Source of the DNA: Bacillus sp. Cs-700
GTDB lineage: Bacteria > Bacillota > Bacilli > Bacillales > Guptibacillaceae
Length of the DNA stretch: 64,000 bases
Assembly: GCF_011082085.1 (NCBI RefSeq)
Contig: NZ_CP041063.1
Span: 3,334,001-3,398,000 of the forward strand
Direction: 5' to 3'
Below the pieces are notes generated by a model. That model was not told where the DNA came from. It saw nothing but the letters and a program-made list of their open reading frames with translations, and ran no database searches. Positions 1-64,000 of the stretch are shown here, piece by piece (the first letter of the stretch is position 1; every line of letters starts with the position of its first letter). The translations under genes were made by a program, and so were the position numbers.

Positions 1-738
1 AAAAGGCTTCAACGCACGATAGAGGAATTGATTCATTTTCAACAATTAACGTTTCGATCAGGGAATGAGAGTTATCAACTATTTCCTCTCATTTATGAGT
101 ACCTCTTCTATTCAATCACCATCTTATTTAGTGCTTTGATTCTTGCTTTTTTTGTTGCATTTCTATTTACCTATCTAACTTACATCTCTCCTGCATTTAT
201 TCAAAAATGGTTCAAAAGAGTAGCGTTTTTGACAGAATCCTTTCCAGACGTTTTTATACTCGCGATTGTTCAGATCGGGGTGATTTGGGTTTATAAAAAA
301 ACAGAGGTCCTGTTGATGGACGTTGCCGCATATGAACGCATTTACACAATGCCAATTCTCATCCTTTCTATATTACCTACCTTTTTATTGTATCGAATTA
401 TGATACACGTGCTAGATGAGGAAGTTGAGAAACCTTATGTTGAACTTGCAAGGACAAAAGGGTTAGAACCCACCAAAATATTTCTTTTCCATATTGTTCG
501 AAATACACTATTATCAACTTATTTTCACTCGAGATCGATTGTTTGGTTTACTTTGTCTAATCTTTTTATTATGGAATATGTGTTTAACCTTAATGGGTTA
601 ATTCGCTTTATGTATGAGCACCCTACACCAGAAATATTCACTGTTAGTGCACTATTGCTTTTTATACCTATTTTCTTGTTTCTAACCATATATCAGCTTG
701 TGGCGGAGCGAACTGCTCAGGAAGAAGCTTTGATGTAG
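1..738 (+). CDS. ABC transporter permease, OppB/DppB type (5' partial)
   Basis: Inner-membrane permease of an oligopeptide/nickel-type ABC importer. The frame is open to the first base of the window, so the real start lies upstream and the visible part is about 245 codons. Several hydrophobic segments are visible, and a binding-protein-dependent transport signature (the EAA-loop region that contacts the ATPase) lies around 'VELARTKGLEPTKIFLFHIV'. It stops at 736-738, about 20 bases before the next permease, so the two form an operon. Neither the ATPase nor the binding protein is in view, so the substrate is unknown. Confidence 0.8.
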   Translation, partial: KRLQRTIEELIHFQQLTFRSGNESYQLFPLIYEYLFYSITILFSALILAFFVAFLFTYLTYISPAFIQKWFKRVAFLTESFPDVFILAIVQIGVIWVYKKTEVLLMDVAAYERIYTMPILILSILPTFLLYRIMIHVLDEEVEKPYVELARTKGLEPTKIFLFHIVRNTLLSTYFHSRSIVWFTLSNLFIMEYVFNLNGLIRFMYEHPTPEIFTVSALLLFIPIFLFLTIYQLVAERTAQEEALM

Positions 739-759
739 CAGAAAAAGGAGGGAATACAA

Positions 760-1806
760 ATTTTTAAACATGCTTTAAAAAATCCAATGTTCATGACAGG
801 ATTGTTCATCATTGTTCTTCTGTTCGGTAGCAGTATATACTATTCCATTGCTCATGATGATGTTGTGCCGCAAACCTCCATGCTCTATGATCAAGACGGA
901 AATTTAATCGACCGTTCACCTTTTACACCGTTACAGGTTGCTCCATTTGGAACTGATAAGTATGGGTATCATCTATTTGATCAAATCATAATTGGGGCAA
1001 AATATACAATTGGTATTGCATTTCTCGTTGCCTCGATGAGATTAGCCCTCTCTTTTGTTGCTGGTGTAGTCGGAGGGACTTATTTTCGCCGCACGTTGCG
1101 AAGTACATCTGGATTCGTTGATGCTATGCAATATATACCGATTTCATTGCTTTGTTATTTTATTCTTAGCGGTGTTTTAATGGAAAATGGGATGGAAGGG
1201 ACATTTCAGTTTTCATTTTTTGAGCGGATGGTATTTGAAATTGTTGTTTTAACAGCAGTTGCGATTCCAACTACCACTACATTAATATCCAATGAAACGC
1301 ATGCCATTTGGGGGAAAGGGTTTATTGAAGGAGCTAAAACGCTAGGCGGCTCTAAAGTTCATATCTTAACAAAACATATTCTTCCTCACCTAGGACCACG
1401 CATGGTTATTATATTTCTCCAACAAATGATTAACGTGCTGATTCTCTTACTTCATCTTGGGTTATTGAAGTTGTTTTTTGGAGGTACATTTTTTAATCCA
1501 GATCCAATATTAGGAGATGAATATCGGTCTGTGTCATCTGAATGGTCAGGTTTAATCGGCTCTACATTTCGATTTCTCCCATATGATACGTGGATTCCAC
1601 TTGTTCCGATTTTGTTTTTTGTGCTCGTTCTTTTCAGTGTAAATCTATTGTTAGAAGGTTTTAAGCAATTAGCAGAAAAACAAATTATGCCACGTTCACG
1701 TCAGGTTATTAAGAGTGACAGTTATAAGAAGAGGTTCGATTCGAACGCATTCTATTTCTTGGAAAGAACTGATAGGGGAGAAGAACGAAAAACAGCCAGC
1801 AGGTAG
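760..1806 (+). CDS. ABC transporter permease, OppC/DppC type, probable ATT start
   Basis: Second permease of the importer, with an N-terminal membrane segment, a periplasmic stretch with 'PFGTDKYGYHLFDQIIIGAKYT' (typical of OppC/DppC proteins) and an EAA-like loop near 'EGAKTLGGSKVHILTKHILPH'. The first ATG of the frame is at 787 but has no ribosome binding site. A strong AAAGGAGG at 745-752 sits seven bases before an in-frame ATT at 760, which adds the residues FKHALKNP, a usual OppC-like N-terminus. I therefore place the start at the rare ATT codon, giving 348 residues; 787 is the fallback. The C-terminal tail is basic and poorly conserved-looking. Confidence 0.75.
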   Translation: MFKHALKNPMFMTGLFIIVLLFGSSIYYSIAHDDVVPQTSMLYDQDGNLIDRSPFTPLQVAPFGTDKYGYHLFDQIIIGAKYTIGIAFLVASMRLALSFVAGVVGGTYFRRTLRSTSGFVDAMQYIPISLLCYFILSGVLMENGMEGTFQFSFFERMVFEIVVLTAVAIPTTTTLISNETHAIWGKGFIEGAKTLGGSKVHILTKHILPHLGPRMVIIFLQQMINVLILLLHLGLLKLFFGGTFFNPDPILGDEYRSVSSEWSGLIGSTFRFLPYDTWIPLVPILFFVLVLFSVNLLLEGFKQLAEKQIMPRSRQVIKSDSYKKRFDSNAFYFLERTDRGEERKTASR

Positions 1807-1868
1807 TTTTGGTGGATGTTTTTTCGTTACTTACCCATCTTTGCTAAAAGGTAATTGATATGAAAAAA

Positions 1869-1906
1869 AAGGAACAGCACAATTAACGGTTGTGCTGTTC
1901 CTTTAT
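1869..1906. terminator. Bidirectional intrinsic terminator
   Basis: A 14-bp perfect inverted repeat (AAGGAACAGCACAA and its complement) has a 7-base loop and T-rich or A-rich flanks. It separates the converging permease operon and the sigma-factor operon. Confidence 0.9.
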
Positions 1907-1921
1907 TATTCATTTGGTTAT

Positions 1922-2563
1922 TTATTGGGAAGTAGAGTACCACTGAATCGTCGTTTCCTTTTTTCTCTTTGAGCCTTTTAAATAATAGGACTCGTCTGCT
2001 TCGTCAAAATAAGCGGTTGAAGGATACTCTCTATCACCTTTAATAGTCACTTCCACATGATAATGGTTCCAAATATCGTTGATGCCTTCGTTTTCCGTTT
2101 GATACAAATGAGACAGCACGCCTAAATACTCTGTTGCGAGTTCCTTCATCTTCTGTTCGGAAAGCTTGTCAGATACCATGAGATCAAGATAAACGGTGGA
2201 ATCAATTGAAAAATAAATAGCGTCGCTAATATCTAAATCACGATGAGCAATTTCGGAAGCCCTTTTCAGATAGGCAGCACTTATATATGGAGCCTCATTC
2301 TGGTCGAGTGAACCTTCATGTATTTCAGGTGAGTCCAAAGAAATACCAGTAACAGAGACAGTGGCGATAACGAGTAATGAAATGCAGGCTAAGATGCCCA
2401 TCCACTCTAGCATGAGATTTCGTTTTTTCTTATTGTTACCGTAATGGGCAAGAAGGATATTTTCGAGCATCCGTTCTTTTTTTCTGTTTGTAAAGTGTTG
2501 TTTTTGAAATAAGGATTCTTTTACTTTTTCTCTTAACTGTTTTTCCTCCACCTTGTTATTCAC
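1922..2563 (-). CDS. Single-pass membrane protein, probable anti-sigma partner
   Basis: A 213-residue protein with a basic, coiled N-terminal part (about 1-50), one transmembrane segment (about residues 54-75, 'LACISLLVIATVSVTG') and an extracytoplasmic domain of about 135 residues. The GTG start (2563-2561) overlaps the TGA stop of the upstream sigma factor as GTGA, which means tight translational coupling. That topology and coupling are typical of an ECF anti-sigma factor, but no zinc-binding anti-sigma (ZAS) motif is visible, so the role is inferred from context. The outer domain was not recognised. Confidence 0.6.
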   Translation of the reverse strand: MNNKVEEKQLREKVKESLFQKQHFTNRKKERMLENILLAHYGNNKKKRNLMLEWMGILACISLLVIATVSVTGISLDSPEIHEGSLDQNEAPYISAAYLKRASEIAHRDLDISDAIYFSIDSTVYLDLMVSDKLSEQKMKELATEYLGVLSHLYQTENEGINDIWNHYHVEVTIKGDREYPSTAYFDEADESYYLKGSKRKKETTIQWYSTSQ

Positions 2564-3123
2564 TCCCTTTCTTCGTTTAGTCTTAATTCGAGAAGGCGAC
2601 GAGCACGATACAACCTTGATTTAATCGTTGCCTCTTTTGTGTCAAGGAGTGAACTAATTTCTCGAATGGATAAATCTTCATGGTAATAGAGAATGAATGT
2701 TTCACGATATTTTAATGAAAGTTGAAAAATGGAGGTTCGTAATTTATGTGATTCTTCATTTTTTACTGCAATAAGTTCGGGTGAGGCGGTATGATTTTTG
2801 ATGAACTTCATCATCACGTTTGTCGGTATAATATTTCGAAAAGACCAGCTTCGCACATGGTCATGACAACGATTAATCGCAATGCGATAGATCCAGTTTT
2901 TTAATGATGCCTCTCCTCGAAACGTGTGAAGTTTTAAAAAGCATGCAAGAAATACTTCCTGTACAATATCTTCCGCTTTTCCCCAGTCCTTTGTATATGT
3001 ATAAGCGAGTCTTACTAACGCTTCACCATACGTTTCCATTAAATGCTCAATTAATTCTGTTTTTTGAACAGTAGTATAGCTAGTGAAATCTAATTTGAAA
3101 TCACCTTGTGAGTTTTCGTTCAT
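2560..3123 (-). CDS. RNA polymerase sigma factor, ECF (sigma-70 family)
   Basis: 187-residue alternative sigma factor. Region 2 is seen in 'YTKDWGKAEDIVQEVFLACF' followed by 'SLKNWIYRIAINRCHDHVR', and region 4 in 'SLKYRETFILYYHEDLSIRE' with the helix-turn-helix up to 'ATIKSRLYRARRLLE'. The frame is open up to 3324, but the start at 3123 has an AAAGGATG site and gives the normal ECF length. The longer version would add a hydrophobic tail and run into the divergent amidase gene. Its stop overlaps the start of the membrane partner. The pair probably senses an envelope signal; the regulon is not evident. Confidence 0.85.
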   Translation of the reverse strand: MNENSQGDFKLDFTSYTTVQKTELIEHLMETYGEALVRLAYTYTKDWGKAEDIVQEVFLACFLKLHTFRGEASLKNWIYRIAINRCHDHVRSWSFRNIIPTNVMMKFIKNHTASPELIAVKNEESHKLRTSIFQLSLKYRETFILYYHEDLSIREISSLLDTKEATIKSRLYRARRLLELRLNEERE

Positions 3124-3313
3124 ACGATCATCCTTTAAATGACATTTAGTATAAAGACGTGTCCATAGCTGAAAAGTTGCGTTAATTGATAAATAATTTG
3201 ATAACGTTGCCCCTTTTTCCTTTTTTCTTTCGATATATAGAATAAGAAGGAGCAGAAGGTATTCTATGAAGTAATCAGAATCAGAAATTTTTTTAGAATA
3301 AGGGAGGAAAAAA

Positions 3314-3967
3314 ATGATTATCATTGATGCGGGTCATGGTGGCAAGGATCCAGGGGCTATTGCGGATGGAGTAAAAGAAAAGGATTGGAATTTAGAGGTA
3401 TCCTTACATCAATATGAATTTTTGAAAAAGCTCGGTATTCCTTGTAAACTGACTCGAAAAACGGATATTGATTTGTCTCCTGATAAGCGTTCTGAGCTCG
3501 TACGATCTTCTGATGCAACGGTTTGTTTAAGCAATCATTTTAATGCAGGTGGTGGGAGTGGAGCAGAAGTGATTCATTCAAAATATGCTACCCCCGCTTT
3601 TGCTAAAAGCACTGCAGATGCATTGAAGAAAGTAATGCCAGTGCGTAGGGTATTTTCAAGAGAAGGGTCAGATGGGAAAGATTATTATTATATGCATCGA
3701 TTAACAGGAAAGGTTGAAACACTTATTATTGAATATGGTTTTCTAGACTCTGCTGTCGATCGAAAGAAATTAAATGTTCGATCCTATCGTTTCCAGTTAG
3801 CTGAAGAAGTAGCGCTTGCTGCTGTGCGTTACACAAAAGGGAATCTTAACAGTAGCCCGCTCTATTTCGTCCAATCAGGTGCTTATAAGGAAAAGAGCAG
3901 GGCAGAGCATTTATGTGAAGAATTGAAGAAAAAAGGTTACAATGCATTTGTGAAACAAGAAGGTTAA
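3314..3967 (+). CDS. N-acetylmuramoyl-L-alanine amidase (Amidase_3) with truncated SPOR-like tail
   Basis: Zinc amidase that cleaves the lactyl-peptide bond in peptidoglycan; 217 residues, no signal peptide, as in CwlC-type mother-cell lytic enzymes. The Amidase_3 domain covers about residues 1-175. Probable Zn ligands are H8 (DAGHGG), E22 and H75 (SNHFNA); the catalytic glutamate is E140 (LIIEYGF). Residues about 182-217 ('LYFVQSGAYKEKSRAEHLCE') resemble only the first half of a SPOR peptidoglycan-binding domain, so the C-terminus looks short. The start has a GGGAGG site. It is divergent from the ECF sigma gene. Confidence 0.85.
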   Translation: MIIIDAGHGGKDPGAIADGVKEKDWNLEVSLHQYEFLKKLGIPCKLTRKTDIDLSPDKRSELVRSSDATVCLSNHFNAGGGSGAEVIHSKYATPAFAKSTADALKKVMPVRRVFSREGSDGKDYYYMHRLTGKVETLIIEYGFLDSAVDRKKLNVRSYRFQLAEEVALAAVRYTKGNLNSSPLYFVQSGAYKEKSRAEHLCEELKKKGYNAFVKQEG

Positions 3968-3987
3968 ATTTTCTACGTAAACAAATA

Positions 3988-4024
3988 AAAAGAGAGGGAG
4001 CCCAGTGGCCTCCCTCTCTTTATT
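3988..4024 (+). terminator. Intrinsic terminator after the amidase gene
   Basis: Inverted repeat AAAGAGAGGGAG / CTCCCTCTCTTT with T-rich tail, 20 bases after the amidase stop. Confidence 0.85.
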
Positions 4025-4100
4025 AACGCTAAGCTTACTATTTCGTTCATGTAAGCTTTATATTGATTGTTTCTTAGTTACTGTCGATAGATGATTCAGT

Positions 4101-4268
4101 TTATTTCAGTAAATCAGGATTTTCATTCTTAGCTCGCTTAACTTTTGGCTTACGAATGCCTCCTGCGATATCTGCTTTCTTAAAGTCTTTCGCGTATTTT
4201 ACCTCTTGAGCGTCACTTAGAGAAAATCCGCTCTCATGAATCGGTTGATATTGTGAATTCTTAGCCAT
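4101..4268 (-). CDS. Small basic protein, YfhE-like
   Basis: 55-residue hydrophilic protein. A perfect AAGGAGG lies just before the ATG at 4268. The central part 'SDAQEVKYAKDFKKADIAGG' resembles the conserved core of the small Bacillus YfhE family (a 'QEV-Y---F--AD-AGG' pattern). The tail is lysine-rich. The function of that family is unknown to me; it is a small protein found in spore formers. The gene stands alone between two terminators. The family assignment is from pattern memory only. Confidence 0.65.
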   Translation of the reverse strand: MAKNSQYQPIHESGFSLSDAQEVKYAKDFKKADIAGGIRKPKVKRAKNENPDLLK

Positions 4269-4404
4269 TAGTAATTCCTCCTTGTAATGTCTCTTAGTAC
4301 AGGGTTACCCGCATCAATTTTTCAATAAACATACATGCCTAACTTTGTTAAATAAATCATGTTTGTGGTACTTTATTAGTAAACCATTACTTGACGGAGG
4401 CATT

Positions 4405-4719
4405 ATGAATAAAAAGAGAGCATTAAACATTACCATTGCCAGCATTGTTGTACTAGTTAGTATTTTTTTAATCGGAAGATACACCTATGTGCATGAGGAA
4501 CATCTTGAAAGAGGAGAAGTGATTAAGAAAGAAAGTACGGATCATCATCATTACGTGTTTGTTCAGCCAGAAGGAGAAGGAGAGGCAATTGAACTCCTAA
4601 TGGAAGACGAAATGTCCTGGAATCTCGTGCAGGAAGGCGAGATTTATGAGGTGGCTTATTCCTGGTATGGTTCAAAAGAACCGACAATCGAAGAGATGAA
4701 ACAAATAGAAAGAGAATGA
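4405..4719 (+). CDS. Hypothetical single-pass membrane protein
   Basis: 104 residues: short basic N-terminus, one membrane segment (about residues 8-24, 'ITIASIVVLVSIFLIGRY'), then an acidic outer domain with a DHHHY stretch. The start at 4405 is chosen because GACGGAGG precedes it by four bases; an upstream in-frame ATG at 4345 has no such site. The gene is monocistronic with its own terminator. Not recognised; no function proposed. Confidence 0.65.
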   Translation: MNKKRALNITIASIVVLVSIFLIGRYTYVHEEHLERGEVIKKESTDHHHYVFVQPEGEGEAIELLMEDEMSWNLVQEGEIYEVAYSWYGSKEPTIEEMKQIERE

Positions 4720-4740
4720 GCAAAAAAGCTCATTCTCTTT
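4709..4740. terminator. Bidirectional terminator between converging genes
   Basis: A 13-bp inverted repeat AAAGAGAATGAGC / GCTCATTCTCTTT overlaps the stop codon of the plus-strand gene and also serves the minus-strand ger operon. Confidence 0.9.
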
Positions 4741-5871
4741 CTATTTAATAATCCCTGTTTCTGCAATATTCACCTTTACATTAGCTTCTAAAGTTAGCTC
4801 TGGGAATTCTTTTTCCCACTGTTTTGGATGCCACGCATCGTGATGATAAGCGTTTAAATCACGCCCGATACCAAGAAAATCACAGTTCGCCTCCTGTAGC
4901 TTTGCGAGTACGGCGTTCGCTCTTTTTGTTAATCTGATTGATAGCTCATCCGCAATATCCTCAACTTGACTTTCTTTAAAGAGATGATTTTGAGGGTATT
5001 CCTCTATATTTCCTCTTATTTCAAGATTAATAACTGCTTTGGTTAGCTTGTGGTCTTGAAATGAATAAGCCATATCTGAATTTGCATTTCGCACATTTAT
5101 TGTTACTGTTTCCGTAAGATAGCCTTCATTGTAACGTTCACCTAGGCTCTCTACTATGTTTGCTTTTTTACTTTTTTTATTGCTCATTAGAAGTAGTAAT
5201 GTACCTTCGGAAGGCGAAAGAGTAACCCCTGTATACGTCGTTTGATGAAACAAAGCGATTCCATCTATTTCTGGTGAACCGATTTCCTCATTGTAACGAA
5301 TGTAAGGAAGAGCATAGTCCTGTCCGACATCATGAGAAAATCGAAACGTTTTTTCTACGGTCATGCGTGGTGCTTCGGTTTTATTCTCCGCCCCTTTTAT
5401 TAAGTTTGTCATAAATTCAGTTACAAGCGTATCTTCTATTTGATCTATATTGAACATGTCTTCTGCACGCCCATTCACCACTGCTACTCGTGCGTCTAAT
5501 GGACTTTTGGGGTCGCGATACAAAACATCAAAGGTGTGCTCAATATTGTGCTTTGCAATTTCTTCCCCTAAAAGGAGAAGTTGTACTTTGGATGCTGTAA
5601 CCTGTTTAGAAATGATACGATCCATTTTTAAACGAGTTTCTCTGGGTGATATCCCTGTTGTAGATAGTATTCGATTGGAATAGCTTCCACCTTGACTAAC
5701 AGGAATGCCCAAGTTTCGAACAGTGAACGTTGTGCGAATTTCATTGTTACTTTCGTAATCAAAACCTACTCCAAAAATTAGTTTGGACTCTTTTAAAAGT
5801 TCTTGGTCCCAGCAACCAGTCATCAGCAACAAAAGCATTGTCATTATGGTGTGATAAAATGTTTTTTTCAT
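4741..5871 (-). CDS. Spore germination lipoprotein, Ger(x)C family (cluster 1 C subunit)
   Basis: C subunit of a nutrient germinant receptor, anchored to the outer face of the spore inner membrane. It has a lipoprotein signal with lipobox LMTGC (Cys20), then the family start 'WDQ-EL' and 'GVGFDYE'. Length 376 is normal for GerAC-type proteins. The start codon overlaps the stop of the B gene by one base (TAATG). Receptor genes of this type are usually transcribed in the forespore by sigma-G; I could not identify a convincing sigma-G promoter here. Confidence 0.92.
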   Translation of the reverse strand: MKKTFYHTIMTMLLLLMTGCWDQELLKESKLIFGVGFDYESNNEIRTTFTVRNLGIPVSQGGSYSNRILSTTGISPRETRLKMDRIISKQVTASKVQLLLLGEEIAKHNIEHTFDVLYRDPKSPLDARVAVVNGRAEDMFNIDQIEDTLVTEFMTNLIKGAENKTEAPRMTVEKTFRFSHDVGQDYALPYIRYNEEIGSPEIDGIALFHQTTYTGVTLSPSEGTLLLLMSNKKSKKANIVESLGERYNEGYLTETVTINVRNANSDMAYSFQDHKLTKAVINLEIRGNIEEYPQNHLFKESQVEDIADELSIRLTKRANAVLAKLQEANCDFLGIGRDLNAYHHDAWHPKQWEKEFPELTLEANVKVNIAETGIIK

Positions 5872-6956
5872 TAAAACTCCTCTTTCTTCTTAAATAGAAG
5901 ACTTATCAACAAGAGAATTAAAGGAAAACCGAATGCAAAAAAATAGCTTGCCTTCGCATGATAACCAGATAGCATTTCAACTGTATAGCGATCATGAGAA
6001 AAAGTGGAAAAGATTAGGGCGATCATTGCAGCAATCAAGATTGGCCACGTAGTTTTTTTTCTTTTTGTGAGGTGTTGAATCCCTCTTCCTGCAATATACA
6101 AATAGGAGACATATGAAGTCATTACCGAGATGATCCATATTGAGAGAAAAAGTAAGTCAACTCTGTCAACGATAATAAAGGAAACTCCTTTTAACATATA
6201 AACAAGAGGTTCTGGAATCATTTTAAGTTCAGCAGGGCTAAAGAAAACGTATGTTGCAAAGGTCAGAAAGGTATATAAGCTTGTAACGGCTATGTTCGCA
6301 AGAGTTAAACTCTTAAGGGCAGATTTTCCTTTATTTTGTACATATGGGTATACAAATAATACAATCTCAAAGCCGAGCATGGAAACAATTCCTTGTTGGG
6401 TTGCCTTTAAAATTGTTCCTACTCCATTTTGGCCGATTGGCAAAATATATCGAATATCAGCATCTTTTAAAGTATAAGCTGCCATAATGACCAGGGGGAG
6501 GATTAGAATAGAAACAAATTGATAAAACCTTCCCATCACTTTAATTTTACCTATCGCGAGATAACTTCCACTAATCGTTAGCAATAACAATATAACTAAC
6601 ATAGGAGTACGAAATAAAATCCAGGTTTTAATTGTCGTTTCAAAAAGTTCTAGTACAATAACAGCTGTGGCAATGGCAAATGCAATGTAAAGAACTGAGA
6701 CAATAAATGCTGCATACTTTCCAATGATTTTAGGCGCATATTCGTAAAGTGTTAAAGAAGGAAATCGTGTACTTAATAGATAGAGCATAAAGATAATAAT
6801 TTGAATCGCAGCCCCAGTTACAAGGAGAGTCATCCATCCGTCAAAACCTGCTTTAGCATAAAGAGAAGAAGGCAAAGAAAGTACACCTACACCTACTTGC
6901 GTTTGAAAAATAATAAAGAAAAGCTGAGCGTTATTAATTTCACTAGTCGTCTTCAT
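5871..6956 (-). CDS. Spore germination permease-like protein, GerB family (cluster 1 B subunit)
   Basis: Integral membrane subunit of the germinant receptor, related to APC amino-acid transporters; about ten hydrophobic helices and 361 residues. The start 'MKTTSEINNAQLFF' at 6956 gives the normal N-terminus; the frame extends to 7028 but that would overlap the A gene by 86 bases rather than 14. Upstream of it is a GAGGGTGG site inside the end of the A gene, meaning coupled translation. The B subunit is thought to take part in germinant recognition. Confidence 0.92.
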   Translation of the reverse strand: MKTTSEINNAQLFFIIFQTQVGVGVLSLPSSLYAKAGFDGWMTLLVTGAAIQIIIFMLYLLSTRFPSLTLYEYAPKIIGKYAAFIVSVLYIAFAIATAVIVLELFETTIKTWILFRTPMLVILLLLTISGSYLAIGKIKVMGRFYQFVSILILPLVIMAAYTLKDADIRYILPIGQNGVGTILKATQQGIVSMLGFEIVLFVYPYVQNKGKSALKSLTLANIAVTSLYTFLTFATYVFFSPAELKMIPEPLVYMLKGVSFIIVDRVDLLFLSIWIISVMTSYVSYLYIAGRGIQHLTKRKKTTWPILIAAMIALIFSTFSHDRYTVEMLSGYHAKASYFFAFGFPLILLLISLLFKKKEEF

Positions 6957-8466
6957 TTTTTTTCCACCCTCTTGAAATCCACTCCTGCCTTTGAGATTGG
7001 GCATGTACATCAGATGGTCGCTGACCAAGCAACCATCTTGGTAGACGGACGATGGAATCTTTTAGCTCGTTCAAACGAAATGGTGCAAGTGGCGAGAAGT
7101 AAGGAGTGCCGAACGTTTCTAGACTACATAAATGAATGAGGATTATTGATAGACCAAAAACGAGTCCAATAAAACCAAAAGATGCAGAGAGTAGCATAAG
7201 CGGAAAGCCTAATAGCCTTATGGACATACTCATTTCATAAGATGGAACAGCAAAGGACGAAATTGCTGTGAGAGCTACAACGATAATCATCATATTGGAG
7301 ACAAGATTTGCTTCGACGATGGCTGTTCCAATAACTAAACCTCCAACGATACCAATGGTTTGTGCGATTGGCCCCGGCAGGCGAATGGCAGCTTCTCTTA
7401 GCAACTCAAGGATTATCTGCATAATAAGTGCCTCAAGTAATGGTGGAAATGGCACATTTTCAAGTGAACTTTTAATGTTTAAAATGAGTTCCGCAGGTAG
7501 TACCTCAGAGTGAAAAGAAACAGTGGCAATATAAAGAGATGGCAAACCGAGTGCGAAAATAAAACTGGCTACTCTAATAAGTCTCAGAATTGAACCAATG
7601 TACCACCGACTATTGTAATCTTCCGGAGATTGATAAAATGCAAAGAACGTAACAGGCATGATTAGAGTGGAGGGACTTCCTTCCATTAATAAGCCGATTC
7701 TGCCTTCAATAATATGAGCAGTTAATCGATCAGGTCGTTCTGTACTTAGCATTTGAGGAAATGGTGAAAATGGTGAATCCTCAATAAATTCTTCTACATA
7801 TCCTGGCGTTTGTATAGAGTCAGCTTTTATGGAAGTAATCCTTTTTTCTACTTCGTTAATCAGCTCTGGATTAACAAGGTGTTGCAAATATATAATTGCT
7901 AACTTCGTATCGGTTGCTTTTCCAACCTTAAAAAACCTTATCACAAGATTTGGATTCTCAATCCTTCTGCGGAGCATTTGTAGGTTTTGCATAATATTTT
8001 CGACAAAACCTTCGTGTGAACCACGAACAACTTGTTCATTGATTGGTTCTGATACGGGCCTAGAACTTGCTGAAAATGCTTCCAGTAAATAAAAATGTTG
8101 ATGCCCTTCTATAAAGAGGACGACAAAGCCCTTTGTTAAACCAGTTACAGCTTCATGTAAATCCATTGATCTTCGATATTCTTTAGATGTCACTGTATCT
8201 TCAATGTTTAATTTATTCTTTTCCATTAATGGTTTCATAATGGTTTTCTGAAGTTTATCCTCGTCTACGAGAGGGTCTAGGTACGCAAGTATGCATGGAA
8301 TATTCTCAATGGTAATGTTTCTAAACTTAATATCTTCTGTATGGTAAAATTTCGAATTGAGATATTCTTTGTTTTGTTCAAGTGAAAAAAACGCCTCATG
8401 TGATTCAGTAGCAGTTGGGATTTGATAAGGTTCATTTCGGATCGGTTTTCGTTTACCACGTCTCAC
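6943..8466 (-). CDS. Spore germination protein, GerA family (cluster 1 A subunit)
   Basis: A subunit of a germinant receptor; 507 residues. A large N-terminal cytoplasmic domain (about 1-285) carries the family hallmark 'DSPFSPFPQMLSTERPD', and the C-terminal half is membrane-embedded, with 'PLLEALIMQIILELLREAAI' and 'QTIGIVGGLVIGTAIVEA'. It starts with GTG at 8466, preceded by GAGGAGG. First gene of the three-gene A-B-C operon. GerA subunits form ligand-gated oligomers that release cations early in germination. Confidence 0.93.
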   Translation of the reverse strand: MRRGKRKPIRNEPYQIPTATESHEAFFSLEQNKEYLNSKFYHTEDIKFRNITIENIPCILAYLDPLVDEDKLQKTIMKPLMEKNKLNIEDTVTSKEYRRSMDLHEAVTGLTKGFVVLFIEGHQHFYLLEAFSASSRPVSEPINEQVVRGSHEGFVENIMQNLQMLRRRIENPNLVIRFFKVGKATDTKLAIIYLQHLVNPELINEVEKRITSIKADSIQTPGYVEEFIEDSPFSPFPQMLSTERPDRLTAHIIEGRIGLLMEGSPSTLIMPVTFFAFYQSPEDYNSRWYIGSILRLIRVASFIFALGLPSLYIATVSFHSEVLPAELILNIKSSLENVPFPPLLEALIMQIILELLREAAIRLPGPIAQTIGIVGGLVIGTAIVEANLVSNMMIIVVALTAISSFAVPSYEMSMSIRLLGFPLMLLSASFGFIGLVFGLSIILIHLCSLETFGTPYFSPLAPFRLNELKDSIVRLPRWLLGQRPSDVHAQSQRQEWISRGWKKNEDD

Positions 8467-8722
8467 GCTGCAACCTCCTCTTAGTGATGATAGATAAGTA
8501 TAGCTTGTGATGAAATGGTAAAGTTATGTATCAAGATTGGAAAGGATTCGTAGAATGAGGTTCTGTTTGCAAAATAAGTCATTTTCGTAATAGAAAACTG
8601 TCTTTCTGTATTAATATAGAGCACTTCTTATAACATAAAACCGATATTTGTCGAAAGAATGTACACCACTTGTCCAATTAATGTATAATGAAATAAACTT
8701 AGATGGAAAGGTGGTTCTTACG

Positions 8723-8923
8723 TTGACGAGTAAAAATATCCAAAAGGAAAAATTAGCGGTTGATCGGTGTATGAAACATTTAGAGGTCGTTAACGTAGAG
8801 CCGAAAGTAAGACAGCTGATTTCAATGTATTTAACTTCTATTTATCGAGAAGCCTATCAGGAAGGTTATCAGGATGGAGAGAACAACGTACAATTAGAGT
8901 TAGAACCAGGTATAAACAGATAA
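8723..8923 (+). CDS. Small hypothetical protein
   Basis: 66-residue charged protein, 'MTSKNIQKEKLAVDRCMKHL' at the N-terminus, rich in helix formers and with the repeat-like 'EAYQEGYQDGEN'. The TTG at 8723 is preceded by AAAGGTGG at 8708-8714; the upstream GTG/ATG options lack a site. A TATAAT-like hexamer lies at 8684-8689 without a clear -35 box. It is divergent from the ger operon and ends just before the argS leader. Not recognised. Confidence 0.5.
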   Translation: MTSKNIQKEKLAVDRCMKHLEVVNVEPKVRQLISMYLTSIYREAYQEGYQDGENNVQLELEPGINR

Positions 8924-8927
8924 CTAG

Positions 8928-8955
8928 TTGAATTTATAATAAAATAGGCTATAAT
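8928..8955 (+). promoter_or_regulatory. Sigma-A promoter for the T-box argS unit
   Basis: TTGAAT (8928-8933), 16-base spacer, TATAAT (8950-8955), placing transcription start a few bases before the T-box leader. Confidence 0.7.
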
Positions 8956-8971
8956 GAAAATAATATTTGAT

Positions 8972-9206
8972 CGTCAGAGCGAAAGAGAGTAGTGTCTAAT
9001 GATGGATAAAGCGATTCGGGGATGGTGAAAGCCCGAAACCTAATCAGACATGAACCGGACTTTCAAGACACTGTTTTGAACTTCAGTAGAAACAGTCGGG
9101 CTCGTCCGTTATCCGAGTGAAGTTGGCTCAAGTATCTTTGTTGAGCAATCAGAGTGGTACCGCGGAAAAAAACTCCGTCTCTATTAGAGAGACGGAGTTT
9201 TTTTTG
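8972..9206 (+). ncRNA. T-box leader (tRNA-Arg sensing) with terminator
   Basis: tRNA-responsive leader for argS. Stem I is closed by AGTGTCT / AGACACT. The conserved T-box sequence AGAGTGGTACCGCGG is at 9151-9165, followed by a terminator (AACTCCGTCTC / GAGACGGAGTT, 9171-9206). In the expected specifier position after GAAC the bases are CGG (9056-9058), an arginine codon, which matches the downstream gene. The TGGT in the T-box would pair with a tRNA 3' end ACCA, that is discriminator A. Uncharged tRNA-Arg should favour readthrough. Confidence 0.93.
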
Positions 9207-9246
9207 TTTTAAGTGGAAAGCGTTTAATGACATAAGGAGGAAGATG

Positions 9247-10932
9247 ATGATGTATAAAAAAATCTTTGCAGACAAACTCGTTGTAGCATGCGGTGGAAAA
9301 GTAAAGAGTAGTGACTTGATGCAACGCATTGAAATTCCGAAATATGAGTCACATGGTGATTACGCTTTTCCATGTTTTCAACTTGCTAAGTTGGAAAAAA
9401 TGTCCCCTAATCAAATTGCGACAAATCTTGCTAGTAAATTGAACGATCCTCTATTCGAGAAAGTAGACGCAGTTGGCCCTTATGTCAATGTGTTTCTTAA
9501 TAAGAAAATGGTTACGAGTGATGTTATTCATCTGGTCCTTAGTCAAGAAGAAGAGTATGGGAGCTCCAATATAGGTAAAGACGGTGTGGTAACGATCGAT
9601 TTGTCATCACCTAATATTGCAAAACCTTTTTCAATGGGACACTTACGCTCAACCGTGATTGGGAATGCTCTATCGTTAATTGTTGAAAAAGTTGGCTATC
9701 GTCCTATTCGAATCAATCATCTTGGGGATTGGGGTACGCAGTTTGGAAAGTTGATAACGGCGTATCGTAAGTGGGGGAATGAGCAAAAAGTTCGTGAACA
9801 AACAATTAAAGAACTTCTTAAATTATATATTTTGTTTCATGAAGAAGCAGCCGTTGATCCTTTACTAGAAGATGAAGGGAGAAAGGCATTTAAAGAGTTA
9901 GAACAAGGCGATTTGGAAGCTGTGACGCTCTGGAAGTGGTTCCGTGAAGAATCTCTTAAAGAATTTAATCGTATTTATGACCTTATGGGCATCACATTTG
10001 ATTCGACAAATGGAGAAGCTTTTTATAATGATAAAATGCAGCGAGTGATTAAGATGTTAGAAGAAAAGGACCTGTTAGTGGAATCCAATGGTGCCATGGT
10101 TGTTGAGCTTGGAGAAGATCTCCCTCCATGCTTAATTAAAAAGAAGGACGGAGCATCTCTTTATGCCACTCGCGATTTAGCAGCAGCGATTTATCGATAT
10201 GAAACATACGGCTTTAGTGAATCCCTTTACGTAGTAGGGAATGAACAAAGCCTACATTTCAAACAATTAATTGAAGTTCTAAAAAAGTTAGGGTTCGAAT
10301 GGGCAGAGCAAATGCACCATATCAACTTTGGGATGATGCTTAAAGAAGGAAAGAAAATGTCAACGAGAAAAGGAAAAGTCGTTTTGCTTGAAGAGGTGCT
10401 ATGTGAGGGGATTGAACTTGCAAAAGAAAATATTGAAGCTAAAAATCCTGATTTAGCAAACAAAAGTGCTATTGCAGAACAAATTGGGGTTGGGGCCGTC
10501 TTGTTTCATGATTTAAAGAATGATCGTCGAAATGACATCGACTTTTCACTTGAAGATATGCTACGAGTTGAAGGAGAAACTGGTCCATATGTACAGTACA
10601 CACACGCTCGTGCTTGTTCCATTCTACGTAAAGGGAATTATCAAAAAGTAGAAAATATCGAAAAGCTAGAAGGTGAAGAAGCCTGGTCAGTCGTCACAAA
10701 ACTTCGTCAATTCCCCCATGCGATTGAACGAGCAGCTACTGAATACGATCCTTCTCAAATCGCAAAATTTGTTTTAGAACTTTCGCGTGCTTTCAACAAA
10801 TATTATGGACAGGTCCGTATTTTAGAAGAGAACTCATCCAAACAAGCTAGATTACAACTAGTTATGGCTGTATCAATTGTTTTGCAAGAGGGATTACGAT
10901 TACTTGGTCTTCACGCACCTGAAGAAATGTAA
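9247..10932 (+). CDS. argS: Arginyl-tRNA synthetase, second (ArgS2-like) type
   Basis: Class I aminoacyl-tRNA synthetase that charges tRNA-Arg; 561 residues. The N-terminal Add-1 domain comes first, then a HIGH-like motif in 'SSPNIAKPFSMGHLRST' (about residue 130), 'NHLGDWGTQFGKLITAY', a KMSKS-like 'GKKMSTRKGK', and the anticodon-binding domain with 'GETGPYVQYTHARACSIL'. These signatures differ from the ArgS of B. subtilis ('SANPTGDLHLGHARGA') and match the alternative ArgS of the B. cereus group. Three successive ATGs (9244, 9247, 9250) follow AGGAGG; 9247 has normal spacing. A standard argS may exist elsewhere in the genome. Confidence 0.95.
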   Translation: MMYKKIFADKLVVACGGKVKSSDLMQRIEIPKYESHGDYAFPCFQLAKLEKMSPNQIATNLASKLNDPLFEKVDAVGPYVNVFLNKKMVTSDVIHLVLSQEEEYGSSNIGKDGVVTIDLSSPNIAKPFSMGHLRSTVIGNALSLIVEKVGYRPIRINHLGDWGTQFGKLITAYRKWGNEQKVREQTIKELLKLYILFHEEAAVDPLLEDEGRKAFKELEQGDLEAVTLWKWFREESLKEFNRIYDLMGITFDSTNGEAFYNDKMQRVIKMLEEKDLLVESNGAMVVELGEDLPPCLIKKKDGASLYATRDLAAAIYRYETYGFSESLYVVGNEQSLHFKQLIEVLKKLGFEWAEQMHHINFGMMLKEGKKMSTRKGKVVLLEEVLCEGIELAKENIEAKNPDLANKSAIAEQIGVGAVLFHDLKNDRRNDIDFSLEDMLRVEGETGPYVQYTHARACSILRKGNYQKVENIEKLEGEEAWSVVTKLRQFPHAIERAATEYDPSQIAKFVLELSRAFNKYYGQVRILEENSSKQARLQLVMAVSIVLQEGLRLLGLHAPEEM

Positions 10933-10968
10933 AGAAGCAGCCCAAATTAATGGGCTGCTTCTTTCATT
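10931..10968. terminator. Bidirectional terminator after argS
   Basis: 14-bp inverted repeat AAAGAAGCAGCCCA / TGGGCTGCTTCTTT overlapping the argS stop; it also ends the converging yteA-like gene. Confidence 0.9.
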
Positions 10969-11698
10969 TGTTCATATCCGTATCTTCAATCATTCCTTGC
11001 GAAGCCAGTTCTTCATAGTCATCTAATTGTTCTTCATATCGTTCGTGACGTTCATTAGGAACGACACCAGTTGGTTTACCGTCAATATTAGCAGATAAAA
11101 AAGTTTCGATTTCTTCAACATACCCATTTAGTTCATTCGAATCGATATACATGCGATCATAGCTCATTTGCTGATCATTAAAATCCGAAGGGGTTTCAGA
11201 TGTTCCATATCTTGCGGTTCGTTGCCAGGAGTCTTCAGCGTCAAAAAAATTCGATTCTTCTTCATCATTTATATGCTCACTGAATGATTGACCAAGTACA
11301 TCTTCTTCTGCAGGTCTTTGGTTTGACGTTTTTTGTGAGGGGCTATGTTCGACGCAGGTTTTGGCAGTGGGAAGAATAGAAAGCCTTTCGATGGAGATCT
11401 CATTTCCGCATATCTCACATCTACCATATTTGCCGTTACTGATACGTTCAAGTGCATTGTTAAGTTCAGCTAATTCTTGTTTCGCATGTTCATTTAATGA
11501 AAGATCTTTTTCTCGCTCATAAAGTTCTGTAGCTGTATCGCCAGGGTGATTATCATAATTTGAAAGTTCCCCCGTAGAATGTTGGACAAATGATTGAGAA
11601 ATTCCAAATTCATCATTATCAACCAATTCTTCATTGAGTGCTCGAATACGTTTTTGAATCGTATTTTTAAATGAGCGGAGTTGACCTGTCGTTAGCAT
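10964..11698 (-). CDS. DksA/TraR C4 zinc-finger protein, YteA type
   Basis: 244-residue acidic protein. The N-terminal 'MLTTGQLRSFKNTIQKRIRA' is followed by a coiled-coil helical region. The zinc finger is at about residues 100-130: 'GRCEICGNEISIERLSILPT' then 'CVEH', so the fourth ligand looks like His rather than Cys. The YteA family occurs in spore formers and is annotated as sporulation-related in B. subtilis; the biochemical role is unclear. The open frame extends upstream to 11989, but AAAGGAG sits before the ATG at 11698 and the extension overlaps the divergent gene. Confidence 0.8.
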   Translation of the reverse strand: MLTTGQLRSFKNTIQKRIRALNEELVDNDEFGISQSFVQHSTGELSNYDNHPGDTATELYEREKDLSLNEHAKQELAELNNALERISNGKYGRCEICGNEISIERLSILPTAKTCVEHSPSQKTSNQRPAEEDVLGQSFSEHINDEEESNFFDAEDSWQRTARYGTSETPSDFNDQQMSYDRMYIDSNELNGYVEEIETFLSANIDGKPTGVVPNERHERYEEQLDDYEELASQGMIEDTDMNK

Positions 11699-11843
11699 TG
11701 AAAAATCTCCTTTCGTTTGTTTATGTACGTAGTATGAACTAAAAGACCTTGAGTTACTTCTGAAAATAATTCCATGAGGGATGGATGAAATACCATTAAA
11801 TTGGAAAAAGTAACGAGGTAGTTGATGAGAAGCTGGTGATGAG

Positions 11844-12308
11844 ATGAAGAGAAACGTGTACCCACTTGAAGTCCTTCTTTGGAGTATTGCTTTTCCCGGA
11901 TTTGGACAAATCTTAAATAAAATGTATTTAAAAGGGGCTTTTTTTATTGTTTTAGAGTTTGTCATCAATGTAAATGCAAATTTAAACATGAATATTCTTT
12001 ATAGTTTTCAAGGGAAATCCACTCAAGCAATTGAAGTGACTAATTATGAGTGGGCGATGTTTTATCCATGTGTTTATCTATTTGCCATTTATGAAAGCTA
12101 TTTATGTGCTTTAGAAAAGTCCGGTCAAGAAGTAAGGAAATACCTGTCACTCCCCTTTGTTTCCAGTGCTTATTTTTCTACTGTGGGAGTCATATTTTCT
12201 AATATAGGGGGTATTCCTTTTCCGCCAACATTTGTGGCTATCTTCGGTATTGTTTTGGGAGTGGGGGTAGGAAGTGTAGTACGCACTTTATTAATTCGCT
12301 ATGTGTAA
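11844..12308 (+). CDS. Hypothetical multi-pass membrane protein
   Basis: 154 residues with about four hydrophobic segments. The N-terminal 'PLEVLLWSIAFPGFGQILNK' resembles the 'PGxGQ' start of small TM2-like or signal-peptidase-neighbour proteins. It starts at an ATG after a weak GGTGATGAG site and is divergent from the yteA-like gene. No function proposed. Confidence 0.65.
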   Translation: MKRNVYPLEVLLWSIAFPGFGQILNKMYLKGAFFIVLEFVINVNANLNMNILYSFQGKSTQAIEVTNYEWAMFYPCVYLFAIYESYLCALEKSGQEVRKYLSLPFVSSAYFSTVGVIFSNIGGIPFPPTFVAIFGIVLGVGVGSVVRTLLIRYV

Positions 12309-12316
12309 AGGGACAA

Positions 12317-12351
12317 AAAAAGCCATGAAGCAAACTTGCTTCATGGCTTTT
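12317..12351 (+). terminator. Intrinsic terminator
   Basis: 16-bp perfect inverted repeat (AAAAGCCATGAAGCAA and its complement) with a 3-base loop. Confidence 0.9.
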
Positions 12352-12379
12352 GAGTGATGAGTTTTAGTGTAATTTCTAA

Positions 12380-12641
12380 CCGCTCGTCTCCGCTTTTCAT
12401 AGATCCAGCTGCAGCCTCCAGACCCTCGGTCACTTCACCCTCCAACTCGAACACAAAGACCGTGTTCAATTTGGAGGGCTCCAGTGCCTGCCGGGTCTTA
12501 ACGGAGGCTTCCGCTTTTCATAGATCCAGCTACGACTCGCAGAAACTGCGATATTTCGCTCTTTCACCAGAACACAAAAGGCGTGTTCTAGTTCAAGAAC
12601 TCCAATATCTCCGTTTCTAAACGCTCGTCTCCGCTTTTCAT
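12380..12641. repeat. Two tandem ~120-bp hairpin-forming repeat units plus a partial copy of the unit end
   Basis: The junction CCGCTTTTCATAGATCCAGCT (given here in part: CCGCTTTTCAT + AGATCCAGC) occurs at 12390 and 12511, and its first half again at 12631, a period of 121 and 120 bases. CGCTCGTCT precedes the first and third copies. Unit 1 (12401-12520) folds on itself: GCCTCC/GGAGGC, CAGACCC/GGGTCTT and CCCTCCAA/TTGGAGGG pair around GAACAC/GTGTTC. Unit 2 (12521-12640) has the same layout with different bases (AGAAAC/GTTTCT, GATATT/AATATC, AGAACAC/GTGTTCT). It lies between a terminator and the 3' end of ctaG. GC content is higher than in its surroundings. Comparable structured intergenic repeats are known in Bacillaceae. 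Confidence 0.8.
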
Positions 12642-12642
12642 A

Positions 12643-13548
12643 TTAAATCTCGCTCATTCTGAATTCTGGTGATTGTAGTTCTTCGGCATCTTTTTCGCGT
12701 TCTTTTCTTGCCCATTGGAAGAAGATGTAGCCGAGAGCGCTGCCGTATGATAATTCTTGGATGATTTTCATGATGATTCCGCCTAGCTGTTGGTCTTCCA
12801 TAATTCCTAGCGGCTTGAATTGGTCAAATAGTTCAGGTGATACGGTTGTGCCATTAGGGACACAGTATCCCATTGCATTGGCCCATACAGTCGGGTCTGT
12901 ATAGGTTGCGTAAAGTGGAGTAGTTGCGAAAATGATTAGTGCACATGCTGGTGTCAGTAGAACGCCATCTGCGAAAATATAGCCGAGCTTCTTTACACCT
13001 GATAACGTGTCATATTCAGGTACTGGACAAACGAGTGGCCACCACATCGCGAAAGCTGTCACAATCAGAGCTGCTTTATAGAAATTCTGAGCTGTGTAAT
13101 GGACCATTAAGTAGTCGAATATTTCTGGTATGTGATAAAAAGAAAACAATCCATTAAATAAAAGCAGTGAAATAATTGGGAAAGTGAAAAATTTAACGAT
13201 TTTGCGAATAACTTTGACATTTAGTAATGGTCGAAGCAACCATGCGGGTGTCCCAACGATAATAAGAGGTGGCGCAACTAAATAGACAAGAGCCATTTCA
13301 GTCATGTGAATACTGAGTAATAAATGCCCCATTAGTGATAATGGTCCACCGAGTCCAATGTAAAATAAGGCAACCCCAATTAAGAAGAAGATCTTTTTAT
13401 AAAGGGGGAAGGGTGATGCGTCTTTAAAGCTATCTTTCCAGGGTCCTGTAAGAAGTAAATAGAAACCAGCGATAACAATCGCAGCTACGAGAATCCCAGG
13501 GCTCCAGAGAGCACTAAACGAAAACGTGCTCGTTAATTGTTCCCACAT
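12643..13548 (-). CDS. ctaG: Cytochrome c oxidase assembly factor CtaG
   Basis: Membrane protein of the caa3-type CtaG family, about seven hydrophobic segments and 301 residues. Family features visible are 'PLSLMGHLLLSIHMTEMALVYLVAPPLI' (in parts), 'PAWLLRPL', 'MWWPLVCPVPEYDTLSG' and 'YATYTDPTVWANAMGYCVP'. CtaG is needed for active caa3 oxidase in B. subtilis and is thought to act in copper-centre assembly. The start at 13548 is chosen because GGAGG lies eight bases before it; the longer ATG at 13563 overlaps that site. Its usual partners ctaCDEF are not in the window. Confidence 0.92.
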   Translation of the reverse strand: MWEQLTSTFSFSALWSPGILVAAIVIAGFYLLLTGPWKDSFKDASPFPLYKKIFFLIGVALFYIGLGGPLSLMGHLLLSIHMTEMALVYLVAPPLIIVGTPAWLLRPLLNVKVIRKIVKFFTFPIISLLLFNGLFSFYHIPEIFDYLMVHYTAQNFYKAALIVTAFAMWWPLVCPVPEYDTLSGVKKLGYIFADGVLLTPACALIIFATTPLYATYTDPTVWANAMGYCVPNGTTVSPELFDQFKPLGIMEDQQLGGIIMKIIQELSYGSALGYIFFQWARKEREKDAEELQSPEFRMSEI

Positions 13549-13744
13549 AAGGAACACCTCCATCTATGATCATAATTCTGTTCCGTAAATGTTGAACGTT
13601 TTCATCATACCACATCATGAACAGGCATCCTATCTTATGATAGGAAAGCCTTTACTTTTTCTTCTCTTTCTATTGTAAAAAGGATTGAAGGTGAACTCAA
13701 GAGAGGTTCAAGAGTTTCTGTGAAGGAATCGTGACAGCCTGATG

Positions 13745-13774
13745 TTGACAATTGACTGATGACTTTCATACAAT
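13745..13774 (+). promoter_or_regulatory. Sigma-A promoter of the arsR-type gene
   Basis: TTGACA (13745-13750), 18-base spacer, TACAAT (13769-13774). Transcription would start just before the palindrome at 13788. Confidence 0.75.
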
Positions 13775-13787
13775 GTCAACAGAGTTA

Positions 13788-13809
13788 TATATGAATAATT
13801 GTTCATATA
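13788..13809 (+). promoter_or_regulatory. Probable ArsR/SmtB operator
   Basis: Perfect 8-bp inverted repeat TATATGAA-N6-TTCATATA. The ATGAA/TTCAT half sites match the sites of CzrA/SmtB-type metal-sensing repressors. It lies in the first bases of the transcript of the adjacent arsR-type gene, which suggests autoregulation. Confidence 0.7.
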
Positions 13810-13829
13810 ATGAAACGGGGGAGATTCGC

Positions 13830-14156
13830 TTGGATAATCAAGATAAGGATGTAACAAATGAAGAAATGGATTTAGATGAAGAAACGCTTTTCATTGTTTC
13901 ACAAACCTTCAAAGCTCTTGGTGATCCCACAAGGATACGGATCTTGAACTTACTAGCTGATCGGGAATGTGCTGTTAGTGAAATAGCAGATGTCCTTCAT
14001 CTTTCACAGTCGACTGTGTCGCATCAGCTTCGCTTTCTAAAGAACTTACGATTAGTTAAGTTCAGAAGAGCAGGAACAAGTATCTTTTATTCTCCTGATG
14101 ACCAACATGTGATGGCATTGCTTCATCAAGCGATTCATCATGCATGTCATGATTGA
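13830..14156 (+). CDS. ArsR-family transcriptional repressor (CzrA/SmtB-like)
   Basis: 108-residue winged helix-turn-helix protein: '[20 protein letters not shown]', recognition helix '[20 protein letters not shown]', wing '[14 protein letters not shown]'. The C-terminal helix carries H-x-L-L-H-x-A-I-H-H-A-C-H, a set of ligands like the alpha-5 metal site of zinc/cobalt sensors. The TTG at 13830 follows GGGGGAG; longer starts (from 13752) would place the promoter and operator inside the gene. Probably senses Zn or a related divalent metal; targets may include itself and the tiny membrane proteins downstream. Confidence 0.85.
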
Positions 14157-14261
14157 ACTTATGTTAGAATAGTACGGAAACGTTCAAGAAAACAGCGAAA
14201 AGGTAAGCGAATATCCGATATACTATTGATGTGAATGATAAAGTGAAAGGAGAATGGCTTC

Positions 14262-14384
14262 ATGTTATCCAAAATAAAACAGCACAAAACGGAATCTGCT
14301 GTTATTTTCCTAGCCTTTGTTCTACCTTTTATAACGATGATTGTCATTGGGGTATTGTCTATTTACTTATCATACAGCGGATAG
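14262..14384 (+). CDS. Tiny membrane protein 1 (40 residues)
   Basis: Encodes a 40-residue peptide: polar N-terminus 'MLSKIKQHKTES' and one transmembrane helix 'AVIFLAFVLPFITMIVIGVL'. AAAGGAG lies nine bases before the ATG. It is the first of three consecutive tiny membrane-protein genes. It could be a small subunit of a respiratory enzyme, since ctaG and a SCO gene are close, but no family was recognised. Confidence 0.55.
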   Translation: MLSKIKQHKTESAVIFLAFVLPFITMIVIGVLSIYLSYSG

Positions 14385-14407
14385 TGCCTAAGAAAGGTGG
14401 AGCTAAT

Positions 14408-14548
14408 ATGGATATAGGGTCAATTTTAGTTTATATGTCAACAGGACTTTTCTTTGTTGTGTTTGGTATGTTTGGATTTTTCTTATATATGTTAAAGCGG
14501 AAAGGAAAATCCGTTGAACAAGAGGAGATTGAGAATAATGAGAACTAA
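14408..14548 (+). CDS. Tiny membrane protein 2 (46 residues)
   Basis: 46 residues: N-out-like 'MDIGSILVYMSTGLFFVVFG' and a continuous hydrophobic helix to about residue 27, followed by a basic patch (LKRKGK) and an acidic tail (EQEEIENNEN). It is preceded by AAAGGTGG. It overlaps the third tiny gene by 11 bases. No family recognised; topology resembles small oxidase subunits. Confidence 0.55.
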   Translation: MDIGSILVYMSTGLFFVVFGMFGFFLYMLKRKGKSVEQEEIENNEN

Positions 14549-14633
14549 AAACATTCGTCTCCTGATTATTTTATTGGCGTTAAGTGCAGTATGGGGAGTA
14601 GTCTACTGGGTCTGGGCGTTTAGTAATGGGTAG
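14538..14633 (+). CDS. Tiny membrane protein 3 (31 residues)
   Basis: 31 residues, almost all one helix: 'MRTKNIRLLIILLALSAVWG' then VVYWVWAFSNG. A GAGGAG site lies inside the preceding gene, whose end it overlaps in another frame. The tryptophan/tyrosine-rich end suggests an interfacial anchor. Size and layout recall the subunit IIa of ba3-type oxidases, but the catalytic subunits are not nearby. Followed directly by a terminator. Confidence 0.55.
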   Translation: MRTKNIRLLIILLALSAVWGVVYWVWAFSNG

Positions 14634-14635
14634 CA

Positions 14636-14667
14636 AGCCTTTTCGATAGATCGAGAGGCTTTTTTTC
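14636..14667 (+). terminator. Intrinsic terminator after the tiny-gene cluster
   Basis: Stem AGCCTTTTCGAT / ATCGAGAGGCT followed by seven T residues. Confidence 0.85.
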
Positions 14668-14703
14668 ATGAACCGGAACACTATTTATTCTCTAGGAGGA
14701 GCT

Positions 14704-15150
14704 ATGGATTACATTCAGGAACTTAGAGCGCTTGTCGGGAGTCGACCACTTATATTACCAGGTGTAGCAATTCTGCTATTTGATCAATCAAAGTCAAATC
14801 TTCTCATGCAAAAAAGGACCGATAATAAACGATGGGGATTAACAGGCGGATTTATGGAGCCTGGAGAGTCATTCGAAGAAACGGTAGCTCGTGAAACGTT
14901 TGAAGAATTGGGAATAACGATTCAAAACTTAACTTTTGAATCGTTTTTTTCTGGAGAGAATCTTTATTACCAATACCCGAATGGGGATGAAGTTTTTAGT
15001 GTAATTGCTGTCTATTCTGGGCAGTGTGCAAGTGATGATTTTAAATTAGACGAGAAGGAAGTATCTGAAGTGAGGTATTTTCAAATCAATGATTTACCAG
15101 ACAACATAAATCCAAATCATCAAATTGTGCTGAAACAGTTAGGCTATTAG
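14704..15150 (+). CDS. NUDIX hydrolase
   Basis: 148-residue pyrophosphohydrolase with the NUDIX box (G-x5-E-x7-R-E-x2-E-E-x-G) in 'GFMEPGESFEETVARETFEE' + LGI at about residues 60-82. 'LILPGVAILLFD' forms the first strand. These enzymes hydrolyse nucleoside diphosphates linked to another moiety; the substrate cannot be told here. The start at 14704 follows AGGAGG; the frame opens at 14668 inside the previous terminator. Confidence 0.88.
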   Translation: MDYIQELRALVGSRPLILPGVAILLFDQSKSNLLMQKRTDNKRWGLTGGFMEPGESFEETVARETFEELGITIQNLTFESFFSGENLYYQYPNGDEVFSVIAVYSGQCASDDFKLDEKEVSEVRYFQINDLPDNINPNHQIVLKQLGY

Positions 15151-15166
15151 CTTAGCGTATAGTCCA

Positions 15167-15195
15167 TTGACAGGATTGTGACAATCGGATATGCT
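15167..15195 (+). promoter_or_regulatory. Sigma-A promoter of the second arsR-type gene
   Basis: TTGACA (15167-15172), 17-base spacer, TATGCT (15190-15195). Confidence 0.65.
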
Positions 15196-15204
15196 TAAAT
15201 CAGG

Positions 15205-15226
15205 TTAAACGTTTAAACTTTTAAAC
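15205..15226 (+). promoter_or_regulatory. Palindromic operator candidate, copy 1
   Basis: AAACGTTTAAACTTTTAAAC at 15207-15226, just after the expected transcription start. It shares AAACGTTTAAACTTT with a second copy at 15595, upstream of the SDR gene. GTTTAAAC is a perfect 8-bp palindrome. Confidence 0.65.
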
Positions 15227-15241
15227 AGATAGGGGCTTACT

Positions 15242-15562
15242 GTGATGAATAAAGAAAATGACCATCATGAAGCGCGTCAGCTTTTTCGTAAAAGTACGCC
15301 GATCTTTCAGGCGCTTGGCGATCCCTACAGGCAAGATATTATCCTGTTACTTAGTGAACACGATTGTCTAAGCGTGAATGAGATTACCGAGCAATCAACC
15401 TTGTCTCGTCCAGCGATTTCACATCATCTTAAAATTTTGCGTGAAGTTGGTCTTGTTTCAGTCGAACAGAAAGGAACAACACGTTTCTATTCGCTTCAAC
15501 TTGAAGATGGTGTAGCTATATTGAAAATGCTACTAGATAAAGTAGAAGAGACTTGCTTTTAA
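15242..15562 (+). CDS. ArsR-family transcriptional regulator
   Basis: 106 residues, winged helix-turn-helix: 'FQALGDPYRQDIILLLSEHD', recognition helix 'STLSRPAISHHLKILREVGL', wing 'VEQKGTTRFYSLQ'. No metal-site cysteines typical of ArsR itself; one C-terminal Cys. GTG at 15242 or ATG at 15245 follow AGGGG. It lies between two copies of the same operator-like sequence and just upstream of a short-chain dehydrogenase, probably its target. The inducer is unknown. Confidence 0.85.
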   Translation: MMNKENDHHEARQLFRKSTPIFQALGDPYRQDIILLLSEHDCLSVNEITEQSTLSRPAISHHLKILREVGLVSVEQKGTTRFYSLQLEDGVAILKMLLDKVEETCF

Positions 15563-15582
15563 GTCTTCTACTTTCTTTATTA
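15541..15582 (+). terminator. Hairpin terminator overlapping the arsR-type stop
   Basis: GTAGAAGAGACTT / AAGTCTTCTAC with one bulge and a T-rich tail; separates the regulator from the SDR gene. Confidence 0.65.
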
Positions 15583-15592
15583 AGTAATATGT

Positions 15593-15612
15593 TCAAACGT
15601 TTAAACTTTAAG
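15593..15612 (+). promoter_or_regulatory. Palindromic operator candidate, copy 2
   Basis: AAACGTTTAAACTTTAAG at 15595-15612, 25 bases before the SDR start and identical over 15 bases to the copy in front of the regulator. Confidence 0.65.
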
Positions 15613-15636
15613 AAATAAATGAAGGGTGGATTCGAT

Positions 15637-16410
15637 ATGTCCGAAACAGCATTAATTACAGGGGCATCTGGAGGTCTAGGTGCAGATATTGCCACGTTAT
15701 TTGCAAAAGATGGCATACACTTAATTTTAGTCGCGAGAAGTAAAGAGAAGCTAGAGTTACGAGCACGAGAATTATCAAAATATGGTGTACAAGTTGATAT
15801 AATCGTTAGTGATCTGGCAAAGCCTGGAGCTGCTGGCGAATTATTTGAACAAGTAAAAGGACTTGGAAAGAAAGTAGATTATTTAGTGAACAACGCAGGT
15901 GTTGGTCTATTCGGCAAGTTTGTAGAAACCGATTTGCAGAAGGAATTGGACATGCTGTATTTAAATATTAACTCCCTAACTCATTTGACGAAGTTAGTTG
16001 TGGAAGAGATGACACAACGCGGTAAAGGCAGCATCCTAAATGTAGCATCTACAGCTGCCTTTCAACCTGGTCCTTTAATGGCAGTCTATTATGCATCGAA
16101 AGCCTATGTACTTTCATTTTCAGAAGCGATCGAGAATGAGTTGAAGGGGACAGGGGTAACCGTATCAATTTTGTGCCCTGGACCGACAAGAACCGATTTT
16201 AGTAGCCGTGCTAACCTTGGGAAGTCAAAACTTTTTGATGGAGGTACAATGGATTCCATGTCTGTCGCAAAAGCAGGATATGAAGGAGTAAGAAACGGAA
16301 AGAGTATCATTATTCCTGGTACACAGAATAAAATTCTAGCTAAATCAATCCGTTTTATTCCAAGAAAAGTTGTAACAGGAATCGTAAGGCGTATGCAACA
16401 AGAAAAATAG
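15637..16410 (+). CDS. Short-chain dehydrogenase/reductase
   Basis: 257-residue NAD(P)-dependent oxidoreductase of the classical SDR type: cofactor motif TGASGGLG near the N-terminus, NNAG in 'VDYLVNNAGVGLFG', catalytic Ser in 'LNVASTAAF' and YxxxK in 'MAVYYASKAYVLSF'. The N-terminus resembles the YqjQ/DltE subgroup. The start at 15637 follows AAGGGTGG; the ATG at 15619 overlaps that site. Substrate unknown. Likely controlled by the upstream ArsR-family protein. Confidence 0.88.
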   Translation: MSETALITGASGGLGADIATLFAKDGIHLILVARSKEKLELRARELSKYGVQVDIIVSDLAKPGAAGELFEQVKGLGKKVDYLVNNAGVGLFGKFVETDLQKELDMLYLNINSLTHLTKLVVEEMTQRGKGSILNVASTAAFQPGPLMAVYYASKAYVLSFSEAIENELKGTGVTVSILCPGPTRTDFSSRANLGKSKLFDGGTMDSMSVAKAGYEGVRNGKSIIIPGTQNKILAKSIRFIPRKVVTGIVRRMQQEK

Positions 16411-16425
16411 ATGTCGCTTTATCTC

Positions 16426-16462
16426 ATGATAAGCATGAATCGTTATGGATTCATGCTTATGT
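16426..16462 (+). terminator. Inverted repeat after the SDR gene
   Basis: ATAAGCATGAATC / GATTCATGCTTAT with a 6-base loop. There is no clear T-run, so terminator function is less certain. Confidence 0.5.
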
Positions 16463-16566
16463 TCATGAAATGATCGCATATCCCTAAATCATCATATGGC
16501 AACTTTCTTTATTTTGAGATAAGGTAGAGGGAGAATATTATTCCAATTTTTATGGAGGTTAATCTA

Positions 16567-17142
16567 ATGAAGAAACGCTTCTTATTCGTTACAGGATTAA
16601 TGACACTACTGGTCATACTGGCTGCTTGCGGGAAGGATGTGCCCGACGACCTTGATTGGGAAGTGAAGGACTTTACATATACGGATCAAACAAATAGCGA
16701 GTTTGGTTTAAGTGATTTGGATGGAAAAGTGTGGATTGCTGATTTGATATTCACAAATTGTGAGACGGTTTGTCCGCCTATGACAGCAAATATGTCCCAA
16801 CTCCAGGATAAGCTTGCAGGAGCGGATGTGGATGTAGAGCTTGTATCTTTTTCTGTTGATCCAAAACGAGATACACCTGAAGAATTAATAAAGTTCTCGG
16901 AGAAATTTGATGCCGATTTATCAAACTGGCACTTCTTAACTGGTTACGATAATGAGGAGATTAAAAGTTTCGCAGAGAGTAGTTTTAAAACAGCTGTAGA
17001 TGCAGATCCAAATTCAGATCAATTTATTCATGGCACTGCTTTTTATCTTGTGAATAAAGATGGCGTGGTCGTGAAAAAGTATTCTGGCGTTTCGAATGTC
17101 CCTTATGAAGAAATTGTCGATGACGTGAAAGCTTTACAATAA
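16567..17142 (+). CDS. SCO1/SenC/PrrC-family copper chaperone lipoprotein
   Basis: 191-residue membrane-anchored thioredoxin-fold protein that delivers copper to the CuA centre of cytochrome c oxidase. Lipobox LAAC (Cys21). Copper-site cysteines C65 and C69 (FTNCETVCPP) and H155 (FIHGTAF) are all present. The ATG at 16567 follows TGGAGG; the ORF's first ATG at 16552 overlaps the site. Resembles B. subtilis YpmQ (BsSco). Functionally linked to the nearby ctaG. Confidence 0.92.
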   Translation: MKKRFLFVTGLMTLLVILAACGKDVPDDLDWEVKDFTYTDQTNSEFGLSDLDGKVWIADLIFTNCETVCPPMTANMSQLQDKLAGADVDVELVSFSVDPKRDTPEELIKFSEKFDADLSNWHFLTGYDNEEIKSFAESSFKTAVDADPNSDQFIHGTAFYLVNKDGVVVKKYSGVSNVPYEEIVDDVKALQ

Positions 17143-17150
17143 GGTATAGC

Positions 17151-17184
17151 CCAGTCCTTCAAGAAAAAGGACTGGTATTTTTTA
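17151..17184 (+). terminator. Intrinsic terminator after the SCO gene
   Basis: CCAGTCCTT / AAGGACTGG with T-run. Confidence 0.88.
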
Positions 17185-17209
17185 TGGGGAAGTCAAATAC
17201 TCTGTAAAA

Positions 17210-17238
17210 TTGACAAAAAAGAACATGATTTCTATAAT
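17210..17238 (+). promoter_or_regulatory. Consensus sigma-A promoter of the isocitrate dehydrogenase gene
   Basis: TTGACA (17210-17215), exact 17-base spacer, TATAAT (17233-17238). The untranslated leader is then about 155 bases; I see no clear riboswitch in it. Confidence 0.88.
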
Positions 17239-17244
17239 AACCTT

Positions 17245-17258
17245 GGAAAGCGATAACA
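17245..17258 (+). promoter_or_regulatory. CcpA cre-like site
   Basis: GGAAAGCGATAACA agrees with a cre consensus TGWAARCGNTNNCW except for the first base. It lies at about +1 to +15, a position where CcpA binding represses transcription. Confidence 0.5.
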
Positions 17259-17404
17259 AAATGTTGGTTAATTCCATGAATTAGGCAAAGGTTTGAAGAA
17301 GCTTGAAGAATGGAAAGTTCACTATATTAGGAAGATTCGGTATTGTTTCTACTAGAGCTTGCCGGTTTTTTCAGTGCTGACAGACCAGAGAAGGAGAGAA
17401 GATC

Positions 17405-18847
17405 ATGGCAGAAAAGCGTCCAATTACAGTAGCAACCGGAGACGGAATCGGTCCGGAAATCATGGAAGCAACACTAACTATCTTAGAACAAGCTGGGGCT
17501 GAGATTGAGCCTGAATTTATTGATGTTGGAGAAAAAGTTTACCTTACAGGTAATTCAACAGGTATTCCTCAAGAAGCATGGGATTCATTACGTCGAACAA
17601 AAGTACTCTTGAAAGCGCCGATTACAACACCACAGGGCGGTGGTTATAAGAGCCTAAACGTAACAATACGTACAGCGATGGGATTATATGCAAACGTTCG
17701 CCCTTGCGTATCTTATCATCCTGTCGTTGAAAACAAGCATCCAGATATGGATCTTGTGATTGTTCGCGAAAATGAAGAGGATCTATACTCAGGCATTGAG
17801 CATCAGCAAACGCCAGACGTTGTGCAAAGCTTGAAACTCATTTCACGCCCAGGTTCTGAGCGAATTGTTCGTCATGCTTTTGAATATGCTCGCAAAAATA
17901 ATCGTAAGAAAGTAACTTGTCTTGTAAAAGATAATATCATGAAATTGAGTGATGGTCTTTTTCATCAGGTATTTAAAGAAATCGCAGCAGAATATCCTGA
18001 TATTGAAGCAAATAGTTACATTGTCGATATTGGAATGGCTCGCCTTGCTGATTCACCAGAAGAATTTGATGTGATCGTAACGTTGAATTTATATGGTGAT
18101 ATTGCTTCTGATATTGCAGCTCAGATTGCAGGAAGCGTTGGATTAGCAGGTTCTGCAAATATCGGAGATCAAATTGCGATGTTTGAAGCGATTCACGGAA
18201 GCGCTCCTGATATTGCTGGTAAAGGAATTGCAAATCCATCTGGTCTTCTTCATGGGGCAATTATGATGCTCGTGCATATTGGACAGCCTGAAGCAGCAGA
18301 GAAAATTCATAACGCCTGGTTGAAAACGATTGAAGACGGCGTTCTTACGGGTGATATCGCTAAAGGCAAAGACGCTGTCGGAACGAAAGAGTTTGCAAAT
18401 GCTGTGGTTGAACGTCTTGGTCAATCCCCTTCCGTTCTAGCTCCTGTTGTTTATAGTAAGGAAGTCGAGGAGAAGCAAGAAGAAACCGTACGGCCAAACT
18501 ACATTCCTGAGCGTGAACTTGATGGAACAGACGTATTTTTATTTAACAACACGCTTACAATTGATGAAATTGCAGAGAAGCTCACTCGTGCAGCGGAAGC
18601 AAGCAATCATGAATTCGTAATGATGACAAATCGTGGCGTTAAAGTATATCCAAATGGGTTCTCTGAAACGTTCTTATCCGATCACTGGCGCTGTAGATTC
18701 CAACCAATTGAAGGAAAGAAAGAAACGCAGGGAGCAATTCGTGAGTTGTTAACACAAATTGAATCAGAGGATTTAGACTGGATTAAGATTGAGAATTTAT
18801 ACCGCTTTGATGGGAAAATTGCCTATTCATTAGCACAAGGACAATAA
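17405..18847 (+). CDS. Isocitrate dehydrogenase, Thermus/Rickettsia type, NAD-type signature
   Basis: 480-residue beta-decarboxylating dehydrogenase converting isocitrate to 2-oxoglutarate. The N-terminal 335 residues form the catalytic domain: 'ATGDGIGPEIM', the isocitrate-binding loop S83-x-N85-x3-R89 with R99 and R121, and metal-binding aspartates near D231/D235. The coenzyme loop reads HGSAPDIAG: D269-I270 replaces the Lys-Tyr pair of NADP enzymes, which predicts NAD+ use. The C-terminal 140 residues ('GTDVFLF', 'NRGVKVYP', 'DHWRCRF') match the extension of Thermus isocitrate dehydrogenase and are absent from the 423-residue Icd of B. subtilis. Start follows GAAGGAGAG. Confidence 0.9.
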   Translation: MAEKRPITVATGDGIGPEIMEATLTILEQAGAEIEPEFIDVGEKVYLTGNSTGIPQEAWDSLRRTKVLLKAPITTPQGGGYKSLNVTIRTAMGLYANVRPCVSYHPVVENKHPDMDLVIVRENEEDLYSGIEHQQTPDVVQSLKLISRPGSERIVRHAFEYARKNNRKKVTCLVKDNIMKLSDGLFHQVFKEIAAEYPDIEANSYIVDIGMARLADSPEEFDVIVTLNLYGDIASDIAAQIAGSVGLAGSANIGDQIAMFEAIHGSAPDIAGKGIANPSGLLHGAIMMLVHIGQPEAAEKIHNAWLKTIEDGVLTGDIAKGKDAVGTKEFANAVVERLGQSPSVLAPVVYSKEVEEKQEETVRPNYIPERELDGTDVFLFNNTLTIDEIAEKLTRAAEASNHEFVMMTNRGVKVYPNGFSETFLSDHWRCRFQPIEGKKETQGAIRELLTQIESEDLDWIKIENLYRFDGKIAYSLAQGQ

Positions 18848-18853
18848 GGAACG

Positions 18854-18886
18854 AAAGCGTGCCAAATCGGCACGCTTTTTTTATTT
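18854..18886 (+). terminator. Intrinsic terminator
   Basis: AAAGCGTGCC / GGCACGCTTT with a 5-base loop and T-run. Confidence 0.92.
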
Positions 18887-18969
18887 TACTGCACATTTTT
18901 TAGGAATTGGATAAATTAAACTCAATTGCAAAAACTACATGGAGAAACCGTGAATGTGTGGTGAATATA

Positions 18970-20460
18970 ATGTTTCGATGGTTGAAAAAAAGTCGTTCTC
19001 CAGAAAAATTAAAAAACCTACCTGAGCTTATTCGCAATCTCCAGGACTCAGGCGATTTTCTCCATCATGAAAGCAAGCAACAGGATAGTTCATTTTTTAT
19101 TTACTACTTTAAAACGCTTGTTCACGAAACGGAGTTAAATGATCATATCCTTCCATACCTAGTGGAAAAACCATTAAAATCATTGGAGGATATACCTGAA
19201 AGAGTGCCGATTCCAGGTGTTATTCTTTCGAGCGATCTGAAAGAGATCTGTGAGAAGGTGATGCGAGGCTACGTTCTTATTCGATTAAATGCAAATGCAA
19301 CAGAATGTGCCCTTATTCCATCACAAGTTAAAAAAGCAAGGGCTGTTACCCAACCAGAAGTAGAATTTACAGTGGTCGGCTCCAAAGAAGCATTTGTTGA
19401 ATCACTTGATACAAACTTGCACTTAATTAGAAAGCGCCTGCCTGTTCATGAACTAAAAGCCTATGAAGTAACGGTTGGCAAGCTGACAAACACAAAAGTT
19501 GTTGTTCTCTACCTTGATGGTATTGCAAACGAAGAGAACGTTAATACGGTTAAACAAAGACTTGAAGATATAAAGGTCGATCAAATTGTAGATAACTCTG
19601 TCATTATGCAGCTAATTACTGATAATAAAAATTCTCCTTTTCCGCAACTGATTGATACTGAGAGGCCAGATCGGGCAACATCTGTTTTATGTGAAGGGAA
19701 GGTTGTAGTACTCTCAGATGGTTCACCACAGGCATTGATCGGTCCAACAACTCTGGTCGAGTTTTTCTCTGCATTTGAAGACTATTTTGTTAACTGGATC
19801 GTAGCATCAAGTGCTCGTTTGATTCGTATTTTTGCTATTTTGTTCTCCATACTTGTGACGCCGGTTTATGTAGCGACGTTAACCTATCACTATGAATTAA
19901 TTCCAAAAGATTTACTCGGTACGTTAGTTAGTTCAAGGCAGCGCATTCCGCTTCCACCAATTCTAGAAGCGATCTTTCTAGAATTATCAATTGAACTATT
20001 AAGAGAAGCTGGAGCAAGGTTACCTACAAAAGTTGGACAAACTATTGGTATTGTAGGAGGTATTGTGATCGGGACAGCATCGGTTGAAGCGGGGTTAACG
20101 AGTAACGTATTGCTGATTATTGTCGCGCTGTCAGCACTGGCTTCATTTACAACCCCAGTGTATCGAATGAGTAATACGATTCGTTTAACACGCTTTCCGT
20201 TTCTTCTTTTCGCTCATCTGTGGGGTCTTCTTGGGGTAACGATTTGCTTTTGTTTCTTAATCGCTCACCTACTAAAGCTCAAATCTTTAGGAAGACCTTT
20301 TCTTGAACCAATTTATCCGCTACGAGTACAAGATTTAAAAGATGCGATTATTAGATTGCCTTTAAAATTCCAGAATAAGCGTCCGATTCATTTACAATCA
20401 GAAGATACCGTGCGATTTAAACCTGTTACTGAAAAAGAGAAAAATGATTTTCATGAATAA
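18970..20460 (+). CDS. Spore germination protein, GerA family (cluster 2 A subunit)
   Basis: 496-residue A subunit of a second germinant receptor. Hallmark 'NSPFPQLIDTERPDRATSVL' in the N-terminal domain and membrane part with 'PPILEAIFLELSIELLREAG' and 'QTIGIVGGIVIGTASVEAGL'. The start 'MFRWLKKSRSPEKL' at 18970 follows a modest GTGGTGAA; the frame opens at 18907, soon after the previous terminator. Only moderately similar by eye to the A subunit at 6943-8466, so the two receptors probably recognise different germinants. Confidence 0.92.
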   Translation: MFRWLKKSRSPEKLKNLPELIRNLQDSGDFLHHESKQQDSSFFIYYFKTLVHETELNDHILPYLVEKPLKSLEDIPERVPIPGVILSSDLKEICEKVMRGYVLIRLNANATECALIPSQVKKARAVTQPEVEFTVVGSKEAFVESLDTNLHLIRKRLPVHELKAYEVTVGKLTNTKVVVLYLDGIANEENVNTVKQRLEDIKVDQIVDNSVIMQLITDNKNSPFPQLIDTERPDRATSVLCEGKVVVLSDGSPQALIGPTTLVEFFSAFEDYFVNWIVASSARLIRIFAILFSILVTPVYVATLTYHYELIPKDLLGTLVSSRQRIPLPPILEAIFLELSIELLREAGARLPTKVGQTIGIVGGIVIGTASVEAGLTSNVLLIIVALSALASFTTPVYRMSNTIRLTRFPFLLFAHLWGLLGVTICFCFLIAHLLKLKSLGRPFLEPIYPLRVQDLKDAIIRLPLKFQNKRPIHLQSEDTVRFKPVTEKEKNDFHE

Positions 20461-20483
20461 GATGTGAAAGGAGATGCTTCTAT

Positions 20484-21578
20484 ATGACAGGGCCAGAAGT
20501 GAAAGATCAATATAAAGTATCTCCATTTCTCGTCTTTTACCTCGTTCATTCTGTCCAAGTAGGTGTAGGGGTAATGGGGTTTCAGCGAATTAGTGCCAAA
20601 TATGCAGGCAACGATGCCTGGATTTCTGTATTGGCAGCCGGACTGAGCTTGAACGTAATTATTTTTCTAATTTATAAGATTATGATGAAGGAAAAGGGTG
20701 ATCTCATCTCCCTACACCATAACCTTTTTGGAAAATGGATCGGCGGATTACTAAGCTTAATTGCTATCGTTTATTTTATTGCGATGGGTATAACGGTACT
20801 ACGAACGTATATTGAGGTTGTTCAAGTTTGGATGTTTCCAGATTTAAATAAGTGGATTTTTGGAACAGTGTTCTTACTCCTCGTTTACTATTGTTTATCT
20901 GGTGGTTTTCGAGTGGTAGCTGGGATCTCCTTTTTTGGTGTGGTCATTCCTTTTTACCTGGTTCTTACCATGATATTTCCTTTGTTTTATGGGCATTTTC
21001 GTGATCTACTTCCAATCTTCAATCACTCCTTAATGGAGATGTATGAGGGAGTCAAAGGAGCGTCTCTTTCCTATTTAGGATTTACAACTCTTTTCATGTA
21101 TCTGCCGTTTATTAAAGAGCCAGAAAAATCCCATCGATGGGCACAAGGTGGTCATTTATTGACTGTTTTTATTTATACGACTGTTATGATCACGACAATC
21201 GCATTCTTTAGTCCTGAACAACTTCAAAAAACGATCTGGGCAACATTAACGACTTGGAAAATTGCTGAAATGCCTTTTGTACAGAGATTCGAATATATCG
21301 GAATTGCTTCATGGGCACTTGTGATCTTACCGAATCTTTGCATTACCATTTGGGCTGCTGGTAGAGGGATTAGAAGATTGTCAAGAGTTAGTCAGCAAAA
21401 CGTAACCATTCCAATACTAGTCCTTATCTTAATTAGTAGCAGTTTGTTTGCACGACGAGAAAGTATCGACCTTTTGAATCAATATACAAGTAAGATTGGT
21501 TTCTATTTTGTCTACATTTATGTTCCCTTTGTATTTGTCTTTCAGTACATTAAAAGTAAGGTGGGAAGATCGGGATGA
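20484..21578 (+). CDS. Spore germination permease-like protein, GerB family (cluster 2 B subunit)
   Basis: 364-residue integral membrane protein with about ten helices; family signature near the N-terminus 'FYLVHSVQVGVGVMGFQRIS'. AAAGGAGATG precedes the ATG. It overlaps the C gene by four bases (ATGA). In the receptor the B subunit contributes to germinant specificity. Confidence 0.92.
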   Translation: MTGPEVKDQYKVSPFLVFYLVHSVQVGVGVMGFQRISAKYAGNDAWISVLAAGLSLNVIIFLIYKIMMKEKGDLISLHHNLFGKWIGGLLSLIAIVYFIAMGITVLRTYIEVVQVWMFPDLNKWIFGTVFLLLVYYCLSGGFRVVAGISFFGVVIPFYLVLTMIFPLFYGHFRDLLPIFNHSLMEMYEGVKGASLSYLGFTTLFMYLPFIKEPEKSHRWAQGGHLLTVFIYTTVMITTIAFFSPEQLQKTIWATLTTWKIAEMPFVQRFEYIGIASWALVILPNLCITIWAAGRGIRRLSRVSQQNVTIPILVLILISSSLFARRESIDLLNQYTSKIGFYFVYIYVPFVFVFQYIKSKVGRSG

Positions 21579-22657
21579 CTCGACTGTTCATTTTCATTGT
21601 GAGTATTTTACTCCTAACAGGATGTGTTCAAAAAAGTATCCTGGATGATATTCAAATGGTTACGATTATTGGCTATGATCTTCCTGAAAAAGAAAGTGAG
21701 GAAAATCTTATCAAAGGGATTGCGGTAGCCCCTCAATATCAAGCTGATGGAAGAATTGATAATAGTGTTTTTGTTCAAACAGCAGCACTTAGTAAAGAAA
21801 TACGAAGTCAATACAATTCAGAATCCCCAAAACCGTTCGTAAGTGGGAAACTGGAAGTCGCGCTATTTAGTAAAGACATAGCTGAGACAGAAGGCATTAT
21901 TCAATTAGTAGATACGCTTCAAAGAGATCCTTCTATAGGATCGAGAGTTTTTTTAGGGATTTCAAGTAGTGATATGGAAACGTTACTAAGGACAAACTAT
22001 GGCAATGTAGACACAGGTACATTTATTCATGATACCCTGAGCCACAATAGCAAGCACGGAATGCTCCCAGAAACAAACCTTCATGATTTTTTGTACAATT
22101 ATTATTCTGAAGGAAATGACCCTTTCCTCCCTCTAGTTGAACTGGATGAAGATAAGGTGAAAATTATTGGGCTTGCTCTATTTCAAGGAGATCGAATGGT
22201 TGGATCAATTGATGCCAAACATCTTTTCACATTTAAAGTTCTTCATCAGAAATTTTCGAGCAATGATTCTTTTACTGTCAAAATAAATGAAGAAGAACAT
22301 GCAGCTATCTATAATATTGCTTCAAAGCGAAACCTTAACTTAAAGAAAGTGGGGAGTAATAAAATTGAAATTTATGGGGAAGTTCTTGGGGTTATTAAAG
22401 AATATTCCGGTCAGAAGCTTACGCCTGCTAAGTTAAAGGAAATTGAAGTGGCGATGGAAGAAGATATAGAAAATAGGGGAATGGAAATGATTGAAGAATT
22501 TCAAACCCAAAATATTGATCCACTTGGACTTGGTAATGCCGTAAGAAGTGTCACGAGAGGAGATTTTAATAAGGAGGATTGGAGACAGAAATATCCTGAC
22601 ATGGATATTTCATTTCAAATGAACGTAACGGTTACGGAATCTGGAGTGATTGAATAA
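21575..22657 (+). CDS. Spore germination lipoprotein, Ger(x)C family (cluster 2 C subunit)
   Basis: 360-residue lipoprotein: signal peptide with lipobox LLTGC (Cys17), 'DDIQMVTIIGYDLPE' and C-terminal 'VNVTVTESGVIE'-like ending typical of the family. The Trp-Asp-Gln pattern after the Cys seen in cluster 1 is replaced by Val-Gln-Lys. Last gene of the operon, translationally coupled to B. Confidence 0.92.
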   Translation: MTRLFIFIVSILLLTGCVQKSILDDIQMVTIIGYDLPEKESEENLIKGIAVAPQYQADGRIDNSVFVQTAALSKEIRSQYNSESPKPFVSGKLEVALFSKDIAETEGIIQLVDTLQRDPSIGSRVFLGISSSDMETLLRTNYGNVDTGTFIHDTLSHNSKHGMLPETNLHDFLYNYYSEGNDPFLPLVELDEDKVKIIGLALFQGDRMVGSIDAKHLFTFKVLHQKFSSNDSFTVKINEEEHAAIYNIASKRNLNLKKVGSNKIEIYGEVLGVIKEYSGQKLTPAKLKEIEVAMEEDIENRGMEMIEEFQTQNIDPLGLGNAVRSVTRGDFNKEDWRQKYPDMDISFQMNVTVTESGVIE

Positions 22658-22666
22658 AAAATCAAA

Positions 22667-22699
22667 CTTATAGCGTACTTAATCAAGTACGCTATAAAG
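22667..22699. terminator. Bidirectional terminator
   Basis: CTTATAGCGTACTT / AAGTACGCTATAAAG with a 4-base loop, between the ger operon and the converging flavin reductase. Confidence 0.85.
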
Positions 22700-22702
22700 T
22701 GG

Positions 22703-23251
22703 TCATTTTACTTCAATTTTCTTCTCGATTACTGACGTCAAGGAAACAAGCTCATTCACTACGATTGTAAGGCGTTCCTTTGCTTTTGTTTCAACCATAT
22801 AGCCTTTCTCATCAAAGCAAGTAGGGTCTGCACAGAACTGATCAGGAAGGACAAGGGCATAAAGACCTCTCATAACGGTTCGCATATTATTAAGAGCATT
22901 AATGCCACCTTTTCCACCGCCACCAACAGACGCTAAAGCAGTAGGCTTAGATTTGAAATGAGAACCTCCTAAGAAATCAAGGGCGTTTTTTAATGCTCCA
23001 CTCATTCCGTTATGATACTCAGGTGAACAGATGACAAACGCATCTGCTTTTGAAGCATTGGTGATGAGTCGCTGGACTTCTGGGTGATCCAGATCTTCTT
23101 TTCTCCCTTTAAATAACGGAAGGTCATGGAAGCCAGCATCGAATGTAAGGACCTCAATTCCTTTCTCATCTAACTGATCAGTCACAGTATTTGTTAAATT
23201 TCGTGTCATAGACTTGTCTCTAGGACTGCCGTTTATAACCATTACTTTCAT
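22703..23251 (-). CDS. NADPH-dependent FMN reductase-family flavoprotein
   Basis: 182 residues with flavodoxin-like fold: FMN phosphate loop 'VINGSPRDKSMTRNLT', 'SPEYHNGMSGALKNALDF' in the middle and a glycine-rich 'SVGGGGKGGINAL'. Resembles azoreductase/chromate-reductase type enzymes (YhdA/AzrA group). The start at 23251 follows AAAGGAGC; the frame extends to 23311 without a site. Physiological acceptor unknown. Confidence 0.88.
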   Translation of the reverse strand: MKVMVINGSPRDKSMTRNLTNTVTDQLDEKGIEVLTFDAGFHDLPLFKGRKEDLDHPEVQRLITNASKADAFVICSPEYHNGMSGALKNALDFLGGSHFKSKPTALASVGGGGKGGINALNNMRTVMRGLYALVLPDQFCADPTCFDEKGYMVETKAKERLTIVVNELVSLTSVIEKKIEVK

Positions 23252-23384
23252 TGTGAAGCTCCTTTCTACTACCTCTATATTCTTTCCATACCTCATATGT
23301 GAGTAAATCAATCTCCTATTATCGTATTAAAAATTTATGAAATTTGCATCGGAAATAAGGAGGGGGAATTCTCGTACTTTAGTC

Positions 23385-24041
23385 TTAGGAATCTTTAAAC
23401 CAGTTGAATTTTGTTGCATAGAGAGCAGCTTGAGTCCGGTCGTGGAAATTGAGTTTTGATAGTATGCTACTCACATGTGTTTTAACGGTTTTTTCCGTAA
23501 TATATAAAGCTGATGCGATTTCTTTATTGCTTTTGCCTAACGTGATCTCTTTTAATACATCTTTTTCCCTTGGGGTAAGCAAGGAGAGTTTTCGCTCTTC
23601 TTCTGCCGGGCTTTTCTGAGTCAGGTGTGACATAAGCTGATTTGTAACAAGTGGGTGGAGGTGGCGATTACCACGATTGGCTTCACGAATCGTGTGAATC
23701 AATTCATCAGGATCAATATCTTTTAATTGATAGCCTTCTGCGCCAGCCCTTATGGCTGGAAGAACATGATCTTGATCTGAAAAGCTTGTTAAGATAATGA
23801 TTTTGATATGAGGAAGACTTTTCTTTAATTGTTTAGTTGCTTCAATGCCATCCATTTCTGGCATAATTAAATCCATTAATATAACATCAGGGTTTAATTC
23901 TTTAGCTAGTTTGACTGCGTCCGTTCCGTTTGCTGCTTCTCCGATAATCTCAATATCCTGCTGTGTTTCAAGAAAAAAGCGCAATCCTTTTCTTACCATA
24001 AGATGATCATCAGCTAGTAGTAGTTTTATTTTTCTCTCCAT
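23385..24041 (-). CDS. Response regulator, NarL/LuxR family
   Basis: 218 residues. The receiver domain starts 'KIKLLLADDHLMVRKGLRFF', with the phosphorylation aspartate in 'PDVILMDLIMPEMDG' and the conserved Lys in 'AEGYQLKDID'. The LuxR-type HTH is 'LTPREKDVLKEITLGKSNKE'. The ATG at 24041 follows AGAGGGA. The kinase ends 14 bases upstream. Resembles the B. subtilis YhcZ / staphylococcal AirR group by partner and size. Confidence 0.92.
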   Translation of the reverse strand: MERKIKLLLADDHLMVRKGLRFFLETQQDIEIIGEAANGTDAVKLAKELNPDVILMDLIMPEMDGIEATKQLKKSLPHIKIIILTSFSDQDHVLPAIRAGAEGYQLKDIDPDELIHTIREANRGNRHLHPLVTNQLMSHLTQKSPAEEERKLSLLTPREKDVLKEITLGKSNKEIASALYITEKTVKTHVSSILSKLNFHDRTQAALYATKFNWFKDS

Positions 24042-24054
24042 GTTAATCCCTCTT

Positions 24055-25629
24055 TCATATTGGCAGTCTAACTTGAACTTTTGTTCCATTCTTTCGTTTA
24101 CTAACAATCGAAAAGGTACCTCCAAGTAGTGAGGCTCTTTCCTTCATTCCTTTAAGCCCAAGTGTGAAATCTCCAACCGCTTCTGGATTAAAACCGTTAC
24201 CCTTATCAAAAATTGTAAGACAGACCTCTTGTTCAGTAATTTGAAGGTAAAGGGTAACTTCACTTACTCCTGCATGCTTATGTATGTTGTTAAGTGATTC
24301 TTGTCCGATTCGAAAAAGCGCTTCTTCAATTGGTCGAGGAAGAAGTTTAAAGCCAGAGACGTCACAAGTGGGAGAGAGACCTAATCCAATCGCGTAGGTT
24401 TTAAGCGATGTCATGAGACCGGCTTCAATCCCTACAGGTCGAAGTTGCCAAATTAAAGTTCTCATTTCTTGCATGGCTTCTTGAGAGAGCTGTTGAATAT
24501 CTTGTAATGCATCACTTAGTACACTTGGCATGTTAAGGATATTTCGTGCACCACGTGCAGTCATAGATAATGAAAAAAGTTTTTGGCTCACTGAATCATG
24601 CAAATCTCTTGCAAGTCTATTTCGTTCTTCTGAAAGGATAAGCTCATGTCTTTTCTCATTAACACGTGATTGCTCGATGGCCAGAGCCATATGGTCGGCA
24701 ACTGCTCGTAAGATTTCCCTATCACTTTTAGAAAAGGATTCCTCCAACACAAATAATATACCGATATGCTCGTCTCGAACCTTTACTTCTATTGCATGAA
24801 TGATAGAAGGTTTTGGGTGAAGGGGGAAAGTGTTCTCTTTGAACACAACTGGTTTTTCGTTTTGAACAGCCTCGTTCATTTCTTGCATGGCTTCTGCAGA
24901 ATAAGTTTCGTTCACCACGCTTAGTTTTCCATCTTTATAGATCGAATGGAGAACATCATTCGGTTTGCTTTTCAGAAAGTAGCCGACTAAAGGCCAGTTG
25001 AATGACTCTCCAGTAAGTTGCACAATAGCACTAATGAGATCATCAGCACATTCGTGATGCCATAATTCTCTCGTTAATGTTTCTAATTTTAAATAGTTTT
25101 CCGCTCGCTTTTGTTCATCCTGGTAAAGTTGTATTCGTTTAATAGCAGTACCAATTTGAAAAGCTACGGACTCAAGAAGTGTCAATTCATCGTTAGAAAA
25201 CGACTCTTTACCTGGCGAACCAACGTTTAATAATCCAAATGATTCTCCAGCAGCGGTTAATGGGACGGTCGCATGGTGCGTCAGTCCTTCCGTATCACCC
25301 GTTTTAAAATGCACAGCATCTTCTAGGCGTTTACATTCTATAATATTAACGGCCTGATTTAATCGCCCGTCCCAATATCTATTTAAGCACCAACATGTGC
25401 CTTTGCACATCGGTTCTTTATCGTGTTGAGCAAGAGCAGAGGGTAGTCTGACATCAGCTTCACACGTAAATTTGTTTATATCAGTTGATAAGAAAATCCA
25501 ACCAGTCTTTAATCCGGTAACACTTAATAAATCTTCAAGAACAGCTTGAAGCATAGGCTTCAAATCTGTCGAACGATTTAATGTTTCTGCAATCGTTTTC
25601 AACGTATATAATTCTCGTTCATCACCCAT
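24055..25629 (-). CDS. GAF-domain sensor histidine kinase (HisKA_3, NarX/DesK type), YhcY/AirS-like
   Basis: 524-residue soluble kinase. An N-terminal GAF domain (about 20-165) contains C75, C79, C81 and C99 ('MCKGTCWCLNRY' and 'IIECKRL'). A second GAF-like region covers about 190-330. The dimerisation helix has the phospho-His in 'RNRLARDLHDSVSQKLFSLS'. A HATPase domain follows with 'RIGQESLNNIHKHAGVSEVT' and 'GKGFNPEAVG'-like G-boxes. No membrane segment. Staphylococcal AirS, an oxygen/redox sensor with an Fe-S cluster in its GAF domain, has a comparable cysteine set, so a redox input is likely here. Confidence 0.88.
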   Translation of the reverse strand: MGDERELYTLKTIAETLNRSTDLKPMLQAVLEDLLSVTGLKTGWIFLSTDINKFTCEADVRLPSALAQHDKEPMCKGTCWCLNRYWDGRLNQAVNIIECKRLEDAVHFKTGDTEGLTHHATVPLTAAGESFGLLNVGSPGKESFSNDELTLLESVAFQIGTAIKRIQLYQDEQKRAENYLKLETLTRELWHHECADDLISAIVQLTGESFNWPLVGYFLKSKPNDVLHSIYKDGKLSVVNETYSAEAMQEMNEAVQNEKPVVFKENTFPLHPKPSIIHAIEVKVRDEHIGILFVLEESFSKSDREILRAVADHMALAIEQSRVNEKRHELILSEERNRLARDLHDSVSQKLFSLSMTARGARNILNMPSVLSDALQDIQQLSQEAMQEMRTLIWQLRPVGIEAGLMTSLKTYAIGLGLSPTCDVSGFKLLPRPIEEALFRIGQESLNNIHKHAGVSEVTLYLQITEQEVCLTIFDKGNGFNPEAVGDFTLGLKGMKERASLLGGTFSIVSKRKNGTKVQVRLPI

Positions 25630-25757
25630 CGCTATTCCCCCAATATTCGAACAATTGACAACGTTTATTATACTATAGACGAGGTTATTCTCTAAAGAGT
25701 GGTATTTACAAGATAGCCTGTTAGCGTCATGATCATGATAGAGGATGGGGGGAGGAA

Positions 25758-27113
25758 ATGAGTATGAAATTTAAAGAAAAAGCTACAGAACTTTCTTCAG
25801 TTCAACTGATTGTTCTTTTCTATTTATTGGCTGTGGTACTGTCGACAGTTCTCTTAAGTCTCCCAATTGCCCACCAAGAAAATGTTGAGTGGAGCTTTAT
25901 CGATGCCTTGTTTACAGCGGTAAGTGCCATTAGCGTGACGGGACTGACGGTTGTTTCAACCGCTGATACGTTCAGTACGGCAGGAACTTACATACTCGCG
26001 TTTGTTCTTCAATTCGGTGGAATTGGCATTATGACGCTTGGAACTTTCGTTTGGTTGTTAATGGGTAAAAAAATCGGAATGAAAGAACGCCAGTTGATTA
26101 GTACGGACCAGAATCGTGGGACATTAGCTGGACTAGTAAAATTAATGAGACAAATCCTTGGACTTATTCTCTTATTTGAGGCGATTGGAACAATAATTCT
26201 TGGCATCTACTTATTAAAGTATTATGATTCATGGCAAGATTCATTTCTGCAAGGTTTTTTTGCTGCAGTAAGTGCTACAACTAATGCAGGATTTGATATT
26301 ACGGGAAGTTCACTTGTACCTTACGCAAACGATTATTTTGTTCAAACGATTAACATGATGTTACTTATTTTAGGTGCGATCGGATTCCCGGTTCTAATTG
26401 AATTGAAAGATTATTTATTTCAAAAGAGAGAAACAGTAGCTTATCGATTTACTTTGTTTACCAAGGTTACAACCGTCACATTCTTTGCACTTATTATAAT
26501 AGGAACTGTACTTATATGGATTTTAGAAGCCGGCAATTTTATGGCGGATAAATCTTGGGATCAAGCACTATTCTATTCCCTGTTTCAATCCGTTACAACG
26601 AGAAACGGCGGGCTTGCTACGATGGATGTAAGTGAATTTACTCTCTCAACTCAGATGGTATTAAGTTTGCTCATGTTTATCGGAGCATCTCCTAGTAGTG
26701 TTGGGGGAGGAATTCGAACAACTACGTTTGCTGTTGCTGTTTTAACAGTCATTCATTTCGCAAGAGGAAAGAAGAGTGTCAAAGTTTTTGGAAGAGAGCT
26801 TCTTCATGATGATATTATTAAATCGTTTATCGTGATTTTTACGGCGACGGGTCTTTGTGGTCTAGCAGTCGTTGTTCTTTCAGCAACAGAAACATTTTCG
26901 TTGGCTGAGATTGTGTTTGAAGTAACCTCAGCTTTTGGAACGACTGGTTTATCACTTGGCATTACTTCTGAGCTCAGTACTGCTGGAAAATGTGTGATTA
27001 TTTTTCTAATGTTTGTAGGAAGAATCGGTATTATTTCCTTTTTGCTAATGATGCGTGGGAATGCTCCTATTGAACATTATCACTATCCGAAAGAACCAAT
27101 TATTACTGGATAA
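25758..27113 (+). CDS. Potassium uptake membrane subunit, KtrB/KtrD (Trk family)
   Basis: 451-residue pore-forming subunit with four membrane-pore-membrane repeats. Filter-like segments are visible in 'TAVSAISVTGLTVVSTADT', 'AAVSATTNAGFDITGS', 'SVTTRNGGLATMDV' and 'EVTSAFGTTGLSLGIT'. It imports K+ (usually Na+-dependent) with a cytosolic RCK partner (KtrA/KtrC); no such gene is adjacent, as with the orphan ktrD of B. subtilis. The start follows GGGGGAGG. Confidence 0.92.
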   Translation: MSMKFKEKATELSSVQLIVLFYLLAVVLSTVLLSLPIAHQENVEWSFIDALFTAVSAISVTGLTVVSTADTFSTAGTYILAFVLQFGGIGIMTLGTFVWLLMGKKIGMKERQLISTDQNRGTLAGLVKLMRQILGLILLFEAIGTIILGIYLLKYYDSWQDSFLQGFFAAVSATTNAGFDITGSSLVPYANDYFVQTINMMLLILGAIGFPVLIELKDYLFQKRETVAYRFTLFTKVTTVTFFALIIIGTVLIWILEAGNFMADKSWDQALFYSLFQSVTTRNGGLATMDVSEFTLSTQMVLSLLMFIGASPSSVGGGIRTTTFAVAVLTVIHFARGKKSVKVFGRELLHDDIIKSFIVIFTATGLCGLAVVVLSATETFSLAEIVFEVTSAFGTTGLSLGITSELSTAGKCVIIFLMFVGRIGIISFLLMMRGNAPIEHYHYPKEPIITG

Positions 27114-27163
27114 TGAGACTTGTGTGACAAATGTATCGTTAGGAATACGTTTTCATTAGAGCT

Positions 27164-27188
27164 GTTATTTTCTTCTAGGCAGGGGTAT
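27164..27188 (+). promoter_or_regulatory. Possible sigma-B promoter of the uspA-like gene
   Basis: The -10 element GGGTAT (27183-27188) is perfect. The -35 element GTTATT, 13 bases upstream, keeps only the first three consensus bases of GTTTAA. Confidence 0.35.
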
Positions 27189-27225
27189 ATGTATACTACT
27201 TCTAATTCCTAAGGAGGAAGGTATC

Positions 27226-27717
27226 ATGTATTCAAAAATAGTAGTCGCTTATGATCGTTCTGAAGATAGTGAAAAAGCTTTACATCAAGCGGTTAAATTA
27301 GCAGAACTAAGCAAAGCTTCTATTCATTTAGTGCATGTAGCAAAAGAATCAAATAAACTCTCGGCTCAACCAGCGACAAGAATACCCTATGGGACAGGCA
27401 GTATTGGCAATGAAGGACATGCTGGTGTTCCATCTCCAGTTCCTGACGAGCAGAACGGCGTTATGATTGAAAGAAGCGAAGGAGAAGCCATACTTCGTGA
27501 AGTAAAGGAAACGCTCCATCACATGGGAGTGAATGTTCACTCTGAAGTAAGAGGCGGTGATCCTGCTAAAGAGATTGTGGACATAGCTGTAATGATAGAG
27601 GCAGATTTAATTGTTATAGGTAGTAGGGGATTGAGTGGGATAAAAAAATGGATGCTTGGAAGCGTTAGTGAAAAAGTTGCCCAACATTCTCCCTGTCCAG
27701 TATTAATCGTGAAATAG
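27226..27717 (+). CDS. Universal stress protein, UspA family
   Basis: 163-residue cytoplasmic ATP-binding stress protein. 'KIVVAYDRSEDSEKALHQAV' forms the first strand and helix, and the ATP motif G-x2-G-x9-G-S is seen in 'GSRGLSGIKKWMLGS' + VSEKV. A variable loop at about 48-75 is longer than in many homologues. AAGGAGG precedes the ATG. Monocistronic with its own terminator. Confidence 0.93.
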   Translation: MYSKIVVAYDRSEDSEKALHQAVKLAELSKASIHLVHVAKESNKLSAQPATRIPYGTGSIGNEGHAGVPSPVPDEQNGVMIERSEGEAILREVKETLHHMGVNVHSEVRGGDPAKEIVDIAVMIEADLIVIGSRGLSGIKKWMLGSVSEKVAQHSPCPVLIVK

Positions 27718-27723
27718 GAATTT

Positions 27724-27751
27724 CAAGCCTGGGAAACCAGGCTTTTTTTTA
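27724..27751 (+). terminator. Intrinsic terminator
   Basis: AAGCCTGG / CCAGGCTT with a 4-base loop and eight T residues. Confidence 0.9.
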
Positions 27752-27760
27752 CGAAAAAAT

Positions 27761-27797
27761 GTTAAATAAAAATAACTAAAAGTTATGTTTACTTAAC
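27761..27797 (+). promoter_or_regulatory. Long inverted repeat, operator candidate of the Xre-type gene
   Basis: GTTAAATAAAAATAAC (27761-27776) and GTTATGTTTACTTAAC (27782-27797) match as inverted repeats at 14 of 16 positions across a 5-base gap. It lies 55 bases before the Xre-type start, where a repressor would bind. Confidence 0.55.
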
Positions 27798-27851
27798 ATT
27801 ATGTTTGGTATAGAATAGATATATAAGAGAAGAGGTATGTGAGGAGTTAAG

Positions 27852-28061
27852 ATGATGTTGAACAATCGAATTAGAGAATTAAGGGCACGTTTTCGCTTCA
27901 CACAACAGGAGCTGGCTTCAAAAGTTGGTGTGACAAGACAAACGATTGCCGCTGTGGAGAAGGGAGAGTATGTCCCATCTTTACTACTAGCAATGAAGAT
28001 TTGTCGTGAATTTGACATGTCTATGGAAGAAGTATTTCAATTACAGGAGGAATCAGAATGA
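27852..28061 (+). CDS. Small Xre-family transcriptional regulator
   Basis: 69-residue protein that is essentially one HTH_3 domain: 'RIRELRARFRFTQQELASKV' and recognition helix 'VTRQTIAAVEKGEYVPSLLL'. It belongs to the YozG/YgzD-like group often paired with a membrane protein. GAGGAG precedes the start; ATG at 27852 or 27855. It overlaps the next gene by four bases (ATGA). Confidence 0.88.
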   Translation: MMLNNRIRELRARFRFTQQELASKVGVTRQTIAAVEKGEYVPSLLLAMKICREFDMSMEEVFQLQEESE

Positions 28062-28525
28062 AGTTATCTGTGATTTACATGATGAATGTCATTGTTCTTG
28101 GACTTTTTGGATGGGCAATGGTTACGTACTACGATGCAGCGTCTCAATTCCAACGGTTAATGAGTGGAAGTGGAGATGATGTCATCATTAATATTACGCC
28201 TATTTTCATTACTCTCCTGATTGTTAGCATCATCGGATTCATGATTACTCGTAATAAGAGAAGAAATAACAAAGGATGGAAAGAAGCCCTCCTACTTCCT
28301 TCCGAACTGTGTGAAGATGATGAACGGGAAAAAACGTTAACAGCTCACGCTTGTCGAAATGCCTATATTGCCATGATGTTTACTTCACCACTTTTAATTG
28401 CAGCAATGACTTTGCAACCGGTAGTGTCAAAGCAATTTCCGGCTTATCCTATTCTTGTCTTACTATTCTTACCATTTGTTCAAATTAGCGTGTTCTATTT
28501 TTCTCTTCGTAGAAAGTTGAGATGA
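28058..28525 (+). CDS. Hypothetical four-helix membrane protein paired with the Xre regulator
   Basis: 155 residues with two N-terminal helices, a cytoplasmic stretch with 'ELCEDDEREKTLTAHACRNA' and two C-terminal helices. The coupling to the Xre gene is a pattern seen in many Firmicutes, where the membrane partner may modulate the regulator. Family (DUF) not recalled with certainty. Confidence 0.7.
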   Translation: MKLSVIYMMNVIVLGLFGWAMVTYYDAASQFQRLMSGSGDDVIINITPIFITLLIVSIIGFMITRNKRRNNKGWKEALLLPSELCEDDEREKTLTAHACRNAYIAMMFTSPLLIAAMTLQPVVSKQFPAYPILVLLFLPFVQISVFYFSLRRKLR

Positions 28526-28529
28526 TCGG

Positions 28530-28886
28530 TTACCAGCAAAGCTTCACAGTTAGCTCGCTACAACTATCTTCGTTTCCAGTGTTAAGATCGACACGAAGGG
28601 CATCTGGTGTATAGGCAATGTGGAAGGGAGAAGTGATACCGGCACGCTGAATCAAGGCATGAACATGAGATTGATCATTTTTTTGAGCGGCATCTTTTAA
28701 TTCATGAGCAAATTGAGCATCTTGATTCACTTTATCCAAAAGTTTTTGTCCTTCCTTCATAAGATTCGTACACGCTACAGCTGAATGCTGGAAACGGGTA
28801 ACTTCAATAGGAGGAAAGTTGCGGTAATAAGGATAAGTATAGGGAGAAAAAGCCCATTTGCTATAACGATCGTCTTTAAATGCCAT
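28530..28886 (-). CDS. Hypothetical protein
   Basis: 118 residues, soluble: an aromatic N-terminus ('WAFSPYTYPYYRNFPPIEV'), a helical middle and a C-terminal strand region. GGAGG lies before the ATG at 28886. Single gene converging on the membrane protein gene. The Tyr/Pro-rich start recalls spore coat-associated proteins, but I do not recognise it. Confidence 0.6.
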   Translation of the reverse strand: MAFKDDRYSKWAFSPYTYPYYRNFPPIEVTRFQHSAVACTNLMKEGQKLLDKVNQDAQFAHELKDAAQKNDQSHVHALIQRAGITSPFHIAYTPDALRVDLNTGNEDSCSELTVKLCW

Positions 28887-29021
28887 TATCGTCCTCCTGC
28901 ATACGTGATATTGTTACTGTATGGCGTTCCTTAAAAAGGTGTGCGTCTACTCTGAATTTGTGAAATCTGTTTCAAACGGGTTACAATAATTCAGAAGACG
29001 TTTGAGAAGGAGCATGATGTT

Positions 29022-29261
29022 TTGAAGAAATATATTATTTTTACGATTAGCCTTGTTTGCCTTTATTTCATCTTAAATTTAATTATTGGTTCGATTGTGA
29101 ATGCAGTCTTTCAACCAGAGTGGTTAACTGCTTGGAGTAAGGGGCAGGAATTAACTGGCACAGTGACATTCGGTCTTTTATATAATCCTATTGATCTTAT
29201 AAGTTTGGTGTTATCATTTGTCATCAGTGCGGTCATCACATCGAAAATCAAGTACACCTAA
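29022..29261 (+). CDS. Hypothetical small membrane protein
   Basis: 79 residues with two hydrophobic segments (about 4-25 and 55-74). It starts with TTG at 29022, nine bases after AAGGAG. Followed by a strong terminator that overlaps its stop. Not recognised. Confidence 0.6.
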   Translation: MKKYIIFTISLVCLYFILNLIIGSIVNAVFQPEWLTAWSKGQELTGTVTFGLLYNPIDLISLVLSFVISAVITSKIKYT

Positions 29262-29285
29262 ATCGTGCCAAGGCACGATTTTTTG
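29261..29285 (+). terminator. Intrinsic terminator
   Basis: AATCGTGCC / GGCACGATT with T-run. Confidence 0.88.
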
Positions 29286-29346
29286 TTTTTATAAATGTAG
29301 AACGTATGATAAGCCTATAATCGGAAACTAGCAAGGAGAATCCATT

Positions 29347-29793
29347 ATGATCATAAAGCAAATAACGAAGGCATTTCCTTTTGCGCTTCTACTTGAAGCT
29401 GATCCATCTCTCGCTCATATCGAACATTATTTAACAGAAGGATACTGTTACGTTGCAGTGGAAGAGAAGGAAGTGATTGGCGTCTATGTTTTGGTAATAA
29501 AAGAGGAGAAAAAAGTTGAGATTATGAATATTGCTGTGAGGGAAGATAGAAGGGGAGAGGGAATAGGGAAACTTCTTATTCATGATGCAATTAATAGGTC
29601 TAGGGATCATGGAGCAAGGAAGGTTTTAATTGGGACTGGAAATTCGAGTCTCGATCAATTAGCGCTCTACCAAAAATGTCAATTTCGTATAACAGAAATT
29701 ATTGAAGGGTATTTTGATCACTACCCTGAACCGATAATTGAAAACGGAATTCCTTGTCGGGATATGATTCGACTAAGTTACGAGATAGAGTAA
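29347..29793 (+). CDS. GNAT-family N-acetyltransferase
   Basis: 148 residues. Acetyl-CoA binding motif A is in 'IMNIAVREDRRGEGIGKLLI' (R-x2-G-x-G) and motif B in 'LALYQKCQFRITEIIEGYF'. The late region 'PEPIIENGIPCRDMIRL' matches the YvbK-like subgroup. AAGGAG precedes the start. Substrate unknown. Confidence 0.88.
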   Translation: MIIKQITKAFPFALLLEADPSLAHIEHYLTEGYCYVAVEEKEVIGVYVLVIKEEKKVEIMNIAVREDRRGEGIGKLLIHDAINRSRDHGARKVLIGTGNSSLDQLALYQKCQFRITEIIEGYFDHYPEPIIENGIPCRDMIRLSYEIE

Positions 29794-29849
29794 GCAAGCT
29801 CCATTTTGAATATGAGGAAATGGATCTTTTGTAATATTCCATGTGGAAG

Positions 29850-29880
29850 ACGACCGTCTAAAAAAGATGGTCTTTTTTTG
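29850..29880 (+). terminator. Intrinsic terminator
   Basis: GACCGTCT / AGATGGTC stem with a 5-base A loop and seven T residues. Confidence 0.75.
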
Positions 29881-29979
29881 CTGAAACAAATATGAATGCA
29901 GTTAATTTATTTCCTGTTAAAAGAGCAGTAGGATTTCAGTGTTACAATGGTTAGTAGAAGAGATAAAGGAGTGGCTAAC

Positions 29980-31347
29980 GTGAACCCCGGTGAGCTTATG
30001 AAGAAGTGCAGTATGTTAGAGACAATAATTGATAACGCTTACGAATGGCTTGTCGTTGTAGATAAGGAAGGCACTATTAATTTCATGAACAAAACGTATT
30101 GTGAATTTCTAGAAGTGGATAGCTCAGAAGTTATTGGTAAGCACGTAACGGATGTCATTGAGAACACACGCATGCATATTGTTGCAAGAAGCGGAAATGT
30201 AGAAATAGCGGACTTGCAGTATATTCGTGGAAACTACATGATAGCTAATCGTGTACCCATTTATCACAACAAAGAACTAGTTGGAGCTGTTGGTACAGTT
30301 ATTTTTCGCGATACTGAACAGTGGAAGCAAATGAATACCCATATTAAGGAACTATTATCCGAACTGGAATATTATCGTAGCGGGTCGGCGAGGGAAAACG
30401 GCGCGAATTATTCCTTATATGACATTGTAGGTGTTACAGATTCGATTAAGAGTTTAAAAGAGAAGGTGAAGCAAGTAGCAAGCGGAAATGTTTCGGTTCT
30501 CATTCGTGGTGAAAGTGGAACAGGCAAAGAACTTTTTGCGCATAGCATTCATCAACTTAGTGAGCGTAGCAACAGACCTTTTATTAAAGTGAACTGCGGT
30601 GCCATACCGGATCAACTTCTTGAATCTGAACTTTTTGGATATGAGGAAGGTGCTTTTACTGGAGCGAAAAAAGGAGGGAAGCCTGGAAAGTTTGAGCTTG
30701 CCAATACAGGTACTATTTTTCTTGATGAAATTGGAGACATGCCGCCTAACATGCAAGTGAAATTATTACGTGTTCTGCAGGATAGAGAAGTAGAGCGTGT
30801 TGGCGGAGTATCATCGAAAAAAGTTGATGTAAGAGTGATCGCAGCTACAAACCGACCTTTAGAAGCGATGGTAGAGGAACGTCGCTTTCGTGAAGACTTA
30901 TTCTATCGAATCAATGTGATGCAATTGCATATTCCACCATTAAGAGAAAGAATTCAAGATGTAAAACCGCTTGCAGAATCTTTTGTAAATAAAATTTCCA
31001 TGAAAGCTGGGAAGCGTGTCATAGGGATTGGAGAGGAAGCTTTTCAATTATTAAAAAAGCATAATTGGCCTGGTAACGCTCGAGAGCTTGAGAATGCGCT
31101 TGAAGCTGCTGTTCATTTAACACGGAGTGAAACAATAGAAGTCACGTCGCTTCCCGATTACTTAAAAGATAAGGATGGTATCGTAGCTGGAAACAGAAAG
31201 TTAAAAGATATTTTAGAAGAAGCTGAAATAGAAGCGATCCGGAAAACGCTCGTTCAATGTGAGAATGATAAAATGATTGCGGCTGAAATACTTGGTATAG
31301 GGAAAACAAGCTTATATGACAAAATCAAGAAGTATCATCTTAAATAA
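29980..31347 (+). CDS. Sigma-54-dependent transcriptional activator (PAS - AAA+ - Fis HTH)
   Basis: 455-residue enhancer-binding protein. An N-terminal PAS domain (about 10-115) is followed by the AAA+ domain with Walker A GESGTGKE, the sigma-54-contacting loop GAFTGA, Walker B IFLDEIGD and the arginine finger region 'FREDLFYRINVMQLHIPPLR'. The C-terminal Fis-type HTH is 'MIAAEILGIGKTSLYDKIKK'. The GTG at 29980 follows AAAGGAG with eight-base spacing; an in-frame ATG at 29947 has no site. It most likely drives the -24/-12 promoter at 31530 and so the ketone-body operon; the PAS ligand is unknown. Confidence 0.93.
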   Translation: MNPGELMKKCSMLETIIDNAYEWLVVVDKEGTINFMNKTYCEFLEVDSSEVIGKHVTDVIENTRMHIVARSGNVEIADLQYIRGNYMIANRVPIYHNKELVGAVGTVIFRDTEQWKQMNTHIKELLSELEYYRSGSARENGANYSLYDIVGVTDSIKSLKEKVKQVASGNVSVLIRGESGTGKELFAHSIHQLSERSNRPFIKVNCGAIPDQLLESELFGYEEGAFTGAKKGGKPGKFELANTGTIFLDEIGDMPPNMQVKLLRVLQDREVERVGGVSSKKVDVRVIAATNRPLEAMVEERRFREDLFYRINVMQLHIPPLRERIQDVKPLAESFVNKISMKAGKRVIGIGEEAFQLLKKHNWPGNARELENALEAAVHLTRSETIEVTSLPDYLKDKDGIVAGNRKLKDILEEAEIEAIRKTLVQCENDKMIAAEILGIGKTSLYDKIKKYHLK

Positions 31348-31390
31348 ATTCCAGAAATCCGGAAATTGTTCCGGATTTCTGGAATTTATT
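31343..31390. repeat. Perfect 22-bp inverted repeat: terminator and possible activator site
   Basis: Arms at 31343-31364 and 31369-31390 are exact complements with the 4-base loop ATTG. The left arm includes the activator stop codon. A short T-rich tail follows, so it can terminate transcription. It also contains TTCCGGA-type half sites like those at 31448-31463. Confidence 0.85.
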
Positions 31391-31447
31391 ATTTTTCTAG
31401 AAAATGATGACGTTCTGACGATTAAATGAAGACTAATAAGTCTCTTT

Positions 31448-31463
31448 TTCCGAAAAAACGGAA
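31448..31463 (+). promoter_or_regulatory. Candidate upstream activating sequence
   Basis: Inverted repeat TTCCG-N6-CGGAA about 70 bases upstream of the -24 element, a usual place for enhancer-binding protein sites. It shares its half site with the 31343-31390 palindrome. Confidence 0.5.
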
Positions 31464-31529
31464 TTTAGGAAAAGGAAATAAATCACGCAATTATTGAATA
31501 CGCTTACATTTTTGTGAACAATCCCACTG

Positions 31530-31545
31530 TGGCATGATTCTTGCA
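31530..31545 (+). promoter_or_regulatory. Sigma-54 (-24/-12) promoter
   Basis: TGGCATGATTCTTGCA matches the consensus TGGCAC-N5-TTGCW at 10 of 11 fixed positions, with correct GG-to-GC spacing. It lies 36 bases before the CoA-transferase gene. Confidence 0.88.
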
Positions 31546-31580
31546 GTTAATCTTATGAAGAAGACAAAAAAGGAGTTGTG

Positions 31581-32275
31581 ATGATGAAGAAACATTATAT
31601 GAGTGGTTATGATGCAGTAAGCGATATTGCTGATGGGTCAACGTTGATGGTAGGAGGCTTTGGATTAGTAGGAATTCCTGAGCAAATGATTTTAGGGTTA
31701 GTAGAATCAGAAGTTAAAAACCTGACGATTATTTCCAACAACTGTGGTGTAGATGATTGGGGGCTTGGTCTTCTGCTTAAAAACCACCAAATTAAAAAGA
31801 TGATCGGATCCTACGTGGGAGAAAACAAAGAGTTTGAACGACAGGTGCTCTCGGGTGAACTTGAAGTTGAGTTAATTCCACAGGGAACACTCGCTGAAAG
31901 AATTCGAGCTGGCGGAGCTGGTATTCCCGCTTTTTATACACCTGCAGGGGTTGGTACTATGGTAGCTGAAGGAAAAGAAACACGCTTCTTTCATGGAAAA
32001 GAATATGTCTTAGAGCATGCTTTGTATGCAGACTACAGTCTGATTCGAGCTTATCAGGCGGATGAGTCAGGAAATCTTGTTTATAACAAGACAGCGCGTA
32101 ATTTTAATCCAATGATCGCGGCTGCAGGAAAAATCACTTTAGCTGAAGTTGAGAACATAGTAGCTACAGGTGAACTGAATGCAGATCAGGTTCATACACC
32201 TGGAATTTATGTTCAGGGCCTCCTTGAAGCAAAGCAGGAGAAACGAATCGAACGAAAAACAATTCGTAACGGATA
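31581..32275 (+). CDS. scoA: 3-oxoacid CoA-transferase, subunit A
   Basis: About 231 residues. Alpha subunit of a succinyl-CoA:3-ketoacid (or acetate/acetoacetate) CoA-transferase, which activates acetoacetate to acetoacetyl-CoA. CoA-transferase I signature 'LMVGGFGLVGIPEQMI' near the N-terminus and 'RAGGAGIPAFYTPAGVGTMV' in the middle. Two ATGs (31581, 31584) follow AAAGGAG. First gene after the sigma-54 promoter; B subunit follows after 12 bases. Confidence 0.93.
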
Positions 32276-32287
32276 GGAGAGATAAGG

Positions 32288-32956
32288 ATGAAGTCAACAA
32301 AAAGTAATGTACGAGAACGAATCGCTAGAAGAGCGGAAAAAGAAATTAAAAATGGTTATTATGTGAATCTTGGCATTGGGATACCCACACTTGTGGCTAA
32401 CTACATATCAGATGATAAAGTGATTGTCCTTCAATCTGAAAACGGTCTTCTTGGTATTGGAGAATATCCCCAAGAGAATGAAGTGGACCCGGACCTTATC
32501 AATGCTGGTAAAGAGACAGTAACAGAGATGCTAGGCGCTTCTTTTTTTGATAGTGCAGAATCGTTCGGGATGATTCGAGGCGGTCACATTGATTTAGCGA
32601 TACTCGGAGGAATGGAAGTATCTGAAGACGGTGACCTTGCAAATTGGATGATACCAGGAAAAATGATTAAGGGGATGGGCGGGGCGATGGATCTTGTTCA
32701 TGGAGCAAAGAAAATCACGGTTATTATGGACCATGTAAACAAAAACGGTGCTCCTAAAATCGTGAAGAGCTGTTCGCTCCCATTGACAGGGAAAAGCGTC
32801 GTCAATCGCATTATTACTGATCGCGCGGTGCTAGACGTAACAGATAGTGGGTTAGTGGTGCAAGAAATTGCCTCGGGATACACCTTAGAAGATATTAAAC
32901 AATCCACAGAGCCTGTCATCAAAGTATCACCAACACTAAAATATGATGCGTATTAA
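32288..32956 (+). CDS. scoB: 3-oxoacid CoA-transferase, subunit B
   Basis: 222-residue beta subunit. The catalytic glutamate lies in the conserved 'VLQSENGLLGIGEYP' segment, which forms the glutamyl-CoA thioester. Also visible is 'RGGHIDLAILGGMEVSEDGD'. Close to B. subtilis ScoB. GGAG precedes the ATG. Confidence 0.94.
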   Translation: MKSTKSNVRERIARRAEKEIKNGYYVNLGIGIPTLVANYISDDKVIVLQSENGLLGIGEYPQENEVDPDLINAGKETVTEMLGASFFDSAESFGMIRGGHIDLAILGGMEVSEDGDLANWMIPGKMIKGMGGAMDLVHGAKKITVIMDHVNKNGAPKIVKSCSLPLTGKSVVNRIITDRAVLDVTDSGLVVQEIASGYTLEDIKQSTEPVIKVSPTLKYDAY

Positions 32957-32970
32957 GAAGGAGGGCTAGC

Positions 32971-34290
32971 ATGTTAAGTATGATCGGTTTAATTGGTGGG
33001 TTATTACTTCTCATTTACCTTACGATGAAAGGAATGAATTTACTAGTTGCAGGACCTCTCTGTGCGGTCGTTGTTGCAGTACTGAGTGGATTGCCGCTTT
33101 TTCCACAGCTTGTGGAAGAAGGAGCTCCGAATTTCGTTGGAAATTATATGGGTGGATTTTCAGGGTTCGTTGCTTCTTGGTTTCCTATGTTTTTACTTGG
33201 AGCGATATTTGGGAAAGTCATGGAAGATAGCGGTGCGGCAGATAGCGTCTCTAAATGGGTTGTAGAAAAGCTTGGATTAAAACAGGCAGTGCTGGCTATT
33301 GTTCTAGCCTGTGCGATTTTAACGTACGGCGGTGTCAGTCTTTTTGTTGTCGCATTCTCAGTTTATCCGATGGCTGTTGGTCTATTTAAGCAAGCCGATT
33401 TACCACGTCGATTCATACCAGCAACACTTGCGTTTGGATCGGTTACCTTCACTATGACCTCTGCTGGCTCTCCAGAAATTCAAAACTGGATTCCGATCGA
33501 GTATTTAAATACGAGTCCATATGCAGGGTGGGAAGTCAGTTTAGTAGTAGCGTTATTCATGGCGCTATTTGGCTACTGGTGGCTGAAACGTATGATTTCG
33601 AAAGCTGTAGCAAAAGGAGAACGATTTGAAGCGAGGAAGGAAGATCCAGAAGTAGAGAATCGTCCGCTTCCAAATCCGTTACTTGGACTTGTGCCACTTG
33701 TTATCGTATTGATTATCTCCTTCATTTTCCATGATAGCTTAAAGCAATCAGCGCTCATCATTGCTTTACTCGGAGGGATTGTAGCGACTTATTTGTTAAA
33801 TCGCAAATACTTCGAGAACTTTGGGCGCGCTGTATCTGATGGTACGCTTGGAGCATTGATTGCGATCGGTAATACAGCAGCGGTAGTTGGTTTTGGTGGT
33901 GTTGCTAAAGCTGTTCCAGCATTTGAAACAGCTGTTGATTTTATGACGGGTATTCCTGGAAGTCCTCTTATTGGCGGTGCAATTGCAGTAAGTGTAATTG
34001 CTGGATTAACAGGATCAGCATCTGGTGGCCAGGTAATCGCTCTACCAATCCTTGCTCCTCACTATATCGATGCTGGTGTGAATCCAGAAGCGCTTCATCG
34101 TACAATTGCGATCTCTTCTGGTGCACTTGATTCCTTGCCTCATAATGGTTATGTTGTAACAACGATTCGGGCCATATGTGGTGAATCCCACCAGGATGCA
34201 TACGGAGCAGTCGGTGCATTAACCGTTATCGTTCCACTCATTGGGCTTGCCCTTGCTATTCTATTATTCAGTCTTGGACTTGGAAACTAG
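32971..34290 (+). CDS. GntP/ArsB-superfamily permease, YxjC-like (probable short-chain acid uptake)
   Basis: 439 residues with about twelve hydrophobic helices and paired conserved re-entrant-like regions 'AILTYGGVSLFVVAFSVYPM' and 'GLTGSASGGQVIALPILAPH'. The same neighbours (scoA, scoB, SDR) flank yxjC in B. subtilis. The context predicts uptake of acetoacetate or 3-hydroxybutyrate. GAAGGAGG precedes the start. Confidence 0.85.
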   Translation: MLSMIGLIGGLLLLIYLTMKGMNLLVAGPLCAVVVAVLSGLPLFPQLVEEGAPNFVGNYMGGFSGFVASWFPMFLLGAIFGKVMEDSGAADSVSKWVVEKLGLKQAVLAIVLACAILTYGGVSLFVVAFSVYPMAVGLFKQADLPRRFIPATLAFGSVTFTMTSAGSPEIQNWIPIEYLNTSPYAGWEVSLVVALFMALFGYWWLKRMISKAVAKGERFEARKEDPEVENRPLPNPLLGLVPLVIVLIISFIFHDSLKQSALIIALLGGIVATYLLNRKYFENFGRAVSDGTLGALIAIGNTAAVVGFGGVAKAVPAFETAVDFMTGIPGSPLIGGAIAVSVIAGLTGSASGGQVIALPILAPHYIDAGVNPEALHRTIAISSGALDSLPHNGYVVTTIRAICGESHQDAYGAVGALTVIVPLIGLALAILLFSLGLGN

Positions 34291-34311
34291 TATGAAAAAG
34301 GAGGGTGTTTT

Positions 34312-35091
34312 TTGTTTGTAAATAAGAAAGTAGCCGTAATTACTGGAGCAGCGAGCGGAATCGGAAAGGAACTAGCGCGAGTGTTTGCTGAGAACGGGGC
34401 AAAGGTTGTCCTTAGTGATTTGGATGAGGATAAGGTCAAAAGGGCTGCAGCTGAAATAAAAGAAAATGGTATGGATACGATTGGAATTCGCTGTGATGTA
34501 ACGAAAGAAAACGAAGTAGAGGCATTATTTTTTCAAACGCTAAAAAAGTTTGATCGGTTAGACGTTTTGATTAATAACGCAGGTCTTCAACACGTTTCAA
34601 CTATTGAAACATTCCCGACGGAAAAGTTTGAACTGTTAACGAAAGTAATGCTTGTTGCACCGTTTATTGCAACTAAGCTAGCTTTTCCCATTATGAAGAA
34701 GCAGAAGTGTGGTCGAATTATTAACATGTCTTCTATTAATGGACTTGTGGGTTTCTCAGGAAAAGCCGCTTACAATAGTGCAAAGCATGGTGTGATTGGA
34801 CTTACTAAAGTAGCTGCGCTTGAGGGAGCTGAAGATGGTATTACAGTAAATGCTGTTTGCCCAGGATATGTCGATACCCCATTAGTAAGAGGTCAGCTTG
34901 AGGATTTAGCTAAGAGTAGAGAAGTACCGTTAGAGAGAGTACTTGAAGAAGTAATCTATCCACTCGTTCCACAAAAGCGTTTGCTTACAGTGCAGGAAAT
35001 TGCAGATTACACAATGTTTCTCGCAAGCGATAAGGCAAAAGGGATTACAGGTCAGGGCGTTGTGATTGATGGGGGTTACACAGCACAATAA
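34312..35091 (+). CDS. 3-hydroxybutyrate dehydrogenase-like SDR
   Basis: 259-residue NAD-dependent dehydrogenase. Cofactor motif TGAASGIG, NNAG in 'VLINNAGLQHVSTIETFP', catalytic Ser in 'INMSSINGLVGFSGKAAYNS' with YxxxK (YNSAK), and the C-terminal 'GQGVVIDGGYTAQ' typical of 3-hydroxybutyrate dehydrogenases (oxidises 3-hydroxybutyrate to acetoacetate). It starts with TTG at 34312, eight bases after AAAGGAGGG. Homologue of YxjF. Confidence 0.9.
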   Translation: MFVNKKVAVITGAASGIGKELARVFAENGAKVVLSDLDEDKVKRAAAEIKENGMDTIGIRCDVTKENEVEALFFQTLKKFDRLDVLINNAGLQHVSTIETFPTEKFELLTKVMLVAPFIATKLAFPIMKKQKCGRIINMSSINGLVGFSGKAAYNSAKHGVIGLTKVAALEGAEDGITVNAVCPGYVDTPLVRGQLEDLAKSREVPLERVLEEVIYPLVPQKRLLTVQEIADYTMFLASDKAKGITGQGVVIDGGYTAQ

Positions 35092-35137
35092 TGGATTCCT
35101 TCAGTGAAAAAAGCTAAATCTCTTCCCTCACAAGTAC

Positions 35138-35167
35138 TTGTAAACGCTTTCCTTTTATTTGTAAAAT
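35138..35167 (+). promoter_or_regulatory. cre site (35139-35152) overlapping a possible sigma-A promoter
   Basis: TGTAAACGCTTTCC matches the cre consensus TGWAARCGYTWNCW at 13 of 14 positions. TTGTAA (35138-35143) and TAAAAT (35162-35167) with an 18-base spacer could form a promoter; CcpA binding would then block it. Confidence 0.6.
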
Positions 35168-35189
35168 AGAGAAGAATGGAGGGGAAAAC

Positions 35190-36368
35190 ATGAAAGACGT
35201 TTTTATATTGGAAGGTGCAAGAACGCCATTTGGTTCATTTGGTGGTTCACTCAAAGATAGTAACCCAACAGCCTTAGGGATTTCAGCAAGTAAAGAGGCT
35301 TTAAGAAAAAGTGGAATAGAGGCTAGTGAAATTGATCTTACTGTTATTGGAAATGTGATTCATTCTACATCAAATGCTTCTTATTTAGCGCGTCACATTG
35401 CACTTGGGAGTGGAATACCTATTGAAAGTCCAGCACTAACAGTAAATCGACTTTGTGGTTCTGGTATGCAAGCTGTCATCTCAGCAGCGCAATCCATTAT
35501 GATGGGGGACGGTCAAACGGCCCTTGCCGGAGGAGCGGAGAATATGAGCTTATCTCCGTATACGTTAAGAGGAAGTCGTTTTGGAGCAAAAATGGGTGCT
35601 CCGAAAATGGATGACATGCTTTTAGCTACGTTAACTGATGAGTATACTGGAACTGGAATGGGGATAACGGGAGAGAATCTGGCAGTAAAGTATGGGATTT
35701 CTAGAGAAGATCAGGATGAATACGCAACTCAAAGTCAGCAAAAAGCTGCTGATGCAAGAGAAAAAGGTATTTTCATAGAAGAAATTGTACCTGTTGAAGT
35801 GAAGGGGAGAAAGGGGATTGAAACCTTTTCAACTGACGAACATATTCGAGAAGGTACAACACCAGAAAAGCTAGCCGCGCTTAAACCTGCTTTCAAAAAA
35901 GATGGAACTGTCACTGGTGGAAATGCAAGTGGCATAAATGATGGAGCCGCTTCTGTCGTATTGGGAGGAGCAGATTATGTCTCTTCAAAGAATCTTAAGC
36001 CACTTGCTCGAATTGTCTCCTGGGGAATAGCGGGAGTAGATCCTTCAATTATGGGAATTGGACCAGTACCTGCTATACGGCAAGCATTAGATAAAGCAGG
36101 TATGACACTTCAGCAGATGGACTTGATTGAAGTGAATGAAGCCTTTGCCGCTCAGTATTTAGCCGTTGAAAAAGAGCTAGAGCTTGATCGCTCACGAGTG
36201 AATGTGAACGGTGGTGCAATTGCTTTAGGGCATCCAGTAGGTGCGAGTGGCACGCGCATTCTTTATACACTTATAAAAGAATTAAAGCGTAGAAATGGAA
36301 AGTATGGTGTTGCCTCACTCTGTATTGGTGGCGGACAAGGAATTGCTATGGTGGTTGAAATCATTTAA
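35190..36368 (+). CDS. Acetyl-CoA acetyltransferase (thiolase)
   Basis: 392-residue thiolase splitting acetoacetyl-CoA into two acetyl-CoA. Active-site Cys89 in '[11 protein letters not shown]', the HxG motif in '[16 protein letters not shown]' and the second cysteine in '[13 protein letters not shown]' are all present. TGGAGGGG precedes the start. It completes the route 3-hydroxybutyrate to acetoacetate to acetoacetyl-CoA to acetyl-CoA, but a 98-base gap with its own cre and promoter-like boxes lets it be expressed separately. Confidence 0.94.
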
Positions 36369-36382
36369 TTTGTCAGAAAAGA

Positions 36383-36411
36383 TTGCCAATTAACTAAAGA
36401 TTGCGTATACT
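36383..36411 (+). promoter_or_regulatory. Sigma-A promoter of the rsgA-like attenuator unit
   Basis: TTGCCA (36383-36388), exact 17-base spacer, TATACT (36406-36411). Confidence 0.75.
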
Positions 36412-36445
36412 AAGGGTACTAACATACGGAAAGGGGTTGTGCATA

Positions 36446-36505
36446 ATGGTAAATAACAAAATGAATTCATTGTTAATTGCATATTGTGCACAGTCCAATT
36501 GGTAA
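36446..36505 (+). CDS. Candidate regulatory leader peptide (19 residues)
   Basis: ATG at 36446 after AAAGGGG encodes MVNNKMNSLLIAYCAQSNW and a TAA stop. It sits between a good promoter and an intrinsic terminator in front of the rsgA-like gene. Its last codons (GCACAGTCC, 36488-36496) can pair with the 5' strand of the terminator, so the position of a translating ribosome could decide termination. This is the layout of ribosome-mediated attenuators of ribosome-protection and antibiotic-resistance genes in Firmicutes. Confidence 0.6.
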   Translation: MVNNKMNSLLIAYCAQSNW

Positions 36506-36542
36506 GGTAGGAGTTCTTTTCTTACTTCTGATTAATATGATC

Positions 36543-36589
36543 AAAAACCATGGGCTGTGCGACTGTGTCGCTATGTCTATGGTTTTTTA
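36543..36589 (+). terminator. Leader terminator (attenuator)
   Basis: AAAAACCAT (36543-36551) pairs with ATGGTTTTT (36579-36587), with an inner GCGAC / GTCGC hairpin (36559-36571) and a T-run. A TGATCA on each side can extend the stem. It lies about 100 bases before the rsgA-like start, with no gene of its own to end other than the leader peptide. Confidence 0.8.
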
Positions 36590-36689
36590 TACTTGATCAG
36601 CTAATGACTTACGCTGATTGTAGGATAAGAGCCGACACCACTGTACGGCTTTTTGTCATATTTACACTTATTAATCAGGAGGCTTTCAA

Positions 36690-37739
36690 TTGAATCGAAT
36701 AACATTAGGTTGGAATTCATACTTTGAAGAAAATTATCAAGCTATAGCAAATGGATTTATACCAGCTCGAGTTATAGTAGAACATCGTGGAGGGTATAGC
36801 GTCTCTACAGGAGAAAGTTCTTATGCAGCAGAACTTTCAGGTAAGTTCCGATTTGAAGTAACACGGCGTGATGCTTTGCCAGCAGTTGGTGACTGGGTTC
36901 TTATTGCTCCTAAAACGGATAACAAAGCAATTATTCACGATCTGCTACCGAGAAGAAGTAAGTTTTCAAGAAAAATTGCAGGGACGACAACTGAGGAACA
37001 AATTATTGTAGCTAATGTTGATACGGTTTTTCTTGTCAATGCATTGAATCAGGACTTTAACCCAAGTCGTATTGAAAGATACCTTGTCATGGCGTGGGAA
37101 AGCGGTGCTAAGCCGGTTATTGTACTCAGTAAAGCTGATCTTTGTACTGATGTAGAACAGAAAGTAAGTGCTCTTTATAGTATTGCTGTAGGTGTACCGA
37201 TCCACGTAGTGAGTTCGGCGACCGAAAAAGGGATTGATGAATTAAAAAAGTATTTAACAGAGGGAACGACCACAGCCTTGTTAGGTTCGTCAGGTGCTGG
37301 TAAGTCTACGCTCATAAACAAATTATACGGCAAAGAAATTCAGGTTGTACAAGGTATTCGCCAAGATGACGGCAAAGGAAAGCATACCACGACTAGTCGA
37401 GAGCTGATAACGCTTCAAACAGGTGGCGTACTAATTGATACGCCTGGAATGAGAGAACTTCAGCTCTGGGAAACCGATCATCTTTCTCAAAGCTTCCCTG
37501 ATATTGATGCATTTGCAGAGGAATGTCGTTTTAGAGATTGCCAACATGAAGGTGAACCTAAATGTGCAGTGAGAAATGCTATAGAGGAAGGAATGTTAGA
37601 AGAAAGAAGGCTTGAGAATTATAAGAAGTTCCATCGTGAGCTAGCTTTTCTTGAGCGACAAACAAATAAGAAAGCACAGCTCGAGGAGAAGAAAAAGTGG
37701 AAAAAAATCGCTGGAGATCGAACTAGAAAGAATCGCTAG
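36690..37739 (+). CDS. Ribosome-associated GTPase, RsgA (YjeQ/CpgA) family paralogue
   Basis: 349 residues, TTG start seven bases after AGGAGG. An N-terminal OB-fold (about 1-90) precedes the circularly permuted GTPase domain: G4 'VLSKADL', G1 'GSSGAGKSTLINKLYG', G2-G3 'TTTSRELITLQTGGVLIDTPG'. The zinc knuckle (CRFRDCQHEGEPKC) and a basic C-terminal helix follow. RsgA acts in late 30S maturation. The TTG start, length and the long OB region differ from the usual CpgA next to prkC, so this is likely an extra copy, possibly used under translation stress given its attenuator. Confidence 0.9.
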   Translation: MNRITLGWNSYFEENYQAIANGFIPARVIVEHRGGYSVSTGESSYAAELSGKFRFEVTRRDALPAVGDWVLIAPKTDNKAIIHDLLPRRSKFSRKIAGTTTEEQIIVANVDTVFLVNALNQDFNPSRIERYLVMAWESGAKPVIVLSKADLCTDVEQKVSALYSIAVGVPIHVVSSATEKGIDELKKYLTEGTTTALLGSSGAGKSTLINKLYGKEIQVVQGIRQDDGKGKHTTTSRELITLQTGGVLIDTPGMRELQLWETDHLSQSFPDIDAFAEECRFRDCQHEGEPKCAVRNAIEEGMLEERRLENYKKFHRELAFLERQTNKKAQLEEKKKWKKIAGDRTRKNR

Positions 37740-37768
37740 GGTCTTTAATTTAGGAAGGAGACAACCAA

Positions 37769-38266
37769 ATGACGGATGAGCGCTCTGTGTTAAACGATTA
37801 TGCTTCGCTAATTAATTGGTTAGAATCGACTGCGATGGAGATGAGCGAAACCATCTTCTTTCAGCCTATCAAGCAAGGGAAGTGGTCTCCAGCTGAAATC
37901 CTTTCCCATATCATGATGTGGGACAATTATCTTCTTAAAGAAAGAATTCCTTTTATTGAAATGGAAGCTAATTTGCCTAAACTTGATAACGTTGAAGAAG
38001 TAAATCAGCGCGCAGCAGAGTATGCGTTATCTGGTCTAAATAAAGAAAATTTAGTGGTTGAAACCGTAAAAGCACGAAGACGAGTGGTGGCCCGTCTTCA
38101 GCAATTTGAACCGATTCAGTGGAGCAACACGTTTTATATTGATAAGTATCCAATCTGTCTAACAAGTTATATCAAAGGTCTTATTGAGCACGATGATCAC
38201 CATAAGTTGCAAGTAGAAGTTTTTATGAACGAGCAAGGATTTTCCCTATCCCACTTTACCTTATAG
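37769..38266 (+). CDS. DinB-superfamily protein
   Basis: 165-residue four-helix-bundle protein with the likely metal-site histidines: 'PAEILSHIMMWDNYLLKERI' (His47) and 'LIEHDDHHKLQVEVFM' near the C-terminus. DinB/YfiT proteins bind a divalent metal; several are thiol transferases, others have no known role. AAGGAG precedes the ATG. It lies 29 bases after the rsgA-like gene with no terminator, so the two are co-transcribed. Confidence 0.82.
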   Translation: MTDERSVLNDYASLINWLESTAMEMSETIFFQPIKQGKWSPAEILSHIMMWDNYLLKERIPFIEMEANLPKLDNVEEVNQRAAEYALSGLNKENLVVETVKARRRVVARLQQFEPIQWSNTFYIDKYPICLTSYIKGLIEHDDHHKLQVEVFMNEQGFSLSHFTL

Positions 38267-38350
38267 TTACACTTTCTCATCTCTCCGACTTCTGAATCAG
38301 CGGATAAGAAAGAGAGGCTGGGGTTAGGCTATAAGGTGGAGGTGAGAAGA

Positions 38351-38473
38351 ATGGCAAAACATAAAGCAAACCCTACAACCAATGGCCTGGCTTCATCCCA
38401 ACCAGAAGGACAGGGAACTGGAGTTGAAGTAGGGATAACGTACGACTCTAAACGAAAAAAGAAAAAGAAATAA
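38351..38473 (+). CDS. Small basic hypothetical protein (40 residues)
   Basis: 40 residues, 'MAKHKANPTTNGLASSQPEG' at the N-terminus and a run of lysines at the end. GGTGGAGGTGAG precedes the ATG and a strong terminator follows. Composition (small, polar, Gly/Ser/Lys-rich) resembles minor spore or DNA-associated proteins, but no family is recognised. Confidence 0.55.
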   Translation: MAKHKANPTTNGLASSQPEGQGTGVEVGITYDSKRKKKKK

Positions 38474-38478
38474 CAACG

Positions 38479-38504
38479 AAGCGCTGCTATGAGCAGCGCT
38501 TTTT
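38479..38504 (+). terminator. Intrinsic terminator
   Basis: AAGCGCTGCT / AGCAGCGCTT with a 3-base loop and T-run. Confidence 0.9.
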
Positions 38505-38558
38505 AGATTGCTTTAAGCCCTTTTTCTTTCATTTTAAATTGTTTATTATTACGATCCG

Positions 38559-39977
38559 TTAGTAAATTTCTGCAAACTGCCTGATGTGCAAAGTATTTAG
38601 TGCGCTAACGAGACGGCTTGTGGCTTCATAGAGGTTGTCCTTTGATACAGTTGTAAGAGGTAATTTGAATCTTACAGCACCTTCATAGAGTGAAGGTGAC
38701 AGCAATACATGAGCTTCTAGAAGTAAATCCCTCAATTCTTGAAGATTTAAGGCTGGTTTAAAATCAAACCAGATGGAAGTAGAATCACCTATTTCTAAAA
38801 TTGTTATTTGGTCTTTTAATGTATCTAATTTATTTAGTACTTGTTTTTTCCTTGCACGTATTTCCTCTTTCACCTCTTCAAAATGCTCATGAATTTCTAC
38901 TGAATATAAAATGTTATGAACAATTTCAAGAAAAATGGGAGGAGGGGTCATGCTAAGTTGAATTTGAAGCGCCGATAAACGCTTTATAACATGCTCTGGT
39001 CCTAAAACCCAACCCAAACTTAAACCGGGGGAAATACCAGTAATATGTCCTACTTGTACAACGAGTTTTTGGTCGGTACCAAGTTCATAATATGAGCAGC
39101 TATTATTATCATAAGACCCTGTAAGTAAAGACTTTTTCACTATTTCTAGTATTGGAATACCAATTTTTTCACACTGTGTTAATAATTTTTTTCTTTGTTG
39201 AATTGTTGATGATTGTGTTAGGGAAAAATGGTGCTCCATCATTGAATTTGCAATGATTAGTTTGATTCCTTCCCTTTGGAAATGATGATTTGTTAAAGGG
39301 CGATCAGCTGAATAGCGAATAACGTGAATGCCTGAAGCTAGAAATAAATTTAATTGGGAAGGGTTTATTGGTTCTTCCACTGCAATAACGTCACCAGGAT
39401 TTAGAAAGCATTTCACTGATAAAAGTATTGATTGTTCGAGACTAGAGGTCAGAACGATGTTTTCAGTAGATACTGATTGATTGATAATGCGGTTAATCAT
39501 ATGTTTGGTTTGAAACATAGTTGGAGAAAATTGTTCTTTACTAGTAGTATAAGCAGTTAAATCATAAGCATTTCGCGCAAGACATAAATCTGGTGCAACC
39601 TCTCCTGCGTTCAAGTTAATGAACGAGGGATCATTCATATAGTTAGAAGACTGGGTAAATAGTGTCGTATTTTCCGATAAATGCTGATTTCGAAGTTTAT
39701 TCCACGTTGTAGAATGACTGGGAATGAAATCTGCTGCATCTGAACTCACACGTGTCCCGCTTCCTTGTCTGGATGTAATGAGTCCGCTAGCCCTCAATTC
39801 AGCGTAAGCTGTCGTAACAGTGCTTCGATTGACACCTAGTTGGATGGCTAGATCGCGTTCAGCAGGAAGAGGATTCCCCGTTTGGAGAGAGCCATTTATA
39901 ATGGAATCCTCATAGTAATCAACGATTTGTTTGTACAACGGTTTGCTGCTCTCTGGATTGAGTATAAATCTCGCCAT
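38559..39977 (-). CDS. MocR-family (GntR HTH + aminotransferase-like) regulator with degenerate PLP site
   Basis: 472 residues. The N-terminal GntR winged helix is clear: 'KPLYKQIVDYYEDSIINGSL', 'LPAERDLAIQLGVNRSTVTT', 'GLITSRQGSGTRV'. The rest follows the fold-type-I aminotransferase layout, but landmark residues are missing. Where MocR proteins have FSK-x-L-x-P-x-L-R-x-G-Y, this has 'QVGHITGISPGLSLGW' (about 308-322) without Lys or Arg, and the usual ED-DYD segment reads 'ILEIVKKS'. PLP binding as a Schiff base therefore looks lost. The start at 39977 follows AGGTGG. It is divergent from an OppA-like gene, a possible target. Confidence 0.85.
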   Translation of the reverse strand: MARFILNPESSKPLYKQIVDYYEDSIINGSLQTGNPLPAERDLAIQLGVNRSTVTTAYAELRASGLITSRQGSGTRVSSDAADFIPSHSTTWNKLRNQHLSENTTLFTQSSNYMNDPSFINLNAGEVAPDLCLARNAYDLTAYTTSKEQFSPTMFQTKHMINRIINQSVSTENIVLTSSLEQSILLSVKCFLNPGDVIAVEEPINPSQLNLFLASGIHVIRYSADRPLTNHHFQREGIKLIIANSMMEHHFSLTQSSTIQQRKKLLTQCEKIGIPILEIVKKSLLTGSYDNNSCSYYELGTDQKLVVQVGHITGISPGLSLGWVLGPEHVIKRLSALQIQLSMTPPPIFLEIVHNILYSVEIHEHFEEVKEEIRARKKQVLNKLDTLKDQITILEIGDSTSIWFDFKPALNLQELRDLLLEAHVLLSPSLYEGAVRFKLPLTTVSKDNLYEATSRLVSALNTLHIRQFAEIY

Positions 39978-40118
39978 TGTCCACCACCTCACTACTATTA
40001 TAGAGAAAAATAGAGAAAATTGTATAAAATTTTCAAAAAAATTAGAGTGGAGATATTCACGATATACACAGGTTTTAAGCCATTTGACGGATATTTTTGT
40101 AGAAAAAGACAAATTGGC

Positions 40119-40127
40119 TGGTATACT
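40119..40127 (+). promoter_or_regulatory. Extended -10 promoter for the OppA-like gene
   Basis: TGGTATACT is an extended -10 element (TG-N-TATACT). The -35 region is weak. The leader before the gene would be about 235 bases. Confidence 0.55.
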
Positions 40128-40369
40128 TTTGGCTAAATTGGATGGTTACAGAAAGTTTTTTGAAATTTAAAATAAGTTTAATCATTCAGTTAATTGTTAA
40201 TATTCAAACGAGAATCGATAATGGTTTACATAAGTTGAGTGATATGACCTCCCTGTTATAGATCTCGCAATGGTTTCCCAATCGAAGAACTTCGTTTGAA
40301 TTTATAACACAAAGGTCTACGTAAAGCTAGACCTTAACTGAATGGTACAAACAAATAGGGGGTAACACA
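40128..40369 (+). other. Untranslated leader / divergent intergenic region
   Basis: Between the divergent MocR-type and oppA-like genes. It holds one small hairpin (AAGGTCT / AGACCTT, 40313-40334) just before the oppA-like ribosome binding site. On the MocR side there is a minus-strand -10 box (ATTATA at 39997-40002) next to two direct copies of TAGAGAAAA (40001 and 40011). No gene or known riboswitch seen. Confidence 0.5.
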
Positions 40370-42070
40370 ATGAAGAAAAAGTTTTCGCTTTTGCTTTCGG
40401 TCATCTTGTTGTTAAGCCTTTTCCTTGCAGCGTGTTCCGGTAATTCGAACACTTCAAGCAACACAAACAGTGAAGGAGAAGCGACAAGCGGAGATAGCGA
40501 TAGCTCAGAAGGATCAGCGGAACAGGTTTTAAACTTAACAGATACACAGGATATCCCGACTATGGACTCAACGCAGGCAACAGATACTGTTGCATTTAAT
40601 GCAATGAACCAGGTATTTGAAGGTCTTTATCGTCTTGATAAAGATAACAAGCCTGTTCTAGGTATGGCAGCAGAAGAGCCAGAAGTTGAAGAAAAAGACG
40701 GCGAAACTGTTTATACATTTAAAATTCGTGAAGATGCGAATTGGTCTGATGGCACACCAGTGAAAGCAGACGATTTCGTATATGCATGGCACAAAATTAT
40801 TCACCCAGATACGATGGGCGGATATGCATCAATGATGGGTGCTGCAGGTATTAAAAATGGTAATGAAATTATTACAGAAGGCGATCCACTATACGGTAAA
40901 GTAGAAGAACTTGGTGTGAAAGCAGTAGATGAGAAAACACTTGAAGTTGTGGTTACACAACAAGTTCCTTATTTCTTTGACCTATTAACATTTGCATCAT
41001 TCTATCCACAACCTTCGGAATTTGCTGAAGAGCAAGGTGAGAACTATTCACTTGAAGCAGATACAATGCTTTACAACGGTCCATTTACGCTAGCTGAATG
41101 GAATCACGGTGAAGGTTGGAAACTTGCTAAAAACGATGGGTACTGGGATGCTGACACAGTACAGTTGAAAGAAGCAAATTACAAAATTGTAAAAGACGAA
41201 GCAACTCGTGTTAACCTTTATGAGACTGGAAGCATTGACCGTGCTAGTCTTAGTGCAGATTTCGTTGATCAGTTTAAAGATCGCGAAGATTTTACAACAA
41301 TCCTTGATACAACAATTTATTTCCTACGTATGAATCAGAAGAACGAAGCACTTGCAAACAATGATATTCGTAAAGCTCTTTATTTATCTTATGACCGTGA
41401 TGGTCTAGTAAATGTACTACTAAACAACGGTTCAGTAGCAGCTCGTTACCTTGTACCAAAAGAATTCTTGTTCCTTAACGACGAAGATTTCCGTGCGCCA
41501 GCTCCAGACGGCTATCTTGCAGATCAAACTGCAGATGACGCTGCTGAGTACTGGAAGAAAGGGCTAGAAGCTCTAGGTACTGACAAAGTTGAACTTGAAT
41601 TCCTTACAACAGATAGTGATCTTGCATCTAAAATCGCAGAGTACGCGAAAGATCAGTTTGAGTCTAAGTTAGACGGACTTACAATCACAATTAACAAACA
41701 GCCTTGGAAGCAGTTCCTAGATCTTGAGGACGCTGGAGACTTTGATATCTCTACTGGTGGTTGGGGACCAGACTATCCAGATCCAATGACTTATATCTAT
41801 ATGTTTGAAACAGATGGCGCCTATAACCGCATGGATTACTCTAATGAAGAGTATGACAAGCTGGTTACTGATGCTAAAACTGAGACGGACGAGCAGAAGC
41901 GCTGGGAAATGATGCAAGAAGCAGAGCGCATTCTAATCGAAGAAGATACGGCGATCCTACCTACTTATCAGGGTGGCGGAGCGATTATCATGAAAGATTA
42001 CGTGAAGAACTATCATATCCACAAGTTTGGTGCTGATTCTTCTCTTAAATGGGTAACGATCGAAAAGTAA
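40370..42070 (+). CDS. Oligopeptide ABC transporter substrate-binding lipoprotein (OppA/DppE-like)
   Basis: 566-residue extracellular solute-binding protein of family 5. Signal peptide with lipobox LAAC (Cys22), then a Ser/Asn-rich linker. Family features include 'NLTDTQDIPTMDSTQATDTV', 'FKIREDANWSDGTPVKADDF' and 'ISTGGWGPDYPDPMTYIYMF'. It captures peptides for import by an Opp/App-type permease; no permease or ATPase follows, so it uses components encoded elsewhere. GGGGGT site before ATG. Confidence 0.93.
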   Translation: MKKKFSLLLSVILLLSLFLAACSGNSNTSSNTNSEGEATSGDSDSSEGSAEQVLNLTDTQDIPTMDSTQATDTVAFNAMNQVFEGLYRLDKDNKPVLGMAAEEPEVEEKDGETVYTFKIREDANWSDGTPVKADDFVYAWHKIIHPDTMGGYASMMGAAGIKNGNEIITEGDPLYGKVEELGVKAVDEKTLEVVVTQQVPYFFDLLTFASFYPQPSEFAEEQGENYSLEADTMLYNGPFTLAEWNHGEGWKLAKNDGYWDADTVQLKEANYKIVKDEATRVNLYETGSIDRASLSADFVDQFKDREDFTTILDTTIYFLRMNQKNEALANNDIRKALYLSYDRDGLVNVLLNNGSVAARYLVPKEFLFLNDEDFRAPAPDGYLADQTADDAAEYWKKGLEALGTDKVELEFLTTDSDLASKIAEYAKDQFESKLDGLTITINKQPWKQFLDLEDAGDFDISTGGWGPDYPDPMTYIYMFETDGAYNRMDYSNEEYDKLVTDAKTETDEQKRWEMMQEAERILIEEDTAILPTYQGGGAIIMKDYVKNYHIHKFGADSSLKWVTIEK

Positions 42071-42081
42071 AAGCTTCACTA

Positions 42082-42113
42082 GAAAAGCGCGAGCCATTAG
42101 GTTCGCGCTTTTC
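42082..42113. terminator. Bidirectional terminator
   Basis: GAAAAGCGCGA / TCGCGCTTTTC; the loop contains the stop codon of the converging amidase gene. Confidence 0.88.
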
Positions 42114-43569
42114 TTAAGGTTGTTGTGCTGTCTAACCAATCTGGAAGCTTTCGTTGATGAGATAGCTGTTCATAAGCATAAGCGAGCTTAATTAGTTGAG
42201 GTTCGCTGAACGCTTTACCCGTGAAGGTAATGCCAAGAGGTTTTTTGTTTGAAGTGAAGCCAGCAGGGACGGTTATAGACGGATAGCCTGCTTTTGCAGG
42301 AAGTGTTGAGCCGTAAGCTCCTACAAATAGCAATGCATCTAGCTTCTCGGTTTGCATGAGTTTGTCTAAACCATTTTCTTTTGCATTAGATAAATCCTGG
42401 AGGCGACTTTGCAAATATTGTGCTTCGGTTAAAGATCCGCTCGTTTCGTTTGCTTCAATTAAAAGGGATTGTCCGTACGGAAGAGCTAATGGGTTTTGAT
42501 GATAGTAATTAATAATCGATTGAAGGTCACTTAAAGAAGAAGTTGTGTTTTTTGCTAGATAGCTATTAACGCTGGATTTAAATTCATATCGCAAGACCTG
42601 GTAGTCTTGCTCAAGCAATTCTTGATCAGAACATAGTTCATCAACCTTTAATATTGAGCAACCAATCTTCTTTAGGTCTTCGGTTGCTCTATTTAACATC
42701 TCTTGTTCTTCAGCATGCATGGAATTATAATAGCCGTTTTGGACAATTCCAATTCTCAATTCTTCATATAAAACAGGGAGTAGATAAGGTGTATAATCTT
42801 GATAATTAGGTATGGTATTTGTTGCATGATCCAAAGGGTCTTCCCCTGATAGATGACTGAGTAGAATGGCTGCATCGGTAACATTTCGAGTCATTGGACC
42901 AGCGGTATCTTGTGAAAAAGAGATTGGGATGATTCCTGAACGACTAATTGTGCCAACTGTGGGCTTAAGGCCAACGCCAGCATTCGAACTTGATGGGCTT
43001 AGAATGGACCCGTTTGTTTCTGTTCCAATCGCAGCTGTGGCAAAATGACAAGCTACTGCAACAGCTGACCCAGAACTGGATCCTCCAACATCAAGAGTAC
43101 CTGGTCCATAAGGATTAAGTACTTGACCACCTCTTGAACTGTAGCCATTCGGCATTTTATCACTCATAAAGTTGGCCCATTCCGTCATATTGGTTTTGCC
43201 TAAAATAACAGCTCCAGCGTGTCTCAGCTTTGTCACTAAAAAGGCGTCATCTTTCCCGTAGGAAGTAGCTAGAGCTTGTGAGCCGGCGCTTGTATGCATA
43301 TGATCACCTGTATTGATATTGTCTTTAAGTAGAATTGGAATTCCGTGTAATGAGCTTCTTGCTCCTTTCATTTTGCGCTCTCGATCAAGTGAGTCTGCAA
43401 TCATTAATGCATCAGGGTTAATCTCAAGAATGGCGTTAACTCTGTGATTATGATGTGCGATTTGATTAAGGTAAAATTGAACAAGCTGATTTGAAGTAAA
43501 CTTATGAGCAAGCATAGCTTGTTGGATTTCGAGGATTGTGGACTTTTCTAACCAATCGATAGATAGCAT
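42097..43569 (-). CDS. Amidase-signature-family amidohydrolase
   Basis: 490-residue enzyme of the amidase signature family (Ser-cisSer-Lys triad). The lysine is in 'LHGIPILLKDNINTGDHMHT', and the glycine/serine-rich 'DVGGSSSGSAVAVACHFATA' carries the cis-Ser; 'GTETNGSILSPSS' carries the nucleophile Ser. Hydrolyses amide bonds; not GatA, since gatC/gatB are absent and the sequence differs. Resembles secondary amidases of Bacillus (YerM-like group). GGAGG site before ATG at 43569. Confidence 0.88.
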   Translation of the reverse strand: MLSIDWLEKSTILEIQQAMLAHKFTSNQLVQFYLNQIAHHNHRVNAILEINPDALMIADSLDRERKMKGARSSLHGIPILLKDNINTGDHMHTSAGSQALATSYGKDDAFLVTKLRHAGAVILGKTNMTEWANFMSDKMPNGYSSRGGQVLNPYGPGTLDVGGSSSGSAVAVACHFATAAIGTETNGSILSPSSSNAGVGLKPTVGTISRSGIIPISFSQDTAGPMTRNVTDAAILLSHLSGEDPLDHATNTIPNYQDYTPYLLPVLYEELRIGIVQNGYYNSMHAEEQEMLNRATEDLKKIGCSILKVDELCSDQELLEQDYQVLRYEFKSSVNSYLAKNTTSSLSDLQSIINYYHQNPLALPYGQSLLIEANETSGSLTEAQYLQSRLQDLSNAKENGLDKLMQTEKLDALLFVGAYGSTLPAKAGYPSITVPAGFTSNKKPLGITFTGKAFSEPQLIKLAYAYEQLSHQRKLPDWLDSTTTLRKART

Positions 43570-43670
43570 TTTAATTCCTCCTAACGCTTTTTAAACCTAT
43601 TTCGACAATAAATGGAAAAATTCCTTTTGGACATTCTGTTGTTTCATGCTAGTGATGGCTGAAAAAACAA

Positions 43671-43702
43671 AAAAACCGAACCAAGATAAGGTTCGGTTTT
43701 TG
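43671..43702 (-). terminator. Intrinsic terminator after ribU
   Basis: AAAAACCGAACC / GGTTCGGTTTTT perfect inverted repeat. Confidence 0.9.
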
Positions 43703-43706
43703 ATCG

Positions 43707-44288
43707 TTAAGCAACTCTCGTTTGACGAGCAAACCAGGGTTTTAATTTTATGAAAAAGGCAACAAAAATACTAGCTACGATTGCACCTTTTAGTAGATTA
43801 AATGGTGTGATACCGGTTAATACAAGTGCCTGACGGGCTGAAGCAGACATTTCTTCAAAGCCCATAAACCATGTGTATGCCGGAAGAATAATTAAATAGT
43901 TCAACAATCCCATCATTGCTGACATTAGAATGGTTCCGAGCGTCAATCCCAGTGCTAATCCTTTCTGGGTTTGATTAAATTTACGGAAGATTAAAGAAGT
44001 TGGTACGATCAAGAAAACTCCAGCAATGAAGTTTGATATTTGTCCAATCGGTACACCGGTGAAGCTTCCCTGAATTCCAAAGTGAATGAAATTCTTAATT
44101 GCTTCTACAAGTATCCCTGCAACTGGACCGTACAGTATGGCAACGAATAGCGCTGGAATTTCACTGAAATCGATTTGAAGAAAGACAGGAAATCCAGGCA
44201 GTGGAAAATCTAAAAGCATTAATAAATATGAGATACTGCTGAACATCGCAACTACAATCATGCGTTGCGTTTTTGAAACACTTTTCAT
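43707..44288 (-). CDS. ribU: Riboflavin ECF transporter S component RibU
   Basis: 193-residue integral membrane protein with about six helices; the RibU features 'FPLPGFPVFLQIDFSEIPAL' and 'YGPVAGILVEAIKNFIHFGI' are visible. It binds riboflavin and works with the shared energy-coupling module EcfAA'T, encoded elsewhere. It lies directly behind an FMN riboswitch, which supports the substrate. The start at 44288 follows AAGGGAGC; the frame extends to 44348 inside the leader. Confidence 0.95.
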   Translation of the reverse strand: MKSVSKTQRMIVVAMFSSISYLLMLLDFPLPGFPVFLQIDFSEIPALFVAILYGPVAGILVEAIKNFIHFGIQGSFTGVPIGQISNFIAGVFLIVPTSLIFRKFNQTQKGLALGLTLGTILMSAMMGLLNYLIILPAYTWFMGFEEMSASARQALVLTGITPFNLLKGAIVASIFVAFFIKLKPWFARQTRVA

Positions 44289-44344
44289 TTTGACATTGCT
44301 CCCTTTTTTTCGAACCACCGAAAAAGGAGATGTGGTCCCAATGC

Positions 44345-44378
44345 ACACAAAAAACCATGAGTATGGGGCTCATGGTTA
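44345..44378 (-). terminator. FMN riboswitch expression-platform terminator
   Basis: On the minus strand, AACCATGAG / CTCATGGTT with a 7-base loop followed by TTTTTT, between the aptamer and ribU. Confidence 0.85.
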
Positions 44379-44432
44379 CGGCATGGGGAAATAAGCAAGC
44401 TTCTATTATATTTAAAAGAAAGCTTACTACTC

Positions 44433-44570
44433 CACCATCTTCTCCCATCCAGACTATACTGTCGGCTCTGGAATCACACCAGATCCTGCCCAAAAAACAG
44501 GCTCGCGGGCTTGAGGAATTGCATATCCTTCACCGCCGGTCGGGAATTACACCCTGCCCCGAAGATAGTT
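44433..44570 (-). ncRNA. FMN riboswitch (RFN element)
   Basis: Minus-strand conserved blocks: GGGGCAGGGTG, 'GACCGGCGG', 'AGCCCGCGAGC', 'GATCTGGTG' with 'GATTCC-GAGCCGACAGT' and the closing ATGGGAGAAG. All are RFN hallmarks in the right order. FMN should favour termination before ribU. Confidence 0.96.
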
Positions 44571-44591
44571 CGTTATAATGTTTACAGCTTT

Positions 44592-44620
44592 ATTATACAG
44601 TGGAATGATGGATATCTCAA
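44592..44620 (-). promoter_or_regulatory. Sigma-A promoter of the FMN riboswitch-ribU unit
   Basis: Minus strand TTGAGA (44615-44620), 17-base spacer, TATAAT (44592-44597). Confidence 0.8.
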
Positions 44621-44674
44621 TCATAACATCTTGAAACTAAGCTATTTTATGATAACGCTTTCAAAAAAAGGTTG

Positions 44675-44710
44675 AAAAAACTCTCTACCTTTAGAGATAG
44701 AGAGTTTTAA
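44675..44710 (-). terminator. Intrinsic terminator after the cytochrome c gene
   Basis: AAAACTCTCTA / TAGAGAGTTTT inverted repeat with T-run on the minus strand. Confidence 0.85.
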
Positions 44711-44720
44711 GAAAGCGTTC

Positions 44721-45110
44721 TTATTTTTTCTCAGCAAGCCAAGCAGCGACCATTTCAGCTTCTTCACCTTGAATCAAACCAGCGGGCATGCCGCCACCTT
44801 TACCATTCTTGATAATTTCGAGAATTTCATCTTTCGAATATTTACCACCAACGGCTTCTAGTGCTGGACCAGCACCGCCTCCAAGGTTCTCACCGTGGCA
44901 AGACGCGCAGTTTTGTGCAAATACTTTTTCGGCTTCTCCACCTCCAGCGGAATCGCCGCCTTCTTCACCGCCACCTTCTTTGGCCTGTTCACCATGACTG
45001 GCTTCGTTTCCACCAGCGTGTTCTTCGGTTGTGGAAAGCCAGTATGTAAAGCCTACAACCATAACTAGGAACAAAATTATTGCAGTAATATAAGCGGATG
45101 ATTTACCCAT
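44721..45110 (-). CDS. Membrane-anchored small cytochrome c (c550/c551 type)
   Basis: 129 residues: one N-terminal helix as anchor (about 5-25), a Gly/Glu-rich linker (about 30-60) and a haem domain with CASCH (haem attachment) and the distal Met in '[16 protein letters not shown]'. AGGAGG sits before the ATG at 45110; the frame extends to 45143. Resembles CccA (c550) in having a transmembrane anchor. It carries electrons to a terminal oxidase, so it fits with ctaG and the SCO gene in this window. Confidence 0.92.
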
Positions 45111-45287
45111 TCTGTTCACCTCCTGTATCCTCATCTTTATCATACTTTTCTAACATTCAATTATCAAATATATTTTGCTTATTTCTTCCTGAATTATGTA
45201 TCTATGAGAACTAGTAAAAAAATCTTCTATTTCAATGTGCGAATTCATAGACATAGAGTGTGAAGTGAATGAAAGGGAGGAGATAAA

Positions 45288-46460
45288 ATGAAAAGCAGCT
45301 CTCCAAGGCTGTTTGGTGATACAAGCAGTAGACAAATTCGAATGATTTCTTTTTTTACATTATCAGGACTTATTTTTTTGTTTATTGTAGCAGGTGTGAT
45401 TTCATCGTCAGAAACGAAATACCAGCTCTCCTCTTCTATGTTACATGATTGGATCACAAGTTTTTCAACAGAAGCGATGGTGTATGGAATGGGGACTGAG
45501 AATCATTATTTCACTCAGGTATTACCTGAAGAGAGTGAGCCGCCAGCATTTTCTCTAGTCATGTTTCAATTTATTACGAGCGTTAAGCCAGGAGATATCA
45601 GGAGTCTTCTAGGGGGAGAGCTCCCTGGTTTTGCGTTATATGATGCTAAAATCCACGTTGCTGGTGAGGGAACGAATTTTACCAACCTTCCTGTCGAATC
45701 CGCTCCACCTTTGGATGATTTACTTAAAGAAAGAGAGGTACCTACGGAGAAATTAGAAATTCAAGATTCAAAAGATCAGGTTACACCGCCGCTTAAAACA
45801 ACGAATGGGAAGAAAGTGGCCTTTATTTATCATTCACATAGCTATGAGTCTTACTTGCCGTTATTAGGTCTTGAAGGAGAAAAAAATGCTGATTTAGCGA
45901 ACGATGGGAAAACCAACATTACACTAGTTGGAAAATTGTTAGGTGAAGAACTAGAGGATCGTGGGATAGGCGCACAAGTTGACGATTCAAATATGGGAGC
46001 CCTATTAAATGAAAAGGGACTTGAGCATGGAAGTGCTTATGATGTATCGAGAACGATCGTACAGTCTGCGGTAGCAAGTAATGATGATTTTAACTTATTC
46101 ATTGATATTCATCGAGATTCATTAAGAGCGAAGGATACAACGGTTACAATTAACAATGAGGAATACGCTCGAACGGTTTTTGTTATTGGAGAAGAAAATC
46201 CCAATTACGAGAAGAATCTCGCGCTTGCAAAAGAATTACATGCTGCGCTAAAAGCAGAATTTCCAGGGCTAAGCAGGGGGGTAATTAGTAAAAAAGGAAA
46301 AGGAGTAGATGGCATTTATAATCAAGACTTATCCCCTAATGCTATGTTGATTGAAATGGGTGGAGTGGACAATAACCTTGAGCAACTTAGTCGAACGGTT
46401 AAAGCCATTGCAGATGTCATTAGCGAACATTACTGGGGAACTGAGAAAGTAAATAAGTAA
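45288..46460 (+). CDS. spoIIP: Stage II sporulation protein P (SpoIIP)
   Basis: 390-residue membrane-anchored peptidoglycan hydrolase (amidase and endopeptidase) of the DMP engulfment machinery. One N-terminal helix (about 20-40), then the SpoIIP domain with the catalytic region 'VAFIYHSHSYESYLPLL', 'LFIDIHRDSLR' and 'PNAMLIEMGGVDNNLEQL'. GGGAGGAG precedes the start. In B. subtilis spoIIP follows gpr; neither gpr nor lepA is here, so this may be a paralogue or a relocated gene. Confidence 0.92.
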   Translation: MKSSSPRLFGDTSSRQIRMISFFTLSGLIFLFIVAGVISSSETKYQLSSSMLHDWITSFSTEAMVYGMGTENHYFTQVLPEESEPPAFSLVMFQFITSVKPGDIRSLLGGELPGFALYDAKIHVAGEGTNFTNLPVESAPPLDDLLKEREVPTEKLEIQDSKDQVTPPLKTTNGKKVAFIYHSHSYESYLPLLGLEGEKNADLANDGKTNITLVGKLLGEELEDRGIGAQVDDSNMGALLNEKGLEHGSAYDVSRTIVQSAVASNDDFNLFIDIHRDSLRAKDTTVTINNEEYARTVFVIGEENPNYEKNLALAKELHAALKAEFPGLSRGVISKKGKGVDGIYNQDLSPNAMLIEMGGVDNNLEQLSRTVKAIADVISEHYWGTEKVNK

Positions 46461-46464
46461 AAAA

Positions 46465-46497
46465 GTGAAGCGCTGTGTCAGTTCACAGCGCTTCTAT
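46465..46497. terminator. Bidirectional terminator
   Basis: GAAGCGCTGTG / CACAGCGCTTC with a 6-base loop, shared by spoIIP and the converging YitT-type gene. Confidence 0.82.
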
Positions 46498-47066
46498 AAG
46501 GCTTCTTTTTTAATAGTTAATAAGCTAGTAGCAATACCAACTGCAAAAATAGTAACAGCAGAATAGAGCGAAGCATTTAATCCAATGGTTTTGGATCCAA
46601 TAAGGATAACAAGACCATCTATTAGAAAGATAATGATTCCAACATTTAACGTAACAATGCGGGAGATAAATTGAGCGAGCAAATCTGTTCCACCTGTACT
46701 TGTCTCGTATTTCAACATAATTCCAATTCCTGTACCTACAAAAAAACCTCCTAATATGGAACTGAGCAGAATAGGAAAAGAAAAGGCGTATCGAAGGGGA
46801 GAAAGAAGATCAATAAAAAAAGAAGAAAGTAATAACCCATGGAGGCTATTATAAAAGTAAGGGCGAAAGTAGAGGAACGCAATAATATAAAGAGGAATAC
46901 TTAAACAAATGATGGTAAGACCGGTTTGATAACCCCAAATGTATTTTACAATTAAGCCGATTCCAATCATTCCACCGTCAATAAGGTGGTTGGGAACTAG
47001 AAAGGCATTGATACCTGAGCCAACTAAAATACTTCCTATAACAACAGCAACTATTTTTTTATACAT
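46494..47066 (-). CDS. YitT-family membrane protein without the C-terminal DUF2179 domain
   Basis: 190 residues with five to six helices; repeat-like motifs 'GINAFLVPNHLIDGGMIGIG' and 'KYETSTGGTDLLAQFIS' are typical of the YitT/YczE superfamily. Standard YitT proteins carry a cytoplasmic DUF2179 domain after the membrane part; here the gene stops after 'LLTIKKEAL'. Function unknown; members are suspected transporters. Confidence 0.85.
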   Translation of the reverse strand: MYKKIVAVVIGSILVGSGINAFLVPNHLIDGGMIGIGLIVKYIWGYQTGLTIICLSIPLYIIAFLYFRPYFYNSLHGLLLSSFFIDLLSPLRYAFSFPILLSSILGGFFVGTGIGIMLKYETSTGGTDLLAQFISRIVTLNVGIIIFLIDGLVILIGSKTIGLNASLYSAVTIFAVGIATSLLTIKKEAL

Positions 47067-47624
47067 AAGAGGTTCACCTGCTTGTTCATAGTTGTATCAA
47101 GTTTATGTAAGAGGATTTCATTTCATTACGATCACATGAAATAACGATTGTTTATATTGAATTGATAAAGAAGAGGGTTCAGAAATTATATGGATAGAGT
47201 CATTTCCTTATATGACATTTATTTCATTTTTAAGAAAGGGAGTAAGATTAGAAGTAGGTGAGGGGTGGATAAGGCGCTTGTTTTATTGAAAAAACAAAGG
47301 GAGAAAAGCTTACGCGTTTTAAAAAATACAGCATACGAAATGTAGTAAATTAGAATGAGAACTTGTTATGATTCGTTGATAGGGCAGGCCATTAGCCTGT
47401 CTTATTTTCATTTCACCACCTATAAAAGTAATATTTTTACAATTAATTCCTTTCAAAAAGATTATACCATGACGTTCCATAAGATGTTATTGGGAAATTG
47501 AATCCCTAAAAACAGCGAATAAACTCACGTTTTCCTACATATTTCCCAATACAAATCTTTAAAATACTGTGATAATCTACAAATGTACCAAAAATTCTAA
47601 TTATTCCGAAATGGAGGAAAAGAA
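47067..47624. other. Long intergenic region upstream of the neutral protease
   Basis: 558 AT-rich bases without a supported gene. It holds an ATTTCA-N11-TGAAAT inverted repeat (about 47127-47149), a TTGTTTT / AAAACAA hairpin near 47278-47298, and GGCAGGC / GCCTGTC with a T-rich tail (47384-47406), which may terminate a transcript from upstream. The last 200 bases probably hold the protease promoter and regulatory sites; I could not assign them. Confidence 0.5.
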
Positions 47625-49262
47625 ATGAAAAAAGGAATTGCTGTTGTTCTTGCAACTGGCTTAGCATTTGGATCTGCCCTTCCTTCTGCTTCAGCCGCTT
47701 CTACTAAAGATTTAAATGCGGAGCAGAAACAAGCTCTTGAAAAAATGGAGGTCGTGAAACAAGATTGGGAAAAAGAGCGTAAGGTACCATCATTTTTATC
47801 TGGTAAACTATCCGAAAAAAGCGTGAAAACAGAAAAGGCAGTGAAATCATACCTTAAGTCGAATGAATCTCTTTTTAAAGTAAAGACACAAGATCTAAAG
47901 CTAGTAAATGAAACAACCGATGAATTAGGGATGACACACTATGAGTACGTTCAAACAGTTAAGGGTGTTGAAATCGACAGCGCAAAATTCATCGTACATA
48001 CGGATGAAAACGGCGAAGTAACAGCAGTGAATGGTAACCTTCATCCAGAAGCTGCTCAGAATTATAAAGGAAGTTCAGAAGCAAAGCTTTCAGAAAAAGA
48101 TGCAGTTAAAAAAGCATGGGAACATATTGATGTAAAACCTCAAAACGTCGTTACTGATGAGCCGAGTTTTGTTCGAAAGTCCAATGTCTCTGATATGGTA
48201 GAGAAAAGTGAACAGGTCGTTTATGAGAAAGATAACGAATATTATCTTACTTATAAAGTGCAGCTTCAGTTTATTGACCCGTATCCAGCAAACTGGCAGG
48301 TCTATGTTGACGCTCGGGATGGCTCGGTTGTAGATGCTTATAATGCAGTTGCTGACGGTGCAGAAACAGGATATGGCTATGGCATTCTCGGAAACTACAA
48401 GTCTCTCAATACTTACTATTCAAATGGCACGTATTATCTTTATGACACAACAAAGCCAATGAGCGGCGTTATTGAAACGAGAACGGCTAATAATAGAACG
48501 TCACTTCCGGGAAGCTATGCGGTAGATAGTAACAATGCGTTTACCTCTAGCTCTCAAGGTGCTGAAGTTGATGCCCATTATAATGCCGGAGTCGTATATG
48601 ACTATTATAAAAACACACATAATCGCAATAGCTTTAATAATAATGGAGCAACGATTCGATCAACTGTACATTATGGCTCGAATTATAATAACGCCTTCTG
48701 GAATGGTTCACAGATGGTATATGGCGATGGTGATGGGTCAGTTTTCGCACCACTTTCAGGTGCCCTAGATGTTGTCGCACATGAAATTACTCATGCGGTG
48801 ACAGAAAGAACTGCAGGTCTTCAATATCAAAATCAATCAGGGGCACTTAATGAATCTATGTCTGATGTGTTTGGTTATTTTGTTGAGCCTGGAGATTTCC
48901 TTATGGGTGAAGATGTCTACACACCTAACAAGTCAGGGGATGCGCTAAGAAGCTTATCGAATCCAGAAGCATATGGCCAACCTTCGCATATGGATGACTA
49001 CTATTATACTTCCTCAGATAATGGTGGTGTGCATACAAATAGTGGGATTCCAAATAAAGCAGCTTATTTAACGATTCAAAGTATCGGGAAAACAAAAGCT
49101 GAGAAAATTTACTACCGCGCATTAAGTCTTTATATGACACCTACAACGAACTTTAGTGCAGCACGATCAGCGTTACTGCAAGCGACCACTGATCTTTATG
49201 GAACAGGTTCGACAACATATAATTCAGTCGCAAACGCCTGGAATCAAGTCGGCGTCAATTAA
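47625..49262 (+). CDS. Secreted neutral metalloprotease (bacillolysin/thermolysin, M4)
   Basis: 545-residue preproenzyme: signal peptide (about 1-25, AxA-type site 'SASAAS'), FTP and PepSY propeptide (about 50-240), then the M4 catalytic domain. The zinc site is complete: H386-E387-x2-H390 (HEITH) and E410 (NESMSD), spaced exactly as in thermolysin; the downstream His is in 'DNGGVHTNSGIPNKAAYL'. GGAGG precedes the ATG. It degrades extracellular protein, fitting with the peptide-import genes elsewhere. Confidence 0.96.
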   Translation: MKKGIAVVLATGLAFGSALPSASAASTKDLNAEQKQALEKMEVVKQDWEKERKVPSFLSGKLSEKSVKTEKAVKSYLKSNESLFKVKTQDLKLVNETTDELGMTHYEYVQTVKGVEIDSAKFIVHTDENGEVTAVNGNLHPEAAQNYKGSSEAKLSEKDAVKKAWEHIDVKPQNVVTDEPSFVRKSNVSDMVEKSEQVVYEKDNEYYLTYKVQLQFIDPYPANWQVYVDARDGSVVDAYNAVADGAETGYGYGILGNYKSLNTYYSNGTYYLYDTTKPMSGVIETRTANNRTSLPGSYAVDSNNAFTSSSQGAEVDAHYNAGVVYDYYKNTHNRNSFNNNGATIRSTVHYGSNYNNAFWNGSQMVYGDGDGSVFAPLSGALDVVAHEITHAVTERTAGLQYQNQSGALNESMSDVFGYFVEPGDFLMGEDVYTPNKSGDALRSLSNPEAYGQPSHMDDYYYTSSDNGGVHTNSGIPNKAAYLTIQSIGKTKAEKIYYRALSLYMTPTTNFSAARSALLQATTDLYGTGSTTYNSVANAWNQVGVN

Positions 49263-49269
49263 ATGATTG

Positions 49270-49304
49270 AAAGAAGAGTTCAAACAGGAACTCTTCTTTT
49301 TTTT
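49270..49304 (+). terminator. Intrinsic terminator
   Basis: AAGAAGAGTTC / GAACTCTTCTT with a 6-base loop and a long T-run. Confidence 0.92.
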
Positions 49305-49491
49305 GCTTTATCTAAAGGAAAGAGAGGAGGGGAAGTAGGATGAACGATCGAATGATGGAAATAGTAAGAAGGGAATAGAAGAGAGTGTTGTAGGGAGAGA
49401 AACTATAGTTGCTATAATAGTGATTGAGTTATTTTCCAATTTTGTTTGATAATGGTTATAATGAAAGCAGATCAAGGATCGGAGGCGAAAA

Positions 49492-51096
49492 ATGGAACAT
49501 TTAGATATGCATCACATATTTGAACTCGGACTTATTCTTACGATGATTGCGGCTGGTATTACGGCTATTGCAAAAAAACTGAAGCAACCATATCCCATTG
49601 CCCTCGTCATCATAGGAACGTTAATTGGATTATTTAACGTTCCGGTACTGGAGCCGCTTAAAATGTTTATTACTGAGGGGGACGTTTTTAATTTCGTTAT
49701 TCTAACGATTTTCCTTCCAGCACTTCTAGGCGAGGCCGCTTTGAAATTACCTTTTGAACATTTAAATCAAAACAAAAAGCCGATCCTTGCTCTGGCTTTT
49801 GGGGGAACCTTTCTTTCTTTTCTAGTGATTGGGTTTTCTACCCATTTTCTACTAGGATTATCAATTCCCGTAGCATTCGTATTTGCGGCATTAATGAGTG
49901 CGACTGATCCCGTTAGTGTATTATCGATTTTTAAAAGTATGGGAGTCAATCATAAGCTTTCAACAGTTATAGAAGGAGAAAGTTTGTTTAATGATGGGCT
50001 TGCGGTTGTACTGTTTAAAATATCTGCTTTTTCTCTTCTAGCCTATCTCGATATGGGCTGGGGAGGACTAACGAGCGGTGCTTTTGAATTTGTAAAAGTT
50101 GTAGCGGGTGGATTACTGGTCGGTGGTGGTTTAGGCTATGCCATTTCCATCCTTACGAAGTACTTTGATGACTATCCACTTGAGATTATTTTTAGTATCC
50201 TTCTTTTCTACGGTTCTTATTTAACTGCAGAAAGCATTCATGTATCCGGTGTTATTGCCGTCGTAGTAGCAGCATTAACATTTGGTAACTTTGGCTCAAG
50301 AGTGGGTATGAGTCCAACTACCCGATTAAATATTAATAACTTTTGGGACGTAGCTGCACTGCTAGCGAATTCAATTGTATTTCTCATGGTTGGTCTAGAG
50401 ATTACACGTATCAACTTTTCTGATCAGTGGGGAACAATTGGTCTAGCGCTCCTAATCGTTCTTATTGGAAGAAGTGTTGCGGTTTATGGCAGTACGCTAT
50501 TCGTCAAGGGCCTTCCGTGGTCATGGAGACATGTTCTTAACTGGGGAGGTTTAAAAGGTTCTTTATCAATAGCTCTTGTTCTTAGCTTACCAGGCGATTT
50601 TGACGGACGAGATACGGTGTTAATTCTTACCTTCAGCATTGTGTTATTTTCTTTAGTGATACAAGGGTTAACGATTAAGCCGCTTATTAGCTATTTTGGC
50701 TTAAGAGCAAAGCACAGCGGATCAAAAGAGTATGAAGATATCGTTGCTAATTTGCATCGTTATGAAGCGGGAGTAGCAGAGATTAAGAAAGTAAAGACGC
50801 AACTCTTCGTACCTGAACCAGTTTATTCGGAATTGCTAAATCGTTACCAGGGTGAAATTGATAAAAGTCACCGAGAACTTGATACCTTGTTAAAGGAGTA
50901 TCCGGAGCTTAAGAGAAGTCAGCTCATAACGTTAAGAAAGCACTCACTTTACGCTCAGTATGATAAGATTAACCAACTAGAACAAGAAGAAATCATTTCG
51001 GGAGAAATAGCTGGAAAGTATAAAGAACTATTGAATAATGGTCTTGCTGAATTTGAAGAAGAGGAAGTTGTGAAAGATTCAAAAAGAACACATTAA
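49492..51096 (+). CDS. Na+(K+)/H+ antiporter, CPA1 family
   Basis: 534 residues: about twelve helices (1-400) followed by a cytoplasmic helical, charged tail of about 130 residues. Ion-binding signatures 'SATDPVSVLSIFKSMGV' and 'VIEGESLFNDGLAVVLF' (the ND pair) are present, plus 'GGLKGSLSIALVLSLPGD'. Works in pH and cation homeostasis, important in alkaline or saline habitats. GGAGG site before ATG. Single gene with its own terminator. Confidence 0.92.
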   Translation: MEHLDMHHIFELGLILTMIAAGITAIAKKLKQPYPIALVIIGTLIGLFNVPVLEPLKMFITEGDVFNFVILTIFLPALLGEAALKLPFEHLNQNKKPILALAFGGTFLSFLVIGFSTHFLLGLSIPVAFVFAALMSATDPVSVLSIFKSMGVNHKLSTVIEGESLFNDGLAVVLFKISAFSLLAYLDMGWGGLTSGAFEFVKVVAGGLLVGGGLGYAISILTKYFDDYPLEIIFSILLFYGSYLTAESIHVSGVIAVVVAALTFGNFGSRVGMSPTTRLNINNFWDVAALLANSIVFLMVGLEITRINFSDQWGTIGLALLIVLIGRSVAVYGSTLFVKGLPWSWRHVLNWGGLKGSLSIALVLSLPGDFDGRDTVLILTFSIVLFSLVIQGLTIKPLISYFGLRAKHSGSKEYEDIVANLHRYEAGVAEIKKVKTQLFVPEPVYSELLNRYQGEIDKSHRELDTLLKEYPELKRSQLITLRKHSLYAQYDKINQLEQEEIISGEIAGKYKELLNNGLAEFEEEEVVKDSKRTH

Positions 51097-51123
51097 GCTG
51101 TTACATTTGTAGCAGCTTTTTCT
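51095..51123 (+). terminator. Intrinsic terminator
   Basis: AAGCTG-TAC / GTA-CAGCTT stem, T-run. Confidence 0.75.
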
Positions 51124-51298
51124 TATGAAGTGCATATCCTATTATTAAGCTGGACAAAGCAAGCGTAATAATGAGAAAATTTCGTTTATTATTGATTGTA
51201 CGGGGTATGGTTTACAGTAAGTAAAGCAATAAGGTATAGTGTAAAAAGTCATTTTCAACCACATGAAATAAACTCACAAGGAGGACTTTTGAGAGAAA

Positions 51299-51796
51299 AT
51301 GCCTTATCTTCAGACCGATCGTCTGACCATCATTCCTTTCTCTTTTGATTTGATCAAAGCAATGACAAATAAGAAGGAACTAGAAAAGCTTTTGCATGTC
51401 GAAGTACCTGAAGAATTTAATAACGTTCAGTTTGAACAATTTTTACCTTTTCATCTAACTGATAGCACTATTTCAAGCCAAAGATGGGAAGGGATATTAA
51501 TTCATACTTCAGATGAAAAAGTCATTGGTACGATGGGATATAACAATTTAGAAGCGACAAACAATCTTGAAGTTGGATATCAGTTAATTCCTGACTATCG
51601 CAATAAAGGATACGCCATTGAAATGGCTAGTGCTCTCGTTAGCTGGGCTTTTCCAGATAAGGAAAGTAATGAGGGTAAAGAAGAGATGAACAACGTGATG
51701 GACCGCACTGGTTTATCTAAATTAACAGTAGAACCACATCTCCTAAAACACAAAATTGATGAAGAAAAGTTTATAAAAGAAAATGAATATATGTAA
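51299..51796 (+). CDS. GNAT acetyltransferase, RimJ/RimL-like, C-terminus altered
   Basis: 165 residues. The first 120 residues follow the Acetyltransf_3 pattern ('LQTDRLTIIPFSFDLIKAM', 'KVIGTMGYNNLEATNNLEVGYQ', 'IPDYRNKGYAIEMASALVSW'). After that the usual strand and 'N-x-A-S-x-x-x-L-x-K-x-G-F' acetyl-CoA segment is replaced by a charged, unrelated tail (DKESNEGKEEMNN...). The protein may be truncated, diverged or inactive. AAGGAGG lies 14 bases before the ATG, unusually far. Confidence 0.7.
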   Translation: MPYLQTDRLTIIPFSFDLIKAMTNKKELEKLLHVEVPEEFNNVQFEQFLPFHLTDSTISSQRWEGILIHTSDEKVIGTMGYNNLEATNNLEVGYQLIPDYRNKGYAIEMASALVSWAFPDKESNEGKEEMNNVMDRTGLSKLTVEPHLLKHKIDEEKFIKENEYM

Positions 51797-51821
51797 AACC
51801 CTGCCGATGCAGGGTTTTTTT
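51796..51821 (+). terminator. Intrinsic terminator
   Basis: AACCCTGC / GCAGGGTT with T-run. Confidence 0.9.
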
Positions 51822-52033
51822 GTAGTTAATAAAAAATCTGCCTACACATTCTAAAATTTCTCTTCACTCAGCAGACTCACGTGTTAATGGATCAACTAAT
51901 GAGGGTAATTACATTATGAAATGACGTGAAATATCAAACAATATCAAAACTATCACATATTTGCGAAATCACCGTCACCTCTCGTTAAAATAAGACTATA
52001 AACAAATCAAAGGGGAGAAAGGGTGACCGATTC

Positions 52034-53239
52034 ATGGGTTACTATGATAATAATGAAACAAGAATGAAACAAACAAAAAGTGGAAGGAACTGGTTTCTTC
52101 CAAGTACGTTTGGCGCCATTGTAGGAGCATCTATTATGCTTGTTGCTGCGCCTTACGTCTCTAACACAGAGCAGCCATCAACGAATGAAGCCGCGGTTAC
52201 AACAGCTAGTGGAAATGTAGAAACTTCGAATGTGGCTTATAATGTTTCTTCCGATATTACTTCAGCTGTACAAAAAGCACAGGATGCAGTAGTGAGTATA
52301 ACAAGCTATCAGAGTGGTGGTTTTTCTTTAGAAGATCCTTCGGGTCAATCTGGGCAAGCAGCATCGTCTGGGTCTGGAGTGATTTATAAGAATGAAGGTG
52401 GTAAGGCCTATGTTGTGACAAATAATCACGTAGTCGAAGGCGCCTCTTCGGTAGAAGTAACGTTAAGTAATGAAAAAAAGGCGGAAGCAAAGGTACTTGG
52501 AACAGATGCATTAATGGATTTAGCTGTTTTAGAAATTGATGCAAAAGATGTCGAAGCTGTCGCAGAACTTGGTTCCTCATCAAATCTTCAAACTGGGGAA
52601 CCAGCGATTGCAGTCGGTAATCCATTAGGTTTCCTCGAAGGGTCTGTAACACAGGGAATTATTAGTAATCCAAGTCGTACCATTCCCGTGGATCTTGACC
52701 AAAATGGACAGCCTGATTACGAAGCAGATGTGATTCAAACGGATGCATCAATTAATCCAGGCAATAGCGGTGGTGCATTAATTAATATAAAAGGGCAGTT
52801 GATTGGGATTAACTCTTCAAAAATTGCCGAAGAAACAGTAGAAGGTATTGGATTTGCGATTCCAATTGAGGATGCACAGCCAATCATTGAGCAGCTTGAA
52901 ATGACTGGGGAAGTGAAACGTCCTGTAATGGGTGTAACGCCTGCTTCATTAGCAGAAGTACCAACGCAATATTGGACTGGCACGCTTAACCTTCCGGCAG
53001 ATGTAGAAAGTGGAGTCGTATTAATGGGAATTGCACCTAACTCACCTTCTTCGGAAGCGGGTTTAAAAGAAGGGGACGTTGTTGTTAAGCTGGATGATAC
53101 AGAAGTAAAAGACTCAGCAGCGCTTCGAAAGTATTTATACTCGAATAAAGAAGTTGGCGATAAAATGGAAGTCACGTTCTATCGTGATGGGCAGCAGCAA
53201 ACCGTAACAATGACATTAGCAAATCAAAATGGATTGTAA
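52034..53239 (+). CDS. HtrA/DegP-type membrane-anchored serine protease
   Basis: 401 residues: one transmembrane anchor (about 22-44), a trypsin-like domain with triad H132 (TNNHVVEGA), D162 (MDLAVLEI) and S245 (NPGNSGGALI), and a C-terminal PDZ domain (about 300-395, 'GVVLMGIAPNSPSSEAGLKE'). Degrades misfolded secreted proteins. In B. subtilis htrA/htrB are controlled by CssRS; I did not identify a CssR box here. Start follows GGAGAAAGGG. Confidence 0.94.
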   Translation: MGYYDNNETRMKQTKSGRNWFLPSTFGAIVGASIMLVAAPYVSNTEQPSTNEAAVTTASGNVETSNVAYNVSSDITSAVQKAQDAVVSITSYQSGGFSLEDPSGQSGQAASSGSGVIYKNEGGKAYVVTNNHVVEGASSVEVTLSNEKKAEAKVLGTDALMDLAVLEIDAKDVEAVAELGSSSNLQTGEPAIAVGNPLGFLEGSVTQGIISNPSRTIPVDLDQNGQPDYEADVIQTDASINPGNSGGALINIKGQLIGINSSKIAEETVEGIGFAIPIEDAQPIIEQLEMTGEVKRPVMGVTPASLAEVPTQYWTGTLNLPADVESGVVLMGIAPNSPSSEAGLKEGDVVVKLDDTEVKDSAALRKYLYSNKEVGDKMEVTFYRDGQQQTVTMTLANQNGL

Positions 53240-53242
53240 ACG

Positions 53243-53280
53243 AAAAAACCCCTCTGGATTATGCATCCAGGGGGTTTTTG
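53243..53280. terminator. Bidirectional terminator
   Basis: AAAAACCCC-CTGGAT / ATCCAG-GGGGTTTTT, shared by htrA and the converging VUT transporter gene. Confidence 0.88.
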
Positions 53281-53912
53281 TTGTTTACTTGCTGTTTTGT
53301 ATCAGTCAACCTTGTAAGAAAATAAAAAACTGGCGTGTCTAAAAGAGCCAGAGCCATTTTAATGACAAATTGAGAGAGGACCATCACCCATAGGTTAGGA
53401 ACAGTCCCTGCAAAGGCAATTGTAATGAAAATGGTTGTATCTAAAAGCTGAGAAGTAAATGTACTTACATTATTACGTAGCCATTTATGCCTGTCAGAAG
53501 TTCGCTTCTTTAACAGAGAGAAGACGTAGACATCAACATGTTGAGACACGAGGTACGCTGCAAGACTTGCTAGAACAAATCGGTAGTTTTGACCTAGTAA
53601 TATTTCATAAGCAGCCTGGGTATCGGCTGCGAATGGTGCTACTGGAAGAAGCATGCCAAGATAGATCATGATACTTGCGAAAATCTGAGCGATAAAGCCG
53701 TACTGAACCGTTCGTTTCGCTTCTTCTTTACCGTATTTTTCGTGAATAATATCTGTGAATAGAAACGAAAAGGCATACATCACAACGGCCGCTGGGATGA
53801 CAAAGCTTCCGATCATCACCACTTTTCCTGCTAGGACGTTTGCGATCACAATCGAAGTCGCAAACAGAACATTAAACAGGACAAGATTTCGGTCGATGAA
53901 TTGGTTTTTCAT
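53259..53912 (-). CDS. VUT-family (YhhQ-type) queuosine-precursor transporter
   Basis: 217 residues, about six helices; VUT features 'IANVLAGKVVMIGSFVIPAA', 'FSFLFTDIIHEKYGKEEAKR' and 'SQHVDVYVFSLLKKRTSDRH'. YhhQ in E. coli imports preQ0/preQ1. It lies one base after the queF stop and shares its preQ1 riboswitch, which supports a queuosine-precursor role. The start at 53912 is chosen for contact with the queF stop; the longer frame overlaps queF. Confidence 0.88.
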   Translation of the reverse strand: MKNQFIDRNLVLFNVLFATSIVIANVLAGKVVMIGSFVIPAAVVMYAFSFLFTDIIHEKYGKEEAKRTVQYGFIAQIFASIMIYLGMLLPVAPFAADTQAAYEILLGQNYRFVLASLAAYLVSQHVDVYVFSLLKKRTSDRHKWLRNNVSTFTSQLLDTTIFITIAFAGTVPNLWVMVLSQFVIKMALALLDTPVFYFLTRLTDTKQQVNNKNPLDA

Positions 53913-53913
53913 C

Positions 53914-54330
53914 TTATTGCGTTGCTTTCTCACGAATGGCTGTCGTTTTGAGTTCGATACCGCCACGTGCTGATTGATAAACCGTAATGGTCACTTTTAA
54001 AGGATCAATGGCGTATACAACATCGTCTGCAATACGTGCAGCGAGCGTCTCGCAGAAGCTTCCTTCGTCACGATAAGACCAAAGGTAAAATTTCAGAGAT
54101 TTGGACTCGATACATTTCTCATCAGGTACGTAAGAAATCTCAACTCGACCAAAGTCAGGTTGTCCTGTTTTAGGGCAAACCGCTGTAAATTCAAGTGCAT
54201 TAAACGTAATTTCTTGTACGTTCGGTGCATCGAATGATTCGTTTTTTATCACTTCTCTTGCTTGCTCCACACTCTCTGGGCGAGGCATCGGACCAGAAGA
54301 GGGTAGCCAAGCTTTATCCATACTATTCAT
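53914..54330 (-). CDS. queF: NADPH-dependent 7-cyano-7-deazaguanine reductase QueF
   Basis: 138-residue T-fold enzyme reducing preQ0 to preQ1 in queuosine synthesis. Active-site Cys in 'EFTAVCPKTGQPDFGRVEIS', QueF motif 'ESKSLKFYLWSYRDEGSF' and the acceptor Glu near 'SFCETLAARI'. Unimodular, and shorter than the 165-residue B. subtilis QueF at both ends. AAAGGAGG before the ATG is part of the riboswitch. Confidence 0.95.
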   Translation of the reverse strand: MNSMDKAWLPSSGPMPRPESVEQAREVIKNESFDAPNVQEITFNALEFTAVCPKTGQPDFGRVEISYVPDEKCIESKSLKFYLWSYRDEGSFCETLAARIADDVVYAIDPLKVTITVYQSARGGIELKTTAIREKATQ

Positions 54331-54337
54331 TAATAAT

Positions 54338-54384
54338 CCTCCTTTAGTTTTGATGAAGCAGGAAGGTTACGAACTGCTGTCATT
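54338..54384 (-). ncRNA. preQ1-I riboswitch (translational type)
   Basis: Minus strand: AGCAG / CTGCT stem enclosing TTCGTAACC, then the A-rich tail AAAACTAA running straight into AGGAGG, the queF ribosome binding site. This small H-type pseudoknot layout is that of preQ1-I aptamers, with the SD occluded when preQ1 is bound. Confidence 0.85.
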
Positions 54385-54395
54385 CAACGTTGTCT

Positions 54396-54424
54396 ATTAT
54401 AACAGAGGAACTTTCCAATGCGAA
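54396..54424 (-). promoter_or_regulatory. Sigma-A promoter of the queF unit
   Basis: Minus strand TATAAT at 54396-54401 and a weaker TTCGCA at 54419-54424 with a 17-base spacer. Confidence 0.6.
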
Positions 54425-54450
54425 GTTGGAAGTTCAGGCCAAATTTATTA

Positions 54451-54475
54451 GTTTAGCTTTTAACATAAAGGGAAA
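54451..54475 (+). promoter_or_regulatory. Possible sigma-B promoter of the ytxH-like gene
   Basis: GTTTAG (54451-54456), 13-base spacer, GGGAAA (54470-54475), compared with GTTTAA-N12-14-GGGTAT. Confidence 0.4.
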
Positions 54476-54522
54476 GTAAAAAATAGCTAAGCAAACTAAG
54501 AAAGATAATAGGAGGAATCATC

Positions 54523-55047
54523 ATGCAAACAACGACTACGACTGTAAATAATGAAAAGAATGGTAAGCTTGTAAAAGGTATTTTGGTAGGTGCTATTGTA
54601 GGTGGCGCGGTAGCGATGCTTGATTCAACGACTAGAAATAAAGTGAGATCATCAGCAGGCACGTTCAAGGACTCTTCAAAAGGATTTTATACTCGTGTGA
54701 AAGAAAATCCGGGCGAAGTGAAAGACGACTGGATGGATCGGATTCAATCAGCTTCTTCTGTTTTAAAAGAAGCAATGAACGATGCTCAAGCCCTTTATGA
54801 AAAGGTGAATGATGATGTGGTAGACCAGGTGAATCAAGTGAAAGAAGATTCAACTGAAGTCCTTTCTTCAGCAAGAGAAGCGAGTGAAGATCTAAAGGAT
54901 ATTGGAAGTAAAGTGAAGGACGCTGGGCAGGAAGTAACAGAATCGAATGAAAATGAATACGAGCCAACAAACATTCCTGGCAGTGAAACACGTACACCTG
55001 GTAGCACAACAGTGAACCCGAAGACATCTCCAAATACTACTCTTTAA
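54523..55047 (+). CDS. YtxH-domain general-stress-type protein
   Basis: 174 residues. A glycine-rich hydrophobic segment at about 17-35 ('LVKGILVGAIVGGAVAML') is followed by a long charged helical region with LEA-like spacing, and a Thr/Pro-rich tail. YtxH of B. subtilis belongs to a sigma-B/sigma-H stress operon; here the gene is alone behind a sigma-B-like promoter. AGGAGG site before the ATG. Confidence 0.85.
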   Translation: MQTTTTTVNNEKNGKLVKGILVGAIVGGAVAMLDSTTRNKVRSSAGTFKDSSKGFYTRVKENPGEVKDDWMDRIQSASSVLKEAMNDAQALYEKVNDDVVDQVNQVKEDSTEVLSSAREASEDLKDIGSKVKDAGQEVTESNENEYEPTNIPGSETRTPGSTTVNPKTSPNTTL

Positions 55048-55078
55048 TTTATTGAGATTGGTAATTCCCCTAAATATG

Positions 55079-55119
55079 AAAAAGACTTCCGCTTATTATT
55101 GCGGAAGTCTTTTTTTTTA
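55079..55119. terminator. Bidirectional terminator
   Basis: AAAGACTTCCGC / GCGGAAGTCTTT with an 8-base loop, shared with the converging yjcZ-type gene. Confidence 0.92.
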
Positions 55120-55206
55120 ATAAATATAAGATGCACCAATGATAATCAAAAGAATAAACAAAACTACGATTAACGCGAAACCTTGACCATATCCATATCC
55201 ACTCAT
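55117..55206 (-). CDS. YjcZ-family sporulation peptide (29 residues)
   Basis: [20 protein letters not shown] plus IIIGASYIY: a Gly/Tyr N-terminus followed by one hydrophobic helix, the exact pattern of YjcZ/YhaL-like tiny proteins of spore formers. GGGAGGAACG precedes the ATG. Such peptides are made during sporulation and associate with the spore; the role is unknown. Confidence 0.9.
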
Positions 55207-55279
55207 CGTCTCGTTCCTCCCGTCAATATGTGTCGCTTCCTTACTAACGTATGTGGAAGAGGAAGATTGGGGACATAGG

Positions 55280-55307
55280 CAAACGCCCTTTTTAAAGAAG
55301 GGCGTTA
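55280..55307 (-). terminator. Hairpin terminator at the end of the phosphodiesterase gene
   Basis: AACGCCCTT / AAGGGCGTT overlapping the stop; the T-run is short. Confidence 0.6.
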
Positions 55308-56027
55308 TATGGACCGCATCGCAACTGCAGGAAAATCAGTAAATATTGCGGAACATCCAGCTTGTTTGAGCGCAGCTATTTGATAAGGATCATTGACAGT
55401 AAAAGCACGAACAGGGATACCGCGCATATGTGTATTAGTTATAAAATACTCATCAATCGCACCACACTCAATGTGGATACTGTTGGCACCAACTCGTTGA
55501 AGATAATCCCACGGCTCAACTAGCTTTTCCATGAGGAGAATAGCGGTTTCAACTTTGCAGCCTTTTTGAGTGAGACGCTGAATACTATAGTGATTAAAGG
55601 AAGAGATAATGGTTCGATCATAAAGCTGATAATGTGTCAGCAATTCAAGTACCTTTGTTTCTAAATGGTCATATGGAAAGCGACCATTTTTAAGCTCTAT
55701 ATTCAACATAAGGGAGGTGGAAGTAATCCATTCTAACACGCTTTTTAAAGAAGGTATAGAGTTTCCCTGGAAGCGACTTGAGAAAGAGTGACCGGCGTCT
55801 AATCTCACTAAATCTTCGTATAGGAAGTCTTTCACAAAACCAACACCATTTGTCGTTCGCTCTAGTCGTTCATCATGAATTACAACAGGTACAAGGTCTT
55901 TCGTTAATTGAACATCGAGCTCGATGCCTTGAGCACCAGCTTTATGAGCCGCCTGAAAAGAAATGAGAGTATTTTCAGGGTGTGTACCTGACGAACCTCT
56001 ATGTCCATAAATATGGAAAGAAGACAT
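55305..56027 (-). CDS. Glycerophosphodiester phosphodiesterase (GDPD)
   Basis: 240-residue TIM-barrel enzyme that splits glycerophosphodiesters into glycerol 3-phosphate and alcohol. Metal and catalytic residues are visible: '[20 protein letters not shown]' (HR and E-N), '[10 protein letters not shown]' and '[14 protein letters not shown]'. No signal peptide, so cytoplasmic (YqiK-like) rather than the secreted GlpQ type. Confidence 0.94.
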
Positions 56028-56191
56028 ATGTCACCTCTCTTTAGCTAAGGTTAATTGATCTATGTATGGTATTCGTGCTTTCACATGAATCTCCTTTGTC
56101 ATTTCTACTTCTAAGCTTTTCTCCTATTTGAATAAACGACATAAGCGTTTGAGTTGCATAGATGTTAGGTGGGAAGAAAGGAGGAGAAATT

Positions 56192-56527
56192 TTGTTTAAA
56201 GGAATTGAATTACCAGAAGCTCACGCTCATTATTTTAGAGGGAATTTGGAAGAGCGGTTTAATCATGGGCATTTTAAGATTTCAGGATTCAGTTTTCCTG
56301 TAAACGGCAGCTCTTTTGATCAGCATGTTCATCGAATTGAAGGGATAACGATAGAAGAGGAAGGCCATCAACATCGCTTTAGCGTAGAATCTGGACCACC
56401 TATTTTATTAGCAAAGGGTGGTCATTATCATAAGTTTAGCGGGGAAACGGTGTCAAAAGAAAACCACGAACATTATTTTTCAGGAGAAACGAGTCTTCCT
56501 ATAGGGAATTCTCCCTTGAATTGGTGA
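56192..56527 (+). CDS. YmaF-family histidine-rich protein
   Basis: 111 residues with six HxH-type pairs spaced 15-25 residues apart: HAHYF, HGHF, HVHRI, HQHRF, HYHKF, HEHYF. This is the pattern of the YmaF family. It suggests a repeated beta structure that binds metal, but the function is not known. TTG at 56192 follows AAGGAGG; the ATG at 56162 lies before that site. Confidence 0.85.
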   Translation: MFKGIELPEAHAHYFRGNLEERFNHGHFKISGFSFPVNGSSFDQHVHRIEGITIEEEGHQHRFSVESGPPILLAKGGHYHKFSGETVSKENHEHYFSGETSLPIGNSPLNW

Positions 56528-56556
56528 AAAGCGATGCAGCTGCATCGCTTTTTTTA
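56527..56556. terminator. Bidirectional terminator
   Basis: AAAGCGATGCA / TGCATCGCTTT with a T-run; ends both ymaF-type gene and the MTR operon. Confidence 0.9.
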
Positions 56557-57600
56557 CATTTTAATTTCGCGCTTGTTTTGATAGAACGTAAAGGCGAGTG
56601 CCCCTATTAAAATGGTCCCTTTAATAATATCCTGAGCATAGTAAGGAACATTTAACATCGTTAATCCATTGAGAAGAATGCCGATCAAGACAGCCCCGAC
56701 AAAAGTACCGAGTGCGTTTGGTTTACCAGCACCGAGTACAGAATAGCCAATTAATGCGGCAGCCACACCGTCCATGAGAAGTGGGGCGCCAGCAGAAACC
56801 TGGCCTGTACCAATACGAGACGCGAGTACAATGCCAGCAATACTAGCAAATAGACCGCTTAACACATAAGCGAGTGTACGATATCGCTGCACAGCAACTC
56901 CTGAAAGCCTTGCTGCTTCGCGATTACTTCCTGTCATATAAAGCAATCGACCAGCACGCGTATACGTAAGGAAAAGGTGAACCAATATGACACAAAAAAT
57001 CATAAAAATAGCGGGGAACGGGACGCCTGCTATTTCCCCTTGTCCAATAAAGAGAAATGAGGGGATAAACTTGCCTGGTGCTGTTGTACCGTCATCCATT
57101 GGCATATTATTGTAGATTGAAAAGCCTTTTGTGTAAGTTAATTGAATACCATTTACAATATACATGACAGCAAGTGTTGCAAGAAGATCAGGAATTCTGA
57201 TTTTGATCGTAACGAATGCGTTGATCAAACCAATGACTATTCCTAAAAGAATCGGGATAAGAAGGGCGACAAGTAACTCCTGTCTATACCATACGAGGGA
57301 GGCAGCGCTTGCAATGGTTGCTAAACTAACTGTCGATCCAACTGAAAGGTCAAATCCTCCTACAATAAGTGTAAACGTTACCCCGAGTGCAACAAGCGTA
57401 ACAATCGAGATGGACCGAAGAATATCAGCGAAATTACTATAGGTTAGAAAACGATCGTTTAATAGGGTGAAACTTACAATAAGCGCTAATATCACGAGCA
57501 GTGTGCCGTATTTCACAAAAAAATGAACTATTTTATTTTTAAAAGGTGTGATGAGAGCATTTTGTTTTTGTGTATGTGCTAATTCAGCTGCTGATTTCAA
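56554..57600 (-). CDS. Sugar-type ABC transporter permease (RbsC-like), probable methylthioribose importer
   Basis: 348 residues, about ten helices, RbsC/BPD_transp_2 family: 'ILRSISIVTLVALGVTFTLI', 'GGFDLSVGSTVSLATIAS' and 'GSNREAARLSGVAVQRYRTL' are hallmarks. TTG start inside the end of the ATPase gene, seven bases after AGGAGG. Last gene of the five-gene mtnK operon; the context points to 5-methylthioribose import. Confidence 0.9.
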   Translation of the reverse strand: MKSAAELAHTQKQNALITPFKNKIVHFFVKYGTLLVILALIVSFTLLNDRFLTYSNFADILRSISIVTLVALGVTFTLIVGGFDLSVGSTVSLATIASAASLVWYRQELLVALLIPILLGIVIGLINAFVTIKIRIPDLLATLAVMYIVNGIQLTYTKGFSIYNNMPMDDGTTAPGKFIPSFLFIGQGEIAGVPFPAIFMIFCVILVHLFLTYTRAGRLLYMTGSNREAARLSGVAVQRYRTLAYVLSGLFASIAGIVLASRIGTGQVSAGAPLLMDGVAAALIGYSVLGAGKPNALGTFVGAVLIGILLNGLTMLNVPYYAQDIIKGTILIGALAFTFYQNKREIKM

Positions 57601-59092
57601 TATTTGTACCTCCTGTTGCTGCTTGCATAATGGTTGATTGATTCATGTTATCACCAGTTAAGGCCGCTGTGATTTCTCCGTCGTACATGACAAGGATTTT
57701 ATCGGAAATCTCCAAGAGCTCATCGATTTCACTTGAAAAATAGAGAATCCCTTTTCCTTCATCAGCGAGTTGCTTTATGAGGGACAATACCTCAGATTTA
57801 GCTTTAACGTCGATGCCTTTAGTAGGTTCATCAAATAGAAATACGTTCCGATCTGCATCTAACCACTTTCCTATCGCCGCCTTTTGTTGATTTCCTCCAC
57901 TCAGGTGATGAATCGGTTGCCGAGTGGAAGAAGCTTTTATACCAAGCTGATTGATTTTGTTGGATGCATAATTTTCTTCTTTCTTACGGTTAAGTAAGCC
58001 ATTTTTTGAGTGATGGCGTAATGAAGGAAGCGTCAAATTATCTGATAACGAAAAATCCAGTAAAATCCCTGTTTTTCTTCTTTCTTCAGGTATAAGGCAA
58101 ACACCCGCATTAATGGCGTCACTAGGAGAGCGAAAACGATACGTGCGATTATGAAGGTGAATCTTCCCTTTTTGAGGCTTTGATGCGCCAAATAAGGCTA
58201 AGGCGGTTTCGGATTTACCCGCACCTACAAGTCCTGCGACGCCAATGATTTCTCCATGATTTAATTCCAAATTGATGTTTTTTCCAGTCTCCGGAACATG
58301 CACATTCTCAGCTCGAAATAACGGGTGGTTTGATACTTGTCTTTTTCGTTCTTTCTTATTTCCAATCGCTGAACCAAGCATATTGGTAATAATCTCATCA
58401 GCTGATACTGCCTTTGTTTCAGCTGTGAGATGAACTTTACCATCACGTAAAATCGTAAATCGATCGCTTATTTCTTTGATTTCTGGCATACGGTGAGAAA
58501 TATAGATAATACCGACACCTTTCTTTTTTAACTTGTTAATCAGGTGGAATAAAAGTTGTGTTTCTTCTATGCTAAGCGGCGCGGTAGGTTCATCAAGGAT
58601 TAAGTATTGAACTTCATGAGCCATTGCACGAGCGATCAGAATCAGTTGTTTTTCCGAGAGTGTGCAATCGGAAGCAAGCTTATCTGGATTCAAAGGGATC
58701 CCTAGTGTCGTTAGTAATTGCTTTGTTTTTTTGCGCTCTTTTTTAGATGAGTAAAGTTTAAAAGGAGCTTGATTAACGGAATCAGCCCAAATGTTTTCTG
58801 CTACCGAAAGGGCAGGAAAGAGGGCCGTATCCACTTCTTGTACAACAATGCCAATGCCTGCTTTTTTGGCATCAGAAGGAGTTCGAATGGATAAGGGTTG
58901 CCCGTTATATGAAATTGAACCGCTGTCCCGTTCATAGTCCCCAGAGACAATTTTCATAAGTGTACTTTTTCCTGCTCCGTTTGTGCCTAATAAGGCGTGC
59001 ACTTCACCTGCATGAATCGTGAGTGAGACGTTTTTTAATACAGTTGTACTGCCAAATGATTTAGATATATTATGAATTGTTAATTGATTCAT
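57584..59092 (-). CDS. Sugar-type ABC transporter ATPase (RbsA-like), probable methylthioribose importer
   Basis: 502 residues with two tandem ABC domains. The first has Walker A GTNGAGKST, signature LSEKQ and 'ILDEPTAPLS'; the second has 'AGLVGAGKSETALALFGASK', signature LSGGNQQK and 'FDEPTKGIDV'. The first signature is degenerate, as usual for RbsA/MglA proteins. Overlaps the binding-protein gene by four bases. Confidence 0.93.
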   Translation of the reverse strand: MNQLTIHNISKSFGSTTVLKNVSLTIHAGEVHALLGTNGAGKSTLMKIVSGDYERDSGSISYNGQPLSIRTPSDAKKAGIGIVVQEVDTALFPALSVAENIWADSVNQAPFKLYSSKKERKKTKQLLTTLGIPLNPDKLASDCTLSEKQLILIARAMAHEVQYLILDEPTAPLSIEETQLLFHLINKLKKKGVGIIYISHRMPEIKEISDRFTILRDGKVHLTAETKAVSADEIITNMLGSAIGNKKERKRQVSNHPLFRAENVHVPETGKNINLELNHGEIIGVAGLVGAGKSETALALFGASKPQKGKIHLHNRTYRFRSPSDAINAGVCLIPEERRKTGILLDFSLSDNLTLPSLRHHSKNGLLNRKKEENYASNKINQLGIKASSTRQPIHHLSGGNQQKAAIGKWLDADRNVFLFDEPTKGIDVKAKSEVLSLIKQLADEGKGILYFSSEIDELLEISDKILVMYDGEITAALTGDNMNQSTIMQAATGGTNIEISS

Positions 59093-60222
59093 TTAGCGTT
59101 TCCCTTTTCAACGAGTTTTTCCATCCATGGTGATGTGGCAGCGTCAGATGAGCCCCATCCCTCAACGTATTCCCCAAGCTTATCCATGGAGATCGTTTCT
59201 TCAGGTAAATCCGACTGCTTTACAAGATGAGGATCAAGTGAAAAGATGTCAGGTGTATCTTCTCCAGCGATTTTTTGATAAGCAAACCGAACTTGAACAC
59301 GTCCAACTTCAGCAGGATCTGTTGCCGCTGATGATAGCCACGGGCTATTTTCCTTCTGCATCAACTGGAGGTCTTCATCACTCATATCAATGCCATAAAC
59401 CTTGATTTCGTCTCTGCCTGCTTGCTCGATCGCTCGAGTCGCGCCTTTAGCAAATTCATCCCATGGAGCAAATACAGCGTCAATGTCTCCTTTGTTTGGG
59501 TATTGCTTTAGAATCGTTTCCATTTGTGTCTGGGTATCAAGAGCTGTATTAGCGCTTGCCGTTCCGAATTTAGCGATTTCCTTAATTCCTGGATAGCGCT
59601 CCTGGAATGCCTCATAGATGACATTACGTCGTTCCATCGGTGCAAATCCTCCAACCCAAACGTACACAATATTGCCTTCGCCGTTAAGGTCTTGAGCAAG
59701 TGTTTTCAGCGTGTCCCAAGCAAGGCTATAATCATCCTGATCGATGACGGTAACGCCTGGGACATTAATATCACTATCAAAAACGACAACAGGAATCCCT
59801 TTTTCTACTGCTTTTTTCACTCCTGGCTCCAGTGCGTCTGCTCGTCCGTGGTCGATTAAGATGGCATCGACATTCTGATTAATCGCTGTATCAAGATGTG
59901 TCGCCATCTTTGAAAGATCATTATCAGCATTATAAACCTGGACACTTCCACCAAACTTTTCAACCTGATCTTCAACCCCTTTGACATATTGGGAAGAGAA
60001 TGTTCCAAGAGAAGCTTGCATAATCGCAGCAATTTTTATCGGTTTTTGCACCTCTTTTGGAATGTCAGATGAAGGTTGCGATATTTCGTCCTCAGTTTTT
60101 GAGGCAGTCTCATTTGTTTCATTATTGCTTGCTTCAGGTTCACTTACAGCATCTTGCTCACTTGTGCATGCTGCAAGAACGAAGAGAAGAAGAATTGATA
60201 AAATAAGTCCTAAGCGTTTCAT
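59089..60222 (-). CDS. Sugar-type ABC transporter binding lipoprotein (RbsB-like), probable methylthioribose binding
   Basis: 377 residues: lipobox LAAC (Cys19), Glu/Ser/Asn-rich linker, then the periplasmic-binding type 1 fold ('IAAIMQASLGTFSSQYVKGV', 'NVDAILIDHGRADALEPGVK', 'VFAPWDEFAKGATRAIEQAG'). It overlaps the mtnA stop by four bases and is controlled by the same SAM riboswitch. The ligand is inferred from this context. Confidence 0.9.
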   Translation of the reverse strand: MKRLGLILSILLLFVLAACTSEQDAVSEPEASNNETNETASKTEDEISQPSSDIPKEVQKPIKIAAIMQASLGTFSSQYVKGVEDQVEKFGGSVQVYNADNDLSKMATHLDTAINQNVDAILIDHGRADALEPGVKKAVEKGIPVVVFDSDINVPGVTVIDQDDYSLAWDTLKTLAQDLNGEGNIVYVWVGGFAPMERRNVIYEAFQERYPGIKEIAKFGTASANTALDTQTQMETILKQYPNKGDIDAVFAPWDEFAKGATRAIEQAGRDEIKVYGIDMSDEDLQLMQKENSPWLSSAATDPAEVGRVQVRFAYQKIAGEDTPDIFSLDPHLVKQSDLPEETISMDKLGEYVEGWGSSDAATSPWMEKLVEKGNAK

Positions 60223-61277
60223 GAATGTACCTCCGTATTTTCAATATCTGTAGTAAGGTGTGCAAGGTTTTCCTTGTACGGTGTTCGAATGATACCGTGT
60301 TCTGTAATGATTCCTTTGATTAAGTGATGGGGCGTTACGTCAAATGCAGGATTGAAAACCTCAATATTTTCAGCCGCGATGCGCTCTCCCTGATAGTGTG
60401 TGATTTCTTTAGAATCACGCTCCTCAATCGGAATGGCATCTCCATTAGGAATCGAATAGTCAATCGTTGAAATGGGTGCTGCAATATAAAAGGGAACATT
60501 GTAAGCCTGAGCGATATGAGCAAGGCCAAGTGTGCCGATTTTGTTAGCTGTGTCTCCGTTGGCTGCTATTCGATCCGCACCGACTATTACTGCAGCGATT
60601 TTCTTCGTTTTTAAGACGTGCGCTGCCATGCTATCCGTAATAAGCGTTACGTCGATACCGGCACGTTCAAGTTCCCATGCGGTTAGTCGAGCACCCTGGA
60701 GAACGGGTCTCGTTTCCGTTGCAATCGCGGAAATGGTGAGGCCGTTTTGCTTAGCCAAGTGGAGCGGAGCAAGGGCCGTTCCATATTTTGCTGTTGCAAT
60801 TCCGCCTGCGTTGCAGTGGGTGAGAATGGTATCTCCATCGTTCAATAGTTTAAGTCCGTGTTCCCCGATACGTTGACAGATAAGTTCATCTTCTTTATGG
60901 ATAAGTAACGCTTCGTGAAGAATCGTGTTTTTCATTTTTTCGACCGTTGTTAAAGGAAGAGTCACTCGAACAATGCGATCGATCGCCCATGAGAGATTCA
61001 CGGCAGTAGGGCGAGAAGACGCGAGGTATTCTCCTTGTTTAAGTAACTCTGCTTTAAAAGTTGATGGTTCGGTTCTTTCTGCCTGTTGACTCCAGAGGAC
61101 AAGACCATACGCAGCCGCAATTCCAATCGCTGGTGCACCGCGCACGACGAGGGAAGATATGCTATTCCAAACATCTTCGATCGCCGTCTGTTTGAGATAG
61201 CTTTCTTGATGTGGTAATTTGCGCTGATCAAGCAGTAAAAGGTGATCTCCTTTCCACTGAAGAGATGGGATAGTCAT
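60219..61277 (-). CDS. mtnA: Methylthioribose-1-phosphate isomerase
   Basis: 352 residues. Converts 5-methylthioribose 1-phosphate to the ribulose form in methionine salvage. Family motifs include 'RGAPAIGIAAAYGLVLWSQQ', 'LTHCNAGGIATAKYGTALAP' (active-site Cys), 'TRPVLQGARLTAWELERAGI' and 'VGADRIAANGDTANKIGT' (active-site Asp). The start abuts the mtnK stop. Confidence 0.96.
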   Translation of the reverse strand: MTIPSLQWKGDHLLLLDQRKLPHQESYLKQTAIEDVWNSISSLVVRGAPAIGIAAAYGLVLWSQQAERTEPSTFKAELLKQGEYLASSRPTAVNLSWAIDRIVRVTLPLTTVEKMKNTILHEALLIHKEDELICQRIGEHGLKLLNDGDTILTHCNAGGIATAKYGTALAPLHLAKQNGLTISAIATETRPVLQGARLTAWELERAGIDVTLITDSMAAHVLKTKKIAAVIVGADRIAANGDTANKIGTLGLAHIAQAYNVPFYIAAPISTIDYSIPNGDAIPIEERDSKEITHYQGERIAAENIEVFNPAFDVTPHHLIKGIITEHGIIRTPYKENLAHLTTDIENTEVHS

Positions 61278-62489
61278 TTAAACGACCTCCTTAATCGTAT
61301 GGATGTAATCTTTAATTGAATCGATGTTCTTTCGATTTAAAATGAGTTTTTTTCCAAGTGTTAAAGCTCTTCTTTCCACTGCTAGTTTTACTTCTGGATT
61401 AGTAATCGTCTCAATTTCTTCTACATGAGCAAGTCCAATCGTTCTCCGGATGATTTTACAACCTGCAAAACCGATACTATCGACAAAAATAGACTGAAGA
61501 TGAGTATTGAGATAACCTCTGGAATAGCGGTTATCTTCTGAAAGGTGGGTATCCCAAAGGGAGCGGAACGTAGAGTCAAATACGGTCCAAACTTCAGTAA
61601 TAACACCAAAGAGATAGGCTAGATATCCGTCTTTTTCTTCATCGGTTCGATGGGCTTCCTGGGAGAGAACGCTAAGCGTAATATTGGCAATAAAAGCCCC
61701 AACATCAAATCCCACTGGGCCATAGAAAGCAAATTCAGGATCGATTACTTTTGTTGAACCCTCCGTCACGAAGAGGCTACCTGTATGTAAATCCCCGTGT
61801 ATTAACGCTTCTCCTTTTGTTAAAAAGGAATGTTTAAGAGAAGCAACTTCAGTTAGGAAGTCTTGATCTTCCCACAAAATTTCAACATCTGGTCGAAGCT
61901 CTTCCGTAAATGAGTTGCTTTCAGCATTATAAAAGGGGTCTGAAAAGACGAGACTTTCCGTGATCCCGCATAAATCTGGATTGCTAAACCGTTTAGCAAG
62001 CTCTTTCTTTTTTGCTGAACCAAGACCGTAGTCAGAGGTGAAAAAGAGCATGTGAGCGAGGTAAGTTCCGACATTCCTTGCAAGCTCAGGGTAGACACGT
62101 CCTTCAATAAGTCCTTTGCGCAAAATTGTATGCGATGATAAATCTTCCATCACCGTTGCCGCTTTTTCTGAGTCATGCAAATAAACAACTGGGGAAAATT
62201 CAGGAACAAGCGAATGAGCTTGTATGAGGGCCTCGCTTTCAATTCTCGACCGGTCAAGCGTTAGTGGCCAGGATTCACCAACTACCTTGGCATAAGGCAA
62301 AGCTTGTTTGACGATCCATGATTCCTCTGTTGCTTTATTTTGAACATGGAAAACATAGTTTAAATTGCCATCCCCGATTTCCTTTACGAGAAGGGGGGAA
62401 GAGGGATCGATAAAATTGTGATGCACTAAAAAGTGAACAACGCTTTCTTGGGTAAATGGTGTATATCCTGACTTAACTTTAAAAGACAT
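61278..62489 (-). CDS. mtnK: Methylthioribose kinase
   Basis: 403 residues, choline-kinase/APH fold. Phosphorylates 5-methylthioribose. Visible motifs: 'EIGDGNLNYVFHVQNKATEE' (nucleotide loop), 'ALIHGDLHTGSLFVTEGSTK' (catalytic loop) and 'VIDPEFAFYGPVGFDVGAFI' (metal-binding Asp). The ATG at 62489 follows AAAGGGGAC. First gene of the SAM-riboswitch operon. Confidence 0.96.
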   Translation of the reverse strand: MSFKVKSGYTPFTQESVVHFLVHHNFIDPSSPLLVKEIGDGNLNYVFHVQNKATEESWIVKQALPYAKVVGESWPLTLDRSRIESEALIQAHSLVPEFSPVVYLHDSEKAATVMEDLSSHTILRKGLIEGRVYPELARNVGTYLAHMLFFTSDYGLGSAKKKELAKRFSNPDLCGITESLVFSDPFYNAESNSFTEELRPDVEILWEDQDFLTEVASLKHSFLTKGEALIHGDLHTGSLFVTEGSTKVIDPEFAFYGPVGFDVGAFIANITLSVLSQEAHRTDEEKDGYLAYLFGVITEVWTVFDSTFRSLWDTHLSEDNRYSRGYLNTHLQSIFVDSIGFAGCKIIRRTIGLAHVEEIETITNPEVKLAVERRALTLGKKLILNRKNIDSIKDYIHTIKEVV

Positions 62490-62550
62490 GTGTAAGTCCC
62501 CTTTCAAATATTAATGATTGATGTACAGAAGGATTCGTGATTAAAAGACA

Positions 62551-62582
62551 TAAAAAAAGCCTCTTTCCGAAGAAAGAGGCTT
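62551..62582 (-). terminator. SAM riboswitch terminator
   Basis: Minus strand AGCCTCTTTC / GAAAGAGGCT followed by seven T residues. Confidence 0.93.
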
Positions 62583-62602
62583 GAAGACAGATATCCTTCA
62601 CA

Positions 62603-62742
62603 CCTCTTATCTTCCAGAATGAATAACATCCTGTTGGAAGTAGCACCGTGCCATCTAAGCCATCCTGAAAAGATGTACTTAAGAATAGGTCGGTTGCTGG
62701 GCGTCATAGGGCCAAATCCCTCAGCCTGCTCTTGATAAGAGA
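62603..62742 (-). ncRNA. SAM-I riboswitch (S-box)
   Basis: Minus strand CTCTTATC / GATAAGAG closing stem, 'AGAGCAGGCTGAGGGA', 'GGCCCTATGACGCCC-GCAACC', 'GATGGCACGGTGCTA-TTCC' blocks: all S-box hallmarks in order. SAM binding favours termination before mtnK. Confidence 0.97.
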
Positions 62743-62783
62743 AAGTTTATGAAATTATTTTACAATTTTTTCGCTTGAAATGT

Positions 62784-62813
62784 ATGTTACAGAGAAACAG
62801 ATGCATTTGTCAA
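62784..62813 (-). promoter_or_regulatory. Sigma-A promoter of the mtnK operon
   Basis: Minus strand TTGACA (62808-62813), 18-base spacer, TAACAT (62784-62789). Confidence 0.6.
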
Positions 62814-62827
62814 TAATATTTTGAATT

Positions 62828-63610
62828 TTATTTATAAATATCTGGACGTCGATCTTCAAAGATTGGTATGCGATTTCGGATAGCTGGTATTTCTTCTTCA
62901 TCAATCAAGCCTGTTAAGATCAATTCCTCTTCGCCTGCTTCTGCGATAATTGTTCCCCACGGATCAATGATTAAAGAATGTCCTCCAAACGCATTATCTG
63001 GATCTTCTCCTACACGATTACAAGCAATCACGTAACATTGGTTTTCAATAGCGCGGCTAATAAGTAATGCTCGCCAATGATCCGTACGCTGTTTCGGCCA
63101 TTCGGCTGGAACGAACAAAACTTGTGCACCTTCAATGGCATGAAGGCGAAGCCACTCAGGAAAGCGAATATCATAACAGATGAATCCTGCACTTGGAAGT
63201 TCTTCAAGTGTGAAGTGGCTTTTCTCATTTCCTGAAACAAGGTATTTCTCTTCGTTCATCAGACGAAATAGATGAGCTTTGCTATACTCATGGATAAGCT
63301 GCCCATCTCGATTGAAAACGAGCATCGTATTCGTTACGTAATCATGTTGTTGTTTTGCAATCGATCCACCTACGATACTCACCTTATTCTTTTTGGCCAA
63401 CTTTGAAAGAAAAGCGATGGACTTTTCTGCATTTGTGTCTCCAATTTCATCAAGTCGAGATAAATCATAGCCCGTCGACCACAATTCTGGTAAAACGATA
63501 ATATCTGGTTTGTCGTGAACAGCCTTAGAAACAAGCTCTTCCACTTTCGAGAAATTTTCTTCCGGATTTCCAAAAGCAATATCAAATTGCAACAGAGCGA
63601 TTTTTTTCAT
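62828..63610 (-). CDS. mtnU: Nitrilase-superfamily amidohydrolase MtnU
   Basis: 260 residues. Carbon-nitrogen hydrolase with the E-K-C triad: Glu in 'IIVLPELWSTGYDLS', Lys in 'IHEYSKAHLF' and Cys in 'AGFICYDIRFPEWLR'. Homologue of B. subtilis YkrU/MtnU, located next to mtnE as there. Its proposed role is removing the amide from the transamination product (2-oxoglutaramate or 2-oxo acid amide) in methionine salvage. AGGAGG before the ATG at 63610; the frame extends to 63661. Confidence 0.9.
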   Translation of the reverse strand: MKKIALLQFDIAFGNPEENFSKVEELVSKAVHDKPDIIVLPELWSTGYDLSRLDEIGDTNAEKSIAFLSKLAKKNKVSIVGGSIAKQQHDYVTNTMLVFNRDGQLIHEYSKAHLFRLMNEEKYLVSGNEKSHFTLEELPSAGFICYDIRFPEWLRLHAIEGAQVLFVPAEWPKQRTDHWRALLISRAIENQCYVIACNRVGEDPDNAFGGHSLIIDPWGTIIAEAGEEELILTGLIDEEEIPAIRNRIPIFEDRRPDIYK

Positions 63611-63713
63611 TGTTTTCTCCTCCTCGCTTACAAAATAAGCTTTACATGATTGTGTATCCAAGATAACATAACTTACTAGAATTTCACGAAAATTTTAACA
63701 GGATGTGATTCTT

Positions 63714-64000
63714 TGAAACAATTTCAAACTTCGGATGCGCTTAAACGGTTACCGGAACAATTTTTTGCAAAGCTTGCTGGAAAAGTGAACCGCTATGTGG
63801 AGGCGGGTTATGACATCATTAATCTTGGACAGGGAAATCCTGATCAGCCAACACCTGATCATATTATCAAGTCCCTGCAGAAGGCAGCTGAAAACCCTGG
63901 CTATCACAAATATCCGCCATTTCGAGGACAGCCTTTTTTGAAGCAAGCGGTTGCTGATTTCTATCAAAGAGAATTTGGAGTGAACCTTGATCCAGAGAAG
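63714..64000 (+). CDS. mtnE: Aminotransferase MtnE (3' partial, cut by window end)
   Basis: The first 95 codons of a fold-type-I PLP aminotransferase: 'AKLAGKVNRYVEAGYDIINL' followed by GQGNPDQPTPDHI and 'YHKYPPFRGQPFLKQAVADF'. TTG start at 63714 after AGGATG. Position next to mtnU and the mtnKA operon matches B. subtilis ykrV/mtnE, which transaminates 4-methylthio-2-oxobutyrate to methionine. Runs off the window. Confidence 0.85.

Follow-up and report, generated by a model that had tools for sequence, protein, structure and literature searches.

A probable ribosome-mediated attenuator upstream of a second RsgA gene in Bacillus sp. Cs-700 and other Bacillota

INTRODUCTION

What might a short open reading frame (ORF) followed by a strong terminator be doing immediately upstream of a gene for an RsgA-like ribosomal GTPase? 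The question is raised by a stretch of 64,000 nucleotides from Bacillus sp. Cs-700 (contig NZ_CP041063.1, positions 3,334,001 to 3,398,000 of the forward strand), called the window below, in which all positions are numbered from its first letter. An earlier note on this DNA proposed that a ribosome stalled early in the leader ORF allows antitermination and that completed translation allows the terminator to form. This logic fits the anatomy of the leader, its conservation, the compensatory changes in its helices and the conservation of its frame. The two-state layout that went with it has to be replaced: there is a third pairing strand, and the Shine-Dalgarno (SD) sequence of the GTPase gene is sequestered, which brings the element closer to the vmlR leader. 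We consider it likely that this second rsgA gene is under ribosome-mediated attenuation, of the kind known from vmlR and bmrCD, and that early stalling switches it on.

RESULTS

The rsgA2 gene and its neighbors

The gene and its downstream neighbor are:

36690-37739, forward strand: rsgA2, paralogue of the ribosome small-subunit GTPase gene rsgA, 349 amino acids, TTG start
37769-38266, forward strand: gene for a DinB_2 family protein, downstream neighbor of rsgA2, genus-specific

The RsgA2 protein matches the RsgA_GTPase family PF03193 at 191 bits (cut-off 30), TIGR00157 at 183 bits (cut-off 100) and the solved RsgA chain 5NO2 with an E value of 2.7e-39. Alignments with that chain and with the canonical copy of the same genome show circularly permuted G motifs (SKAD, then GSSGAGKS, HTTT and DTPG) and then a Cys/His cluster. 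By eye, RsgA2 differs from the canonical copy at both ends, with an LGW-type N-terminus and a basic tail, and has an additional stretch ahead of the G domain.

The source genome is a single contig of 4.3 Mb. Its other strong RsgA match, at G000:C1:217569-218543, lies beside a prkC-like ORF in the order fmt-rsmB-prpC-prkC-rsgA-rpe (names read from translations). Since that match has the prkC-linked gene order, the window copy is the paralogue; the earlier note had presumed as much and had advised looking for a canonical rsgA near prkC. A very long branch separates the canonical protein from every rsgA2 row of the tree and makes its exact place unsure. Among the best 80 of 85 loci, the nearest named relative at rsgA2 is a Pseudalkalibacillus hwajinpoensis strain, whose protein is 95% identical.

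The DinB-like gene had been suggested as a co-transcribed partner. Of 95 loci (flanks of 1.5-3 kb), 22 have it next to rsgA2; they come from 14 distinct genomes, all of them congeneric. As a neighbor confined to the source genus, it is rejected as an operon partner.

Anatomy of the leader

Between the promoter and rsgA2 the leader has these features:

36383-36411, forward strand: promoter-like site TTGCCA-N17-TATACT (TTGCCA at 36383-36388, TATACT at 36406-36411, gap of 17 nt)
36430-36436, forward strand: leader SD sequence AAAGGGG, a moderate match
36434-36448, forward strand: R1, the 5' strand of the anti-antiterminator, overlapping part of the leader SD and the start codon
36446-36505, forward strand: leader ORF of 19 codons, MVNNKMNSLLIAYCAQSNW and stop, its ATG unchanged in all 31 aligned leaders
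36482-36496, forward strand: R2, the switch segment near the 3' end of the leader ORF, pairing with R1 as the anti-antiterminator
36525-36537, forward strand: anti-SD strand, pairing with 36669-36681
36543-36589, forward strand: intrinsic terminator hairpin and U-run, with R3 (36552-36560) in its 5' half and R4 as its 3' half
36627-36654, forward strand: second, weaker terminator-like hairpin AAGAGCCG...CGGCTTTTT and T-run, seen by eye, between the attenuator and rsgA2
36669-36682, forward strand: rsgA2 SD region and sequestering strand (AGGAGG at 36677-36682), upstream of the TTG at 36690

The promoter, the 19-codon ORF, the terminator and the TTG start with its AGGAGG are as the earlier note had described them, and so is the pairing between the 3' end of the leader ORF and the 5' half of the terminator: the 3' part of R2, GCACAGTCC (36488-36496), pairs with R3, GGGCTGTGC (36552-36560), over nine base pairs, one of them G-U, making the antiterminator. 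The leader SD was rated too highly there as good. Three elements were absent from that description, namely the strand R1, the second hairpin at 36627-36654 and the helix that hides the rsgA2 SD.

R1 has a core, GGGTTGTGC at 36434-36442, that also pairs with 36488-36496, and it extends to 36448. The leader can thus adopt mutually exclusive pairings: R1:R2 in the fold of the free leader, R2:R3 in the antiterminator and R3:R4 in the terminator. The helix between 36525-36537 and 36669-36681 covers most of the rsgA2 SD. Because the antiterminator loop contains the anti-SD strand of this helix, the two structures together would be a pseudoknot, and they probably compete.

Of 14 congeneric rows, 13 show the -10 box (TATACT or TATAAT) by eye, and the remaining row (L018) begins too late to include it. 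A simple promoter scan gave three sites in 36300-36800 against a mean of 1.8 in shuffles, which alone is not significant. The energy of the terminator hairpin is -23.2 kcal/mol (36543-36592). A simple terminator scan reported no terminator in the 36300-36800 region, probably because the long, interrupted hairpin exceeds its limits. The second hairpin recurs in congeners, again by eye; tandem terminators are likewise seen by eye in several Paenibacillus/Cohnella leaders.

Folding and masking by a ribosome

The leader is far more stable than its shuffled versions, with z = -8.4 for 36425-36600 and z = -7.4 for 36425-36690, and none of 200 shuffles was equally stable in either case. When a ribosome was represented by masking, in transcripts ending before the 3' arm of the terminator is made, the outcome depended on its position. 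With the P site at codons 1-6 the probability of the antiterminator was 1.00, at codons 7-11 it was 0.52-0.98, and from codon 12 onward it was 0.01 or less. Without a ribosome it was 0.73 before the 3' arm appears. In the full-length fold the terminator prevails at equilibrium for every ribosome position (0.93-1.00). Given this, and the value of 0.73 without a ribosome, the switch must be kinetic. A kinetic decision has been described for bmrB, whose terminator, too, is the more stable of the competing folds (excerpts of PMC4191407).

Single-locus shuffles give p = 0.007 for the anti-antiterminator in the window, and values up to 0.08 in Bacillaceae-type rows. The helix that hides the SD has p <= 0.03 in 23 of 25 Pseudalkalibacillus-group and Fictibacillus rows, and p = 0.003 in three Bacillus rows (L053, L056 and L057) with a corrected gene start, the tblastn match having begun inside the protein. 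The values for the other late-starting rows, mainly Paenibacillus/Cohnella, rest on uncorrected, assumed starts. Many rows are close kin, and these shuffle p-values are not independent of each other.

Conservation, compensation and frame

The leaders were compared in an alignment, A1, of 31 rows from 33 candidates. The two omitted, L031 and L038, lack the CCATGG-type anchor (their leaders are visible by eye), and for L018, L023 and L049 the anchor was placed or broadened manually. The antiterminator helix R2:R3 is paired in 97.8% of the cells of A1, against 14-54% for slid-partner controls. It has two-sided changes at four of its nine pairs, which was matched by 8 of 500 shuffles. The terminator helix is paired in 94.4% of the cells, with a two-sided change at four of its eight pairs, in one cell each; this was matched in 0 of 500 shuffles. 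Further pair types are no more numerous in A1 than in shuffles (249 of 500 for the antiterminator and 107 of 500 for the terminator). As the rows are related, independent events are fewer than these counts.

The distance from the ATG to R2 is 41, 44, 47 or 50 nt, which is one frame, in all 31 rows. The peptides themselves are alike within the genus and dissimilar across clades, so that of the two things expected in the earlier note from a comparison of homologous leaders, covarying antiterminator pairs were found and a conserved peptide was not.

The anti-antiterminator was counted on A1 within the genus only, because in the other rows R1 is misaligned, with 5-7 of 9 pairs; its support comes from a duplex-energy scan and from the single-locus tests given above. 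The element is present in 14 of 14 upstream regions of the source genus. In L023, from another genus of the same family, the same element is found with a different peptide, and its changed strands still pair.

Association with RsgA2

A pattern search that was blind to the downstream gene covered 397 genomes of the window's order, in 135 genera. It matched in 26 genomes, which represent 9 of those genera, and the reversed-pattern control matched in one. All 26 matches have an RsgA2 gene downstream (51-100% identity of the protein), including 14 matches outside the source genus. The ATG is in the same phase in 25 of them, L129 being the exception. A similar pattern has one match in the genome of Bacillus sp. 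Cs-700, and it is the rsgA2 leader.

The breadth of the arrangement was surveyed at named rsgA2 loci (the best 80 of 85), of which 76 had enough upstream DNA (L087, L091, L097 and L100 were dropped). A first scanner, for uninterrupted helices, found leaders at 34 of 91 loci and missed those of Fictibacillus and Bacillus through single mismatches or its U-tract rules. The duplex-energy scanner that replaced it was designed after these leaders had been viewed, and was then run identically on control genes, which were other genes of the window and of the locus flanks. A score of -14 or lower was reached by 39 of the 76 named loci and by 0 of 271 control genes. At the threshold of -12 for a transcriptional attenuator, 43 of 76 loci qualified (4 of them also labelled translational) as did 6 of 272 controls. 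A translational attenuator only was labelled at 12 of 76 loci and 2 of 272 controls. Taken together, 55 of the 76 named orthologues have an attenuator of either kind, as compared with at most 8 of 272 control genes. The labels are clustered on the tree, the three of them requiring 9 changes against 27.8 in shuffles. Some look spurious: the transcriptional label of L054 and perhaps those of L065, L070 and L075, and the translational labels of L027, L029 and L092.

The scanner assigned no label to the other 21 named loci. Nine of these are all of the non-Bacillota loci (six Ignavibacteria, one Bdellovibrio MAG and two Marinomonas). Five belong to the Paenibacillus oryzisoli group, and L060 and L099 are also among the unlabelled. 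In L031, L038 and L094 a leader was seen by eye and missed by the scanner, and L072 and L077 score just above the threshold. The five loci of the oryzisoli group (L043-L046 and L050) have, by eye, a divergent TetR-like gene upstream, which is perhaps a replacement for the attenuator.

The sequences that make up the switch change between clades. Many Paenibacillus/Cohnella leaders use another set, AGGAGGCTGATG with CATCGGTCTCT with AGAGACC, and the single-locus p for their antiterminator is weak, at 0.003-0.41. In Sediminibacillus, Pontibacillus, Pullulanibacillus, Laceyella, Sporomusa and three Paenibacillus, a single strand can bind either the leader's 3' end or the rsgA2 SD. From these pairings, the leaders seem to be translational attenuators, also turned on by an early stall. 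The Oceanobacillus leaders L095 and L096 are labelled translational and have a terminator-like hairpin as well. Attenuators of the ermC type are translational. The likeness to them lies in the sequestration of the SD in some rsgA2 leaders, and the window leader combines such sequestration with termination.

A separate feature of Fictibacillus is a segment of about 230 nt, partly GC-rich, between the terminator and rsgA2 in L033, L036, L042 and L058. The distance from terminator to start is 343-353 nt in those four loci and 112-122 nt in the other seven. The extra segment resembles a small inserted repeat element.

DISCUSSION

Alternative explanations

The same geometry would serve an amino-acid attenuator of the trp type, in which the leader senses a shortage of one charged tRNA, and the window leader has clustered N and L codons as well as a CAG Gln codon at R2. 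That Gln codon lies within R2, however, where a stall would mask R2 and favor termination. The peptides also differ among clades with no shared single-residue run seen, and the controlled gene is neither a biosynthesis gene nor a tRNA gene. Control of this kind appears quite improbable.

An equally improbable reading is that the leader is a structured RNA bound by a ligand or a protein, possibly by RsgA2 itself in autoregulation, and that the ORF is incidental. The fold is very stable, and RsgA contacts helices of 16S rRNA (excerpts of PMC8579695). However, a search of Rfam found no family, T-box and riboswitches included, above its gathering score at the locus; all 31 rows retain the start codon and its frame, while much of the intervening sequence has not been retained; and the translational versions, with their different layout, retain a leader ORF. 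Below threshold, Rfam has a match at 36444-36669, over almost the whole leader, to RF03533 (Clostridioides difficile sRNA SQ1002), which scores 19.3 bits (E 0.046) where the gathering score is 128 and is probably due to chance. Elsewhere in the window three ordinary elements exceed their gathering scores: a T-box leader at 8968-9185 (forward strand), an FMN riboswitch at 44433-44570 (reverse strand) and a SAM riboswitch at 62604-62741 (reverse strand).

Less probable still is that the hairpin is the ordinary terminator of the upstream gene and the complementarity is fortuitous. A thiolase-like ORF (named by reading its translation) does end just upstream, at 36368, but chance does not account for the compensatory changes, for a score met by so many rsgA2 loci and none of the 271 controls, or for the presence of RsgA2 behind every gene-blind match. 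That the leader ORF encodes a functional small protein, as the similarity of the peptides within the genus might suggest, is just as hard to credit, because codons 2-13 have no third-position excess in 12 congeneric rows (172, 127 and 117 substitutions at the three positions), so that the leader peptide is not protected as a peptide, and peptides from different clades are dissimilar. On the evidence given for each, the four readings are rejected.

Proposed mechanism

A ribosome-mediated attenuator switched on by early stalling would operate as follows. In the unstressed cell the leader ORF would be translated quickly. A ribosome at the last leader codons would cover R2, and behind the departed ribosome R1 would re-pair with R2. 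With R2 either covered or bound by R1, R3 would be free to form the terminator, and transcription would end at about 36589. Transcripts that escape would be silenced by the second hairpin and by the helix over the rsgA2 SD. A ribosome stalled within about the first six codons would instead cover R1, allowing R2:R3 to form and blocking the terminator. Formation of the antiterminator would also hold the anti-SD strand in its loop, and rsgA2 would be translatable.

Stalling would thus be the signal, caused by ribosome-targeting drugs or by some other translation stress; readthrough would follow kinetically, and RsgA2 would relieve the stress. Induction by translation inhibitors is suggested by the architecture and by the likeness of its logic to that of vmlR, bmrCD and hflXr.

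Relation to known systems

The closest described system is the vmlR leader of Bacillus subtilis, which, in excerpts of PMC9226507, has the same set of elements: a leader ORF inside an anti-antiterminator hairpin, an overlapping antiterminator, an intrinsic terminator, and a further structure that masks the downstream SD until the antiterminator forms. Its leader peptide also varies among species (MIN, MDN, MDK and MRK). It differs from the rsgA2 leader in controlling an ABC-F ATPase and in having an ORF of three codons with its SD outside the hairpin, where the rsgA2 leader has 19 codons and an SD partly inside R1. The likeness is one of shared architecture.

In bmrB-bmrCD of B. subtilis the terminator is likewise energetically favored over the anti-terminator, but the leader there has 53 codons, the terminator lies inside the ORF and a multidrug transporter is controlled (excerpts of PMC4191407). 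In Listeria monocytogenes, hflXr (lmo0762)/rli80 also places a short leader ORF and alternative structures before a homologue of a ribosome-associated GTPase, with a 14-residue peptide bearing an RLR motif (excerpts of PMC6310831). The RLR motif, typical of macrolide-type leader peptides, is absent from the window leader.

For RsgA itself, an independent hint of such a stress role comes from the WblC/WhiB7 system of Streptomyces coelicolor. In excerpts of PMC7157823, SCO6149/SCO5211 (RsgA/EngC) is among the pairs of a WblC-activated gene and a paralogue, so that an RsgA paralogue is grouped with genes activated under tetracycline. Control there is by a transcription factor, and the likeness is drawn at the level of the RsgA family. 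Among the matches listed from the open-licence literature, we found no description of an rsgA attenuator, and the earlier note knew of none. The name rsgA2 is used in one paper (Lactobacillus plantarum, hydroxytyrosol), whose excerpted text does not mention a leader, and RsgA has 0 occurrences in the main text of PMC7927858.

Implications

The switch appears to belong to an established class, and for the gene that it controls no described case was found in the literature listed. RsgA binds the 30S subunit at helices of the decoding region (excerpts of PMC8579695), and a reasonable guess, but only a guess, is that RsgA2 clears drug-hit 30S subunits or matures them again. We suggest, tentatively, that RsgA2 may be a widespread, undescribed class of inducible 30S ribosome-protection or rescue GTPase. 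Its silencing would be due to transcriptional or translational attenuators, remade from unrelated sequences in different Bacillota under the constant rule that an early stall switches the gene on. The present analysis marks the second RsgA of many Bacillota as a gene that is probably switched on when ribosomes stall. A family of housekeeping assembly factors would then become a candidate family of stress or intrinsic-resistance factors. The leaders would also provide a natural series of one switch, in transcriptional and translational versions, in which sequence is replaced and logic kept, useful for the study of how attenuators evolve.
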